From Candidatus Geothermocultor quzhuomuensis (GTDB lineage: Bacteria; Actinomycetota; Aquicultoria; Geothermocultorales; Geothermocultoraceae): a DNA stretch of 55,152 nucleotides. A program made the position numbers and the translations under genes. Under the pieces are notes generated by a model. The model searched no databases. It was not told where the DNA came from and was given only the letters and a program-made list of their open reading frames with translations. The stretch spans positions 1 through 55,152 of the forward strand of contig JACVJC010000016.1 in NCBI GenBank assembly GCA_015711795.1, in the 5' to 3' direction. Position 1 is the stretch's first letter; the number at the start of each line of letters is the position of its first letter. Positions 1-55,152 of the stretch are shown piece after piece.

Positions 1-90
1 TGCTGTGAGCATTGTTTTACCATGGTCAACATGGCCAATGGTTCCCACATTTAAGTGAGGTTTAGTCCTTTCAAATTTTTTCTTTGCCAT
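1..90 (-). CDS. tuf: Elongation factor Tu, N-terminal fragment (cut by window edge)
   Basis: The first 30 residues of EF-Tu are visible: MAKKKFERT at the start, then the P-loop GHVDHGKT; the rest lies left of the window. EF-Tu delivers aminoacyl-tRNA to the ribosome as a GTP complex. It follows fusA in the order rpsL-rpsG-fusA-tuf, so this is the str-operon tuf copy. The stretch 1-108 is base-for-base identical to 15626-15733, the start and 18-nt upstream leader of the second tuf copy, including the GGGGGT ribosome binding site. That suggests gene conversion between the two copies. Confidence 0.95.
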
Positions 91-134
91 CTTTTACCCC
101 CTGTTTTAAAAGTGAACTTTTTTGATTCTTAAAC

Positions 135-2231
135 TTAACTTACAGCGAGCTTTCCTTCACCTTGGGCTCTTTCTAAAACTTCCTGAGCAATATTTGTTGG
201 AACTGGCTCGTATTTCTCAAACTGCATCGTAAAGGTAGCTCTCCCCTGAGTCAAAGAGCGCAAATCTGTCGCATATCCAAACATTTCAGCGAGGGGAACA
301 AAAGATTTAATTATTTGAGTATTTCCTCTTTTCTCCATCCCCTCAATTTTTGCTCTTCGAGAGTTTAAATCACTCAAAGTTTCTCCCATAAATCCTTCTG
401 GAGTAACGACCTCCACTCGCATAATTGGCTCAAGCAAAATAGGATGTGCCTTGCGAAGAGCCTCTTTAACCGCTAATGAACCAGCAATTTTAAAGGCTAA
501 ATCTGAAGAATCAACAGGATGATAAGAACCATCAGATAAAATGACCTTAATATCAACCGTAGGGTAACCAGCTAAAACTCCTGATTCCATTGCTTCCCTC
601 ACTCCCTTTTCAATGGCTGGTACATATTCTTTAGGAATTGCTCCACCAACTATTTGATTAATAAATTCAAAACCTTTTTCAGGATTGGGCTCAATACTAA
701 TAACCACATGACCATACTGACCACGACCACCTGTTTGCCGAATATATCTACCTTCAACATTAGAGACGGGGCGCATTATTGTTTCACGATAAGCAACTTG
801 GGGTCGTCCAATATTAGCTCCAACTCGAAATTCCCTAACTAATCGGTCAGTTATAATTTCAAGGTGAAGTTCCCCCATCCCCGAAATAATTGTTTGACCC
901 GTCTCTGAATCAAACTGAACTTTAAAAGTAGGATCTTCTTCCGCTAACTTTGCTAAAGCAATACTTAATTTTTCTTGATCAGCTTGAGTTTTAGGTTCAA
1001 TCGCAACCGAGATTACTGGCTCAGGGAAAGTCATAGATTCTAATAAAATAGGATTTGATAAATCTGTTAAGGTATCACCGGTTGATGTAACCTTTAAACC
1101 AACAACAGCAACAATGTCACCTGTCCTTACCTCTGTTTTTTCTTCTCGATGGTTAGCATGCATTTGTAAAATCCGTCCCACTCTTTCTTGGACATTTCGA
1201 GAAGCATTTAAGACATAAGAACCAGCCTTTAGGGTCCCAGAATAAACCCGGAAAAATGTTAACTTCCCAACATATGGGTCAACCATAATTTTAAAGGCTA
1301 AAGCACTAAAAGGCTCATCATCTAAAGGCTTTCTCACCTCTTCTTGGTGAGTCAAAGGATTAACCCCTTTAACTGGGGGAACATCAAGAGGAGAAGGAAG
1401 AAATTCAACAATAGCATCAAGAAGAGGTTGAACTGCTTTATTCTTAAAAGAAGCTCCGCAGAGAACTGGTGTAATTGTAGCTTTTAAGGTTTCCGCTCTG
1501 AGCACTTTCTTTATCTCTCTTTCAGTAATTTCTTTATCTTCCAAATATTTTTCCATTAATTCATCGGAAAATTCTGCTAAAGTTTCAAGTAAAATGTGAT
1601 GATATTCTTGAGCTAAAACCTGGTAATCTTTGGGGATTTCTCTTTCTTCATATTGAGTTCCTAAATCATCAAGCCAAAATATTGCTTTCATTTTAATTAA
1701 ATCAATAACCCCTTCAAAATTTTCTTCTTTACCCAATGGAAGCTGAATAAGAACAGGTTGAGCTCCTAATCGAGTTTTCAACATCTCAACGACTCTATAA
1801 AAATCCGCTCCTGTTCTATCCATTTTATTAACATAAGCAATCCGAGGAATTTGATATTTATCAGCTTGACGCCAGACTGTTTCTGATTGAGGTTCAACTC
1901 CTCCAACTGCACAGAAAATAGCAATCGCACCATCAAGAACCCTTAAAGAACGTTCTACTTCAACTGTGAAATCCACGTGCCCTGGTGTATCTATAATATT
2001 TATTCGATGTTCTTTCCAATAACAAGTAGTAGCAGCTGAAGTAATAGTAATGCCCCTTTCTTGCTCTTGAGGCATAAAGTCCATGGTCGCTGAGCCCTCA
2101 TCAACTTCACCAATCCGATGAACACGACCAGTATAATATAAAATACGCTCAGTTGTAGTTGTCTTACCCGCATCAATGTGAGCCATAATTCCAATATTTC
2201 TAATTTTTTCTAATGGATATTTTTTTCTCAT
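135..2231 (-). CDS. fusA: Elongation factor G
   Basis: Translocation GTPase of the ribosome, about 698 residues, the usual family length. Visible are the P-loop AHIDAGKT near residue 20, switch-[10 protein letters not shown] near residue 85, NKMD near residue 138, and the C-terminal domains IV-V ([18 protein letters not shown]-like region). I chose the ATG at 2231 because GGTGA lies 5 nt upstream and the protein then begins [12 protein letters not shown] like its homologues. An upstream in-frame ATG at 2243 overlaps the rpsG stop and would add four residues. Third gene of the str operon, 5 nt after rpsG and 44 nt before tuf. Confidence 0.97.
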
Positions 2232-2236
2232 CTTTA

Positions 2237-2707
2237 TCACCATCTATAATGAGCAAAAGCTCGATTTGCCTCAGCCATTTTATGTAAATCTTCTTTTCTT
2301 TTAATAACCGTCCCTGTTCCTTGAGCTGCATCAAGTATTTCATTAGCTAGCCTTTGAGCCATTTTTGCTCCACCTTTTTCTTTGCTCGCTTGAACAATCC
2401 ATCTTAAAGAAAGGGTTGTTCCGCGCCAACTCTCAACCTCAACCGGAACTTGATAAGTTGCCCCTCCTACTCTCCTTGGTCTCACCTCAAGTAAAGGACG
2501 AGAATTTTCAACTGCCTTTCTTAAAACAACTAAGGGATCTTCCTTAGCTTTCTCTTTGATTAAATCTAAAGCTTCGTAAACTATCTTTTCAGCTAAACCT
2601 TTCTTTCCTTTCCTTAAAATTTGGTTAATTAATCTTGCAACCAAAATATCACCATAAATTAAGTCAGGGGCAATTTCTCTTCTAGTAACTGGACCTTTTC
2701 TTGGCAT
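2237..2707 (-). CDS. rpsG: 30S ribosomal protein S7
   Basis: Primary 16S rRNA-binding protein of the 30S head, 156 residues, full length. It starts [12 protein letters not shown] and carries the conserved [14 protein letters not shown] stretch around residue 77-90. The start is supported by AAGGTGA ahead of the ATG. It sits between rpsL (12-nt gap) and fusA (5-nt gap). In enterobacteria S7 is the translational repressor of this operon; no comparable S7 site was recognised here. Confidence 0.97.
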
Positions 2708-2719
2708 CTCTATCTCACC

Positions 2720-3094
2720 TTAAGATTTTTCTATTTTGGCTCCATATTTAGACCTTGATTTTTTTCTACCTTCAACTCCAGCTGCATCATAAACATTTCT
2801 AATCACTTTATATCTGACACCTGGTAAATCTTTTACTCGACCACCTCTAATTAAAACAATAGAATGTTCTTGAAGATTATGCCCAACTCCTGGAATATAA
2901 GAAGTTACCTCCATACCGCTTGTCAATCTAACTCGAGCTACTTTCCGCAAAGCTGAATTTGGTTTTTTAGGAGTTGTTGTATAAACCCGAACACAAACTC
3001 CTCTCCTCTGAGGACAACCATTTAAAGCTGGTGTCTTCGTTTTCCACTTTGTTTTCCCTCTTTCTCTTTTAATTAACTGATTTATAGTTGGCAC
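2720..3094 (-). CDS. rpsL: 30S ribosomal protein S12
   Basis: Decoding-centre protein of the 30S subunit, 124 residues. It has the invariant [11 protein letters not shown] loop around residue 42-52, the site of streptomycin-resistance substitutions (wild-type lysine here), and the [12 protein letters not shown] loop around residue 94-105. It starts with GTG, preceded by AAGGGAG three bases upstream. It is the first gene of the str operon; a promoter at 3213-3241 and a leader hairpin at 3131-3159 precede it. Confidence 0.97.
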
Positions 3095-3130
3095 TTTCTC
3101 CCTTATTCATTCCCTCCCCTTCATAAATTT

Positions 3131-3159
3131 CACCAACTCAATAACTTCTTGAGCTGGTG
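3131..3159 (-). promoter_or_regulatory. Leader hairpin upstream of rpsL
   Basis: Two 11-nt arms, CACCAACTCAA (3131-3141) and TTGAGCTGGTG (3149-3159), pair with one wobble or mismatch around a 7-nt loop. The hairpin lies in the inferred 5' leader of the str operon, about 36 nt ahead of the rpsL start. No U-tract follows, so it is not a convincing intrinsic terminator. It may be a regulatory element or RNA-processing site; the function is unknown. Confidence 0.4.
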
Positions 3160-3212
3160 AACTTTAAAAAAACAAGCTTACAAAAGTTATCTTTTAAAAG
3201 CCGTAGATTTAA

Positions 3213-3241
3213 ATTTTATTTAAAAAGAAAGGAAATGTCAA
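3213..3241 (-). promoter_or_regulatory. Promoter of the rpsL-rpsG-fusA-tuf operon
   Basis: On the minus strand TTGACA (3241-3236), a 17-bp spacer and TAAAAT (3218-3213). It lies in the 159-bp gap between rpoC and rpsL and predicts a leader of about 110 nt. Five of six bases match the consensus -10. Confidence 0.7.
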
Positions 3242-3253
3242 CAAAAATTTAAA

Positions 3254-6200
3254 TTACTCACCTGAATTCTGAAGTTCTTTATAATTCTTCCTCAATTCAG
3301 CCTCAATTTGATTCTCTTCTTTCTCTGCCTCTCCCTCAACCCTTCCTTGGCTAGCAAACCAGTCAACTAAGAAATTGTCACTCTTAGCAACGGCTTTTTC
3401 TTCTTCAACCTTGCTCCCTACATAAATTGAAATATTATGGCGCAACTTCATACCTGTACCAGCTGGAATTACTTTACCAATAATCACATTCTCTTTTAAG
3501 CCTAAAAGATTATCAACCTTTCCATTAATAGCAGCGTCGGTTAAAACTCTAGTTGTTTCTTGGAAAGAAGCAGCCGATAAAAAGCTTTCAGTAGCTAATG
3601 CTGCCTTTGTAATACCCAAAAGGACTTGCTTAGCTGTGGCCGGCTTTCCCCCCTCCGCCAAAACCTTTTCATTTTCTTTTTCAAAGCTATAGCGATCAAT
3701 TATCTGTCCAGGGAGGAGATTAGTATCGCCTGGTTCAATCACGCTAACCCTTCGGAGCATTTGTCTAATAATAAGCTCAATGTGTTTATTGTTTATTTCA
3801 ACCCCTTGGGACTTATAAACTTTTTGAACTTCTTCAACCAAGTAAATTTGAACAGCTTGAAGCCCTTTAACTCTCAAAATGTCTTGAGGGTTGAGAGAGC
3901 CTTCAGTCAATTGGCTCCCAGCTAAAACCTTATCACCATTAGAAACCTTTAGTCTCGCCCGCATTGAAACTTGATAAACCCTTTCCCGCCCATCGTTGGT
4001 ATGAATAATAATTTTTCGATATCTTTCTCCCTCTTTAATCTCAACAATTCCACTTACCTCTGCCATTAAAGCTTGTCCTTTTGGCTTCCGTGCCTCAAAG
4101 AGTTCAACAACTCGAGGCAATCCATGGGTAATATCTTCACCTGCAACACCACCAGTGTGAAAAGTTCTCATCGTAAGCTGTGTGCCAGGCTCTCCAATGG
4201 ACTGAGCAGCAATGATCCCCACTGTTTCTCCCAACTCAACTAAAGAACGGTCAACTAAACTCCAGCCATAACATAACTGACAAACCCCAGAAGAAGTACG
4301 ACAATTTAAAACAGAGCGAACAACTACTTCTTGAAGTCCCGATTGAATTATCTTCTCAAAAGCATCATCATCTATTACCTGATTAGTATCTACAATCACC
4401 TCTCCTGTTTCAGGATGAACAATTGGTTCAATTGCCACCCGCCCAAACAAATTACGATTAGGCTCATCTTCCTCATTAAAAACTGGCATGGGAAGACCTT
4501 CATTTGTTCCGCAATCTACTTCCCGAACAATCACATCTTGAGCAACATCGATTAATCTTCTTGTTAAATAACCAGAATCAGCCGTCCTCAAAGCAGTATC
4601 AGCTAATCCCTTTCTCGCTCCATGAGTTGAAATAAAGTACTCAAGAACTGAAAGTCCTTCACGGAAATTAGCTTTAATTGGCCGGTCAATAATTTCACCC
4701 TTGGGGTTAGCAACCAAACCTCTCATTCCAGCTAACTGTCTTATTTGTTTTATGTTGCCTCGAGCACCTGAATTAGCCATTAAATAAATTGGATTGAACT
4801 TATCAAAGTTTTTCTCCATAACTTCAGCAACATCTTCAGTTGCTTTAGTCCAAATATTAACTACCCTTTGGCGTCTTTCTTCCTCAGTAATTAAACCCCG
4901 CCGGTATTGAAGCTCTATCTCTTCAACTGCTCTCTCAGGTGCATTAATTATTTCCCACTTCTGAGGTGGAATAAGCATATCATCAACTCCAATGGTTATA
5001 CCAGGAGAGGTAGAATAACGAAAACCAATTTCCTTTAAAGAATCAAGAATCTCAGCAACCCGAGCATTATCATATCTTCGACAACAATCTTCAACCAAGG
5101 AAACTAGCTCTTTCTTTGTAATTTCCTTATTAATAAACTCATACTCTGCAGGAAGAGCCTGGTTAAAAATAATTCTCCCTACAGTTGTTTCAATTTTATC
5201 TTTAACTCCTTTTAATCCATTCATTCTAACCAAAATTTTTCTATGAAGCCCGATTTCCCCATTTTCATAAGCGATAATTGCTTCATCTGGGGAAAAGAAG
5301 TAACATTTCCTACCATTAGAGGAATCTTCTCTCTCAGCGGTAAGATAAAAAATACCTAAAACTAAATCCTGCGTTGGAGTAGCTAAAGGTCTACCGTTAG
5401 CGGGTGAGAGAATGTTATTAATTGAAAGCATCAAAATCCTAGCCTCTGCTTGAGCTTTATTTGAAAGGGGAAGATGAACTGCCATTTGGTCACCGTCAAA
5501 GTCAGCATTAAAAGCAGGACAAACTAAAGGATGAATTTGAATTGCTTTCCCTTCAACTAAAACAGGTTCAAAAGCTTGAATTCCTAAGCGATGAAGAGTT
5601 GGAGCCCGATTTAAAAGAACAGCTTGGTCTCGGATGATTTCTTCAAGAACATCCCAAACAATTGGTTTAGCTCTCTCCACTACTCTCTTAGCACTTTTGA
5701 TGTTTGGAGCATGACCTAGTTCAACTAATCTCTTCATAACAAATGGCTTGAAAAGCTCAAGAGCCATTACCTTAGGTAAGCCACATTGATGAAGTTTAAG
5801 TTCAGGCCCAACAACTATCACAGAACGTCCAGAATAATCAACTCGTTTACCTAAAAGATTCTGACGAAACCTCCCTTGCTTCCCTTTAAGCATATCACTT
5901 AATGATTTAAGGGGGCGATTTGCTGTCCCTGTAACAGGACGTGCTCGACGACTATTGTCGAAGAGTGCATCGACTGCCTCCTGGAGCATTCTCTTTTCAT
6001 TATTAACGATAATTTCAGGAGCACCAAGATCAAGTAGTTTTTTTAATCGATTATTGCGATTAATTACCCTACGGTAGAGGTCATTTAAGTCTGATGAAGC
6101 AAACCTCCCACCATCAAGCTGAACCATTGGGCGAATTTCAGGTGGAAGAACTGGAATAACATCAAGAATCATCCATTCAGGACGGCTTTTTGACTTTAAG

Positions 6201-7141
6201 AAAGCACTGATAATCTTGAGGCGTTTGATAGAACGATTACGCTTTTGACCTCGGGATCGCTTTATTCCTTTCCTTAAAGCCTCACTTTCTTTCTCAAGGT
6301 CAACCAGCTCTAAAAGCTCTTTGATTGCTTCAGCTCCCATCCCACCTTTAAAGTAATCTCCATACCTTGACCTCATCTCTCTAAAAAGATGTTCATCTGT
6401 GATAAGCTGCTTTTCAGTGAGGCGTTCGAATGCCAAAAAAACATCGTTAAGCCACTTTACTCTTTCTGCAGTTTCTTTCTCAATTTCCCTTACCTTATTT
6501 TTTCTTTCTTTCTCAATCTTTTTAATCTCTAACTTAAAAGATGGATTAGCTTTAATCTTAATTGGTTCAGACTGTTTAGCTTCACTTTGTAAAACTTGAA
6601 TTTTCTTTTCCGCTTCTTTTAAAATTTTCGTTATTTTTTCCTCTTGTTCCTTGTTAATTTGAGCAATTTCTTTATTAAGTTCTTCCCGCAAACTAGGCAA
6701 GTCTTTTTTTCTTTTCTCTTTATCAACAGAAATAATGATATATGAAGCAAAATAAATGACTTTCTCTAAATCCTTGGAGGAAACATCTAGGAGGTATCCC
6801 ATTCGAGATGGTATCCCTTTAAAGTACCAAATATGAGCCACAGGAGCAGCTAACTCAATATGCCCCATTCTTTCCCTTCGGACTCGGGAGCGAGTTACTT
6901 CAACCCCACAACGCTCACAAACAATCCCTTTAAACCTAATTCTCTTATATTTCCCACAAAAACATTCCCAGTCCTTAGTTGGTCCGAAAATCTTCTCACA
7001 AAAAAGACCATCTCTTTCCGGTCTTAATGTGCGGTAATTTATTGTTTCTGGTCTTTTGACTTCTCCGTATGACCAAGATCTAATTTGGTTAGGTGAAGCT
7101 AAGCCTATCCTTATGGCATCAAAGCTATTAATATCAATCAA
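3254..7141 (-). CDS. rpoC: DNA-directed RNA polymerase subunit beta-prime
   Basis: Catalytic RNA polymerase subunit, 1295 residues. Visible are the N-terminal zinc motif ([23 protein letters not shown], split here as CxC...CxxC near residue 60-78), the active-site magnesium loop NADFDGDQ near residue 520, the bridge-helix/trigger-loop region, and the second zinc site with [13 protein letters not shown]. Residues about 140-235 form a lysine/glutamate-rich coiled-coil extension of the kind typical of actinobacterial RpoC. The start is TTG at 7141, with a purine-rich GGGAGAAGAAG ahead. It follows rpoB with an 11-nt gap and is co-transcribed with it. Confidence 0.97.
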
Positions 7142-7152
7142 CTTCTTCTCCC

Positions 7153-10100
7153 TTATACTTCTTGAAATTCTTCTTTTATGCTTTCTTCTTTCTCAATAAC
7201 TTCGCCCCGAATATCTAACCCTAACTTTTCAGCTTTAGCGCTTACATCTTCTTCCGGTTCAACTAAGTCAATTTGTTCACCCTTGGATGATAAAACATCA
7301 ACACTTAAACCAAGACTTTGCATCTCTTTAACTAAAACTTTAAACGATTCAGGGATACTGGGGTCAGGAATATTTTCTCCTTTTACTACTGCCTCGTAAG
7401 TCTTAACTCGCCCCACCACATCATCAGATTTAACAGTTAGCATCTCTTGAAGAGTATAAGCAGCACCATAAGCTTCAAGAGCCCAAACTTCCATCTCCCC
7501 AAATCTCTGGCCCCCAAATTGAGCTTTTCCACCTAATGGCTGCTGGGTAACTAAAGAATAAGGACCAGTTGAACGGGCATGAATCTTATCATCAACTAAA
7601 TGAATTAACTTCATGATATAAATATATCCAATGGTTATTGGATTCTCAAAAAGCTCACCAGTTTTACCATCACGAAGATAAGTTTTTCCAGAAACTGGGA
7701 GTCCGGCTTTTCTCAGCGCCTCTTTAATCTCTTCCTCTGTTGCCCCATGGAAAACAGGAGAAGAAATATAAACAGGAGATCGATGTTCCCCGTTTTCGCT
7801 CCAGCCTACTTTAGCTGCCCAACCCAGATGCGCCTCAAGAACTTGCCCGATATTCATTCGAGATGGTACACCTAAAGGATTTAAAATGATATCAACTGGA
7901 GTTCCATCTTCAAGAAAAGGCATATCTTCTTCAGGAACTATTTTTGAAATTACCCCCTTATTTCCATGGCGCCCAGCCAACTTATCACCAACAGAAATTT
8001 TTCTTATCTGTGCTAAATAAACCCTAACTAGTTCATTAACTCCAGGAGGTAATTCGTCTCCTGCCTCACGGGAAAATATTTTTACTGCAATTACTTTTCC
8101 ACCTTCCCCATGAGGAACTTTAAGAGAAGTGTCTCTTACATCTCGAGCTTTTTCACCAAAAACAGCCCGAAGGAGACGCTCCTCTGGAGTTAATTCACTT
8201 TCTCCTTTGGGAGTTACTTTGCCTACTAAAATATCTCCAGGGCCAACATTAGCTCCAATTCGAACAATACCTCTTTCGTCTAAATCTTTTAAGGCTTCTT
8301 CGCTTAATCCTGGGATATCCCGGGTAATTTCCTCACTTCCTAGTTTTGTGTCTCTTGCCTCAATTTCGTATTCTTCAATATGGATTGAGGTTAAAATATC
8401 TTCCTTAACTAACCTTTCACTAATAATAATTGCATCCTCGTAATCGTAACCTTCCCAAGGCATAAAAGCGACCAATAAGTTCTTGCCTAATGCTAACTCT
8501 CCATGATCGGAACAGGGTCCATCAGCAATAAGCTCACCAGCCTTTACCCTAGCCCCAACTTTAACAACAGGTTTTTGATTAACACAAGTACCTTGGTTAG
8601 AGCGAGAAAATTTTTTTAATTTATAGACATCAATTTTTCCATCTTCATTTTCAATTTCAATTTGGTCAGCTGAAACTTTCTTAACCACCCCAGAATTTTT
8701 AGCAAGAACCACCTCACCCGTATCAAGAATCGCTCGGCTCTCCATCCCTGTCCCCACTAAAGGCGCCTCTGTGCGAACTAAAGGAACTGCTTGCCTTTGC
8801 ATATTTGCTCCCATGAGGGCACGATTAGCATCATTGTGCTCTAGAAAAGGTATTAAAGAAGCTGCCACACTAACAATTTGTTTAGGTGAAACATCAATAT
8901 ATTCAATTTCTTCTGGGGAAACTGCTTCAATCTTTCCTCTAACTCGAGATAAAATCTTATCCCCCTTAATCTGACCAGTCCTTTTATCAATTGGAGCATT
9001 TGCTTGAGCAATCACCTTCTTATCTTCCTCATCAGCAGTTAAATATTCAATTTCACCTGTAATCTTTGCCCCTTTAACCTTTAAATATGGTGCTTCAATA
9101 AAACCATACTCATTGACCCTTCCATAAGTAGCTAAGGAGCTAATTAAACCAATATTAGGACCCTCAGGTGTTTCTATCGGACATATCCTTCCATAATGAG
9201 AAGGGTGAACATCTCTAACTTCAAAACCAGCCCTTTCCCGGGAAAGCCCTCCTGGGCCTAAAGCACTTAATCTTCTTCGATGAGTTAAACCAGCTAAAGG
9301 ATTGGTTTGATCCATAAATTGAGAAAGCTGACTGCTCCCAAAGAATTCTTTTAAAGAAGCGGTAATTGGTCGAATGTTAACTAGATTTTGAGGAGTAATC
9401 GTTTCTGGATCAAGTGTGGTCATTCTTTCCCTAATAATTCGCTCCATTCGAGTTAATCCAATCCTAAATTGATTTTGAACTAGCTCACCAACTGTTTTTA
9501 CTCGCCGATTACCAAGATGATCAATGTCATCAATCTCGTAGCCAGGTTCTCCTTTCCAAAGCTGAATTAAGTATTTTACTGATTCCAAAACATCTTCCTT
9601 AGTTAGAGTATTGACTGAAAGAGGAACATCTAAGCCTAGTTTTTTATTGATCTTATACCTCCCAACCTTGCCTAAATCGTACCGATGAGGATTGAAAAAA
9701 AGTCCCTCAAGAAAAGACAGGGCACTTTCAGCAGTAGGAGGTTCTCCAGGTCTTAACTTTTTATATATCTCAATCATTGCTTCTTCTTCAGTTTCAATAT
9801 AATCTTTCTCCAAAGTTCTCTTAACACAAAGAGCTGAGCCGAGAAGCTTAGCTAAATCCTTCTTTCCACCAAAACCTAATGCTTTTAAAAGAATTGTGAC
9901 AAGAATTTTTCTTCTTCGGTCAATCCGAACAAAAATTACATCTCGACGGTCCATTTCAAGCTCAAGCCAGGCTCCCCGGTTGGGAATAATCTTGCCAAGG
10001 AAAAGAACTTTGTCAGTTTGCTTATCAATTTCCTGATCAAAATAAACTCCCGGAGATCGAACAAGCTGGCTTACAACAACTCTTTCTGTCCCATTTATGA

Positions 10101-10464
10101 TAAATGTTCCCTTCTCAGTCATTAAGGGAAAATCCCCTAAGAAAATTTCTTGCTCTTTAATTTCTCCTGTATCTCGGTTAATAAATCGTATATTAACAAA
10201 GAGGGGTGCCGAATAAGTCATATCTTTTTCCTTACACTCATCAGGTGAATACTTAGGCTCTCCGAAATAGTGAGTGCCAAATTCAAGAGCGAGTGTTCCT
10301 GTAAAATCTTCAATTGGAGAAATCTCATCAAAAACTTCAGCTAACCCCTCTTTAAGAAGCCATTGATAAGAATCAATTTGAATACTTAAAAGATGAGGCA
10401 CATCAATAATTTCAGAAATTTTGGCGAAACTTAACCGTTTTCGAATATTAGACGCAGGATTCAC
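7153..10464 (-). CDS. rpoB: DNA-directed RNA polymerase subunit beta
   Basis: Second large RNA polymerase subunit, about 1103 residues, compact as in Gram-positive and actinobacterial relatives. The rifampicin-pocket region is visible ([20 protein letters not shown] around residue 385-405, wild-type residues), as are the conserved GNKGV and C-terminal SDDVVGR blocks. I place the start at the GTG at 10464, 8 nt after GGAG of the site AAGGAG (10478-10473). The GTG at 10473 overlaps that ribosome binding site and so cannot use it. A strong promoter at 10506-10534 lies just upstream, so rpoBC has its own start besides read-through from rplL. Confidence 0.96.
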
Positions 10465-10505
10465 AATTTTCACTCCTTCAAAATTTCGAGGAAAGACAAA
10501 AGATT

Positions 10506-10534
10506 AATATAACATATTTATGTCTTATTGTCAA
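10506..10534 (-). promoter_or_regulatory. Promoter of rpoBC
   Basis: Minus-strand TTGACA (10534-10529), exactly 17 bp, then TATATT (10511-10506), with TG one base before the -10 (extended -10). It lies in the 101-bp gap between rplL and rpoB. The predicted leader is about 35 nt. No terminator is visible between rplL and this promoter. Confidence 0.8.
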
Positions 10535-10565
10535 ATTTTTGGGGTGGGTTTTTAACTTTAATAAA

Positions 10566-10967
10566 TTATTTTAGCTCAACTGTAGCGCCCGCTTCTTCAA
10601 GCTCTTTCTTAATTTTTTCAGCTTCTTCCTTACTAACTCCTTCCCTTACTGCCTTTGGTGCTGATTCAACCAAATCCTTTGCTTCCTTTAAGCCCAATGA
10701 AGTAACTGAACGAACGACTTTTATTACCTGAATCTTTTTGTCCCCTGAACTCTTTAAAATGACATCATACTGAGATTTCTCATCAACTGGAGCTTTTGTT
10801 TCAGCCGTTGGAGCTACCGAAGGTACAGCTACTGGTACTGGAGCGCTGGCTGTTACTCCAAAAACCTCCTCCAAATCTTTAACTAGTTCAGAAACTTCAA
10901 GAACGCTCATGTTCTTGATGGCTTCTACAACCTCCTCTTTAGTTAATTTCTTAATCTTTTCTGCCAT
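10566..10967 (-). CDS. rplL: 50S ribosomal protein L7/L12
   Basis: Stalk protein that recruits translation GTPases, 133 residues, slightly longer than usual. An N-terminal dimerisation helix is followed by an Ala/Pro/Val hinge (about residues 38-58) and the C-terminal domain with the conserved [20 protein letters not shown]-type helix region (about 76-95). The start is ATG with GAGGAGG upstream. It follows rplJ with a 27-nt gap, as in other bacteria; stalk stoichiometry implies high expression. Confidence 0.97.
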
Positions 10968-10994
10968 TTCTTCCTCCTCAAAATATTTTTTATT

Positions 10995-11561
10995 TTAACT
11001 AATTAAGACATCCCCTTCGTTTTTATTGTCTATGGGCATAGGCTCAGACTCTTTACGAAAGCGGATTAAATTTAAAACAGAAACTAAATTCCTTGGTGAA
11101 GTTGAGAGAATATTAACCAACTGATAAAGTGGGCTCTTAAGAGAAGCTAAAAGCTTAGCAATTAACTCTTCCTTAGAAGGTAGTTTGGCTAAAGTTGCTA
11201 TCTCATTAAAACCTAACTTCTTCCTCTCAATTAAACCTCCTTTAATTTTAAAAAACTCATTTTGCTCCGAGAAAGCAAAAAGAATCTTAACTAATTTAAG
11301 AGCATCTTCAAAAGAAAAAGCTAAAGCTATTGGCCCTTCCAAAAACTCTTCAAGCTCTTCAACCTGAGCTGCTTTAAAAGCTCGAGTAATTAAGGTTTTC
11401 TTAGCTACTTTGTACTCAAATTTCTCCTGTCGTAAGCGGCGTCTTAAATCGCTAATTTGGTGAACATTGAGACCCTTGTAGTTAGTTAAAATTACCGCAT
11501 TAGCTCTTTTTACCTTCTCCGTAATTTCTTCAACTAAAGCAACTTTATCTGGACGAGCCAC
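10995..11561 (-). CDS. rplJ: 50S ribosomal protein L10
   Basis: Stalk base protein, 188 residues, which binds 23S rRNA and L7/L12 dimers. It begins MARPDKVALVEEI and has the VVTNYKGL-like segment (VILTNYKGLNVHQI, about residues 22-35). The start is GTG, with AGGAGGG nine bases upstream. In many bacteria the L10-L12 complex represses its own mRNA through the L10 leader; such a leader is present at 11627-11692, about 65 nt ahead of the start. About 15 extra C-terminal residues (SEPMPIDNKNEGD region) are not typical and may be poorly conserved. Confidence 0.96.
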   Translation of the reverse strand: MARPDKVALVEEITEKVKRANAVILTNYKGLNVHQISDLRRRLRQEKFEYKVAKKTLITRAFKAAQVEELEEFLEGPIALAFSFEDALKLVKILFAFSEQNEFFKIKGGLIERKKLGFNEIATLAKLPSKEELIAKLLASLKSPLYQLVNILSTSPRNLVSVLNLIRFRKESEPMPIDNKNEGDVLIS

Positions 11562-11612
11562 TTATTCCCTCCTAAAGTTTTCTTTACTTGATTCACCCTT
11601 GCTTTCACTTCC

Positions 11613-11641
11613 AAAAAAATAAGCCTCCGCAGACAGGAGAC
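11613..11641 (-). terminator. Probable attenuator terminator in the rplJ leader
   Basis: On the minus strand GTCTCC (11641-11636), a 7-nt loop and GGAGGC (11628-11623) form a 6-bp stem with one G-U pair. TTA and seven T follow directly (to 11613). This has the layout of an intrinsic terminator ahead of rplJ. Its arms overlap the 3' strand of the L10 leader's closing stem, so the two structures should compete. Confidence 0.55.
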
Positions 11642-11692
11642 CTTTCGAACCTCGGTAGGAAATTAAGGGTTTTACCCTCCTACTGTCTACGG
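11627..11692 (-). ncRNA. L10 leader (rplJL mRNA autoregulatory element)
   Basis: The minus strand shows the closing stem CCGTAGACAG (11692-11683) with CTGTCTGCGG (11636-11627), one G-U pair. Inside are the inner hairpin with an AAAACCCTTAA-containing loop and the conserved CCTACCGAGG strand. This matches the ribosomal protein L10 leader family. It lies between rplA and rplJ, where the family is normally found, downstream of a promoter at 11718-11746. Confidence 0.85.
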
Positions 11693-11717
11693 TTCTTCCT
11701 TAATTATTTGGTGTGTA

Positions 11718-11746
11718 ACTTTAGCAAATAAATTTTATTCTGTCAA
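11718..11746 (-). promoter_or_regulatory. Promoter of the rplJL unit
   Basis: Minus-strand TTGACA (11746-11741), a 17-bp spacer, then TAAAGT (11723-11718). It lies in the rplA-rplJ gap, directly downstream of the rplA stop, so the L10 leader would be transcribed from its first few bases. Confidence 0.72.
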
Positions 11747-11752
11747 TTAAAA

Positions 11753-12463
11753 TCAACCGGCTCCCTCTAAAAGCTCTCTCGATTTAGAGGTATCAATTTT
11801 AATTGAAGGGCTCATAGTTGTTGCGATAAAAGCATTTTTTATGTATTTCCCTTTAGCCGTAGCTGGTTTAGCTCGATTAATCTCTTCCATAACCGCATAA
11901 TAGTTTTCAAGTAAGGCATTTTTTTCAAATGAAGTTTTGCCTAGTGATATATGAACAATTCCAAATTTATCCGAACGATACTCTACTTTACCTTTTTTTA
12001 TATCTCTCACAGCTTTTCCAATATCTAAAGTTACCGTCCCCATCTTAGGGTTAGGCATCAAACCCCGAGGCCCTAAAATTTTTCCAAGCTTTGAGACAAT
12101 TTTCATCATATCCGGAGTCGCAATTACTACATCAAAATCTAACCAACCTTTCTCAATCTTAGCAACCAAATCTTCATCTCCAACAAACTCCGCTCCAGCT
12201 TCTCTCGCCTCTTGAGCCTTTTCTCCCTGGGCAAAAACAACAACTTTGACCTCCTTGCCAGATCCAAAAGGAAGACTGACCATTCCTCTTACTTGTTGAT
12301 CTGGCTGGCGAGGGTCAATTCCTAAACGAAGATGGAGTTCAATGGTTTCATCAAATTGAGCAAAAGCAATTTCCTTAATTAACTCAATTGCTTCAACAGG
12401 AGTATATAGTTGGTGTTTTCTTATCTTGCCTAAAGCCTCCCGATATTTTTTTCCTCTCCTCAT
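11753..12463 (-). CDS. rplA: 50S ribosomal protein L1
   Basis: L1-stalk protein of the 50S subunit, 236 residues, usual length. It begins [11 protein letters not shown] and has the conserved [16 protein letters not shown] block (about residues 128-143) and the C-terminal [14 protein letters not shown] strand. ATG start with AGGAGG upstream. It follows rplK by 52 nt. Confidence 0.97.
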
Positions 12464-12515
12464 TTCTCCTCCTACATTTCACTTAAAGTATTTCCCCAAC
12501 CAATTATTTTTTATC

Positions 12516-12947
12516 CTAGCTTTTATCAACTATTTCAATTCCCATACTTTGAGCAGTTCCTTCAATTATTTTTATGGCTGACTCAATATCAAGAGCATTT
12601 AAATCTCGCATTTTTATTTTGGCTATCTCTCTAACCTGCTCCTTTGTTACCTTACCGACTTTTTCTCGATTAGGTTCACTTGAACCCTTTTCGATCCCAG
12701 CTGCCTTCTTTAATAATATAGAAGCTGGTGGAGTTTTAGTGATAAAAGTAAAAGAACGATCTTCAAAAACAGTAATCTCAACCGGAACAATCATCCCTTT
12801 TTCTGAAATCGTTTGAGCATTATAAGCTTTACAAAACTCCATAATATTAACACCATGCTGACCCAAAGCAGGACCTACAGGAGGAGCTGGTGTAGCTTCC
12901 CCAGCAGGAATTTGTAACTTTATTACTGCAACTACTTTTTTAGCCAT
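12516..12947 (-). CDS. rplK: 50S ribosomal protein L11
   Basis: Protein of the GTPase-associated centre, 143 residues. The proline-rich N-terminal turn ([21 protein letters not shown], quoted here only as its [10 protein letters not shown] core) is intact, as is the C-terminal rRNA-binding domain with the GTAQSMG motif. I start at the ATG at 12947 because GGGAGGA lies about 5 nt ahead and the product begins [10 protein letters not shown]; an upstream ATG would add five residues. It follows nusG with a 36-nt gap. Confidence 0.96.
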
Positions 12948-12983
12948 TTTTCCTCCCATCAAGTTTAGCAGTCTTTTTTAGTG

Positions 12984-13508
12984 TTAGAGTTTGCTAACCT
13001 GTTCAAAAGAAAGTTCCACTGGGGTCTCTCGTCCAAAAATTGAGACTAAAACCTTTAGCTTTTGCTGATCTAAATTCACTTCGCAAACTGTTCCAGTAAA
13101 ATCAGCAAGAGGACCTGAAACAACTTTAATCGTCTCACCCTCTGAAAACTTTGTTTTAGGTTTAGGCTTCTCAGTTCGAATTTTCTCAAGTATTCTACTA
13201 ACTTCTTCATCAGATAAAGCAATTGGTTTTACCCCAGAACCGACAAAACCAGTTACGCCAGGAGTATTTCTTACCACATACCAAGAATCCTCATCCAAAT
13301 CCATTTGGACAAAAATATACCCAGGAAAAACTCTTTTCTTTGTAATATTCTTTCGACCACCCTTAATCTCCAAAATATCCTCGGTAGGGATAACAACCTT
13401 AAAAATTTTATCTTCCATATTCATCGAGATTATTCGACGCTCCAAATTAGCTTTAACTTTTTGCTCGTAACTCGAGTAGGTATGAACCACATACCATTTT
13501 TTAGCCAT
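12984..13508 (-). CDS. nusG: Transcription termination/antitermination protein NusG
   Basis: RNA polymerase-associated elongation factor, 174 residues. The NGN domain begins [18 protein letters not shown] and contains FPGYIFVQM (about residues 62-70). A C-terminal KOW domain follows ([10 protein letters not shown] near residue 132). ATG start with AGGAGG. It lies between secE (8-nt gap) and rplK. Confidence 0.97.
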
Positions 13509-13516
13509 TTTTCCTC

Positions 13517-13726
13517 CTAAAATCGATAAGTAACCATTTTCAACAATTGAATAAAAATTAAATCTAAAATTCCAACAAATACTGTCAAAATAATAACGAC
13601 TATTATGACAACAAAAGTTGAGGTTACTATCTGGTCCTTCTGAGGCCAGGTAACCTTTTTAAGCTCCACTCGAACATCCTTTAAGTATTTTGGAATCTTC
13701 TCGTAAAATCTTTCTTTCTTTTTCAT
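13517..13726 (-). CDS. secE: Preprotein translocase subunit SecE
   Basis: Single-span SecYEG subunit, 69 residues. The amphipathic motif [13 protein letters not shown] (about residues 21-33) is followed by one transmembrane helix (about 37-60). This is the short SecE form typical of Gram-positive and actinobacterial lineages. The ATG start has only a weak GATGAG upstream. Confidence 0.95.
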
Positions 13727-13872
13727 TTTAGCTCATCAAATTTTTCCTTCAATTATAAAATTCTCAAGAGTTTGTGGGGATTAAAGCTTGAGAGACTACT
13801 GAAATTTAAAACCATTCATCTAACGCAAAAAGTAATTATAGGATGTCCTAAAATCCTTGTCAAATCTTCGAC

Positions 13873-13897
13873 TTTTAAACTTGCCAGAGGCAAGCTT
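13873..13897 (-). terminator. Hairpin directly after tRNA-Trp
   Basis: Nine-bp stem with one wobble: minus AAGCTTGCC (13897-13889), loop TCT, GGCAAGTTT (13885-13877). It abuts the CCA end of tRNA-Trp. The T-run is short (TTT inside the stem), so it may be a weak terminator or an RNA-processing signal. Confidence 0.3.
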
Positions 13898-13974
13898 GGC
13901 AGGCCTGGAGGGACTCGAACCCCCAACCCCCGGTTTTGGAGACCGGCGCTCTAACCAATTAGAGCTACAGGCCT
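13897..13974 (-). tRNA. tRNA-Trp (anticodon CCA)
   Basis: Full cloverleaf: 7-bp acceptor AGGCCTG/CAGGCCT, D arm TAGCTC...GAGC, anticodon stem CCGGT/ACCGG around CTCCAAA with anticodon CCA, T arm with GGTTCGAGTC, discriminator G and an encoded CCA. Its place upstream of secE-nusG, after rpmG, is a conserved bacterial arrangement. Confidence 0.96.
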
Positions 13975-14256
13975 ATTATCTTTCCCGATTGTTCATTTTA
14001 CCTTTTACTTCTTTAAAAGTAAAGTTAACACTAGCCTTGAAAACCTAACTTTTGAAAAGCCATGAAAAATTAAAAATATTAACCTGACTAATAAGTTTTT
14101 TGATTTCTTAAACTTATTCTTTACTTTACTCTTTACTCGCTTCCTACCTTACTCTCCAATAACAGACAAAAAAGGAAATATCACAAATAGTCAAATCACA
14201 TCTTAAATCTTGGTAGAAAAATTTATGGGCATAAAAATAAAAGTAAGAAAAAATGA

Positions 14257-14406
14257 CTAACGGGTTTCTTTGTGCAAAGTTTGTTTCCCACACCACTTAC
14301 AATACTTTTTAAGCTCAAGTTTGTCTGGATCATTTCTTTTATTCTTAGTTGTAGTATAGTTCCTCCTTTTGCACTCACTGCAAGCTAAAGCAATAACAAC
14401 CCTCAA
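14257..14406 (-). CDS. rpmG: 50S ribosomal protein L33
   Basis: Small 50S protein, 49 residues. It begins [19 protein letters not shown] and ends with [17 protein letters not shown], giving the four-cysteine zinc pattern CxxC...CxxC of the zinc-binding L33 type. The start is TTG at 14406, well supported by GGAGG five bases upstream. It lies between tuf and tRNA-Trp/secE, the usual bacterial position. Confidence 0.93.
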
Positions 14407-14509
14407 TTAAACCTCCAATTTCACAAAAAACATTTAAAATTTTGGAATATCCTAGTTTAAAATTTCCCATAATATTAACTTAGTTGCCTTATGTTTCTCT
14501 GCTCACTTT

Positions 14510-15715
14510 TCATTCTAGTATCTTAGTGACTGTTCCAGCCCCTACTGTTCTTCCACCTTCTCTAATAGCAAAGCGGAGTCCTTCTTCCATTGCAATTGGT
14601 CCAATTAAAACTACTTCAAGTTCTACATTATCACCTGGCATAACCATCTCTTGCCCCTCTGGGAGTTGAATGGTTCCAGTGACATCTGTTGTCCTAAAGT
14701 AAAATTGGGGACGGTAACCATTAAAGAAAGGAGTATGGCGTCCTCCTTCTTCCTTAGTTAAGACATAAACTTGAGATTTGAAGCGTTTGTGAGGGGTAAT
14801 GGTTCCAGGTTGAGCTATAACCATTCCTCGCTCTACCTCTTCTTTGCCAATGCCTCTTAACAAAATTCCAATGTTGTCTCCAGCTACTCCTTCATCTAAA
14901 ATTTTTCTAAACATCTCAACCCCAGTAACAACTGTCTTTTTAATCTCTTCATGAAGACCAACAATTTCTACTTCATCTCCTACCTTTATTCTTCCTCTCT
15001 CAACTCTTCCAGTAACTACTGTTCCTCTTCCTGTTATTGAAAAGACATCTTCAATTGGCATTAAGAAGGGCTTATCGATGTCACGTTTTGGCTCAGGGAT
15101 ATAGGTATCAATGGCATCTAATAGTTCAAAGATAGCCTTGCAATTTTCACAATCAGGTTTGCCACAGCCACATTCATAAGCTTTTAAGGCACTCCCTTTA
15201 ATAATCGGGATATCGTCTCCAGGAAACTCGTATTCATTAAGTAAGTCTCTTACTTCCATCTCAACTAGCTCTAAAAGTTCAGGGTCATCAACCATATCAA
15301 CTTTATTTAAGAAAACAACAATGTAAGGGACTCCCACTTGACGAGCTAATAAGACATGTTCTCTTGTTTGAGGCATTGGCCCATCAGCTGCTGAGACAAC
15401 TAAGATTGCTCCATCCATTTGGGCTGCCCCAGTTATCATGTTTTTAATATAGTCAGCATGTCCTGGGCAATCAATGTGGGCATAGTGACGGTTATCAGTT
15501 TGATACTCAACATGAGCAATGGCAATAGTAATTCCCCTCTGGCGCTCTTCAGGAGCTTTGTCAATCTCTTCAAATGTTTTAACTTCAACATCTTTCCCTG
15601 AAGCATTTAAACATTTAGTAATAGCTGCTGTGAGCATTGTTTTACCATGGTCAACATGGCCAATGGTTCCCACATTTAAGTGAGGTTTAGTCCTTTCAAA
15701 TTTTTTCTTTGCCAT
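14510..15715 (-). CDS. tuf: Elongation factor Tu
   Basis: Full-length EF-Tu, 401 residues. P-loop GHVDHGKT (19-26), switch-[10 protein letters not shown] (82-89), NKVD (137-140) and GSALK (174-178) are all present. An unusual cysteine cluster C182-x-C184-x4-C189-x2-C192 replaces the usual acidic GDPE-type segment after GSALKA and could bind zinc. ATG start with GGGGGT ahead. The first 90 coding bases are identical to the second copy at 1-90. The upstream promoter is at 15769-15797. Confidence 0.97.
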
Positions 15716-15768
15716 CTTTTACCCCCTGTTTTATTAAAGTAAAAAATAACAAAAAGTTTTAGAACATT

Positions 15769-15797
15769 ACTATAAACCAATCATGATCAAGTATCAA
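15769..15797 (-). promoter_or_regulatory. Promoter of tuf
   Basis: Minus-strand TTGATA (15797-15792), 17-bp spacer, TATAGT (15774-15769), between tRNA-Met and tuf. The predicted leader is about 45 nt. Confidence 0.6.
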
Positions 15798-15844
15798 CTT
15801 ATTTTTGAACCAAACAAATAAAAAGTATAATGCCTCTTGCGGAG

Positions 15845-15921
15845 TGGTAGCGGTGGCAGGAGTCGAACCTGCGACGCCACGGGTATGAGCCGTGTGCTCT
15901 AACCACCTGAGCTACACCGCC
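15845..15921 (-). tRNA. tRNA-Met (anticodon CAT, elongator type)
   Basis: Cloverleaf with acceptor GGCGGTG/CACCGCT, anticodon stem CACGG/CCGTG around CTCATAC, a normal T arm (GGTTCGACTC), discriminator A and encoded CCA. The stem lacks the three consecutive G-C pairs of initiators and the 1-72 pair is G-U, so it is the elongator. A lysidine-modified tRNA-Ile cannot be fully excluded by eye. Confidence 0.92.
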
Positions 15922-15999
15922 ACAATCAGTTTATAGCTAATAGTTATTTCTAATACCAAATTAAGTAACGCCTTACTACCCTGATATCAAGCTCATTTA

Positions 16000-16037
16000 C
16001 TTGCCTTACTAAGGCAAGGCTGCTCGCTCTCAGCGAG
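16000..16037. repeat. Two adjacent perfect hairpins between tRNA genes
   Basis: CTTGCCTTA (16000-16008) and TAAGGCAAG (16010-16018) are perfect inverted arms with a one-base centre. CTCGCT (16023-16028) and AGCGAG (16032-16037) follow with a 3-base loop. They lie in the tRNA-Thr/tRNA-Met spacer. No T-tract follows on either strand; they may guide tRNA precursor processing. Confidence 0.4.
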
Positions 16038-16049
16038 ATAATATCAAAT

Positions 16050-16125
16050 TGGAGCCCACAACCGGGATTGAACCGGTGACCTCATCCTTACCAAGGATGT
16101 GCTCTACCGACTGAGCTATGTGGGC
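16050..16125 (-). tRNA. tRNA-Thr (anticodon GGT)
   Basis: Acceptor GCCCACA/TGTGGGC, D arm TAGCTCAGTCGGTAGAGC, anticodon stem CATCC/GGATG around TTGGTAA, T arm GGTTCAATCC, discriminator T and encoded CCA. Part of a tRNA-Tyr/Thr/Met series upstream of tuf. Confidence 0.96.
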
Positions 16126-16261
16126 AATCTGCACTAAAATATCCGTGAGAATTATATCAAAAAACAGGGAAAGTGACACTCTTAAAAACCAGCGGTTAAG
16201 ATGAAAAATAGGAGATGGGAAAGAGTAACCAGTTAAAATTGTCGATTCTCGATTTACTAAA

Positions 16262-16285
16262 CAAAAAGTCCTGGCAGACTTTTTG
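16262..16285 (-). terminator. Possible terminator after tRNA-Tyr
   Basis: Perfect 9-bp inverted repeat CAAAAAGTC (16262-16270) / GACTTTTTG (16277-16285) with a 6-nt loop. It starts 4 nt after the tRNA-Tyr CCA end. On the minus strand the 3' arm runs into TTTAG, giving a T-rich exit. The stem is AT-rich, so termination may be weak. Confidence 0.4.
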
Positions 16286-16289
16286 TCCT

Positions 16290-16375
16290 TGGTGGGGGGG
16301 AGAGGATTTGAACCCCTGTAGGCATACGCCGGCGGGTTTACAGCCCGCTCCCATTGGCCACTCGGGCACCCCCCC
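16290..16375 (-). tRNA. tRNA-Tyr (anticodon GTA)
   Basis: Class II tRNA of 86 nt: acceptor of seven G paired with seven C, long variable arm, anticodon stem CGGGC/ACCCG region around TGTAAAC with GTA, T arm GGTTCAAATC, discriminator A and encoded CCA. Confidence 0.95.
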
Positions 16376-16398
16376 GTTAAATATCAAAGGAACTAAAG

Positions 16399-17706
16399 CT
16401 AAAAATTAGCATCATCAGACAAACTAGTCAAGTAAAGGCGACGATAAACTACATTGATTTGCCAGAAGACTAAAAATTTATAGAGGGAGCGCAAGTGAGG
16501 AAAAGCTTTTATCATCCTCCAAAAAATACTCCAATAAGAATAAACTTTCTGACAAGCATAATCATACCCTTCCCTTAAATCCTCTCCACTTTTAAACTTA
16601 GGAGTAAAAACAAGGTGGACAACATCATATTTTTCCCAAAAATTGTGAAGAATTCTCTTTTCCCTTTCAAGTTTTTCCCGAAGAGCTGTTCCAGGAAAAG
16701 GGGTAAGTAAAGTAAACTGAGGCACTTCAATCCGTGTTTTTCTAATAAAATTGACCGTTTTCTTAAAAACATTTTCATCGTCATTATCAAATCCAAAAAC
16801 AAAACAGCCAATTATTCCAATCCCTAGAGAGTGAATCCTTTCTATCGCTTCCTTGTATTTAATAAGAACATTCACCTTTTTTCTCATCTCTTTTAGGGCT
16901 TTTTCCCCCAGCGATTCAAAACCAATTAATAAACCAACACATCCACTTCGAGCCATTAATTTTAAAACCTCAAAGTGCTTTGCAATATTCAGTGAACCTT
17001 GGCCAATCCACTTAATCTTTAAGGGAATTAAAGATTTAAACAACTCTCTTGCGTAACTTGGATTACCAACAATATTATTATCAGTAAAAAAAACAAATCT
17101 TTCGCCTAAGGCTTTAATTTCATTAACTACTTCTTTTACAGGGCGGTAACGGATACGATTACCAAAAAACTTAGTGGTTGAACAAAAAATACAATTAAAA
17201 GGGCATCCTCGAGAAGTCTCTACCTTCGGAATGTTAACATAAGCCTCTTTCTTTAAAACATCCCATTTTGGTAAAGAGAGATTTTCTAAGGTTGGTTTTT
17301 TGTCATTAAAATATCTTTTCTTTAAGTTTCCTTCCCTGAAATCTTTTAAAAGTTTTTCCCAAATTCCTTCAGCCTCACCAATAACAATAGCGTCAGCATG
17401 AGATATTGCCTCATCAGGCATTAAAGTTGGATGAACGCCACCCAAAACAACCTTCACTCCTCTTTTTCGAAACTCATCAGCAATTTCATAAGCTCGTTTA
17501 GCCATTGGGGTGAGGACTGAAATAGCTACTAAATCAATGGGTTCATTAAAGTTTATAGGCTCAATATTTTCATCACAAACTATAAAATCAAAGTCTGGAG
17601 GGGTTAATGAAGCCAAAATAGCCGGGGTTAAAGGACTCATATAAACTTTCCCAAATAGTTTGACCTTAGCGGAAGGGTGTGATGGAATTATAAACTTAAT
17701 CTTCAT
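16399..17706 (-). CDS. B12-binding-domain radical SAM protein
   Basis: 435 residues. An N-terminal cobalamin-binding-like Rossmann domain (about 1-125, with VVLGGVHPTLMP near 86-97) is followed by a radical SAM core with C168-x3-C172-x2-C175 (SRGCPFNCIFC) and the FFTDNNIVG strand near residue 208. The layout is that of class B radical SAM enzymes such as hopanoid methylase-type or BchE-type proteins, which alkylate or remodel unreactive carbons; the substrate cannot be read. It resembles the protein at 41224-42600 in layout and sequence, so the two are probably paralogues. Flanked by tRNA-Tyr and divIVA; no clear operon partner. The start is ATG. Confidence 0.82.
   Translation of the reverse strand: MKIKFIIPSHPSAKVKLFGKVYMSPLTPAILASLTPPDFDFIVCDENIEPINFNEPIDLVAISVLTPMAKRAYEIADEFRKRGVKVVLGGVHPTLMPDEAISHADAIVIGEAEGIWEKLLKDFREGNLKKRYFNDKKPTLENLSLPKWDVLKKEAYVNIPKVETSRGCPFNCIFCSTTKFFGNRIRYRPVKEVVNEIKALGERFVFFTDNNIVGNPSYARELFKSLIPLKIKWIGQGSLNIAKHFEVLKLMARSGCVGLLIGFESLGEKALKEMRKKVNVLIKYKEAIERIHSLGIGIIGCFVFGFDNDDENVFKKTVNFIRKTRIEVPQFTLLTPFPGTALREKLEREKRILHNFWEKYDVVHLVFTPKFKSGEDLREGYDYACQKVYSYWSIFWRMIKAFPHLRSLYKFLVFWQINVVYRRLYLTSLSDDANF
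16403..16431 (-). promoter_or_regulatory. Promoter of the tRNA-Tyr/Thr/Met series
   Basis: Minus-strand TTGACT (16431-16426), 17-bp spacer, TAATTT (16408-16403). It overlaps the last codons of the radical SAM gene and ends 28 bp before tRNA-Tyr. Confidence 0.45.
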
Positions 17707-17752
17707 GTCTTACCTTGCGTTTTAAGATAAATTTAGGTTGTGAAGTGAGTTT

Positions 17753-18052
17753 TTACTCTCCTCCAGCAAATTCTTTTGCTTTCTCAATCGCCGCTTCAAT
17801 AATTTCTTTCGCTGCAACTTTAGCCTCTTCTATAATTTTCTCTTTTGCTAACTCAACCTCTTCAAGTTGCTTTTTTAGATTTTTCTCTTCTTCTTCAAGA
17901 TATTTCTTTTTCTCCTCCAGGTCAGCAATTTCGGCATATAGTTCATTTAATGTTAAAACAATCTCATCAAGAAAAGCATCAACCTCATCAACATTATAGC
18001 CCCTAATAGCACGACTAAAGGTTTTATCCCTTACATCCTCAGGTTTTAACAT
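17753..18052 (-). CDS. DivIVA domain protein
   Basis: 99 residues. It begins with the DivIVA lipid-binding segment (MLKPEDVRDKTFSRAIRGYNVDEVDAFLDEI region, residues 1-31) and continues as one glutamate/lysine-rich coiled coil. Members recognise negatively curved membrane and organise division or polar growth in Gram-positive and actinobacterial cells. This is a short form; it lacks the long C-terminal part of full Wag31/DivIVA. The ATG has only a weak GGGT site. It stands alone, 46 nt upstream of the radical SAM gene. Confidence 0.85.
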   Translation of the reverse strand: MLKPEDVRDKTFSRAIRGYNVDEVDAFLDEIVLTLNELYAEIADLEEKKKYLEEEEKNLKKQLEEVELAKEKIIEEAKVAAKEIIEAAIEKAKEFAGGE

Positions 18053-18169
18053 TTTTACCCAAATTTTTACCTACTAATTTCTTGTATTTCTCTATAATCC
18101 CTTATAAAAATAGCACTTAACTTGATTTTCGTCAACCTTTTTAAAAATCACCTTTTCAAAGCTCTTAAG

Positions 18170-18418
18170 CTATTCAGGATGAAGTCTCTTCTTCTTCTCC
18201 AAGAGTTCTTCTTGGCTTTCTTGATGGTCTGGATCTGGAACACATGCTTCCATTGGGCAAACTTCAGCACACTTAGAGGAATTATAAAATCCAACACATT
18301 CAGTACACTTGTCTGGGTCGATTACAAAAATTTGCTCACCCTCATAAATAGCCCCATTAGGACATTCTGGCTCGCAAAGCCCACAAGAACTACAATCTTC
18401 CGTAATTTTGTAAGCCAT
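18170..18418 (-). CDS. 2[4Fe-4S] ferredoxin
   Basis: 82 residues. First cluster motif C-x2-C-x2-C-x3-CP at residues 9-20 (CSSCGLCEPECP). The second is C-x2-C-x8-C-x3-C near residues 38-54, the spacing of Alvin-type (Chromatium) ferredoxins, followed by a charged C-terminal tail. Low-potential cytosolic electron carrier. The ATG is preceded by GGGGG. Its neighbours are a flavodoxin and divIVA; the redox partner is unknown. Confidence 0.92.
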   Translation of the reverse strand: MAYKITEDCSSCGLCEPECPNGAIYEGEQIFVIDPDKCTECVGFYNSSKCAEVCPMEACVPDPDHQESQEELLEKKKRLHPE

Positions 18419-18496
18419 TTTCTCAACCCCCTAAAAATATATTTTAATGAATTATATAGCGTGACTCCTGATTCATTTTAGATTTTTGTTTTAAAC

Positions 18497-18514
18497 TTCA
18501 ATCTTCAGGCTTCA
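18497..18514. repeat. Period-7 microrepeat (TGAAGNN on minus strand)
   Basis: TTCA recurs exactly every 7 bp at 18497, 18504 and 18511. On the minus strand this reads TGAAGCC-TGAAGAT-TGAAGTT, directly after the flavodoxin stop codon. The same unit recurs at 33839-33856. Confidence 0.5.
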
Positions 18515-18516
18515 GA

Positions 18517-18954
18517 TTAGTTTTTTTGCAACCTCTCAGCTATTACTTCGCCTAATTTACGGCATTCTGCTAAATCACTTTCATTAGGTACATCCTGAAC
18601 GCTAATTCCAAAACCAACTATACTCATACCAAAACTTTGCATTGAACCAATAAGATGACTCACTGCTTCCCCACTCCAGCCATAAGAACCAAAAGCTGAC
18701 CCTAGTTTATCTTTTAAATCAAACTTTTCCATTTCTTTAAGAAATTTCCATATCTCCCGACTGACCTCAGCGTTGTGAGTTGGTGAACCAATTATTATAG
18801 CTTGACTTTCTTTTACTTCGCTTGGTTTAACTTCACTAACTTTCCTTAAAAAAATTTCAATGCCCTTAACTTTCCCTATACCTTTAGCAATTTCAAAAGC
18901 CATTTTTTCAGTTTTTCCTGTTTTAGTATCATAAACAATCAAAACTTTTGGCAT
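18517..18954 (-). CDS. Flavodoxin-like protein
   Basis: 145 residues, a single flavodoxin fold. It has an N-terminal phosphate loop YDTKTGKTEKMA (8-19), a GSPTHNAEV loop (56-64) and GSYGWSGEAV near residue 89-98. These loops resemble the flavodoxin domain of flavodiiron proteins more than classical short flavodoxins. Likely an FMN electron carrier or a stand-alone domain partner. A promoter (19004-19032) and GGAAGG six bases before the ATG are visible. A period-7 repeat follows the stop. Confidence 0.85.
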   Translation of the reverse strand: MPKVLIVYDTKTGKTEKMAFEIAKGIGKVKGIEIFLRKVSEVKPSEVKESQAIIIGSPTHNAEVSREIWKFLKEMEKFDLKDKLGSAFGSYGWSGEAVSHLIGSMQSFGMSIVGFGISVQDVPNESDLAECRKLGEVIAERLQKN

Positions 18955-19003
18955 TTAAAACCTTCCAAAGGATACCTCTCCTTTAAATTCGCAAACCCAT
19001 ATT

Positions 19004-19032
19004 AAAATATACCCCACCTCTCCTTGTGTCAA
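19004..19032 (-). promoter_or_regulatory. Promoter of the flavodoxin gene
   Basis: Minus-strand TTGACA (19032-19027), 17-bp spacer, TATTTT (19009-19004). A TATATT at 15-bp spacing overlaps it. It predicts a leader of about 45 nt. Confidence 0.5.
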
Positions 19033-19119
19033 GCAGAAAAAAAGCCAAGCATTTGCAAGTTAATAAAACCAAAAAATAAAAATTTTAAGCTAAACCAATT
19101 CAAACTCATATTATTTTAG

Positions 19120-19192
19120 AGCCCGCTGCCGGATTCGAACCGGCGACCTGTGCATTACGAATGCACTGCTCTACCATCTGAGCTAAACGGGC
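19120..19192 (-). tRNA. tRNA-Thr (anticodon CGT)
   Basis: Acceptor GCCCGTT/AGCGGGC, D arm TAGCTCAGATGGTAGAGC, anticodon stem GTGCA/TGCAC around TTCGTAA, T arm GGTTCGAATCC and discriminator T. The bases after it are CTA rather than CCA, unlike the four other tRNA genes here, so CCA must be added enzymatically. It lies 27 bp downstream of ricT. Confidence 0.94.
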
Positions 19193-19218
19193 TAAGTTGA
19201 GTTAACCAAGAACTTTAA

Positions 19219-20079
19219 TTATTCTCCACTTTTAATTTTATTTATACCAATTTTCTCGTAAATTTTACAGCTATTACAATTACTCTTTAATTTAAAATTT
19301 TCTAATAAAACTTCAAAATAAAATCCCTCACTCGTCTCAAGAATAATTGTTCCTTTAGGAATATTGTAATCAACTACTCGCCCTGTTCCCCTTTCTGTCT
19401 CAATCTCCTCGCCAATGGGAGGAGCTTTTTTCTTAAAATCAACATAGTTATCATATTCATATTTAAGGCAACACATCAGCCGGCCACAGAGACCAGAAAT
19501 CTTCAAAGGGCTTAAAGGTAAATTTTGCTCCTTAGCCATTCTTATTGAAACTGGCTCAAAATCAAAAAGAAAGGTGGCACAACAAAGATCGCGACCACAC
19601 GGACCTAAACCGCCAATCATCTTTGCTTCGTCCCTAACACCAATCTGACGAAGTTCAATCCTTGTTTTAAAAACTGAAGCTAGCTCCTTTACCATCTCTC
19701 TAAAATCAATTCGTCCTTCAGCTGTAAAATAAAAAACTATTTTGCTTTTATCAAAAAGATATTCTACATCAACCAGCTTCATAGGTAAGCCATGCTTGAC
19801 AATTTTTTCCTCGCAAATTCTAAAAGCTTCCCTTTCCTTCTTGCGAAGCTCTCTAAGTTTCCTCTTATCTTCATCAGTAGCTTTTCTTAAAACTATCCCG
19901 AGAGAAGAAACCGCTTCATTATGAGGAAGCTCTTCTGAACCTTCAATAACCTCACCAAATTCAACACCCCTTGAAGTTTTAACTACAACGCTATCTCCAT
20001 CCCTCAAATCAACCTTCCCTGCATCAAAGTAAAATACCTTACCCGTTTTTCTAAAAATAACACCGACAATCTTAGGCAC
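19219..20079 (-). CDS. ricT: RicT/YaaT-like PSP1 domain protein
   Basis: 286 residues. The PSP1 C-terminal domain carries the cysteine signature GGLGPCGRDLCC (about 163-174) followed by GLCGRLMCCLKYE near 203-215. In Bacillus, RicT belongs to the RicAFT complex, which binds Fe-S clusters and affects RNase Y-dependent mRNA maturation and differentiation. The start is GTG, with AAAGGAGG six bases upstream. It overlaps the end of holB by 8 nt, the same neighbour order as in Firmicutes and Actinomycetota. Confidence 0.9.
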   Translation of the reverse strand: MPKIVGVIFRKTGKVFYFDAGKVDLRDGDSVVVKTSRGVEFGEVIEGSEELPHNEAVSSLGIVLRKATDEDKRKLRELRKKEREAFRICEEKIVKHGLPMKLVDVEYLFDKSKIVFYFTAEGRIDFREMVKELASVFKTRIELRQIGVRDEAKMIGGLGPCGRDLCCATFLFDFEPVSIRMAKEQNLPLSPLKISGLCGRLMCCLKYEYDNYVDFKKKAPPIGEEIETERGTGRVVDYNIPKGTIILETSEGFYFEVLLENFKLKSNCNSCKIYEKIGINKIKSGE

Positions 20080-21205
20080 TTAAAACCTCCTTTAATTTAA
20101 AAAACATAACCTCATAAGCAAGACGAAAATTAGCATTGGCTCTAACAGCTCTTTTGGTTTCTTCTACTATTTCCCAACATTTCTTAATTGAATCTAAAGA
20201 AAAAGAGGAGGAAAAATCTCTTATCTCTCTTTTTTGGTCAATATTAATGATTAAATCTTCGCCATCGCTCTCAGCAGTTAAAAAGGCGTCTCGAAAGAAA
20301 AGAAGAAGAAAGCTTAAAACCTCACCAACCCTTTTATGCTCCTCTTTCGAAATTTCCCTCTGATGTTTTCTTTCCAACACCCGCCGAATATGGGAAAGAT
20401 GGGAAGATGAAATCGCTAACCCTTCTAAAAAAGTTTTTTCCTCCCCTTGCCTTTCTTTTAACTCGCGAAAAAACTTTTTCCCCTCTAAATAAAATTCTTC
20501 AGCTAAATCGAGCAATTTTAAAGTATCAGCTTGAGGAATTACTTTTATCGAACGGAAAATTTTTCTTCTTAAATCACTCAAACCATCCCTTTGAACCAGT
20601 TCAATTGCCTTTCCTAAAATTCCTTGGCTTAATCTTGTATATAGTTCTATTTCTCCCGAGGAAAGATTGTATTTTCTCCTCAGTATTTGGCTTATCTGTG
20701 CTTGTGGAATTGATTTAAATTTAATTATCTGGCATCGTGAAATAATTGTTTCTGGCAAAGATTCAGGTTGGCTAGCGATTAAAATATAAATTAAATTAGG
20801 AGGAGGTTCCTCCAAGGACTTCAGCAATGCATTTGCAGCTTGAAGTGTCAAGCTTTCTGATTCGTCAATTATATATGCCTTTATCTTTCCCTCAAAAGGT
20901 TTAAGTAAAGCTTCATGCTGTATCTCTCTAATCTGGTCAATTATAATAAAATTTCCTTCAGGCTTAATGCTTAAAATATCTGGATGATTGCCATTAAGAG
21001 CCTTTACGCAAGAAGGACAAACGCCACAACCCTTAAATTGACAATTTAAAGCTGCAGAAAAAAATATTGCTGCTGTGTGTTTTCCTACCCCTTGAGGCCC
21101 TGAAAATAAGTAGGAGTGACTGAAATTACCTTTTTCAATCACCTCCTTTAAAAAGCTTTTTATCTCTTCATGCCCATAAAGGTTTTCCCAAATGGAAGAC
21201 TTCAT
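20072..21205 (-). CDS. holB: DNA polymerase III, delta-prime subunit
   Basis: Clamp-loader AAA+ subunit, 377 residues. A Walker A-like GPQGVGKH (about 36-43) is followed by the zinc module C-x4-C-x2-C-x2-C region (CQFKGCGVCPSC, about 55-66) and the SRC motif ISRCQII. An SD sequence is absent: TATAAT on the minus strand at 21218-21213 ends 7 bp before the ATG, so the mRNA is probably leaderless. It overlaps ricT by 8 nt and is separated from tmk by 250 bp in which no other feature was seen. Confidence 0.92.
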   Translation of the reverse strand: MKSSIWENLYGHEEIKSFLKEVIEKGNFSHSYLFSGPQGVGKHTAAIFFSAALNCQFKGCGVCPSCVKALNGNHPDILSIKPEGNFIIIDQIREIQHEALLKPFEGKIKAYIIDESESLTLQAANALLKSLEEPPPNLIYILIASQPESLPETIISRCQIIKFKSIPQAQISQILRRKYNLSSGEIELYTRLSQGILGKAIELVQRDGLSDLRRKIFRSIKVIPQADTLKLLDLAEEFYLEGKKFFRELKERQGEEKTFLEGLAISSSHLSHIRRVLERKHQREISKEEHKRVGEVLSFLLLFFRDAFLTAESDGEDLIINIDQKREIRDFSSSFSLDSIKKCWEIVEETKRAVRANANFRLAYEVMFFKLKEVLSA

Positions 21206-21212
21206 AAAGTTG

Positions 21213-21221
21213 ATTATATCA
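21213..21221 (-). promoter_or_regulatory. Extended -10 promoter giving a leaderless holB mRNA
   Basis: Minus-strand TGA-TATAAT (21221-21213), i.e. a perfect -10 with an extended TG. Seven bases separate it from the holB ATG, which places the transcription start at or within a base or two of the start codon. No consensus -35 is visible. Confidence 0.6.
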
Positions 21222-21455
21222 CACAGCCATTAGAACTAATCAAAGTTACTTAAAGAATGAGCCAGGAGATAAAAGGAAAAATCAAAAACAAAAAGGCAAA
21301 AATATGAGCTAGAAGGTTGAAAAAGTGTAGAAAGAGTTTTAGCTTCGGGGTTCCGTCTTTAACTTTAATCGTTTTAATTTTTGATTTTTCAAAGGTAGGA
21401 GATGAGATTTATAGCTAAAAGGTTACGAACTTACTGAAACTATGTCCAGGTAAAG

Positions 21456-22082
21456 CTAAACTTCACTTAAAATCTTCGCTTCAACTAGAATTTTGAGTAT
21501 CTCCTGATGAATTAGTGTTATATCTCGGTCAGCTTGAACAACTTTAATCCTTTGAGAGTATTTTTTGGCTAACCATTCATATCCTCTTGCTACCTTGCGG
21601 TGAAAATCCAGCCCAGCCAGTTCAATTCGATCAACCATCTTTTTCCTTTTTACCCCTTTTTCTGCTTTAATAGAAAGAAGAATTGTTAAATCGGGGTTTA
21701 CTCCGTCAGTTGCTTTATTATTGAGAGTTTCAATGAATTCTAAGGGAAGCCCCCGTCCAAAAACTTGGTAAGCAATGGAAGAATCAGCATACCGGTCAGA
21801 TAAAACTACCTTGCCTGAGGATAGCGCTGGTTTAATCACTTCTCTTACCAATTGGGCTCTAGCAGCAAGGTAAAGAAAAGCTTCAACATAATTATCCATC
21901 TCTTTAAAATTTGGGTTTAAGAGGATTTGTCTAATTTTCTCACCAATTTTAGTCCCTCCAGGTTCCTTGACTACCACTACCTTAAAACCCTTTTTCTTGA
22001 AATAATTAGCTAGAAGATTTATTTGGGTACTTTTCCCTGATCCTTCAATCCCCTCAAAAGAAATGAAAAAACCTTTCTTCAT
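21456..22082 (-). CDS. tmk: Thymidylate kinase
   Basis: dTMP kinase, 208 residues. P-loop FEGIEGSGKST (9-19), DRYADSSIAYQ (about 97-107) and a LID segment with lysines/arginines (KGVKRKKMVDRIE). It makes dTDP for DNA synthesis. Start ATG overlaps the fumB stop as ATGA. It is the last gene of the topA-mdh-fumA-MFS-fumB-tmk unit. Confidence 0.95.
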   Translation of the reverse strand: MKKGFFISFEGIEGSGKSTQINLLANYFKKKGFKVVVVKEPGGTKIGEKIRQILLNPNFKEMDNYVEAFLYLAARAQLVREVIKPALSSGKVVLSDRYADSSIAYQVFGRGLPLEFIETLNNKATDGVNPDLTILLSIKAEKGVKRKKMVDRIELAGLDFHRKVARGYEWLAKKYSQRIKVVQADRDITLIHQEILKILVEAKILSEV

Positions 22083-22618
22083 AACTCGACCCTATAAGGA
22101 AAAACTTGTTTGCCTAAAGAATCAATTGCAACTACCAAGGGAAAATCCTTTAACCTCAACTTGAGAATTGCTTCAGGTCCTAAATCTTCATAACAAGCTA
22201 TCTCTGAACTAACAACAAATTGAGCTAAATATGCAGCTGCTCCTCCAGTAGCAATTAAGTAAATAGCCCTATGCTTCTTTATTGCTTCTTGAACCTCTTT
22301 GGAACGGGGTCCTTTGCCAATCATCCCTTTTAGCCCTCGCCCAAGTAAAAGAGGGGTATATAAATCCATTCTTGCACTTGTTGTGGGCCCAATAGAACCA
22401 ATAACTTCTCCCTCTTTGGGAGGGGTAGGGCTAGCATAAAAGATGACTTGGTCTTTCAAGTCAATAGGTAAAGGCAATCCCTTTTTAATTGCCTCAAAAA
22501 AACGCTTATGAGCAGCGTCACGAGCAGTATAAACAATACCACTTAAGAAAATTCTCTCTCCCGCCCTTAATTTTTTAACTTTCTCATCAGACAAGGGGGT
22601 ATTTAGTTTTAAGTTCAA
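22079..22618 (-). CDS. fumB: Class I fumarate hydratase, beta subunit (C-terminal domain)
   Basis: About 180 residues, Fe-S-dependent fumarase/tartrate dehydratase beta-type domain. Visible are LSGIVYTARDAAHKRF (about 26-41), GEVIGSIGPTTSARMD (about 70-85), the GKGP segment and ATGGAAAYLA. With the alpha subunit (23955-24800) it hydrates fumarate to malate. I chose the TTG at 22618 because GGGAGG lies 9 nt upstream and the product starts MNLKLNTPLSDE; a longer reading frame runs further into the MFS gene. The symbol follows the alpha/beta split and is not the E. coli fumB. Confidence 0.9.
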   Translation of the reverse strand: MNLKLNTPLSDEKVKKLRAGERIFLSGIVYTARDAAHKRFFEAIKKGLPLPIDLKDQVIFYASPTPPKEGEVIGSIGPTTSARMDLYTPLLLGRGLKGMIGKGPRSKEVQEAIKKHRAIYLIATGGAAAYLAQFVVSSEIACYEDLGPEAILKLRLKDFPLVVAIDSLGKQVFPYRVEL

Positions 22619-23936
22619 AACTCTTTTCCTCCCTAACTTTTTTAAAGGCAACAAAGCTGGCGACTACAATAACCATCCCACCAAGAAAAATGGTAGTTTG
22701 AGCACCATTTAGGTGAAAAATAAAATGATTAAATCTAATCTTATGTCTTCCAATAATGTCAGCTAAAGCACCAGTCAATCCTAAAGATATGATCAAAGAA
22801 ACTCTTAAAAGAGACTCAAGTGAAGCAAAAACCCTTCCTCTAACCTCATCTTTAACCTTCTCCTGAAGCAAAGTATAACCAGAAACAGTTAAAAATGCTA
22901 GAGAAAAACCCCCAATCAAGCTAGCCAGTAAAGCAATCTCATAATATGGAAAAGTAGCAAATAAAATTATTGCCACCCCAAAAGAAAAAATAGAAAAAGT
23001 AAAGAGAGAAAGGCGTGAGAAAAAGCGACCAACAAAGCCGGAAAAAAGAGAACCAAGAGTTAGACCAAACCCCAAGATGGCCAATAAATAACCATATCCT
23101 CCTTTCACTTTTAAGACTTCATTACAGTAAATAACGCCAAGCGAATAAATACTACCAGCCCCTAAGATAGCAATTCCTAAGCTCAAAAGCATCGAGCGAA
23201 TGAGAGGATTTTCTTTTAGAAACCTTAGCCCTTCAAAAATATCATCTTTTAAAGTTAAAAAGCTAACTTCTTTAAACTTATGGTTTACTTCAGAAAGAAC
23301 TAACATAGAAATCGCAATAGAGGAGATAAAAAATGTTGTTGCATCTATATAAAAAGCAGCATTAGGACCAGTAAGACGGCGAAAAAAAGGAAGATGTGCC
23401 CAAATCCTATCGACTAAGAGAATGATGGTTGAGCCAAAAGAAAGACCTAAGATCATAGTTAAATTATTACTAGTGTAAAAAAGTGAATTGGCAAGGAGAA
23501 TATCATTATCGCTCACAATATTAGGGATTGTTGCATCTTTAGCTGGAACGAAGAAAAGAGAAAATGTCTCAAGAAAGAAAGTAATAAGGTAAATTTGCCA
23601 CAAATTTCGAACAAAAGGAAGAAGAACAATTAAGCCACCCCTGAAAATATCACAAAAAAACATAGTCCATTTTCTGTTGATACGGTCGATCAAAACCCCA
23701 GCTAGAGAACCGAGAAAAATAGCTGGTAAAATTTTTGTCATTACATAAGCCCCAATAGCTAGACCAGAACCAGATATTCGATAGATAAGCTCAACTAAAG
23801 CAATGACAATTATCCAATCCCCCAAACTGGAAATAGCTTGACCTACGAAAAGAGCTAAAAAATTTCGATTTTTAAAAAGTCTTAAATAGGAAGTTTCCCT
23901 TTTAACCACCCTTTCAAAAAAGCTAAGAGTTAACAA
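22587..23936 (-). CDS. MFS transporter (MFS_3-like)
   Basis: About 449 residues with 12 hydrophobic spans. The N-terminal LFVGQAISSLGDWI and SLAGVLIDRINRKW loop (about residues 31-45 and 75-88) resemble the MFS_3 group of exporters. The substrate is unknown. It sits between fumA and fumB, 18 nt after fumA and overlapping fumB by about 32 nt. Its TTG start at 23936 lacks a clear ribosome binding site and could be a few codons later. Its position inside a fumarase operon allows a dicarboxylate-related role, but the family gives no support for that. Confidence 0.8.
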   Translation of the reverse strand: MLTLSFFERVVKRETSYLRLFKNRNFLALFVGQAISSLGDWIIVIALVELIYRISGSGLAIGAYVMTKILPAIFLGSLAGVLIDRINRKWTMFFCDIFRGGLIVLLPFVRNLWQIYLITFFLETFSLFFVPAKDATIPNIVSDNDILLANSLFYTSNNLTMILGLSFGSTIILLVDRIWAHLPFFRRLTGPNAAFYIDATTFFISSIAISMLVLSEVNHKFKEVSFLTLKDDIFEGLRFLKENPLIRSMLLSLGIAILGAGSIYSLGVIYCNEVLKVKGGYGYLLAILGFGLTLGSLFSGFVGRFFSRLSLFTFSIFSFGVAIILFATFPYYEIALLASLIGGFSLAFLTVSGYTLLQEKVKDEVRGRVFASLESLLRVSLIISLGLTGALADIIGRHKIRFNHFIFHLNGAQTTIFLGGMVIVVASFVAFKKVREEKSFELKTKYPLV

Positions 23937-23954
23937 TATAATATTAATTGATAG

Positions 23955-24800
23955 TTACAAAATTGTTCTTGCTGAACGAAGGGCGTGGCAACTTAAATTT
24001 AAGGCAACTGGCAAAGAGGCCATATGAGTAGGAAAACACCTTATATGAACTGCTAAAGCTGTAACTTTCCCACCTAAAGCATTGGGGCCTATCCCTAATT
24101 GATTAATTTCTTTCAGTATTTCCTCTTCCAATCTTTGGAGCTTTTTGTCTTGATTAACTCGACCCAAGGGCTCCAGTAAAGCTTTTTTAGCTAAAATCCC
24201 AACTGAATCAAAACTACCACCAACCCCAATTCCAACTACTAAAGGTGGACAAGCAAATGGGGCATTTTTTTTGACTTCTTCAAGAACAAACTTTTTAAAA
24301 CCATCTAAACCATCAGAGGGCTTTAGCATTTTTAGAGAAGATGCATTGTCAGAGCCCCCTCCCTTAGGGAAAACTGTTATCTTTATCTTCTCACCTGGAA
24401 CATTCTCAAAATAAATGGAAGGAGGGGTATTATTTAGAGTATTTTTCCGTGAAAAGAGGGGGTCAGTAACGATTGATTTTCTTAAGTTACCTTCAATATA
24501 AGCTTCACTCACTCCTTGATTAATTTCCATTTTTAAATCATCAGTTACAATATGAACTTCATTCCCTACCTCAAGAAAGATGGTAACATGCCCAGTGTCC
24601 TGACAAATTGGTTTTTTTTGCTCCCTAGCAATTTGAGCATTTTTTACTATTTCACTTAAAGCTAATTTGGCTAATTTATTCTCTTCTTGAACTTGTGCTT
24701 CTCTTAAAGCCGCAAAAACATCTGCTCTTAAAAAAAAATTTGCTTCGAGACAAAGAGCTTTAATCCTTTCTTTTATTTCCTTTCCCTCAATTGCTCTCAA
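23955..24800 (-). CDS. fumA: Class I fumarate hydratase, alpha subunit
   Basis: 281 residues. It has the ICQDTGHVTIFLEVG motif (about 65-79), with the first Fe-S cysteine, and FPKGGGSDNASSLKML (about 143-158), plus cysteines in FACPPLVVGIGVGGSFD. It binds the [4Fe-4S] cluster that activates fumarate/malate. It overlaps the end of mdh by 14 nt and starts with TTG, with GGTGGTGA just upstream inside mdh. Together with mdh it makes a fumarate-malate-oxaloacetate segment. Confidence 0.92.
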   Translation of the reverse strand: MRAIEGKEIKERIKALCLEANFFLRADVFAALREAQVQEENKLAKLALSEIVKNAQIAREQKKPICQDTGHVTIFLEVGNEVHIVTDDLKMEINQGVSEAYIEGNLRKSIVTDPLFSRKNTLNNTPPSIYFENVPGEKIKITVFPKGGGSDNASSLKMLKPSDGLDGFKKFVLEEVKKNAPFACPPLVVGIGVGGSFDSVGILAKKALLEPLGRVNQDKKLQRLEEEILKEINQLGIGPNALGGKVTALAVHIRCFPTHMASLPVALNLSCHALRSARTIL

Positions 24801-25731
24801 AATTCACCACCGTTTTTAACTCTTTAATTGCTTCCTCAACACTCTTAACTGATTTAGCTAATGCTTCATTTGTCTCTTGGGACAAATTAAGCTCAATTAA
24901 CTTTTCTACCCCATTCTTACCTAAAACAATAGGCAAACTAATCACCACATCACTAAATCCATATTCTCCCTGAAGATAAAAAGCGGTAGATATAATTTTC
25001 TTTTGGTCCAGTAAAATTGACTCAACCATCTCAGCCGTAGCCATAGCTGGTGCATAAAAAGCACTTCCTGTTTTAAGTAAAGAAACTATTTCTGCTCCTC
25101 CATTTCGAGTCCTCTCAACAACCTTCTCTATCACTTGAGAAGAAGCAATTGAATAAATTGACTTCCCCCTTACTGTAGCTAACTGGGTTAAAGGAACCAT
25201 TGTATCCCCATGCGCTCCAATAACCATCGCAGAAACATCTTCGAGAGGAACGTTCAATAATAAAGAAAGGAAATATTTAAATCTTGCTGAATCAAGACTT
25301 CCACCCATCCCAATAACTCTTTCCCGGGGAAAATTAGAAACCTTTAAAGCTAAAAAAACCATCACATCAAGAGGGTTAGTTATCACAATTATTTTCGAAT
25401 GAGGAGCAAATTTTTTTACTTTTTCTACTACTCTTTTAACAATTTCAGCGTTAGTTTTAAGTAAATCAATCCTCGACATCCCAGGTTTTCTTGGTAAACC
25501 AGCGGTGATTACAACCACTTCGGAAAAGACAATTTCTTCAAAATTATTAGTTCCTAGGATTTGGGGGTTAAATTTTAAGAAAGAAGAAGCTTGATTCATA
25601 TCAAGAGATTTCCCTTGAGCTAACCCTTCAACTACATCGACTAAGACAACTTGAGCCAAATTTCGCCGAGCAATTTCAAAGGCACAAGTGGCACCGACAT
25701 TCCCACTTCCAATAACACTAACCTTAAGCAC
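24787..25731 (-). CDS. mdh: Malate dehydrogenase (LDH-like type)
   Basis: About 314 residues. NAD-binding GSGNVGATCAFE (8-19) ends with an Asp in VLVDVVEG. The specificity loop reads AGLPRKPGMSR with the Arg characteristic of malate dehydrogenase rather than the Gln of lactate dehydrogenase; catalytic His lies in IGAHGDTMVP. I take the GTG at 25731, with GGAGGG seven bases upstream and overlapping the topA stop by 8 nt; an upstream TTG would overlap that site. It links oxaloacetate and malate next to fumarase. Confidence 0.92.
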   Translation of the reverse strand: MLKVSVIGSGNVGATCAFEIARRNLAQVVLVDVVEGLAQGKSLDMNQASSFLKFNPQILGTNNFEEIVFSEVVVITAGLPRKPGMSRIDLLKTNAEIVKRVVEKVKKFAPHSKIIVITNPLDVMVFLALKVSNFPRERVIGMGGSLDSARFKYFLSLLLNVPLEDVSAMVIGAHGDTMVPLTQLATVRGKSIYSIASSQVIEKVVERTRNGGAEIVSLLKTGSAFYAPAMATAEMVESILLDQKKIISTAFYLQGEYGFSDVVISLPIVLGKNGVEKLIELNLSQETNEALAKSVKSVEEAIKELKTVVNFESN

Positions 25732-27763
25732 TATCTTTCCCTCCAAAGTTTTCCTTGCTTTGACAATTAGGATTAATACAAATTACCCAGGGTTTTTTAC
25801 CTTTCCTTATTAACTTAACTTTAGGAGAAAGACAGATTTCACAAACCTCATTTAATGCTAAAACCTCCCCACTTTGAGGCAAAGGAAATGAAGTTGAACA
25901 TTGAGGGTAGTTGCTGCAACCAACAAACCTTTTTTTCGTTTTCCGAGCTCTAATTATTCTAAGTTCGCTTTGACAATTTGGACACTTTCCAACAATTTTG
26001 TCTCCCCTCACTCCTTCCTTAATCTCTGCCCTTACTTCTCTTTTTCTACTTTCTAAAAGATTCATCACCTTAGCAAGCATCGTTCTTGAGTGCTCTACGA
26101 CTTCCTTTTTTTCACTTTTGCCTTCGGCAATTCTATCCATTTCTCTTTCTAATTCTGCTGTCATTTGAGGAGTAGAAATAGGCTCCATATGCTTTAAAAG
26201 AGCTTCCGAGACAGCCATCCCTAATTCAGTAGGAACAATAGGGTCACCTTGGATATACAAACGGTCATAAAGATTTTGAATAATTTGATGGCGAGTTGCT
26301 TTTGTCCCCAAATTTAACTCTTCCATTTTTTGAATTAAACGTCCTTGAGAATAACGAAGAGGTGGTTGCGTTTCCTTCTCTTCCAGCTTTATTTCGATAA
26401 CTCTAACAATATCACCTTCTTTAAGAAGTGGAATCTCTTCATCTTTTTTTCTTCCATAAGGATAAGCTAAAAACCAGCCTTCTTTTACAACCCTGATTCC
26501 TCTAATAATAAAGATCTCTTCGTTAACTTCAATTTCAACTCGCGCACTTTCAACTACTGCTGGTGAAGAAAGAGTTGCTAAAAATCTTCTTGCAACCAAT
26601 TCATAAACTTTCCATTCCTCCTTTTTTAAGTCTTCTACTTGAGCTAATCCAGTCGGATAAATTGGTGGATGGTCAGTTGCTTCTTTTTTTCCGCGGGTGG
26701 GAGTAAGTTGTTTTAAAGAAAGAAGTTCTTTTGCTAAGTAACCAAATACCTGGTTTCCTTGAATAACTTTCAAGACTTCTCCTAAATTGAGGCTTTCAGG
26801 GTAAACAGTATTGTCAACCCGGGGATAGCTAATTAGACCATTCATATAAAGATTCTCGGCTATCCTCATTGACCTTGCTGGGCTGATTCCTAAAGAAGCA
26901 GCTGAAGTTAAAAAAGTTGTTGTGTTAAAAGGGGTAGGCGGTGGAAGAATTTTTTTTGATTTAACTATAGATTTAACTATCCCCTCGTCCCCTAATTTCT
27001 TTTTAATTTCTTCGGCTTCCTCTTTCTTCCAAAATCTCTCTACTTTGTGATTTGCCCAAAATTTCTCACTTCCATGTTCAAAAAGACCTTTCAATTGCCA
27101 ATAAGGTACAGGAACAAAGGACTTAATCTCCTTTTCTCTTTGAGCAATTAAACAAAGAGTAGGGCTTTGAACTCTCCCTACTGACAAAAATTGTTTTCCC
27201 AATCTTGAAGAAGCAAGAGAAATAAATCTCGTTAAAGTAGCTCCCCAAATTAAATCAATATCTTGTCTAGCTTCTCCAGCCAAAGCCAAATTAAAATAAG
27301 GTTGTTCTAAATGAGAAAAAGCCTTTTTTATTTCAGAAGAATTTAAAGCAGAAAAACGAGCTCTTTTTAAGTCAATTTTAGAATTAATCTTTTTAATTTC
27401 ACCAAAAGCATCTATGCCAATAAGCTCCCCTTCACGGTCAAAATCAGTTGCTAAAATAACTGTCCTTGCCTTACTTCCTTCTTTTTTTAACACTTTTAAA
27501 ACAGACATTTGGGTTGGAACTTTCACTATCTTGGCATTGATAAGTTCTTTTGGATTGACTTGTTGCCAGTTTTGATATTCTTTTGGAAAATCCGCTTTTA
27601 AGATGTGACCCTTCAATCCAAAGCATCTGATTTCGCTTTCCCCATCCTTAAAAACATAAATTGGTAAGTTGAAACTTTTTTCAACTTTAAATTTTCCACC
27701 CGATAAAATCTCTGCAATTCTTCTAGCAGCTATGTTTTTCTCCGTAATAATAAGCCTAGCCAC
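25724..27763 (-). CDS. topA: DNA topoisomerase I, archaeal-like type IA
   Basis: 679 residues. A Toprim domain starts MARLIITEKNIAARRIAEIL and holds the acidic TDFDREGE motif (106-113). The catalytic Tyr is Tyr313 in ISYPRVDNT, and C-terminal zinc ribbons follow (KCPNCQS, GCSNYPQC, CEICL, CINPNC). It relaxes negative supercoils. The opening Toprim sequence, moderate length and two C-terminal ribbons resemble archaeal topoisomerase I more than the bacterial enzyme of about 700-900 residues, so transfer is likely. GTG start with GGAGAG about 10 nt upstream. First gene of a six-gene overlapped operon. Confidence 0.9.
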   Translation of the reverse strand: MARLIITEKNIAARRIAEILSGGKFKVEKSFNLPIYVFKDGESEIRCFGLKGHILKADFPKEYQNWQQVNPKELINAKIVKVPTQMSVLKVLKKEGSKARTVILATDFDREGELIGIDAFGEIKKINSKIDLKRARFSALNSSEIKKAFSHLEQPYFNLALAGEARQDIDLIWGATLTRFISLASSRLGKQFLSVGRVQSPTLCLIAQREKEIKSFVPVPYWQLKGLFEHGSEKFWANHKVERFWKKEEAEEIKKKLGDEGIVKSIVKSKKILPPPTPFNTTTFLTSAASLGISPARSMRIAENLYMNGLISYPRVDNTVYPESLNLGEVLKVIQGNQVFGYLAKELLSLKQLTPTRGKKEATDHPPIYPTGLAQVEDLKKEEWKVYELVARRFLATLSSPAVVESARVEIEVNEEIFIIRGIRVVKEGWFLAYPYGRKKDEEIPLLKEGDIVRVIEIKLEEKETQPPLRYSQGRLIQKMEELNLGTKATRHQIIQNLYDRLYIQGDPIVPTELGMAVSEALLKHMEPISTPQMTAELEREMDRIAEGKSEKKEVVEHSRTMLAKVMNLLESRKREVRAEIKEGVRGDKIVGKCPNCQSELRIIRARKTKKRFVGCSNYPQCSTSFPLPQSGEVLALNEVCEICLSPKVKLIRKGKKPWVICINPNCQSKENFGGKDSA

Positions 27764-27844
27764 CTTAATTCTTCTCTCCTTTTTGTTTGACTTTAAATTT
27801 TAACCAGTCCCCCCATTAAGAGATAATTCCAAAAAATAAATCCA

Positions 27845-27850
27845 ATTATA
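27845..27850 (-). promoter_or_regulatory. Possible -10 of the topA operon
   Basis: Minus-strand TATAAT (27850-27845) about 82 bp before the topA start, in the 193-bp gap after the HD-domain gene. No consensus -35 is visible at 16-18 bp. Confidence 0.3.
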
Positions 27851-27956
27851 CAAATCGTGAACCATTTTTAGCGACTGTTAAAATCATCAGCACTGAAGAG
27901 CTTAGACACTGAAATTGACGCCTTCCTGCTCTTTATAAGTGAGATTTATTTCTTAA

Positions 27957-28502
27957 CTATAAACCAAGTTTATCTGCAATTCCTTGCATCGCTTTTATCC
28001 CAATAGATATAAACTCTTCAAGAGAAAGACCAATTTCTTCACATGACCTAATTTGGTCACGATTAGCTCCTTTAGCAAAAGCTTTTTCCTTGAATCTCCT
28101 TAAAGCAAAAGAAGAAGTAAGAGAAGCAAGCTTTTTTTCAGGTGTCATTAAAGCACATGCAACCAAAAATCCAGTCAATGGATCAACTGCATAAAGAGCC
28201 TTATCCATTTTGGTTATTCTCTCTTCCTTATCTGCATGGCCTTTAATTGCTCTTATAATTCTCTCATCGATTTCTTTCTCTCTTAAAAGTTGAGCACTTT
28301 TTAAGCCATGAATTTCTGGCTTATCATAAGTCTCATCATAATCAATATCATGGAGAAGACCAGCTAGACCCCAAATTTCTTCGTCTTCTATAAATTTTTT
28401 AGCTAAATGGCGCATTACCTCCTCTGTAGCTAACATATGCTTAATTAAGTTCTGATTTTTAACATTTTCTTGAACCAACTTTTCTGCTTCTTCTCTATTC
28501 AC
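27957..28502 (-). CDS. HD-domain protein of the hydrogenase operon
   Basis: 181 residues. It has the HD signature GLLHDIDYDETYDKPEIHG (about 48-66) and a later His (IKGHADKEE), fitting an HDIG-type metal-dependent phosphohydrolase. It starts with GTG, overlapping the hypB stop by 4 nt (GTGA) with GGAGG just upstream, so it is translationally coupled to hypB. The substrate is unknown. Coupling to hypB suggests a role in, or linked to, nucleotide or metal handling during hydrogenase maturation, but the family also includes many uncharacterised housekeeping proteins. Confidence 0.8.
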   Translation of the reverse strand: MNREEAEKLVQENVKNQNLIKHMLATEEVMRHLAKKFIEDEEIWGLAGLLHDIDYDETYDKPEIHGLKSAQLLREKEIDERIIRAIKGHADKEERITKMDKALYAVDPLTGFLVACALMTPEKKLASLTSSFALRRFKEKAFAKGANRDQIRSCEEIGLSLEEFISIGIKAMQGIADKLGL

Positions 28503-29152
28503 ATTGCCTCCTCAATTCTTTCTTTGAGCCAGGTAAGCCAATCTTCAATGCCATCTCCTGTTTTACAAGAAACTTCAAAAATTTTTATATCCTTGCGCAA
28601 TCCTTTGATATTTTGATAAACCCTTTCTAGGCTAAAATCGGTTAAACCTAAAAGGTCAATTTTGTTAAGGATAATCACATCAGACTCACTAAACATTAAA
28701 GGATACTTAAGGGGCTTATCATCTCCTTCTGGAACACTCAAGATAATTACCTTTAAGTTCTCTCCCAAAATAAATTCAGCTGGACAAACAAGATTTCCAA
28801 CATTCTCAATGATTAAAAGATCTAAATTCTTCAAATCAAAATGGGGTAAAGCTTTTTGAATCATGATTGAATCGAGATGACAAGCTCCACCAGTATTTAT
28901 TTGAATAACCGGTACTCCAGTTTCTTGAACCTTTTCCGCATCAACCTTCGAGGCAATATCTCCCTCGATAACCCCCAGCTTGAAAGAACCTTGCATTCCC
29001 TGAATTGTTTTTATAATAAAGCTAGTTTTACCAGCCCCTGGAGAAGCCATTAAATTCAAAACAAAAACCCCATTTTCCTTAAAGGTTTTAGCATTCTCAG
29101 CCGCAATTTTATTATTTCTCTCTAAAACACTCTCAAGAATTTTAATCTCCAT
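28499..29152 (-). CDS. hypB: Hydrogenase nickel incorporation GTPase HypB
   Basis: 217 residues. G1 loop MASPGAGKTSF (about 35-45), the Ni/Zn-binding GGACHLDS (about 88-95), ENVGNLVCPAEF and the NKIDL motif. It lacks the N-terminal CCxxC and histidine-rich nickel stores of E. coli or Bradyrhizobium HypB, as in minimal HypB proteins. It feeds nickel to the large subunit together with HypA. I start at the ATG at 29152, with GGGAG five bases ahead; an upstream ATG directly follows the hypA stop. Confidence 0.95.
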   Translation of the reverse strand: MEIKILESVLERNNKIAAENAKTFKENGVFVLNLMASPGAGKTSFIIKTIQGMQGSFKLGVIEGDIASKVDAEKVQETGVPVIQINTGGACHLDSIMIQKALPHFDLKNLDLLIIENVGNLVCPAEFILGENLKVIILSVPEGDDKPLKYPLMFSESDVIILNKIDLLGLTDFSLERVYQNIKGLRKDIKIFEVSCKTGDGIEDWLTWLKERIEEAM

Positions 29153-29164
29153 CAAAACTCCCAT

Positions 29165-29542
29165 TTAATCTGCACGATTTTGATTTTCAACTAAATTTCT
29201 TTCTATCTCAATGCTTTCGATAAAAAGTTCTTTTCCGGAAAGAATTTCTGCCCCAAAATTAGAACAATTGGGACAAACCAGGTCGAAATTGTCTTTTATT
29301 TCAAATTCCTGCCCACAAGAATAGCACCTCGCCTTAGTAACAACTTCTTCAATTTCAAGCCTAGCTCCCTCAGCTAAAGTCCCTTTACTCATTACTTCAA
29401 AATAAAATTTAACACAATCGCCCACAACACCAGTAATTTTACCAATCTTTAAATTGACCTTTAAAACCCGTGATGCATCATTCTTTTCCGCGTAATCAAG
29501 AACAGTCGAAAAAATACTTTGAGTCACAGCCATTTCATGCAA
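29165..29542 (-). CDS. hypA: Hydrogenase maturation nickel metallochaperone HypA
   Basis: About 125 residues, with a zinc site CYSC...CPNC (about 74-77 and 91-94). The start is chosen as the TTG at 29542 so that the protein begins Met-His-Glu-Met; HypA binds nickel through its N-terminal amine and His2. AAGGTG lies 6 nt upstream of this TTG. An upstream start would bury the His. It sits between the protease gene and hypB. Confidence 0.93.
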   Translation of the reverse strand: MHEMAVTQSIFSTVLDYAEKNDASRVLKVNLKIGKITGVVGDCVKFYFEVMSKGTLAEGARLEIEEVVTKARCYSCGQEFEIKDNFDLVCPNCSNFGAEILSGKELFIESIEIERNLVENQNRAD

Positions 29543-29607
29543 AATAATCACCTTAATAGGAAGTGTTTTTATCTTAAACTATCATTTAAATAAAATCAAA
29601 AAACAAT

Positions 29608-30057
29608 TTAAATTTCTTTTAAAACAGCCTCTATGATTTTGGGAATTTTCTCCTTGATTTCTGAAGTTGGTTCTAACCCCCAATTAATTTCTTTCGGTTC
29701 AACCCCAATTATAACAACTTCAGGAGAGGCTCCGAGCTGGCGTCCAACAGCCAAAACTTCAAGAACACTAATATCATGGAGGGAAAATCTTTTTAACTCT
29801 TTAGAAATCTCAAGTTCTTGAGGTACTAATCGATAAAGAGTTCCTGGTTCTTCTTCCCCTTTAACACAATCAACGATAATAATTTTTTTTGCTTTATCAA
29901 TAAGGGCTAAAAGGCCAAGACCAGCTGTTGCTCCATCAACTAATTTAACCTGGGGAGGTAACTTTATTTTTTCCATCTCTTTAATAACATGAATTCCAAT
30001 TCCCTCATCCTTTAATAAGAGATTACCAACCCCTAAAATAATAATCTCTTCCTTCAA
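29608..30057 (-). CDS. Hydrogenase maturation protease (HyaD/HycI family)
   Basis: 149 residues. It begins with the family motif ILGVGNLLLKDEGIGIHV (about 7-24), whose Glu and the later Asp (VDGATAG) and His (SLHDIS) are the nickel-contacting residues. It clips the C-terminal tail of the hydrogenase large subunit after nickel loading. TTG start with GGTGAG six bases ahead. It follows the large subunit gene by 97 nt and precedes hypA. The expected substrate has an unusually short tail (see findings). Confidence 0.92.
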   Translation of the reverse strand: MKEEIIILGVGNLLLKDEGIGIHVIKEMEKIKLPPQVKLVDGATAGLGLLALIDKAKKIIIVDCVKGEEEPGTLYRLVPQELEISKELKRFSLHDISVLEVLAVGRQLGASPEVVIIGVEPKEINWGLEPTSEIKEKIPKIIEAVLKEI

Positions 30058-30154
30058 AAACTTCTCACCTCTTCTTGATATAAATTCTAATTTCTAATTC
30101 CCCAACTTTTCAAACAAAAGATATTTGAAATTTTGAATTTTTCTTCTCATTAAC

Positions 30155-31678
30155 TCATTTAATAATGTGGACTGCACATGGCAAGCAAGGATCAAAGGAG
30201 CGGATAACCCTAAAAATATTAAGAGGATTTTTTAAGGGAACTGGTGCTCCTTCTAAGGCTTTTTCAAGAGGACCTGGTGTTCCTCTTTCATCGCGAGGGG
30301 AAGCATTCCAAGCCGAAGGAGTAATGCATTGATAATTATCTATCCTCCCTTCCCTTATTGAAACCCAATGACCAAGGGCCCCTCTAAAAGCTTCCCCCAG
30401 TCCAATCCCAACTGCTGAGCCTTTTATTTGGCTTTCAAAATAAACATCACTTTGCCCGTTCTTTAAACTATTAATTAACTCTTCTAGCCAACTAAAAAGG
30501 GCTTCTCCAATCTTAAATGCTTCTAGAGCTCGAGCAGCTAACCTTGCTACCACGCCAAGCTTAATTTCATATCTATTTATTAAATCAAGTAAAGTTTGGT
30601 CCTTTTTAATTAAAAGTCGAGCTAACGACCCAACTTCCATAGGATTCCCTAAATAACGAGGTGCTTTAATGAAAGAGTAAGCTCCCTCTTTCTCTAAATC
30701 AAAATTTGTCTCGTTTTTAGTTGGAGATTTAAGCCCATCATCATCTTGATACCATGAACTTATAACCTCTTCTTCTATTTCCCTCAAATATAATTTCTCA
30801 ATTTTATCAAGCTGACCATTGAAAATCACACCAGGCAAAAAAAACTTTTCCTTAGATAAGGGAGCTAAATCAAACATACCAAATGAAAGATAATTACCTT
30901 GAGCTTCCCCTATCTTCGATTGAGCCAGAGGAAGTAAAGGACCAGTTGCTAAAGCAACAATATCAGCTAAATAAACTTCCTTAATAAAATCGAGTATCTC
31001 CTTGAGAAGATACTGACAGTGAATAATTGTATCTAATGAGGGGCAAAAGGTTATTCCCCCTGGAATAAAAGTCACTAAACCTGGGGATTTTCCCCCTAAA
31101 AGAGCCACAATTTTTTGTGTTTTCTTCCCTGCTTCAAAAGCTTTAAAATAGCTATTCATCATTTGAATAACTATTTCTGGGTCACGAATAATGTATGGGT
31201 CAGATGGGTCATTGTAAGGAGTTAAAAAAGGATAAAAGTCCTGACTATCAAGTAAATTCCTCATATTTTCTTTAATTTTTAAAAGATTACTATCCCCGCC
31301 GCTATATTCAACTAATTTACTCAAATCTAAATAATCTAAAAGGACAATTTGATAAAAATGAAAAATATTATGGGCTAACCAATTTGCTCCTACCACTGTA
31401 TTTCTAACTAATCTTGCTACTTCAGGCATTCTTATCTTAAAAGCCTTCTCCAAGCCAGAACAAGAAACATAAGCATGAGAAGCAAAGCACAAACCACAAA
31501 TTCTTTGAGTAATGATTGGAGCATCACGTGGGTCTTTGTTCTTCAATAAAATCTCAAATCCTCGAGCCGTTTTCCCTACAACCCAAGCTTTTTTAACAAT
31601 CTCATTTTCTACTTCTAATTCAACCCTCATTGGGCCATTAACCCGTAAAATTGGGTCAATAATCATTTTTTCAAGCAC
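30155..31678 (-). CDS. [NiFe] hydrogenase large subunit
   Basis: 507 residues, the Ni-Fe active-site subunit. The L1 motif is RICGLCFASH (C61, C64, H68) and the L2 motif DPCLPCAVH (C498, C501, H504), so all four cysteine ligands are present. Only Ile-Ile-Lys follow the terminal His, whereas related precursors normally carry a removable tail of about 15 residues. GTG start, 8 nt after the small-subunit stop. With the Tat-exported small subunit it should act as an extracytoplasmic H2-oxidising enzyme. The subgroup (group 1 versus others) cannot be fixed by eye. Confidence 0.93.
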   Translation of the reverse strand: MLEKMIIDPILRVNGPMRVELEVENEIVKKAWVVGKTARGFEILLKNKDPRDAPIITQRICGLCFASHAYVSCSGLEKAFKIRMPEVARLVRNTVVGANWLAHNIFHFYQIVLLDYLDLSKLVEYSGGDSNLLKIKENMRNLLDSQDFYPFLTPYNDPSDPYIIRDPEIVIQMMNSYFKAFEAGKKTQKIVALLGGKSPGLVTFIPGGITFCPSLDTIIHCQYLLKEILDFIKEVYLADIVALATGPLLPLAQSKIGEAQGNYLSFGMFDLAPLSKEKFFLPGVIFNGQLDKIEKLYLREIEEEVISSWYQDDDGLKSPTKNETNFDLEKEGAYSFIKAPRYLGNPMEVGSLARLLIKKDQTLLDLINRYEIKLGVVARLAARALEAFKIGEALFSWLEELINSLKNGQSDVYFESQIKGSAVGIGLGEAFRGALGHWVSIREGRIDNYQCITPSAWNASPRDERGTPGPLEKALEGAPVPLKNPLNIFRVIRSFDPCLPCAVHIIK

Positions 31679-31685
31679 TATGACA

Positions 31686-32756
31686 CTACCTCTTTCCCTT
31701 ATTTTTAAGCCTCTTCTTTAAAACCCTCCTAATAAAATGGATTCCCAACCCTACTCCTCCAGCTCCAGCTACTACTTCTCCGATTGAATCTGTTGAAACT
31801 CCTATCCTTTTAAAGAAAGGAATAGGAATACCTGAAATTTCCTCATAAAGAGGACTAAAATCTTTATAAAACCTTGGCTCAGTGCAACCGGCGCAAGGAG
31901 CATTTGCTTTAATACACCAATTTAAATTATCGTTCCAGCCTCGAGCTGGACAATCAGAACTCGTGGCAATCCCTTTACACCCCTTTAAAAGTAAACACCA
32001 ATCTTTTTGGCGAGAATTGTTCCAATCAGTTAAAAACTTACCTTCCTCAAACAAACTCCGTCGCGGACAGCTTTGATGAACCAAACTACTATAAAATAAT
32101 TTTGGTCTTTGATAAAAATCTAACTCAACTGAGCCCACTAAAAATAAATTGACTAAAGTCCCAACAATCCAATCAGGGTGAGGAGGACAACCAGGTATAT
32201 TAATTACTTTTTTATCTAAAATTTCTTGTACCCCCTCAGCTCTAGTTGGACCAGACTTGGGAATCCCACCATATGAAGCACAAGTTCCAACCGCTAAGAT
32301 AGCCTTTGCTTCCCTGGCAACCTCTTTAACTAAATCAATTAAGAAAATTTCTCTTCCATTTAATTCCCCAAAAGAGCAATATTTTCCATTTAAAGGAATA
32401 GACCCATCAATGAGCAAATAATATTTCTCCTTCACTTTTTCCCTAGTTTGAGTAAAAATTTTAAAAGCATCTTCGCCTGCATCAGAAGTTAATTGACTCA
32501 AGAATCTTATAGAAAGTAAATCTAAGATAATCTCAGAAATTGAGGGATTTGTAGAATTAAAAAAGGAAAAAGTACAGCCACCACACGATTGGCCACTTAA
32601 CCAGATGACTGGAGGCTTTTTGATTGCTTTTTCCAAAGCCAGAGCAATGTCTGAAAAAGAAAGCTCAGAAAAGCAAAACATAACAGCCAAGGTTGAACAA
32701 AATTTCAGGAAATCACGTCGAGTTAAAAAAGTTAACTTTTTCTTAAAATTAACCAA
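31686..32756 (-). CDS. [NiFe] hydrogenase small subunit, Tat-exported
   Basis: 356 residues with a twin-arginine signal TRRDFLKF (12-19) and a hydrophobic core to about residue 40. The proximal cluster starts at SCGGCT (C58, C61) and uses later cysteines. A His/Cys pair in VHQSCPR and several cysteines in the SSDCPARGW and CIKANAPCAGC region fit the medial and distal clusters. A glycine-rich hydrophobic segment near the C-terminus ends in a basic tail and may be a weak membrane anchor. TTG start with GGGGGG. No cytochrome b subunit is next to it. Confidence 0.92.
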   Translation of the reverse strand: MVNFKKKLTFLTRRDFLKFCSTLAVMFCFSELSFSDIALALEKAIKKPPVIWLSGQSCGGCTFSFFNSTNPSISEIILDLLSIRFLSQLTSDAGEDAFKIFTQTREKVKEKYYLLIDGSIPLNGKYCSFGELNGREIFLIDLVKEVAREAKAILAVGTCASYGGIPKSGPTRAEGVQEILDKKVINIPGCPPHPDWIVGTLVNLFLVGSVELDFYQRPKLFYSSLVHQSCPRRSLFEEGKFLTDWNNSRQKDWCLLLKGCKGIATSSDCPARGWNDNLNWCIKANAPCAGCTEPRFYKDFSPLYEEISGIPIPFFKRIGVSTDSIGEVVAGAGGVGLGIHFIRRVLKKRLKNKGKR

Positions 32757-32791
32757 ACAACCCCCCAGAACAAAAATAAGCTAGAAAGTTA

Positions 32792-33487
32792 TTAAAAAAT
32801 TTTTATTAAAAAAATACTTAAGAAATAAAGGGCAATCATTGGAACAGCAAATAAAACCATCGTTACGGGGCTCCAGTCAGGAGTTAAAATTGCTGAAACA
32901 ATCATAATAACAATTAAAGCGTAACGCCAATTTTTTAACAAACTAGCTGGTGTAACAACCCCCAACTTTGATAAAAGAACAACTACGAGAGGGGTCTCAA
33001 AGGATACTCCCAACCCCAAAAGAAAAATTCCAGCATAAGAGATATACTGACTGATACTTAAAGTGGCTACCAGTTTTCCACCTGCCTGACTAAGTAGCCA
33101 TTTAGTTCCAGCAGGCATAATAAACTTATGACCAAAAAAAACTCCAGAAAAAAAGAGGAGAACTAACATAGTAAAGAAAGGATAAGTAAATTTTTTTTCC
33201 TTTTGAGTCAGGGCTGGGGCAATAAAGGAAATAATTTCATAAATAACAATTGGTGAAGCTAAAAAAACGCCAGTAAATATTGATAACTTAAGCTTAGCCA
33301 TAAATGGCTCAAGAACACCAAAGTAATGAAGCTCAATGTCCCCAGCCGGCTCCATTAACCATTCTAATATCAACTTCCAAAAAAAAGCAGAAAAAATCGC
33401 TCCTACAACTACTGCTAATAGTGCTTTAATGAGTCGCTGGCGTAATTCATCAAGATGATCTAGAAAAGGTAAGGGTTTATCTGGCAA
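32792..33487 (-). CDS. tatC: Twin-arginine translocase subunit TatC
   Basis: 231 residues, six predicted spans. It starts MPDKPLPFLDHLDELRQRL, the conserved Tat-substrate-binding N-terminus, and has the FxGVLEPF loop (FGVLEPFMAKLKLS). TTG start with GAGAGGG. It lies 14 nt after tatA and 35 nt before the Tat-dependent hydrogenase small subunit, so it is probably co-transcribed with its main cargo. Confidence 0.95.
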   Translation of the reverse strand: MPDKPLPFLDHLDELRQRLIKALLAVVVGAIFSAFFWKLILEWLMEPAGDIELHYFGVLEPFMAKLKLSIFTGVFLASPIVIYEIISFIAPALTQKEKKFTYPFFTMLVLLFFSGVFFGHKFIMPAGTKWLLSQAGGKLVATLSISQYISYAGIFLLGLGVSFETPLVVVLLSKLGVVTPASLLKNWRYALIVIMIVSAILTPDWSPVTMVLFAVPMIALYFLSIFLIKIF

Positions 33488-33501
33488 TTGTCCCTCTCAA
33501 G

Positions 33502-33720
33502 TTATTTAACCAAGTCTTTTGTGACTTTAACTTCTTCTTTTATCTCTTCAATTTCTGAAATTTCTTTCTTTATCTCACCCTCTACTTCCTGAGTAACTTT
33601 CTTAAACTCTCTTATCGCCTTACCTATTGCTTTGCCCATTTCAGGTAATCGACGAGGCCCAAAAATTATTAATGCAATTGCTATAATAAAAATAAGCTCA
33701 GTTGGTCCTAAACCAAACAT
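33502..33720 (-). CDS. tatA: Twin-arginine translocase subunit TatA/TatE
   Basis: 72 residues. One N-terminal membrane helix is followed by the hinge FGPRRLPEMGKAIG (about 20-33) and an acidic amphipathic tail. Forms the Tat pore with TatC. ATG start with AAGAGGA. No separate tatB is in the window, so this may be a minimal TatAC system. Confidence 0.93.
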   Translation of the reverse strand: MFGLGPTELIFIIAIALIIFGPRRLPEMGKAIGKAIREFKKVTQEVEGEIKKEISEIEEIKEEVKVTKDLVK

Positions 33721-33838
33721 TTTTCCTCTTTCCTTTTTTCTTAAAATCTACCTTTCTAAATTAATTTAATCCAATTTTAAACTCTCAAGATTTTCTCTGC
33801 AACCATAACTTTAGACTTAAGCCAAAAGTAAAAAAATT

Positions 33839-33856
33839 TTCAATCTTCAATCTTCA
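33839..33856. repeat. Period-7 microrepeat (TGAAGAT on minus strand)
   Basis: TTCA recurs at 33839, 33846 and 33853. On the minus strand this is TGAAGAT twice, then TGAAAAT; the first unit overlaps the last codons of the phosphoribosyltransferase gene. Same unit and phase as at 18497-18514. Confidence 0.5.
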
Positions 33857-34491
33857 GCTTCCTTTTTATATTTTTTGAGTATTTCAATTACTTCTTCATC
33901 AGTCGTTTGAGAAAAATCATCATAAAATTGACCAACCGCATAAAAAAAAGTGGGAGTCTCTAAACAAATAATTTCATCAGTTTCCTTAGATAAAAAACTT
34001 ATTGTCTCCTTTGGAGCAACTGGAACAGCTAAAATTATCTCCTTGGGCTTCTTTTTTCTAAGCGCTCTAATAGTTGCCAAAGCAGTGTAACCAGTTGCTA
34101 ACCCATCGTCTACCAAAACTAATACTTTACCTTGAATTTCAAGGGGTTGGTGTTTTCCAAAATATTTTTTTTCTCTCCTTTCAATTTCTTTAGTTTCTTC
34201 TTCAATAACTTCCTTCAAATACTCATCTGAGACATTAAGGCTTCTCTTAAGACTTTCATTGATTACAACCTCATTAGGAGAAATAACAGCACCTATGGCA
34301 AGCTCAGGATTACCCGGAGCACCTATCTTTCTTGGAATTATTAACTCAAGAGGAACCTTAAGTAATCTGGCAACTTCTCCTCCAACAACTACTCCTCCCC
34401 TTGGAATAGCCACAACTATTAAATCTTTACCTTTTAAATACTCTAATTTCTTAGCTAATTTTTGCCCAGCATCCACTCTATCCCGAAACAC
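33847..34491 (-). CDS. Type I phosphoribosyltransferase family protein
   Basis: About 214 residues. The PRPP-binding motif is VLVLVDDGLATGYTA and an IPRGGVVVG loop lies near residue 31. Family members include nucleobase phosphoribosyltransferases and the MFRDRxxAG-type proteins of unknown substrate; this one belongs to the latter, beginning MFRDRVDAGQKLA. I use the GTG at 34491, with GGTGG five bases ahead; an upstream GTG at 34500 overlaps that site. Flanked by tatA and a TPR gene. A period-7 repeat array covers its upstream region. Confidence 0.82.
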   Translation of the reverse strand: MFRDRVDAGQKLAKKLEYLKGKDLIVVAIPRGGVVVGGEVARLLKVPLELIIPRKIGAPGNPELAIGAVISPNEVVINESLKRSLNVSDEYLKEVIEEETKEIERREKKYFGKHQPLEIQGKVLVLVDDGLATGYTALATIRALRKKKPKEIILAVPVAPKETISFLSKETDEIICLETPTFFYAVGQFYDDFSQTTDEEVIEILKKYKKEAED

Positions 34492-34501
34492 TTTATCCAC
34501 C

Positions 34502-34577
34502 AGTAAGAAGTGAACAGTTAGGAGTTAGCAGTAATTTTCCCTTACAACAATCCACTGCTAACTGTTCCATGCTTACT
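34502..34577. repeat. Period-7 repeat array, two opposed arms
   Basis: AGT recurs at 34502, 34509, 34516, 34523 and 34530 (exactly 7 bp). A second set in the opposite orientation has ACT at 34554, 34561 and 34575. Units are AGTNANN on one strand. The opposed arms can pair as AGTAAG...AACAGTTAG with CTAACTGTT...CTTACT. It fills the gap between the TPR gene and the phosphoribosyltransferase. Confidence 0.6.
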
Positions 34578-34581
34578 ATTT

Positions 34582-35334
34582 TTAGCTTCCTTCTAGTTCA
34601 GCAATTTTCCTTCTAACCTCATCCGCTCCTTGACCTTCAGGAATAAGCCCAAGACATTTCTTAAAAGCTTCGATAGCTTCTTTTTTTCTTCCCTCATCAG
34701 CCAAGGTTAATCCCAAATTGTAGTAAGCATTTGGGTGGGTAGGAACATTTCTAATAACAGTTTGAAATTCCTCAATAGCCTTTTTAGTGTTTCCTAAATA
34801 ACGATAAGCACTCCCCATGTCTGTTCTAACATCAAAATTTTTGGGGTCTATTTCGAGTGATTTTTGATAAGCAATTATTGCCCGACTCATTTTATCCTCA
34901 GCTCTTTTTTTATCCTTGGCTTCAAAGAGGAGATAAACCCCCCAGTCAAAGTAAACATTTCCCAAGGTTGCCCAAACACTTGCATTTTTTGAATCAATTT
35001 CTAAAGATTTTTCATAAGCTGCTACTGCTCTTGACATTTTTGATTCTCCCTCGCTAAATTTCTTTTTCCCCATTAAATAATAACCCCAATCATAATAAGC
35101 AACCCCCAAAGCAACTAATGAAGTAGTATCTCTGGAATCAAGCTTAATTTTATTCTCAAGCACCCTTATTTGGTCATAAAGGATTTTTTCTTCTGAAGTT
35201 AAAGGTCTTTCAAAGGCGCTTTTCCAAACACTTGAGGGTGTAATCATCACTACTACTGAAAGAATAAAAGCAAGAGCAACCACTGAAGCTGTTAACTTAA
35301 CCCAAAAAGCAGATTTTTTCTTATTTAAAAGCAT
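34582..35334 (-). CDS. Membrane-anchored TPR protein
   Basis: 250 residues. One N-terminal transmembrane or signal-anchor segment (about 10-31) is followed by four to five tetratricopeptide repeats. Two long repeats share the phrase KMSRAxxAYxKSLEID (about 92-107 and 136-151), and shorter ones end with NAYYNLGLTLADEGRKKEAIEAF. Likely a protein-interaction scaffold on the outer face of the membrane. ATG start with GAGGAG seven bases ahead. No specific function can be assigned. Confidence 0.85.
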   Translation of the reverse strand: MLLNKKKSAFWVKLTASVVALAFILSVVVMITPSSVWKSAFERPLTSEEKILYDQIRVLENKIKLDSRDTTSLVALGVAYYDWGYYLMGKKKFSEGESKMSRAVAAYEKSLEIDSKNASVWATLGNVYFDWGVYLLFEAKDKKRAEDKMSRAIIAYQKSLEIDPKNFDVRTDMGSAYRYLGNTKKAIEEFQTVIRNVPTHPNAYYNLGLTLADEGRKKEAIEAFKKCLGLIPEGQGADEVRRKIAELEGS

Positions 35335-35414
35335 CTTAAAACTCCTCTCTTTCAGAACTTATGCTTAGACATAATAAGCTAACAAACCAAGCTCTTTAAC
35401 TGTTTGTTTAATTA

Positions 35415-36758
35415 TCAGCGGAGCTTTCGTCTAATAGGTTCGGACAATTCTAAAACTTCTTTTGCATCAATTGTTTTATACTCCCCATTTAAATAAAGAA
35501 TTTTGCCTCCTACCATAGTTAAGAGGATATTTTCTTGATTAGCTGTATAGACAAGAGCAGAATAAGGTTCCATAGCAGGAACTTGATGGCTATGAGAAAG
35601 GTCAACAGCAATTAAATCGGCTTTTTTCCCTTCCTCTAAAGAACCTATCTCTCTTTCCAATCTTAAAGCTTTGGCTCCACCAAGAGTTGCTAACTCAACA
35701 AATTTTTTCGCCGAAAGTTCGTTGACATCTTGAGCTATACCTCTCTGAAGAAGAAGCCCCACCCTCATCTCATCGAAAAAATCCATTGTATTATTGCTTG
35801 CCGGACTATCTGTTCCTATTCCAATGTTTAAGCCCCTCTTTAAAAACTTTGAAAGGGGAGCCACCCCCATTCCTAATTTAGCGCTGCATTTCGGACAGTG
35901 AGCGATACTTACCCCATATCTTTTCAAAACATCGATATCATAGTCATTAACTTGAATACAGTGAACAGCTAAAACTTCAGCTTCAAACACATCCCAATTT
36001 TCAAGATACTTTACGGGACTTACCCCAAGCGGTTGCCACAATAAATTTTGCCAACCTTTAAGCTCCCTATATTCATTAGCCAAGGGCCCAGACCCATACT
36101 TAACAAAGTTATATTCATCTTTTGAACCTGCCAGATGTAAACCGAGTAGTAATTTTTCTTTACAAGCATATTCTGAAACTTTTTGAAAAAGTTGAGGGCA
36201 AGCATTATAAACGGAGTAAGGAGAAATACCAATCTTTAAATTAGTATTTTTAGTTTTATCGCGCCATTGAGCAACCTTTTCTTTTGCCTCAGATAAAACT
36301 TCTCCTACCTTTAAATGATTCATCTCAGAAACTTCAACAAAAATAATCCCTCGCAAACCACCCTTTTTTGCTGCTTCTAAGCTAGCTCCTGTAGCAGTAA
36401 TATCAGCAATACAAGTTATTCCCGACTGAATCGCTTCTAAGACACCTAATTCTGCTGAGATTTTCCAATCATTCCAAGATAAACTGTTACTTTTCTTCGT
36501 TAACTGAAGTTTCCAATGAGAAAAGGGCAAATCATCACAGATACCTCGAAATATACTGAACTCTAAGTGAGTGTGAGCATCAACAAAACCAGGCAAAATA
36601 ACTGCTTGACCGAAATCTAATCTTTCTTCCTCAAGATAAGATTGGGTTAACGCCACTTTTTTGCCTAGGGCAACGATTTTCCCATCTAAAACTCTAACCG
36701 CTCCGTCCTCAATTGGTTCTGAAGTAATTGGTAAAATCCACTTAGCTGTTAAAATCAT
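35415..36758 (-). CDS. Amidohydrolase, aminofutalosine or SAH/MTA deaminase type
   Basis: 447 residues. Metal-binding GFVDAHTHLEFS (about 58-69), later His residues in GLHLAGSKDEY, LAVHCIQV and IAHCPKCSAKLG, and the Asp in IGTDSPASNN give the full deaminase set of the Atz/Trz/MtaD family. Members deaminate S-adenosylhomocysteine, methylthioadenosine or 6-amino-6-deoxyfutalosine. A polyprenyl diphosphate synthase lies 238 bp upstream, which favours the last, a menaquinone step; this is an inference. The ATG lies just after a period-7 array whose GAGGAG unit may serve as a distant ribosome site. Confidence 0.82.
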   Translation of the reverse strand: MILTAKWILPITSEPIEDGAVRVLDGKIVALGKKVALTQSYLEEERLDFGQAVILPGFVDAHTHLEFSIFRGICDDLPFSHWKLQLTKKSNSLSWNDWKISAELGVLEAIQSGITCIADITATGASLEAAKKGGLRGIIFVEVSEMNHLKVGEVLSEAKEKVAQWRDKTKNTNLKIGISPYSVYNACPQLFQKVSEYACKEKLLLGLHLAGSKDEYNFVKYGSGPLANEYRELKGWQNLLWQPLGVSPVKYLENWDVFEAEVLAVHCIQVNDYDIDVLKRYGVSIAHCPKCSAKLGMGVAPLSKFLKRGLNIGIGTDSPASNNTMDFFDEMRVGLLLQRGIAQDVNELSAKKFVELATLGGAKALRLEREIGSLEEGKKADLIAVDLSHSHQVPAMEPYSALVYTANQENILLTMVGGKILYLNGEYKTIDAKEVLELSEPIRRKLR

Positions 36759-36761
36759 TTC

Positions 36762-36790
36762 TTACTACCAACTCCTCACTCCTACTAATG
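36762..36790. repeat. Period-7 repeat array next to the amidohydrolase start
   Basis: ACT occurs at 36764, 36771, 36778 and 36784 (spacing 7, 7, 6). On the minus strand this reads AGTAGG-AGTGAGG-AGTTGGT-AGTAAGA running into the ATG. Confidence 0.5.
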
Positions 36791-36967
36791 CCTGAAATTG
36801 CTAGACTAAAGGTTGCTAAAGTTATCATTTTTCGTCCTTCTTTCCATTTGCTTTACCTATGTTTTAAAGCTAAGACTCATAACCCATGAAAATCAAAAAT
36901 TAAAGTTAGAAAATTAAAAATTCATTTTTGCGTTACTTTTCCCTTGCCCTTTTAATCCTTATCCCAT

Positions 36968-36996
36968 TTACTCTTAACTGCTTACTGCTCACTATT
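36968..36996. repeat. Period-7 repeat array after the polyprenyl synthase stop
   Basis: ACT at 36970, 36977, 36984 and 36991, exactly 7 bp apart. The minus strand reads AGTGAGC-AGTAAGC-AGTTAAG-AGTAAAT starting three bases after the stop codon. With 36762-36790 it brackets a 238-bp gap in which nothing else was recognised. Confidence 0.55.
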
Positions 36997-37965
36997 CTAA
37001 TGGTACCTTTCAGTAATAAAGTTGCCAATTGAAATTAAATTTTTTTGAACCTCTTTATTTTCTAAACTCTCTAAAGCTGCTAATGCTACCTTGATATGTT
37101 TCCTCGCTTCTGATTTGGCATTCTCTATTGCATGCGTTTCTTCAATAACTCTAATAGCTCGCTCGATATCTCTATCACTCACTCTCTCCCCCTTAACCAC
37201 TTCTGAAATCCTTGGATCAAATTTTGACTCTTCCAAGGCATAAATAATGGGTAAAGTAACAGTCCCATCACGTAAATCAATCCCAGGAGGTTTACCTAAA
37301 ACTTTTTCATCCCCAATTATATCTAAAATATCATCAAAAATTTGAAAGGCAATCCCTAAGCTGTCTCCGTAAGTGGTCAAGATTTTTATCTCTTTTAAAC
37401 TTGCTCCAGAAAGAAGAGCACCTATCTTGCAAGCAGCCGCAAAAAGAGAAGCTGTTTTGTTCCTAATCCGCCTTAAATAACCCATCTCCGTTTGCTCAAC
37501 CCAACGGCTTGTTTCCATTTGCTGAAGCTCTCCTAAGCTAAGAGCATGGGCAGCTTCTGCCATCACTTGGATTACTTCAGAGTTATCTAAAACAGTTAGT
37601 AACTCGAAAGCTTGAGCAAAAAGAAAATCACCAGTAGCAATGGCTATTTTTTTTCCTAAAGCGAAGTTTATTGTTGGAACACCTCTTCTTAACTCTGCGC
37701 CGTCTAGGATATCATCATGAATTAAGGAAGCCATATGTAAAAGTTCAATTGAAATAGCAGCTGGAACAAGCTTTTCTAAATCGTATTCCCTTATGGTTCC
37801 AGAAGCAAGAAGTAAAATTGGACGAAGTCTCTTACCGCCAGCTTGAAAAATTGAGAGAGAAGCTTTTTGAATTGACTCACTAGCGCTAGAGAAAATTTTT
37901 GTAATGAGAGACTCAACTAAGCTCAAACCCTCTTTAATTTGAGGGGTAATTATGTCTTCTTCCAA
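36997..37965 (-). CDS. Polyprenyl diphosphate synthase
   Basis: About 322 residues, trans-isoprenyl chain elongase. It has GGKRLRP (about 44-50), the first Asp-rich motif DDILD near residue 84-88 with RRGVPT after it, and the second motif FDDILD near 210-215. Small residues (M-A-S) five to three positions before the first motif suggest a long product such as a quinone side chain or undecaprenyl-like chain. I use the TTG at 37965, with AAGGTG six bases ahead; the GTG at 37974 overlaps that site. Probably in the operon starting at 40616. Confidence 0.9.
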   Translation of the reverse strand: MEEDIITPQIKEGLSLVESLITKIFSSASESIQKASLSIFQAGGKRLRPILLLASGTIREYDLEKLVPAAISIELLHMASLIHDDILDGAELRRGVPTINFALGKKIAIATGDFLFAQAFELLTVLDNSEVIQVMAEAAHALSLGELQQMETSRWVEQTEMGYLRRIRNKTASLFAAACKIGALLSGASLKEIKILTTYGDSLGIAFQIFDDILDIIGDEKVLGKPPGIDLRDGTVTLPIIYALEESKFDPRISEVVKGERVSDRDIERAIRVIEETHAIENAKSEARKHIKVALAALESLENKEVQKNLISIGNFITERYH

Positions 37966-38095
37966 AAAGTTCACCTTTGTTTTCTCAAAATTATTTAGTT
38001 AATAGCTATAGGAAAAACCATCAAAAATCAATATCAAAATTACAAAGTATTCTTGAAGTTTATTTTTAAAAAAGTTCTCTTAGTTTTACCTCTCA

Positions 38096-39811
38096 CTACC
38101 TTTTAAACAAAAGGAAGGGAATAATTTTAGCCATCTTAAATTTTCTAAAAACTGGTATGGGCCACTCGAGTTCTCTCTTTTCACAAATCGTTGAGGTGCT
38201 ATATTCTAACATTTCCTCTTGGAGATTTTTAAAAACATTTTTCTCACCTGAAGAAGAAATTTTTTCCATTACTTCATCAATCTGCTTTACAATCTCTCTT
38301 GCCTTTAAAATTCGCCTTTCCACATCTCTTGCTGCTTTTTCTTTTATAACTCGATATTTAGCTTTAAGGCGATTTAAACCTAATGCTGCCTCATAAGTTG
38401 ACTCAACAAGTTCATCGCGACTCAGACAACTACTTTCATAGTTTAACATATATTTCCAGCTCGGTTGCAAAAGAGCCTGACGATGATCCTCCAAACTTTT
38501 CGACAAGAGATGATACCCAAATAAAGATGGTTTCTCAAAAACTAAACTACCTGGATCGAGAAAGGGTGCCATTGGTGAAATAAAAACCAATAACCTTCTA
38601 TCTTGAAACTTATGATAAAGGTGATCACAGTAGCCAATCGTCTCTAAAATGGATTTTTTTGTTTGCTTAGGAATGCCACTCATAAAGTAAAGATCGACCC
38701 GTTCGCACCCTTTTCTTAGTGCTTCTCCTAGTGACTCCTCAAGCTCTTCATTAGTATAAATTCCCTTCCCAAAAAATTTTCTAACTTCTTCATCGTGTGA
38801 CTCAAGCGAAATCTCAATACTCCAATGAGGAAGCACCTCTCTGACCATCGACCAAAATCCAGGAGAAGGAGGAGTAAAAAATTCAAAGGCAACTTGATTT
38901 TTTATTTTCTTTTTCTTCAAAGCCATAAGAAAAGTTTGAGTATAATCCTCCCCGGCTTGCAAAAGATCACCCAAGAGAAAAATGGGACCCCTTGAATATT
39001 TTGATATTTCCCCAACATCATTAGCTAAAAGCTCAGGATCACGAAAGGCTGGTTTCTCTCGATTAAAAAATTCTCGAAAAGTATATTTAGAGCCTCCGCA
39101 AGTAACACAGGAGCGCGTGCAACCTCGACACGATAAAGCAGCAACAATTGGATATTCAAGCCAATTAATAAAGGGTACAGTGCTTATTAAATCCTTATAG
39201 CGAGCAGCAAGTCTCATAACAAAGGTATAATCTAAATTAATATGAGAAAGGTTTTGTGGAACATATTCAATTGGGTTATGGTGAATACTTCCTTCCCCAT
39301 CTTTCCAACTCAAATTAGGAATTGAGTTAAGAGAACCCTTCTTTTTAAGAGCCTCTAAAAGGAGTCTCATTGGCTCCTCAGTTGAATCTCCTCTCATTAT
39401 CATATCAACTTGTGGATAATTAATGAGTTCCTTATAGTAATAACTTGCTGAAAACCCTCCAAAAATAATAGGAGTTTGTGGATGATATTTTCTAACAATT
39501 TTTGCAACTTCAAGACTTCCGTGAGCATGAGGAAGCCAATGAAAATCTATCCCAAAAAGATAAGCTTTTAAACTAGCAATAAATTTTTCAACATCAAAAC
39601 GGGGATTTTTAAGCATTCTAAGGGCTAAATTTACAATTCGAACACTAAAACCCTGGCGTGAAAGATACTCTCCTAAAATTGGGAAGCCTAAGGGATACAT
39701 TTCAAAGATGGAAGACGAAGGAACTAAATCACTTACTGGTCCAAACATAATTGAATGCTTTCTAAAATCATAAACACTGGGCGCATGAAGAAGAATTAAA
39801 TCGGGTTTCAT
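38096..39811 (-). CDS. B12-binding-domain radical SAM protein (Ta0216-like)
   Basis: About 571 residues. An N-terminal cobalamin-like domain carries GIDFHWLPHAHG (about 87-98) and IIFGGFSAS (about 115-123). The radical SAM core has CTRSCVTC (C231, C235, C238), preceded by an extra CRG cysteine. A C-terminal helical part of about 150 residues follows. It resembles the Ta0216 family of B12/radical SAM proteins, whose substrate I do not know. ATG at 39811 with GGGG just ahead. It lies between a catalytically degenerate prenyl synthase homologue (26-nt gap) and the polyprenyl synthase (130-nt gap), which suggests an isoprenoid-type substrate. Confidence 0.82.
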   Translation of the reverse strand: MKPDLILLHAPSVYDFRKHSIMFGPVSDLVPSSSIFEMYPLGFPILGEYLSRQGFSVRIVNLALRMLKNPRFDVEKFIASLKAYLFGIDFHWLPHAHGSLEVAKIVRKYHPQTPIIFGGFSASYYYKELINYPQVDMIMRGDSTEEPMRLLLEALKKKGSLNSIPNLSWKDGEGSIHHNPIEYVPQNLSHINLDYTFVMRLAARYKDLISTVPFINWLEYPIVAALSCRGCTRSCVTCGGSKYTFREFFNREKPAFRDPELLANDVGEISKYSRGPIFLLGDLLQAGEDYTQTFLMALKKKKIKNQVAFEFFTPPSPGFWSMVREVLPHWSIEISLESHDEEVRKFFGKGIYTNEELEESLGEALRKGCERVDLYFMSGIPKQTKKSILETIGYCDHLYHKFQDRRLLVFISPMAPFLDPGSLVFEKPSLFGYHLLSKSLEDHRQALLQPSWKYMLNYESSCLSRDELVESTYEAALGLNRLKAKYRVIKEKAARDVERRILKAREIVKQIDEVMEKISSSGEKNVFKNLQEEMLEYSTSTICEKRELEWPIPVFRKFKMAKIIPFLLFKR

Positions 39812-39836
39812 TTTCCCCTTTCTCTTCAAGAAATTT

Positions 39837-40616
39837 TTAGCTCAAAAGGGGGATTTCTTCTATTTCTAAACCTAGTGCAACAAATTTGTTTAGTGCTTCT
39901 TTAACCTCCTTCTTAAACCAAGAATCAATTCCTTCTTTAATCTTTGGGTCAATAACCTCTCCTTTTAAGTATTGGGAAGAATAAAGAAGACCACCAAGCC
40001 CTTGACCAAAGCTTCTCAAGCTCGAAATAACCTCTTCAGAAACCGAACTTAAATATCCGCCAAGATAAGAAGCAGCATCATATAAAGAAACCATCTTTTT
40101 CACCCACTCAACATAACCCTGAATTAAATCCTTGGTTTTTCCTTCACTTGGCAGAGTTGTGGACATCGCTTCGGCAATACTTGCAATTGACTCAGCTAGT
40201 ATTCTAATAACTAAAACATCCTTGAGAGCTGCTACTAACATAATCGCTCTTGAATAATAAAAATCCCCTGTAATAAGAGAAAGATTTGAAGAAAAATCTT
40301 GGTCTTTTTCTTTAGTTTCTCTTTCGTCTTCCTTTTCTTCTTTTTCCCCTTCCTTGTTAAAAGATTTAATAGGATAATGTTCCTCAACAGCTAATTCAAG
40401 TAATTCAACGGCTACAGCTGTGGGAAAAAGTTTCTCAATTTTATAATGGCCAAATTTACCTGAAAAGAGAAGTAAAGTTGCAAGAATTGGTTCCTTGAAA
40501 ATTTCAGCTTTATGGCTGAGAATAGGATGAGATGAAGCTTCTTTTTTTACTTCAGCTTGCACTTTATTTAAATCTTCTTGGATTTCTTCAAAAATCGGTA
40601 TAGAAATTGTTCTCAC
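39837..40616 (-). CDS. Polyprenyl synthase homologue lacking catalytic motifs
   Basis: 259 residues. It aligns with the synthase at 36997: AVAVELLELAVEEHYP (67-82) matches the helix that bears HDDILD there, but His-Asp-Asp has become His-Tyr-Pro. LITGDFYYSRAI (115-126) matches IATGDFLFAQAF. LGGLLYSSQYLKG (207-219) matches the second motif with Phe-Asp-Asp replaced by Ser-Ser-Gln. The GGKRxRP phosphate site is also lost. A charged Glu/Lys insert (about 84-108) replaces the substrate loop. The frame is intact, so it is probably a non-catalytic partner subunit, scaffold or allosteric protein, not a pseudogene. GTG start. Confidence 0.7.
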   Translation of the reverse strand: MRTISIPIFEEIQEDLNKVQAEVKKEASSHPILSHKAEIFKEPILATLLLFSGKFGHYKIEKLFPTAVAVELLELAVEEHYPIKSFNKEGEKEEKEDERETKEKDQDFSSNLSLITGDFYYSRAIMLVAALKDVLVIRILAESIASIAEAMSTTLPSEGKTKDLIQGYVEWVKKMVSLYDAASYLGGYLSSVSEEVISSLRSFGQGLGGLLYSSQYLKGEVIDPKIKEGIDSWFKKEVKEALNKFVALGLEIEEIPLLS

Positions 40617-40637
40617 CTACCCACTATTTCCGAAAAT

Positions 40638-40646
40638 ATTATAACA
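40638..40646 (-). promoter_or_regulatory. Extended -10 promoter of the prenyl-synthase/radical SAM operon
   Basis: Minus-strand TGT-TATAAT (40646-40638), 21 bp before the GTG at 40616. No consensus -35. The predicted leader is about 14 nt, enough for the GTGGGTAG before the start. The rest of the 212-bp gap shows nothing further. Confidence 0.55.
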
Positions 40647-40828
40647 AAACTTTAGTAAAAAAGGAGTATTTTTGAGAAAATCTCTTGGGGAAAGGTATAA
40701 ACTTTATTACACAAGGTGAGAAAGAAGATAATTTCTCTTCCTTTTTCCATTTCAAAGCTGTTAAAAATCTCCAGACAAAACTAGGTAAGCTTAAATTAGA
40801 TTTTAAAATAACTTTGCGATTTAACTAT

Positions 40829-41227
40829 TCATTTATCCAGTTCATTACCTTGCTCGATGCTAGACATTATTTTCTTTATTTTTAACCAAAGAAAAAACCC
40901 TATTCCAACCAGAAAAAACATTAAAATATGTTTAATAACTAAAGCAGTTACAATTCCTTTTCCCGCCGCATCCCACCACTCATAACGCTTAAAAAAGATT
41001 GTTCTAGGAACACCACCAATCAATATCCAAATAAGGGAAAAAACCGCCACCCTAGTTACTGAAGAGTAAATTCTCCGAATAAAATCTAGCTTGGACTGGT
41101 CTAGCTTTTCCTCGGAAACACTTCTTAAAATAAAGACCATCACTAAAGCACTTGCTGCCAAAAGCGCTGTTGCTACATCATGAAAGTAATTATTCATCAT
41201 AATTACAATTGGTAACCACTGATTCAT
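40829..41227 (-). CDS. Small membrane protein, function unknown
   Basis: 132 residues with about three to four hydrophobic spans (about 8-33, 58-77, 92-117). His16 in NYFHDVATALL and His in VIKHILMFFL lie within or at the ends of spans and could ligate heme b, but this is speculative. It begins with ATG overlapping the stop of the upstream radical SAM gene (ATGA) after a GGGGGGAGG site, so it is translationally coupled to it. I do not recognise the family. Confidence 0.7.
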   Translation of the reverse strand: MNQWLPIVIMMNNYFHDVATALLAASALVMVFILRSVSEEKLDQSKLDFIRRIYSSVTRVAVFSLIWILIGGVPRTIFFKRYEWWDAAGKGIVTALVIKHILMFFLVGIGFFLWLKIKKIMSSIEQGNELDK

Positions 41228-42600
41228 CCTCCCCCCTTTCCTTCAAGGAGAAGATTTTTAATTTCTTTCAAGTCAAGATCCTTCCCAGCTTCCAAAACTT
41301 CCCGAAAAGCCCGACCTTGAGGATATTGAATCATCCAAGACATAAAATGGGAAGCCGGAAACCCAACCCAGGAAACCTTAAATATTCTCTTTAAAATTCG
41401 AGGCAAAGTAAAGAGTTCAGCTCGAAGCCACAACAATGCTTTTTCTCGATTTTCCTTAGTCATTAAAGGGTCTGGGTGTTCAAACAAAGCTTGATTGCCG
41501 TCAAAATAATCCCAATCGTAACCAGGAAAAAGGTAAGGCTGATACTCCTTGTAAAGTTCCGTGCCGGGGAATGGAGTCACCATCGTTGGATGAGCAGCGA
41601 CATCGTACTTATCGCAAAGCTCTAAAATCCTGAGATAATCTTCCAGGCTTTCTTTTCTTCCGCCTACCATAACAAAAAGCATAACTTCAATTCCATGATC
41701 GCGAATTTTTTTAATTGAATCCACACGCCGCTTGCCCTGCTTAGACAGAGCGCGGTACTCTTTTAAAGCTTCAAAGTTTTCACTTTCCCAGCCAACTAAA
41801 ACCGCTCTCAAGCCTGCTCTTCTTGCCCAGGTTAAAAGTTCATCAGCCCGAGGATGCTCAACTGTCACCAGATCAGCTGAACCAAACCAGTATTTAAACT
41901 TAATGTTTTTCGCCATCTCTTTATAAAGTTCAATGTTTCGAGAAACCTTTGTCCCCCAGACATTGTCATCTATCCCCCAGAAAAGGCGACGAGGGGAAGA
42001 AGCTACTTCATTAACCACTTCTTCAATCGGTCTAAACCTGATACGCTGACCAAAAAATTTATAAACTGAGCAAAAAGCACATTTAAAAGGGCAACCGCGA
42101 GCGCTAAAAAAGGAACCAAAAAGATAGTTATGATTGTGTTTCCATAAATCAGTTACAGGATAAGGTAAGCCTTCCAGAATAGGTCTCTCGCCTGAATAAA
42201 CTGGTTTAAGATTACCACTTTGCACATCATCAAGAACATCACCCCAAAAGTTTTCTACCTCACCAAGAACGATGCTGTCTGCGTGCTCTTTTGCTTCATC
42301 AGGAAGAATAGTGGTATGAATCCCGCCTAAAATTGTTTTGATACCGCATTTCCTTAAGGCATCACTCATTCGATAAACCCAGGGTGCTTGGGGAGTAAGG
42401 ACAGTGAATCCAACAAGGTCGGCTTCAATCGCATCGGGCTGGAATTCTTCTAAGTTGGCATCAATCAGCTCAACCTCAACCCCAGGTCGGATTTTCTGCG
42501 TCAAGCCAGCCAGGTACTCTAAAACGGGCGGAGCAATCGGTAAACCCTTGCTTTTTTGCCCGTGCTCACCAAAAGGTGGCGAAACTAAAACAACCCTCAT
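41224..42600 (-). CDS. B12-binding-domain radical SAM protein
   Basis: 458 residues. The N-terminal cobalamin-type domain (1-135) carries LVSPPFGEHG and TILGGIHTTILP (about 89-100). The radical SAM core has C170-x3-C174-x2-C177 (ARGCPFKCAFC), then WGIDDNVWG and VGWESEN strands. It shares the layout and several motifs (GQRIRFRPIEEVVNEV versus GNRIRYRPVKEVVNEI) with the protein at 16399, so both are paralogues of the class B methylase/hopanoid-type group. ATG with AAGGA ahead. Translationally coupled to the small membrane protein, which suggests a membrane-embedded (lipid or quinone) substrate. Confidence 0.83.
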   Translation of the reverse strand: MRVVLVSPPFGEHGQKSKGLPIAPPVLEYLAGLTQKIRPGVEVELIDANLEEFQPDAIEADLVGFTVLTPQAPWVYRMSDALRKCGIKTILGGIHTTILPDEAKEHADSIVLGEVENFWGDVLDDVQSGNLKPVYSGERPILEGLPYPVTDLWKHNHNYLFGSFFSARGCPFKCAFCSVYKFFGQRIRFRPIEEVVNEVASSPRRLFWGIDDNVWGTKVSRNIELYKEMAKNIKFKYWFGSADLVTVEHPRADELLTWARRAGLRAVLVGWESENFEALKEYRALSKQGKRRVDSIKKIRDHGIEVMLFVMVGGRKESLEDYLRILELCDKYDVAAHPTMVTPFPGTELYKEYQPYLFPGYDWDYFDGNQALFEHPDPLMTKENREKALLWLRAELFTLPRILKRIFKVSWVGFPASHFMSWMIQYPQGRAFREVLEAGKDLDLKEIKNLLLEGKGGG

Positions 42601-42667
42601 TATCCTTTCCTTACTCCGCTAAACCCATAAAAAAGTTAACATGAAAACCATATATCCCCAATATTTA

Positions 42668-42692
42668 AAAAGCAAACATGTTGTTTGCTTTT
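42668..42692. terminator. Bidirectional intrinsic terminator
   Basis: Perfect 11-bp inverted repeat AAAAGCAAACA (42668-42678) / TGTTTGCTTTT (42682-42692) with a 3-nt loop. Both exits run into T-rich tracts. It lies after the minus-strand GT2 gene ending at 42846 and before the radical SAM gene, so it likely ends the GT2 transcript. Confidence 0.65.
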
Positions 42693-42845
42693 AAGTTAAA
42701 GAATAAAAATAAAACCAGCATTAAAAATTGTGACCAAAGTATTAAGAAAATAAACTTTACCATCATCACCTATTTTTACTAAACTCCGTGTATAGATTTT
42801 TTAATTTCTACAAACTTCCTTAACTCGCAAAGGAGGTTTAATATC

Positions 42846-43547
42846 TTAGAACTTGTACTTAAAAATTGTTTTAAGAAAAACAAAGCCATTACGCCAGCTA
42901 ATCTTTTTACCTTTATGAAATCCACGAGCCTGATAAAAAATAGGAACTTCAACGATTCTATATTTTCTTTTGCTTGCCTTAGCTGTTAACTCTACTTCCA
43001 CCTCAAAGCCAGAGGACTCAATTTCAAAGGATTCAAGGACATACCGGAAAAAAGCTTTGGAGCCAGTGCAAACATCGGTTAAGTTTAAGTTGTAAAGCAA
43101 ATTAACGACAAAAGTTAAAAAACGATTCCCTAAGCGATGAATTAATGTCATATCTTTTGGTTGACCAAGAAAACGAGAACCATAAACAATATCCGCTTTT
43201 CCTTCTAAAAGTGGCTTTATTAACTTCGGATAATCGTCTGGGTCGTACTCAAGGTCAGCATCTTGAAAAATAACTACTTCTCCTTTAGCTTCCTTTATCC
43301 CTGTCTTAATAGCTGACCCTTTCCCAAGATTCTTAGGGTGGAAGATAACTTTCAGACATTCATAATTTAACCGAATTAACTTTTCCCGAGTTCCATCAGT
43401 TGAACCATCATCAATTACAATTATTTCTTTTTTTAAATCACCAACTTCAGTAGCTTTAACTTTAGAAATTAACTTTAAAATTGTTTCCTTCTCATTATAA
43501 ACAGGAATTATCAAAGATAAAACTAAAGGTTTTTTTCTTAAACTCAT
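42846..43547 (-). CDS. GT2 glycosyltransferase, polyprenyl-phosphate sugar synthase-like
   Basis: 233 residues. Nucleotide-binding IIPVYNEKETI (about 14-24), the DDGSTDGT loop (about 45-52), the DADLEYDPDDY (DxD-type) site and a conserved GSRF loop. This is the DPM1-like fold that moves a sugar from a nucleotide to polyprenyl phosphate. It has no C-terminal membrane spans. ATG with AAAGGAG ahead. Divergent from a second GT2 at 43977, with the two GT-C genes nearby as likely users of its product. Confidence 0.88.
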   Translation of the reverse strand: MSLRKKPLVLSLIIPVYNEKETILKLISKVKATEVGDLKKEIIVIDDGSTDGTREKLIRLNYECLKVIFHPKNLGKGSAIKTGIKEAKGEVVIFQDADLEYDPDDYPKLIKPLLEGKADIVYGSRFLGQPKDMTLIHRLGNRFLTFVVNLLYNLNLTDVCTGSKAFFRYVLESFEIESSGFEVEVELTAKASKRKYRIVEVPIFYQARGFHKGKKISWRNGFVFLKTIFKYKF

Positions 43548-43976
43548 TTCTCTTGCAACTCCTTTTGAGATAATATCTAACTAGATACTTCTATCTTAAC
43601 CTTTTTCTTCAAGTGGAAGAAAGACTAAATCCATTTCAACTTTCTTTTTTAAAGGATAGTCTAAAGTTTTATTATTAATGTTAGGATTTGAGGGCAGAAA
43701 AACTTGACAAAAATCTCATTGTATTTTAATGAAAATTTCTTGTAAATCTTATTCTTTCGCCCCAATAACAGAATAAAATGAAAGTAGCACCAACTAAAGC
43801 CATTTAAAAAATGATATTATCTTTAACCTTTTTAACATGATATTATTATATCGATAAATATTTTCTGGGGTAAAACACAAAGGAGACCTTTAAAAACCTG
43901 TTGAGAAATTCAAAGTAGTAAAAAAGTAAATTTATCAGCCGATTATCCCGTTTTACTCCTTTCCAAGGAATTGAGG
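43548..43976. other. Divergent intergenic region, 429 bp
   Basis: AT-rich gap between the divergent GT2 genes. TTGACA at 43704-43709 on the plus strand with a poor TAATGA at 43727-43732 is the best promoter candidate for the rightward gene. A direct repeat ATGATATTAT occurs at 43811 and 43837, and TATCGATA is palindromic near 43849. AAGGA at 43965 is the ribosome site of the next gene. No coding region or RNA gene was found. Confidence 0.4.
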
Positions 43977-44684
43977 ATGAAAGTTTCTATTATCGTCCCT
44001 TGTTACAATGAAGAAAAAATAGTCTCACTAACTATTCCCTATCTCCAGCAAATCTTATCATCAATGGGAATAAACTTTGAAATTATCGCGGTCTCTGATG
44101 GTAGTAGTGACAGGACTGTAAAAGAGATAAAAGAACTGAAATTGGATAATGTGAAGGTAATCGAACTAAAAGAAAACCAAGGAAAAGGGGCAGCCCTTAA
44201 AGAAGGTTTTTCTCATTCTAATGGGAATATCATTTTTTTTCATGACGCTGACCTTACCCTTTCACCCGAGACGATTAACCTCTCTTTAAAAGCCCTAGAA
44301 ACGAATGATATAGTACTTGCCTCAAAAAACCTTCTCAAAAGCAGTTTTGCTCGCCCTTTGTATCGCCGCTTTTTATCGCGTCTCTTCAATACCTTTGTAA
44401 GAACAACTCTTAAAATAGCTCTTAGTGACACCCAAACTGGTTTTAAAGCTTTCCACCGAAAACCTTTAGAAACCATCATTTCTCAAACAAAAACTAACAA
44501 ATTTGAAACTGACCTAGAAATATCCTGGTTGGCAAATAAAAAGGGATACCGAATTAAGGAAATACCATTAGTCGGCAACTCCATTCGCCGCCATTCCCGT
44601 TTTTTTTCGTTTAAAAACTTTTTAGGAATTGTTAGCGTAGCTTTTTGGCTCATTAAAAAAATACTTAAAAGAGAAAGTGGTTGA
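43977..44684 (+). CDS. GT2 glycosyltransferase, polyprenyl-phosphate sugar synthase-like
   Basis: 235 residues. It starts MKVSIIVPCYNEEKIV and has SDGSSDRT, HDADLTLSPET (DxD site) and a basic C-terminal helix with hydrophobic spans (FKNFLGIVSVAFWLIKKIL) that may touch the membrane. Same DPM1-like group as the gene at 42846 but clearly diverged. I use the ATG at 43977, with AAGGA 7 nt ahead; a TTG six bases upstream is less likely. Likely supplies lipid-linked sugar for the GT-C enzyme that follows. Confidence 0.86.
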   Translation: MKVSIIVPCYNEEKIVSLTIPYLQQILSSMGINFEIIAVSDGSSDRTVKEIKELKLDNVKVIELKENQGKGAALKEGFSHSNGNIIFFHDADLTLSPETINLSLKALETNDIVLASKNLLKSSFARPLYRRFLSRLFNTFVRTTLKIALSDTQTGFKAFHRKPLETIISQTKTNKFETDLEISWLANKKGYRIKEIPLVGNSIRRHSRFFSFKNFLGIVSVAFWLIKKILKRESG

Positions 44685-44774
44685 AATTAAAAGCAAAACA
44701 TTATTTACAATTTTAAATCAAGTTAATCATCCCTTACCTCACCCTATCTTTCCTTTATTCATTGGGGGAAATAG

Positions 44775-44780
44775 TATAAT
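44775..44780 (+). promoter_or_regulatory. -10 element giving a leaderless leader-peptide mRNA
   Basis: Perfect TATAAT at 44775-44780, six bases before an ATG at 44787. No clear -35. The start of transcription should fall on or next to that ATG. Confidence 0.5.
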
Positions 44781-44786
44781 TTAACC

Positions 44787-44843
44787 ATGTTTGATAAATT
44801 ATTATCTCATCCCAAAAAACTTTTAAATCAAGATAAGAAATAG
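44787..44843 (+). CDS. Possible 18-residue leader peptide
   Basis: ATG TTT GAT ... TAG encodes MFDKLLSHPKKLLNQDKK. It starts 6 nt after a perfect TATAAT and stops 4 nt before the ATG of the GT-C gene at 44848. That gene has no good ribosome binding site of its own. The arrangement fits a leaderless upstream frame that couples or attenuates translation of the enzyme. The peptide has no recognisable family. Confidence 0.4.
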   Translation: MFDKLLSHPKKLLNQDKK

Positions 44844-44847
44844 AAAA

Positions 44848-46335
44848 ATGAAACAAGCCCAACCAACTTTCCTTAAAAGAAAAGGAGCAACTAAACTCGG
44901 AAGATTGAGTCTAGAAAATTACTTGAAAGAGAATGTTTTTCTCTTAACAATGGCTATCATTTTTATTTTCTTAAGGATAAACTATCTTAACCATCCCTTA
45001 GCTTTTGATGAAGCTAGAATTCTTATCACGATAAAAAAATTCCTCCTCCACAAAGCCTTCGATAAAAACTTCTTCTTTCACCCACCCCTTTATTTACTTT
45101 TTGTTGTAATAAATAGCCTAGTTTTTGGTTTTAGTGAAAAAACAGCAACTACAGTAAGTCTTTTTTTCTCGCTAATCTCGATGTTTATTCTTTACTTTTT
45201 AACCCGTGATATTTTTAATAAGCAAACTGCTTTCTGGGCTACTTTAATCTATACCACTTCCCCACTTGAGAGAATCACCGGGACTTTAGTTAAGCATGAC
45301 TCCTTACTTATTTGCTTACTTCTTTTAGCTTATTGGTTTTATTTTCGAAATAATTTTATCGCCTCTGGGATAGCTTTTGGTTTAGCTTTCCTAACAAAAG
45401 AAACAGCCATTTTAGGTTTGATATCTATCATCGCTTACGCCTTTTACGAAAAGCAAAAGCCAAAAGTTTTAGCCCAAATAATAGGCTTTGCTTTTCTCAC
45501 TTCAAGCTGGTGGTATCTCTTTGTTAGCCGCCCCCAAGAAGATGTCTCAGATATTCTCGATATGTTTTTTGGGATAACCCCAACCTACGGCCAAACTTGG
45601 TTTGAGCCCTGGTATTTCTATCTTGCCAAGCTACCATTAGACCTCACTATCCCATCACTTGGCCTCCTTTTAATTGGATTAATTGTTTATCTTTTTATTG
45701 GCTGGAAAAGGAGGCAATACTTATTCCCTTTAATTTTTGGTTTTTGCGTTTTCTTCTTTTACTCTCTTTCTTATGGAAAACCCTACTGGATGACTTACAT
45801 ATCCTTACCTGCATTAGCGATGATAGCTGGATTTGGTGCTGATTATCTCATAAATAAAGCACATCAAATTGTTCCTGCTGTTAGGCTCCCGCTTTATTTC
45901 TTCTTTATTCTTGCTATCTTCCTTAGTTTAACCAACGTCTATACTTCCCAGGAAGAGCTTGCTCATAAACAACAATTTTTTTTAAAGCATGCTAATCAAT
46001 CAAAAGAATTTGTGTCCTCAGTAACTCAAACACCACTTAAAGATCAACGTGAAGCTGGTCTTTTTTTAAAAAGTGTCCTAACTTACAAAGATAGAATAGG
46101 AGTGGTCCTTAATGAACCCTTGATTATTTGGTATTCAGGCATTGACCCTAAAAAAGTCCGTTCAATTGAGGTTAAAAACTACAATGAGCTTGAGCAATGG
46201 GTCAAAAAGGGAAATGAAACTTACTTAGTTTTTTTCGCCCCCCATTTTGACAAAAAAACATACCAAAGCGTAAGTAAAACAAAAAAATGGAAAGTCATAA
46301 CTTTTGGCCGTGTTTATGTACTTAAAAAATTGTAG
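44848..46335 (+). CDS. GT-C glycosyltransferase, PMT/ArnT-like (GT39/GT83 type)
   Basis: 495 residues with about ten membrane spans. The first outer loop has FDEARILIT (about 53-61) and FFHPPLYLLFV (about 75-85), the acidic and HPP motifs of lipid-phosphate-sugar-dependent glycosyltransferases that modify proteins or lipid A. Its soluble C-terminal part (about 360-495) is of moderate length. It probably uses a polyprenyl-phosphate sugar made by the GT2 next door. The acceptor is unknown. No SD; see leader peptide. Confidence 0.82.
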   Translation: MKQAQPTFLKRKGATKLGRLSLENYLKENVFLLTMAIIFIFLRINYLNHPLAFDEARILITIKKFLLHKAFDKNFFFHPPLYLLFVVINSLVFGFSEKTATTVSLFFSLISMFILYFLTRDIFNKQTAFWATLIYTTSPLERITGTLVKHDSLLICLLLLAYWFYFRNNFIASGIAFGLAFLTKETAILGLISIIAYAFYEKQKPKVLAQIIGFAFLTSSWWYLFVSRPQEDVSDILDMFFGITPTYGQTWFEPWYFYLAKLPLDLTIPSLGLLLIGLIVYLFIGWKRRQYLFPLIFGFCVFFFYSLSYGKPYWMTYISLPALAMIAGFGADYLINKAHQIVPAVRLPLYFFFILAIFLSLTNVYTSQEELAHKQQFFLKHANQSKEFVSSVTQTPLKDQREAGLFLKSVLTYKDRIGVVLNEPLIIWYSGIDPKKVRSIEVKNYNELEQWVKKGNETYLVFFAPHFDKKTYQSVSKTKKWKVITFGRVYVLKKL

Positions 46336-46457
46336 AAAAACCCAAAATCCTCTAATCAAAAAATATTCTCCCAAAATAGTAAACCAAATGATAAAATTTA
46401 CCCTAGGCTATAACCAAACTTTATAACAGACAAAAATCATCAATATAGGAGAATTTA

Positions 46458-47303
46458 TTGGAAAAGCTTGAAGTTTTGTTTCTCTGGTCGACAATTATTA
46501 TTTATGCAGCAACAACCATTTTTTACTGGATAAGCTTAGCTTTTTCCCAAACTCATCTTGCCAAACTTTCTCGTTACCTCTTCCTTGTCGGTTTTCTCGC
46601 TCACTCTATAACCAACCTCATTAGATGGTTAGCCAGCGGCCACTTCCCCGTCATTGACCCTTACGAAAATGCTCTGCTTGGGACCTGGTTTGTTGCTTTA
46701 ATTTTTTTCATTATCTCCAAACTTAACCCACCCCTCCATCTTCTGGGAGCAGGTGTTCTTCCTTTTGCTCTAATAGTCTTAGGTATTGGAATAGTTATAT
46801 TTTCTCCTTACCAGCCTTTAACACCAACTTTTAAGAGCATCTGGCTCTGGATTCATGTTTTATTTGCCTGGCTTGCTTATGGCTCGCTCAGCATCGCAAC
46901 AGCTTTTGCAATCTTCTATCTAATTAAAGCAGGTCGAGATTATCCACCATCTTCCTTTTTAGCAAAAAAAATACCTTCAATAGAGAAGCTCGACCAGCTA
47001 ATCTTCCGCTATGTAATCTTTGGTTTTCTCACCTTAGCTGTTATGATTGTTACTGGTGCTATCTGGGCTGCTAACCTTTGGGGTAAATACTGGAGTTGGG
47101 ATCCGGTAGAAACTTGGTCTCTTTTAACTTGGCTTGTTTATGGTCTCTACCTTCACCTCCGCCTTATGTTGGGTTGGAAAGGAAAATTTACAGCTTGGCT
47201 CGTAATTATCGGCCTCCTGGGAGTTCTTATAACTTTTTGGGGAGTTCAGTTTTTCCCAACCTCTTATCATCTTTTCCTTAAGTTAGGTCGAATGAGATTC
47301 TAA
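46458..47303 (+). CDS. ccsA: Cytochrome c biogenesis protein CcsA/ResC
   Basis: 281 residues, about eight spans. It has the tryptophan-rich heme-handling motif WGKYWSWDPVETWSLLTW (about 209-226) and His residues in FLAHSITN, WIHVLFAW and SYHLF. With ResB it forms the system II heme-export and cytochrome c attachment machine. TTG start with AGGAG six bases ahead. Its 3' end overlaps the convergent resB by 21 bp. Confidence 0.92.
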   Translation: MEKLEVLFLWSTIIIYAATTIFYWISLAFSQTHLAKLSRYLFLVGFLAHSITNLIRWLASGHFPVIDPYENALLGTWFVALIFFIISKLNPPLHLLGAGVLPFALIVLGIGIVIFSPYQPLTPTFKSIWLWIHVLFAWLAYGSLSIATAFAIFYLIKAGRDYPPSSFLAKKIPSIEKLDQLIFRYVIFGFLTLAVMIVTGAIWAANLWGKYWSWDPVETWSLLTWLVYGLYLHLRLMLGWKGKFTAWLVIIGLLGVLITFWGVQFFPTSYHLFLKLGRMRF

Positions 47304-48623
47304 TTTTTGACTTGTCACAATGGTTTGTCGAGCAGGTTCCCATTTCCCTCGCCATCTTTTCCTTTGAAAAATAATCACCACTTTAACACCCTTTTTCCTC
47401 CTTGAGAGGCAAATAAGCACTCTCTCCTCGAAAATAAGAATAGCTATTGATAACCCAACGAGAGAAAAATAAAAACCCAATTGAGTAACGGGGTACCCCG
47501 AATCCTTAACAACAAAAAACTCTGCCCACTTTCGGCCAGTCGAAATTACTATTTGATAAGTTAAAAATTCAACTGGCTCTCCTAATTTGACCTCAAACTT
47601 CTTTTTAAATCTCCCTTGATAAACTGAAATTATATAATTATCCGTTTGAAATTTTTGTCTAACTGTCACCGTCAAATCCTCTTGAGGAAAAGAAAAAGTA
47701 TCAACATAATAGCCTTTTTTAAGCTCAATGAGTTTAGCAAAAGCTGAAACTACAACTTGCCCTTTTTTTGAAATTTTTAGTTGAGGAGCTGGGCCAATCC
47801 TTTTTAAAACTATTCTGTAATCCTTGTGAATAAGGGGATAATTAGGTGCAATTATTTCCCTTATCTCTTGGCGGTTTGAAATCAAACTGACATCTGCTTC
47901 TGATTGGACCAAAGTGCCTTTCTCAAATCTTTCAAATAAACTAAGAAGAGTAAAATTGAAACCTTCAAACTCCTTAAAAAACTTTCCAGTTGCTACTTGA
48001 TAATAAGCTTGAGGTGATTCTTTAATTGTTTCCCCCTCCGTTAAAATTAAACTCCCCTCTAAGGAAAAGAGGCGAGTAATCAAAAAACCTAACCCAATTA
48101 AAAGGATGCTAAAGTGAAAAAGGGCTGAGCCTCCCAGTTTCTTCCAGGAAGAACTAGCAAAAAAAATAATTTTCCCCTTTTCTTCTTCTAATCGATATAA
48201 AAATAGTCTCTTAGTTAACTCTCGTTTAAATTTTTCCTTTACAACCTCTAAAGATTCTCCATTAAAAATAATCTCTTCTCCCTTTGCACCTTTTAGAGTT
48301 TCTCTTGCCCTTCTTGGCCAAATTCTTTTAAGACGATTAGAAGTGCAAAAAACAATGCTCAAAGAAGTTAAGGTAAAAAGGGAAAGGAAAAGAGTTGATT
48401 CAAAAATATTGGTCAACCCCATTCTTTCCAAAATAATGACTAGAATAGGGTAAGCTTGTTTCCACTCTTCATAAGACTCGAAAAAGCCTTTTTGAGGTAT
48501 AACCAAACTCAACAAAATTAAAAAGGAGATCATAACTACCAGGACCGTCCCAAAAATCGGTGAGCTTAATCCAGCCAAAAATTGAAAAAATAAACCTTGA
48601 TAATTTTTTTTGTTTTTAGCCAA
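47283..48623 (-). CDS. resB: Cytochrome c biogenesis protein ResB/Ccs1
   Basis: About 446 residues. Three N-terminal spans, a large extracytoplasmic domain (about 190-385) and one C-terminal span. It starts near SSPIFGTVLVVMISFLILLS and has NRLKRIWPRR after span two; this layout is that of ResB. TTG at 48623 with AGGAG five bases ahead; a GTG at 48629 overlaps that site. It is convergent to ccsA with a 21-bp overlap, whereas the pair is normally co-directional. Confidence 0.87.
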   Translation of the reverse strand: MAKNKKNYQGLFFQFLAGLSSPIFGTVLVVMISFLILLSLVIPQKGFFESYEEWKQAYPILVIILERMGLTNIFESTLFLSLFTLTSLSIVFCTSNRLKRIWPRRARETLKGAKGEEIIFNGESLEVVKEKFKRELTKRLFLYRLEEEKGKIIFFASSSWKKLGGSALFHFSILLIGLGFLITRLFSLEGSLILTEGETIKESPQAYYQVATGKFFKEFEGFNFTLLSLFERFEKGTLVQSEADVSLISNRQEIREIIAPNYPLIHKDYRIVLKRIGPAPQLKISKKGQVVVSAFAKLIELKKGYYVDTFSFPQEDLTVTVRQKFQTDNYIISVYQGRFKKKFEVKLGEPVEFLTYQIVISTGRKWAEFFVVKDSGYPVTQLGFYFSLVGLSIAILIFEERVLICLSRRKKGVKVVIIFQRKRWRGKWEPARQTIVTSQKLESHST

Positions 48624-48646
48624 TATCACTCCTTTTAAATGTTTAC

Positions 48647-49891
48647 CTAAAAAGGAAGAAAAAAAGATAAAACCTGTTTATAGGTTCCACCCATCAACAT
48701 CCCTGATATAACTGGATAGAAAAAAAATACATTAAGGAGAATTAAGCCTAGGTAACCAACGACAAAAAGAGAAAGCTTTGGTTTATGGAAAAGAAAATAT
48801 AGAAAGTGGGCAACAAAATAGCAGACAAAGGGAGCAACTGCCGTGGCTGAATAAAGAAAGATGGGACGGGAAGAAATAACTAACGGGAGAAAAGAAAAGA
48901 TAAATAGCAATAAAAGATAGTTTGCAAAAGGTTTAATTTTTCTTTTCCAAAGCAAAACAAGTAATGAAGGTAAAGTGAGTACCCAGAGAAAATAAGTAGT
49001 TAGTGTAACTACTGCTTGAATATTATCGCCACTGCTTTCCTCGATAAAAAAAATTATATAACTGGGGAAGAAAAACCACTTTAATGGTTGGTAAACTCTG
49101 GTGCCCACTCGATATTCCCCTAAACTTAAATAAGCAACTGATTTCCCCATCATTGCTTGCAAGCGCAACCATTCAAAAAAAGAATAGCCTCTTTGAAACC
49201 AAGGAAAATAGGTAACTACATAAATGCAAAAACCAATGATTAAAAAGGATAACAAAACAGTCATTAACTTACCCCAGTTTAACCTCTCTTTTCTTTTTAT
49301 ATTCTCCAGGATAAAGTAAGCAATAAAAGCAGGGAAAAGAACCAAAGCTTGCCACTTGATAGCCAGACTCAAACCAAAAAAAAGACTTGATAAAAAAAGG
49401 GTTAGGTTTTTTGGTCTTTTTATATACTTATAATAGAAAAGGCTAGCTAAAAGAACAAAAAAGGTAAGAACAGCATCTTCCAAGGCAATCCGACTCATTG
49501 AAGTATGAAGTAAGTCAATAGCCAACAAAAAAGAAGCTAGATAAGCTATTTCTTTCTCTTCAACTACCTCCCTCACCAGAAAAAAAAGAGCCAGGACTGA
49601 AAGTGCACCAGCTAAAGCAGAAAAAAACCGAAAGGCAAAAAGCCCTTCACCAAAAAGATATGAAGCTAACCTTAAGTAGTAATACTTGAAAGGGGGGTGG
49701 TGCCAATGGCCAAAGAGAGAAAGTAAGCCCTGGCTTAAAAAATATTTAGCTGCAATATTATGAACTGCTTCATCACAAAAGAGGGGTTGCTCGCCTAAAT
49801 GAAAAAAACGCAAAATTCCAGCGATTAAAAAAATAGAAATTACTCCCCAATCAAAATTTTGTTTTCCTTTTTTAAGGAGTTTATTCTTCAT
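48647..49891 (-). CDS. GT-C glycosyltransferase, PMT (GT39)-like
   Basis: 414 residues, about ten spans. The first loop has LFCDEAVHNIAAKYF (about 37-51) with the acidic DE pair and WHHPPFKYYYLRLASYLFGE (about 62-81) with HPP, close to the motifs of protein O-mannosyltransferases. It lacks the MIR domains of eukaryotic enzymes, as do bacterial Pmt proteins. It overlaps the upstream gene by 11 nt. Likely glycosylates exported protein using a lipid-phosphate sugar. Confidence 0.83.
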   Translation of the reverse strand: MKNKLLKKGKQNFDWGVISIFLIAGILRFFHLGEQPLFCDEAVHNIAAKYFLSQGLLSLFGHWHHPPFKYYYLRLASYLFGEGLFAFRFFSALAGALSVLALFFLVREVVEEKEIAYLASFLLAIDLLHTSMSRIALEDAVLTFFVLLASLFYYKYIKRPKNLTLFLSSLFFGLSLAIKWQALVLFPAFIAYFILENIKRKERLNWGKLMTVLLSFLIIGFCIYVVTYFPWFQRGYSFFEWLRLQAMMGKSVAYLSLGEYRVGTRVYQPLKWFFFPSYIIFFIEESSGDNIQAVVTLTTYFLWVLTLPSLLVLLWKRKIKPFANYLLLLFIFSFLPLVISSRPIFLYSATAVAPFVCYFVAHFLYFLFHKPKLSLFVVGYLGLILLNVFFFYPVISGMLMGGTYKQVLSFFLPF

Positions 49892-50603
49892 TTTTTTGAA
49901 TAAAATTAAACTTCCCGATTAAAGCTTTTAGCCCAGGGGCAGTATCGGAATTAGCGGAAACTGTTATCAAATCAGCAGAAATGCCCTTTTCTTGAAAAAC
50001 TTGAGGGAAGGAAGATATGAAATCACCCTGAAGGGAGCACGCATCTATGTAAACTAGAAGCTTTTCCTTAATCGAAGGCACTTTCTTTAACTTGCAAATC
50101 ACTAAAGGACTGCCTTCCAACATAGCGTAACTTTCAAAACCTGGTTTTTCTTGAAAAAGGTAGGTTTGAACATTAACTTTCTTTTTCCCCCAGTTTCTAT
50201 CAGGAACAACCCAAATAAGCTGACGGAAAATCCCTTCCAAAAGGGCGGGATAAAGAAAATTATCGTTCTCGGGTGAGATTTCTTTTACATTTACCATAGA
50301 ATTTAGACTCTGAAGATTAGTTTCTGGGTCTGAAGTTAAATTTAAAAGAGGTGTCTTAAGGGGTAATTTGGAACCTATATAAAGAAGCGTCCTTCCTCGA
50401 AGATTGCGACTTTTCCATTCATCCAAGGCTTGACGGGGAGTTTTTAAAAAAATAATCTCTTTTCCTTTCTCAAAATGCCTTGCTTGAAAAGCAACTGTTG
50501 AAATGAGATAAATTAGCAAAAGGAATAAAAAAAATAAAAATAAAATGTATTGAAAATCTTTACTCGCCCACCTTATCTTTAAGTAAATGTCCAACTGACT
50601 CAT
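49881..50603 (-). CDS. Membrane-anchored protein, function unknown
   Basis: 240 residues. One transmembrane helix (about 18-38) is followed by a soluble outer domain of about 200 residues with no motif I recognise. It is translationally coupled to the PMT-like gene (11-nt overlap), which suggests an accessory role in that enzyme's pathway. ATG; the leader region lacks a clear ribosome site. Confidence 0.65.
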   Translation of the reverse strand: MSQLDIYLKIRWASKDFQYILFLFFLFLLLIYLISTVAFQARHFEKGKEIIFLKTPRQALDEWKSRNLRGRTLLYIGSKLPLKTPLLNLTSDPETNLQSLNSMVNVKEISPENDNFLYPALLEGIFRQLIWVVPDRNWGKKKVNVQTYLFQEKPGFESYAMLEGSPLVICKLKKVPSIKEKLLVYIDACSLQGDFISSFPQVFQEKGISADLITVSANSDTAPGLKALIGKFNFIQKNEE

Positions 50604-50727
50604 TTCTGATAAACCCTAAATCTTTAAAGAAACTCATCTTAAGCACTACTTCTTTCCAAGAATTCAACTAAAATGAGTTTTCTTTTCTCTAAAAATGAAT
50701 AATTAATATAAACAGTAAATCTAATCG

Positions 50728-50736
50728 TGCTATAAT
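50728..50736 (+). promoter_or_regulatory. Extended -10 promoter, leaderless
   Basis: TG-C-TATAAT at 50728-50736, nine bases before the ATG at 50746, so the 5' leader would be at most about 4 nt. No ribosome binding site is present. The rest of the 142-bp divergent gap shows nothing further. Confidence 0.6.
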
Positions 50737-50745
50737 TATATCACA

Positions 50746-51222
50746 ATGGAAAAATGGATAAGCCGGATTGTTCTTCTCTCTTTAGCTTTTATGCTGTTAA
50801 GTTTAGGTATTTATTCTTATCAATCATGGAAAGAAAAAAGAGAACTAAAGCAAGCTGTTCTTCGTTACAACCAACTTTTAGAAAAAGTTTTTATTGCCAC
50901 TGACCCCACTCTTATCGAACCCTATGTTAGCACGAAAGAGATTGGAAAGATAGCTCGGTATGTTCTTTTCTTAAAAGAAAGCAATAAAGAAATGGAAGCT
51001 AAGTTAAAAGAGATAGAATTCAAATCCATAGTGATAAAAGGTAAGAAAGGATTGATAAAAACAAACGAAAGGTGGGCTTACCGATATTTCGATATTAAAA
51101 CTAAACGGCAAATAGAGCCCTGGAAAGAAGTGAGCTACTTGATGAACTACACTTTGTATAAAAATTCAAACCACTGGTTTATAGGGGAAGCATCAGTGGA
51201 AAAAGAAAAAGAGATTAAATGA
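50746..51222 (+). CDS. Single-span membrane protein, function unknown
   Basis: 158 residues. A transmembrane segment (about 7-24) precedes a soluble domain of about 120 residues rich in Lys/Glu, with RYNQLLEKVFIATDP and WAYRYFDIKTKRQIEPW. The pattern vaguely recalls IMS/NTF2-like extracytoplasmic domains, but I cannot assign it. Its stop overlaps the next gene as ATGA, so the two are translationally coupled. Confidence 0.7.
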   Translation: MEKWISRIVLLSLAFMLLSLGIYSYQSWKEKRELKQAVLRYNQLLEKVFIATDPTLIEPYVSTKEIGKIARYVLFLKESNKEMEAKLKEIEFKSIVIKGKKGLIKTNERWAYRYFDIKTKRQIEPWKEVSYLMNYTLYKNSNHWFIGEASVEKEKEIK

Positions 51223-52943
51223 GAAGAGAAAGAATTAAAACTAGTCAAGCGATTAAAAAAACAACCTCAAAGAAAGATGCTTACTCAGTATCTTACGCTA
51301 TTCTCATTGCTATGGGGCTTTCTGGAGCCTCTGCTCTCATCTTTGAGGTAATCTGGAGCCGCGAGCTTACTCTTATAATTGGCAGTTCAAGCTTTGCCCT
51401 TTCCACAATGCTTTCAGCCTTTTTAACTGGTTTAGCTCTCGGCTCATTTTTAGGTGGTCGTATAGCTAATAGAACTAATAAATTAATGCGGGCATTTATT
51501 TTTATTGAAGTTGGTATTGCCCTTTCAGCCCTTTCTGTTGCACCTTTAATTCACAACAGCTCAAGGATTTACTTCTTCCTTTACAAAGAGTTTCATTTTT
51601 CCTTTCCTCTCCTTACCCTATCTCAATTCTTATTCAGCTTTTTATTTATGATAGTTCCAACCATTTTGATGGGTACTACCTTCCCAATTGCTTTGCGGAT
51701 TTATGCTAAAAGTTTCTCTAAAATTGCTGAAGATGCCGGCTCTCTTTATGCTTTCAATACCTTTGGTTCGGTAATTGGGGCTTTTTCAGCTGGCTTCATC
51801 TTAGTCCCTTTCTTTGGACTTAACAAAAGTACTTTAATTGGGGCTTCCTTTAACCTGCTGGCATCCTTCCTAATTCTACCTTCAGCAATTAGGCAAGAAA
51901 GGGGAAGAGTTTTACCACTCTGGATTCTTGCCTTAACTTTATTCCTTTTCTCTAGCAGCTCTTTTCTCAGCTGGCAAAAGGTGCCCTTCCTTTTTAGTAT
52001 TTACTCCGGAGATATTTACCAAAAGTGGGAAGCTTATCAAAGAGAAAAGAAAAGCGTAAAATTGCTTTTTTCAAAAGACGACCCGGAAGGAACGCTCAGT
52101 ATTTTTAAATATCCTGATGGGGTTCTTTCCCTTCGGATTGGTAGTCGAGTTGAAGGTTCATCCGGAACCGACATGCCAAATCAAGTTTTGCTCGCCCTTT
52201 TACCCAAGCTCTACCACCCCCAAGCCAAATCATTTCTCTGCATTGGTTTGGGGACTGGAACCACTTTAAACACCGCTGCTCAAGAACCAACTTATCAAAA
52301 AATAGACTGCCTTGAAATCAATAAAGCCGTTGGCCAAGGAGTTCGCCAGTTTTACTTCCCTAACCTTTTTCAAGACAAAAGAGTAACCATATTTTATGCT
52401 GATGCCCGCAACTGGCTATATTTAAATCCCCAAAAATACGACATCATCTCTTCCGAGCCCTCTTATCCCAGCGAAGGAGGCGTTTCCCATCTCTTCACTA
52501 AAGAGTTCTTCCAGATCGTCAAATCACGCATGCATCCAGATGGAACCTTTTGCCAGTGGCTTCCTTTTTATCTTTTTACCCGAAAAGAAGTTGACATATT
52601 TGCTAAAACATTGGGCTCAGTTTTCCCTAATGTTTATGTCTGGCAAGTTCAACCAAGTATGGACCTTCTCTTTATTGCCACCCTTAAAAACAAAGCCCCC
52701 TCTGAAGAAAAAATCAAAATGGAAGTAGCTAAATATTTTTTTTCAAAAAGCTCCGCCGATTTCAAGATAATCGATTTAAGGCGACGGCCTGAAGATATAA
52801 AGAAATTGGTTCAAAACAAAAAACTCCTCACAAACCAAGATGACAGACCAATTTTAGAATTCATAGGAGCAACGCATCGCTTTTTAGGGGCTTCCTTGCG
52901 GGAATTATGGGACCCTGAAATTCCTACACCAATAATAAGATGA
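51219..52943 (+). CDS. Fused MFS / spermidine synthase-like protein
   Basis: 574 residues. The N-terminal half has about seven to eight spans (GLSGASALIFEVIWSREL near residue 33, LGSFLGGRIANR near 78). The C-terminal half is a Rossmann methyltransferase-like spermidine synthase fold with LCIGLGTGTT (about 341-350), CLEINKAV, YADARNWL and YDIISSEPSYPSEGGVS. Such fusions are common and mostly uncharacterised; polyamine aminopropyl transfer is not proven. It follows the 158-residue protein with a 4-nt overlap. Confidence 0.8.
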   Translation: MRRERIKTSQAIKKTTSKKDAYSVSYAILIAMGLSGASALIFEVIWSRELTLIIGSSSFALSTMLSAFLTGLALGSFLGGRIANRTNKLMRAFIFIEVGIALSALSVAPLIHNSSRIYFFLYKEFHFSFPLLTLSQFLFSFLFMIVPTILMGTTFPIALRIYAKSFSKIAEDAGSLYAFNTFGSVIGAFSAGFILVPFFGLNKSTLIGASFNLLASFLILPSAIRQERGRVLPLWILALTLFLFSSSSFLSWQKVPFLFSIYSGDIYQKWEAYQREKKSVKLLFSKDDPEGTLSIFKYPDGVLSLRIGSRVEGSSGTDMPNQVLLALLPKLYHPQAKSFLCIGLGTGTTLNTAAQEPTYQKIDCLEINKAVGQGVRQFYFPNLFQDKRVTIFYADARNWLYLNPQKYDIISSEPSYPSEGGVSHLFTKEFFQIVKSRMHPDGTFCQWLPFYLFTRKEVDIFAKTLGSVFPNVYVWQVQPSMDLLFIATLKNKAPSEEKIKMEVAKYFFSKSSADFKIIDLRRRPEDIKKLVQNKKLLTNQDDRPILEFIGATHRFLGASLRELWDPEIPTPIIR

Positions 52944-53051
52944 AATGCACCTTCAAAGAATTTCACAAGGAATAACCTTAACAGAAAAAGGGCTAAAAAA
53001 TATGAGGGAAGCCTCATCACCAAAAAAATTGCGGAAATTAGGGATATTAAA

Positions 53052-54182
53052 ATGAAAAGGCTGTTTATGATTTCCTTGGCAATTATTCTGGTGATTCTTT
53101 CTCAAGGTTGCCAGAAAGAACCATTTGGTCAAGCGGGAACAACCGAAGTTTATTCTTTTTTTGACGCTGAGTTAATCAGATTAGTTGCCTCTCAAGATTT
53201 ATCTCAATGGGCTGGAGTTTTCAGGAAAGAAACTAAGCTTTATATCGTTACCAACGGCGAAAAAAGCAAAGACTATGACGCCATTGGCATGCTCACCTTC
53301 AGCCCCGATGGGAAAAGATTTGCCTACGCCGCCTATATAAAAGGGAAAGCCTTCCTGGTTATCGATGGAGAAAAAAGCAAAAAAAGTTATGACGAAATAG
53401 ATTTTCTAACCTTCAGCCCAGATGGGAAAAGATTAGCTTATGTGGCAAAAGAAAAAAACAAGATGTTTGTGGTAGTTGATGGGGTGGAGGGGAAAAGATA
53501 TCAAGGAATAAGGCAGCCAGTTTTCTCTTCTCAAGGAAACAAGATAGCTTACCCCGCTGCAATATCTTTAGGTTATACCTCACCCCGCCAGTGGGTAGCG
53601 GTAGTCAATGAAAAAGAAAATCTTAGCTACGAAGAGATTTTTAATGTAGCTTTAAGCCCTGATGGTAAAAGGCTCACTTTGTCCGTTAAGGAAAGAGAAA
53701 AAATGTTTGTGGTAGTCGATGGAGTAAAAGGAAAAATATACGACTGGGCTGATTGGCCAACCTTCAGCCCAGATGGGAAAAGATTAGCTTATGTGGCAAA
53801 AGAAAAAAACAAGATGTTTGTGGTAGTTGATGGGGTGGAGGGGAAAAGATATGATAGTGTCTATCAACCAGTCTTTAGCTCCAATGGAAAAAACATTGCT
53901 TACATTTCTAAAGAAAATGGAAAGACTTTTCTCATTGTCAACTCAAGAGAAATTAAAACAAAATACCAATACTTAGATAATCTCACCTTTAGCCCAGAAG
54001 GAAAAAAAATTGCTTACCAAGCTAAAAACACTAAGGGATGGTGGGTGATTGTAGTTAATTCAAAAGAAAGCCGCGATTTTAACCTTGTTTCTTCACCTTT
54101 TTTCAGTCCTGATGGTAAATTTATTGGTTACTACGCCCAGGATGGCTACAAAGTTGTTAGAGTAATTGAGCTCATAAGATAA
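53052..54182 (+). CDS. Secreted WD40-like (PD40/TolB) beta-propeller protein
   Basis: 376 residues. A hydrophobic signal (about 1-19) ends in LSQGC, an imperfect lipobox, so it may be a lipoprotein. The rest is seven or so blades of about 38-40 residues with the phrase FSPDGKRLAYVAKEKNKM in several copies. Two segments, 53408-53501 and 53759-53852, are identical for 94 bp. Probably an extracytoplasmic binding or scaffold protein. It follows the fused MFS/spermidine synthase gene by 108 bp and faces the cytochrome gene. Confidence 0.85.
   Translation: MKRLFMISLAIILVILSQGCQKEPFGQAGTTEVYSFFDAELIRLVASQDLSQWAGVFRKETKLYIVTNGEKSKDYDAIGMLTFSPDGKRFAYAAYIKGKAFLVIDGEKSKKSYDEIDFLTFSPDGKRLAYVAKEKNKMFVVVDGVEGKRYQGIRQPVFSSQGNKIAYPAAISLGYTSPRQWVAVVNEKENLSYEEIFNVALSPDGKRLTLSVKEREKMFVVVDGVKGKIYDWADWPTFSPDGKRLAYVAKEKNKMFVVVDGVEGKRYDSVYQPVFSSNGKNIAYISKENGKTFLIVNSREIKTKYQYLDNLTFSPEGKKIAYQAKNTKGWWVIVVNSKESRDFNLVSSPFFSPDGKFIGYYAQDGYKVVRVIELIR
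53408..53852 (+). repeat. 94-bp perfect direct repeat inside the beta-propeller gene
   Basis: 53408-53501 and 53759-53852 are identical, 351 bp (117 codons, three blades) apart. Codon-level identity indicates recent duplication or gene conversion of a blade. Confidence 0.9.
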
Positions 54183-54270
54183 CCTTAGTAAAAATTAAAA
54201 CTTTGTGAGCTAGTTTTGGGCAAGTTCAAAAAGTGGGTGAGAAACCTTTTTAAATAGTTCTTTTAATAAT

Positions 54271-55152
54271 TTAATAATTATAGGTATTAACTGCGTCGTA
54301 CGCTACACCGCCTGGATGCTGAGTGCAGTCATTAACTTGATCTGTTGCACCCTTTGTCCAACAAGAACCTTTAGCTCCTGTTGTTCCAGTAGTGTGCCCA
54401 TTCCAGCAAGCGCCATTTAAGAAGCGGTTACCAATATAAGTTGCTCCATTAGGACCCTTTCCTTGATTAGTGCCGTGAATTCCACCTAAGGGATTGCCAG
54501 AAGCAGGAGTTTGAGCAAGCGAAGCATCACCACCGTGACAGTTCATGCAGTTAATGTCATATTTGTTGCTTTCAGTGATACATGAACCTCTTGCGTTACT
54601 ATGAGGCCAACGAGAAAGGTTATTAGGTCCAGCAGCAGGTTCAACACCACTTCTTCCATAGACATCCTCGCGGTGGCAGTTTAAGCAGAGGTTGTTTAAG
54701 TCAACTGCTGGCCAAGCTGATGAGTAGGAGTAAAGAGTGCCTTCACCTTTATAAAACTTAATGTTAGTATCGAGTGCCTTTAAGAGCCACTTTCTCGCAC
54801 TGCCATGAGGACCTCGGGCTGAATTTAAGGTTGAGTTATCATGACAATCAGAGCAAGTGATAATGGAATTAGCTTTGTAGGGTGGGACAAAGTTATTGCT
54901 TAAGCCAACATATTCAACATCATTAACAGTTCCAGTTATTATTTGACCACCACTTCCAGTTCTTTCCCAGGTTCCAGTTGAAATCCTGTGAGTACCTTCC
55001 CAGTTTGTTGAATTTAAACTTGGGCCAGGTTGGTTTTTCCCGATAGCAAAAATAGCATGGTGAGCATAGTTAGCTGGATTGAATTCTTTACCAATATCAG
55101 TTTGTTTGTAATCAGTAGTTGATGGGTCAGAAGCATCAGGTGGAGTGGTTCC
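54271..55152 (-). CDS. Multiheme cytochrome c, C-terminal 293 residues (cut by window edge)
   Basis: The frame is open from the right edge to a stop at 54271. Three CxxCH heme sites are visible at fragment residues 100-104 (CSDCH), 156-160 (CLNCH) and 202-206 (CMNCH). GTHRIS, PHGSAR, RWPHSN and GGIHGTN give His residues for distal ligation. A CWNGH near residue 249-253 looks like a heme site without the second Cys. The terminal 45 residues carry unpaired cysteines. It is likely exported and involved in extracytoplasmic electron transfer. The N-terminus, signal peptide and total heme number are outside the window. Confidence 0.9.
   Translation of the reverse strand, partial: GTTPPDASDPSTTDYKQTDIGKEFNPANYAHHAIFAIGKNQPGPSLNSTNWEGTHRISTGTWERTGSGGQIITGTVNDVEYVGLSNNFVPPYKANSIITCSDCHDNSTLNSARGPHGSARKWLLKALDTNIKFYKGEGTLYSYSSAWPAVDLNNLCLNCHREDVYGRSGVEPAAGPNNLSRWPHSNARGSCITESNKYDINCMNCHGGDASLAQTPASGNPLGGIHGTNQGKGPNGATYIGNRFLNGACWNGHTTGTTGAKGSCWTKGATDQVNDCTQHPGGVAYDAVNTYNY

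Follow-up and report, generated by a model that had tools for sequence, protein, structure and literature searches.

A conserved cluster pairing an intact and a motif-less polyprenyl synthase with a TIGR04190 radical SAM protein, and its probable connection to respiratory quinones

The window considered here is the whole of a 55,152-nucleotide stretch of DNA from the subsurface actinobacterium Candidatus Geothermocultor quzhuomuensis (assembly GCA_015711795.1, contig JACVJC010000016.1, positions 1 to 55,152). It includes three minus-strand genes with open frames, the products of which are referred to as S (a polyprenyl diphosphate synthase), R (a B12-binding radical SAM protein) and P (a homologue of S in which the catalytic motifs are replaced). 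Their positions and those of recurrent neighbours are given in Table 1. The ATG at 39811 (571 aa), which is preceded by a ribosome-binding-like AAAGGGG, appears a likelier start for R than the TTG. The comparisons below use sequences, gene order and modelled folds, for the most part of metagenome-assembled genomes.

Table 1. Genes of the cluster and its neighbourhood in the window
Feature	Position	Strand	Remarks
P: catalytically dead prenyl-synthase homologue, proposed non-catalytic subunit	39837..40616	-	259 aa, GTG start
R: TIGR04190 (Ta0216-type) B12-binding radical SAM protein	38096..39829	-	577 aa from TTG
S: catalytic long-chain trans-polyprenyl diphosphate synthase, HepT-like	36997..37974	-	325 aa
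Amidohydrolase, SAH/MTA/5'-deoxyadenosine deaminase group	35415..36758	-	PF01979, 186 bits
TatC, recurrent cluster neighbour	32792..33487	-	TIGR00945, 188 bits, over cut-off
NiFe hydrogenase large and small subunits, maturation protease, HypA	29165..32756	-	Pfam matches

Downstream of S the order is amidohydrolase, TPR protein, phosphoribosyltransferase, TatC and NiFe hydrogenase, and the hydrogenase block, which provides a respiratory context, is kept downstream of the cluster in several relatives. The amidohydrolase is a conserved neighbour of S and R, occurring at 30 of 80 TIGR04190 loci, and scores 260 bits against the 5'-deoxyadenosine deaminase model, which is under the cut-off. An aminofutalosine deaminase is the less likely assignment, as it scores 189 bits (cut-off 320), and this reading is further weakened by the persistence of the gene in a host without MqnA/D. 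Scans for promoters and terminators yielded nothing beyond chance level. Upstream lie a second B12-radical SAM protein (41224-42600), which is BchE/HpnR-like and reaches none of the NCBIfam cut-offs, and a membrane protein of 132 aa (40829-41227) with no significant family match; the closest relative, L096, keeps both genes near its cluster.

S retains all of its characteristic motifs (AGGKRLRP, HDDILD and FDDILD), matches PF00348 with 234.6 bits and has HepT as its best NCBIfam model (289 bits, under the equivalog cut-off of that model). In a joint alignment of S and P proteins, GGKRxRP and both Asp pairs are present in 30/30 S proteins and in 0/24 P proteins. These sequence features mark S as an intact synthase of long-chain trans-prenyl diphosphates. 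The host's sole other trans-prenyl synthase (C7) adjoins a DXS-like gene and, to judge by its length and gene order, appears to be of the short-chain type, so the making of long tails would be left to S.

P reads HYPIK at the position of the first Asp motif, lacks GGKRxRP and has no Asp pair at the second motif (the SSQYL region); instead it carries a conserved HY and a GDYYYA-like block. It is shorter than S, and the C-terminal part of S is absent from it. Searched alone, P matches polyprenyl_synt (PF00348) with E=1.4e-5 (24.9 bits, just below the 27-bit cut-off) and the HepT model with 6.5e-12, while a profile of 23 P proteins finds Bacillus subtilis HepT in the PDB with E=1.6e-19; chance does not account for the relation. 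The structural model of P (pLDDT 86.9, pTM 0.86) predicts the all-alpha prenyl-synthase fold, and the best 50 PDB matches listed for it are all polyprenyl synthases, with TM up to 0.68. Profile, fold and alignment thus agree with the first-pass annotation, which had described the protein at 39837 as a prenyl-synthase homologue with an open frame and replaced catalytic motifs. Against the HepS-type family HEPPP_synt_1 (PF07307), P scores 18.6 bits where the cut-off is 30, and three of 23 P family members match that family at E<0.01; P is therefore classed as probably working like HepS and not as a HepS. Identity between the P of the window and its relatives is 19-51%. Among close relatives P has a dN/dS of 0.24-0.47 and S one of 0.06-0.22, so that P evolves faster than S; the values for P indicate purifying selection, and P is accordingly maintained and not debris.

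Within the window's class 24 of the 36 genomes carry P, as do three genomes from other classes of its phylum, and P always accompanies S. The order P-R-(UbiE)-S occurs in 14 genomes, with UbiE between R and S in seven of them, and the first two genes are separated by 7 bases in the window and overlap by 4 bases in G013 and G007. In a further arrangement, seen in 10 genomes, P lies directly upstream of S with no R in the cluster; here the spacing is -53 to +136 bases, some of the pairs overlapping, and the redox regulator Rex is often found upstream. Conversely, R is present and P is not in Coriobacteriia, Chloroflexota and other groups. The trio first noted in the window is real and conserved, but P tracks S, not R. 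Neither of the outcomes named beforehand as refuting the first-pass reading, no relation of P to prenyl synthases or no co-occurrence of the three genes in related genomes, was seen. The earlier proposal that the dead homologue acts as a partner holds in the sense that P is most likely a partner of S; a partnership of P with R is disfavoured by the 10 genomes in which P adjoins S without R and by the groups that have R without P. Candidate P genes in L064 and L098 score 15-24 bits and are not assigned to P. Other upstream genes that were considered proved to be something else: those of 215-260 aa in Coriobacteriia and others, taken as possible extra copies of P, are Rex-type regulators, and those of 318 aa in Anaerolineae, taken as possible prenyl enzymes, are MoxR ATPases.

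R matches TIGR04190 with 671.9 bits (cut-off 500), exceeds the cut-offs of both PF02310 (B12-binding) and PF04055 (radical SAM), and carries the cluster motif CRGCTRSCVTC (CX3CX2C). A search by sequence profile returned no solved relatives at E<=0.001. The predicted structure (pLDDT 87.6) is nearest in fold to the cobalamin radical SAM enzymes TsrM, MgmA, TokK, OxsB and CysS. In its domains, CX3CX2C motif and modelled fold, R fits a class B cobalamin-dependent radical SAM methylase, with putative methyl transfer to carbon. In the R proteins of L095, L100, L101, L102 and L103 the motif reads CRGGxxxCxxC, the first Cys of CX3CX2C being replaced by Gly; a Cys three residues earlier suggests a CX6CX2C cluster motif in these proteins. 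At L137, L155, L178 and L179 the gene immediately upstream of TIGR04190 encodes another radical SAM protein, and the one that was scanned (L137) has TIGR03961 (PTO1314 family) as its best match, with 124 bits, under the cut-off.

The neighbourhood of R was surveyed at 80 named TIGR04190 loci, at 42 of which a quinone-type gene (synthase, UbiE, MenA-like or P) lies on the same strand within 5 kb; among the loci with full 5-kb flanks the count is 26 of 37. Rex is nearby at 15 of the 80 and TatC at 10. About half of the loci, many of them from Chloroflexota, have no quinone gene nearby, and many are on short contigs. The clustering of R with synthase, UbiE and MenA-like genes is tight, sometimes overlapping, and extends across unrelated phyla: environmental Coriobacteriia have the order R-UbiE-amidohydrolase, often with Rex upstream; a MenA-like prenyltransferase precedes R in Dehalococcoidia, Aerophobetes, Zixibacteria and Spirochaetales; and S lies two genes upstream of R in a Chitinivibrionales genome. 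Quinone-type genes are few per genome, so clustering of this extent should be far above chance. From the 42 loci with such neighbours it follows that R probably tailors prenylquinones, a reading that rests on gene neighbourhood. The suggestion that the B12-radical SAM protein acts on a polyprenyl product accordingly gains from quinone-gene neighbours in several phyla, and the product can be narrowed to a respiratory quinone. Synteny alone does not identify the substrate or the reaction of R.

Family searches of the host genome, which is rated 100% complete, found no MqnA/D, UbiD or MenD over cut-off, and no complete quinone ring pathway was recognised. The host does have a MenA-like protein (123.7 bits, under cut-off) and a UbiE protein (252 bits, over the subfamily cut-off). 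MqnA/D is present in most P-bearing relatives, and the clusters inspected in relatives resemble futalosine clusters and contain UbiA, UbiD and UbiX genes of their own, these three having been identified by eye from size, order and the first residues of the sequences. The presence of P and that of MqnA/D agree in 30 of the 36 class members (21/3/3/9; Fisher p=4e-4, uncorrected for relatedness), and in two of the discordant genomes, G002 and G024, the contigs that hold the cluster are short. In both genomes of family f29 (G052 and G066) and in G053, R and S are also present and neither MqnA/D nor MenD exceeds the cut-off. This situation could reflect a ring precursor that is salvaged, a ring not yet known, or incomplete assemblies. 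On a bolder reading, which we regard as doubtful, an unusual respiratory quinone spread over anaerobic Actinomycetota, Chloroflexota and others would have its missing enzyme in TIGR04190, and the host, which has neither of the known menaquinone ring pathways yet has a tail synthase, a MenA-like protein, UbiE and R, would make or salvage a quinone not so far described.

Several further observations were made on quinone genes. MenA-like prenyltransferases that start FLETRPQFL occur in the host and its relatives (L208:6485-7393, L193:9295-10212, L209:2611-3537), lie away from the futalosine cluster where one exists, and have relatives that adjoin TIGR04190 in Dehalococcoidia and other Chloroflexota (L138, L146, L158, L161). 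Many relatives (G003, G009 and the f5 genomes) have only one PF02621 (MqnA/D family) protein where two are expected. A 712-aa frame of the host (C1:44515-46263) matches TIGR03961 (76 bits) and UbiE (71.5 bits), which suggests a radical SAM-methyltransferase fusion.

These findings are best brought together in a single model, to which we give a probability of about 0.6, in which P and S form a heteromeric synthase for quinone tails and R tailors the prenylated quinone. The model builds on homology, motif loss, fold, selection and conserved clustering, and from these we infer a P-S complex, a quinone substrate and methylation. A conserved pair consisting of a catalytic and a motif-less homologous subunit, as expected for heteromeric synthases, is what the genomes contain. 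Since P always occurs with S, including in the 10 genomes with no R in the cluster, it is most likely the non-catalytic subunit, standing to S as HepS does to HepT. S would condense isopentenyl diphosphate onto an allylic primer, and P, with no active site, would complete the dimer and help to set chain length or activity. The tail would then be put onto a quinone ring by a MenA/UbiA-type prenyltransferase together with UbiE, after which R would act on the prenylated quinone by a cobalamin-dependent radical mechanism, most likely C-methylation of ring or tail. The amidohydrolase beside the cluster would clear S-adenosylhomocysteine and 5'-deoxyadenosine. Quinone C-methylation is the leading guess, as yet unproven, because the fold predicted for R is nearest to TsrM, MgmA, TokK, OxsB and CysS.

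Other chemistry on the quinone ring or tail, such as cyclisation, methylthiolation or dehydrogenation, is unlikely but merits serious consideration. A fold of the R type is capable of other chemistry, as OxsB demonstrates, and both OxsB and AprD4 are among the structural matches of R. Methionaquinone and omega-cyclic menaquinone are, moreover, without known enzymes (PMC13386864). Against this, the closest solved structures are mostly methylases, and the amidohydrolase nearby is related to SAH and deoxyadenosine deaminases. It is rather unlikely that R acts on another isoprenoid or lipid (a carrier or a tetraether-like lipid) or on a maturation target of a respiratory enzyme, with the quinone genes marking a general respiratory region: some TIGR04190 loci do lie near cytochrome c assembly, formate dehydrogenase, SelA, TatC or MoxR-DUF58 genes instead, but unrelated phyla repeatedly show R in close association with synthase, UbiE and MenA-like genes. 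With respect to P, a role of its own in binding or carrying polyprenyls, with prenyl diphosphate or quinone handed on to R or to the prenyltransferase, instead of one as a synthase subunit, would account for the missing C-terminal part and for the position of P closest to R in the window and several relatives, and is nonetheless improbable given that P adjoins S where R is absent from the cluster and that other groups have R without P. Decay of a paralogue, or a frozen and functionless duplication, would suit the very fast divergence and the loss of every catalytic motif and is highly improbable, a pseudogene being rejected in view of purifying selection, a frame open in 24 genomes, and the conserved HY and GDYYYA-like motifs and operon position.

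Among known radical SAM modifiers of menaquinone, MenK, MenK2 and MqnK resemble the proposed R in their role; however, the radical methylases known for menaquinone belong to the HemN-like class C (PMC10320005), whereas R is B12-binding and belongs to another family. R is a clear member, over the equivalog cut-off, of TIGR04190 (Ta0216), a family without an assigned function, and for this orphan B12-radical SAM family a testable function is now offered. A literature search short of most subscription journals found no mention of TIGR04190/Ta0216 or of the P/R/S gene set, so the link between TIGR04190 and quinone genes is new as far as that literature shows, and an earlier mention is possible. 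The UbiE proteins of two operons of the P/R/S type match best to MpqE of the methyl-plastoquinone pathway of Nitrospirota (MpqA-E), with 272-280 bits, under the cut-off of 335, MpqE being the one Mpq gene compared. According to a 2026 survey, many bacterial lineages, mostly of Bacillota and Chloroflexota, appear to be without quinone pathways, and there are several rare quinones for which no enzymes are known (PMC13386864). In lineages of this sort, any gene regularly found together with quinone genes is a direct lead.

Heteromeric long-chain synthases in which a motif-less subunit sets chain length are established in HexA/HexB and HepS/HepT (PMC7839719). The first-pass annotation knew of no described system with this trio; the full gene set was indeed not found in the literature, but the active and dead synthase pair is a variant of this known arrangement. 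As in S and P, one subunit of HepS/HepT (B. subtilis, PDB 9kp1) and of HexA/HexB (M. luteus) has both Asp-rich motifs and its partner has neither, and both systems make long prenyl chains such as serve as the tails of quinones; among the NCBIfam models HepT is the one nearest to S. P is only weakly similar to HepS and is recognisably derived from the catalytic family, and P and S would represent a second lineage of two-part quinone-tail synthases, to which the cluster in the window adds the TIGR04190 radical enzyme.
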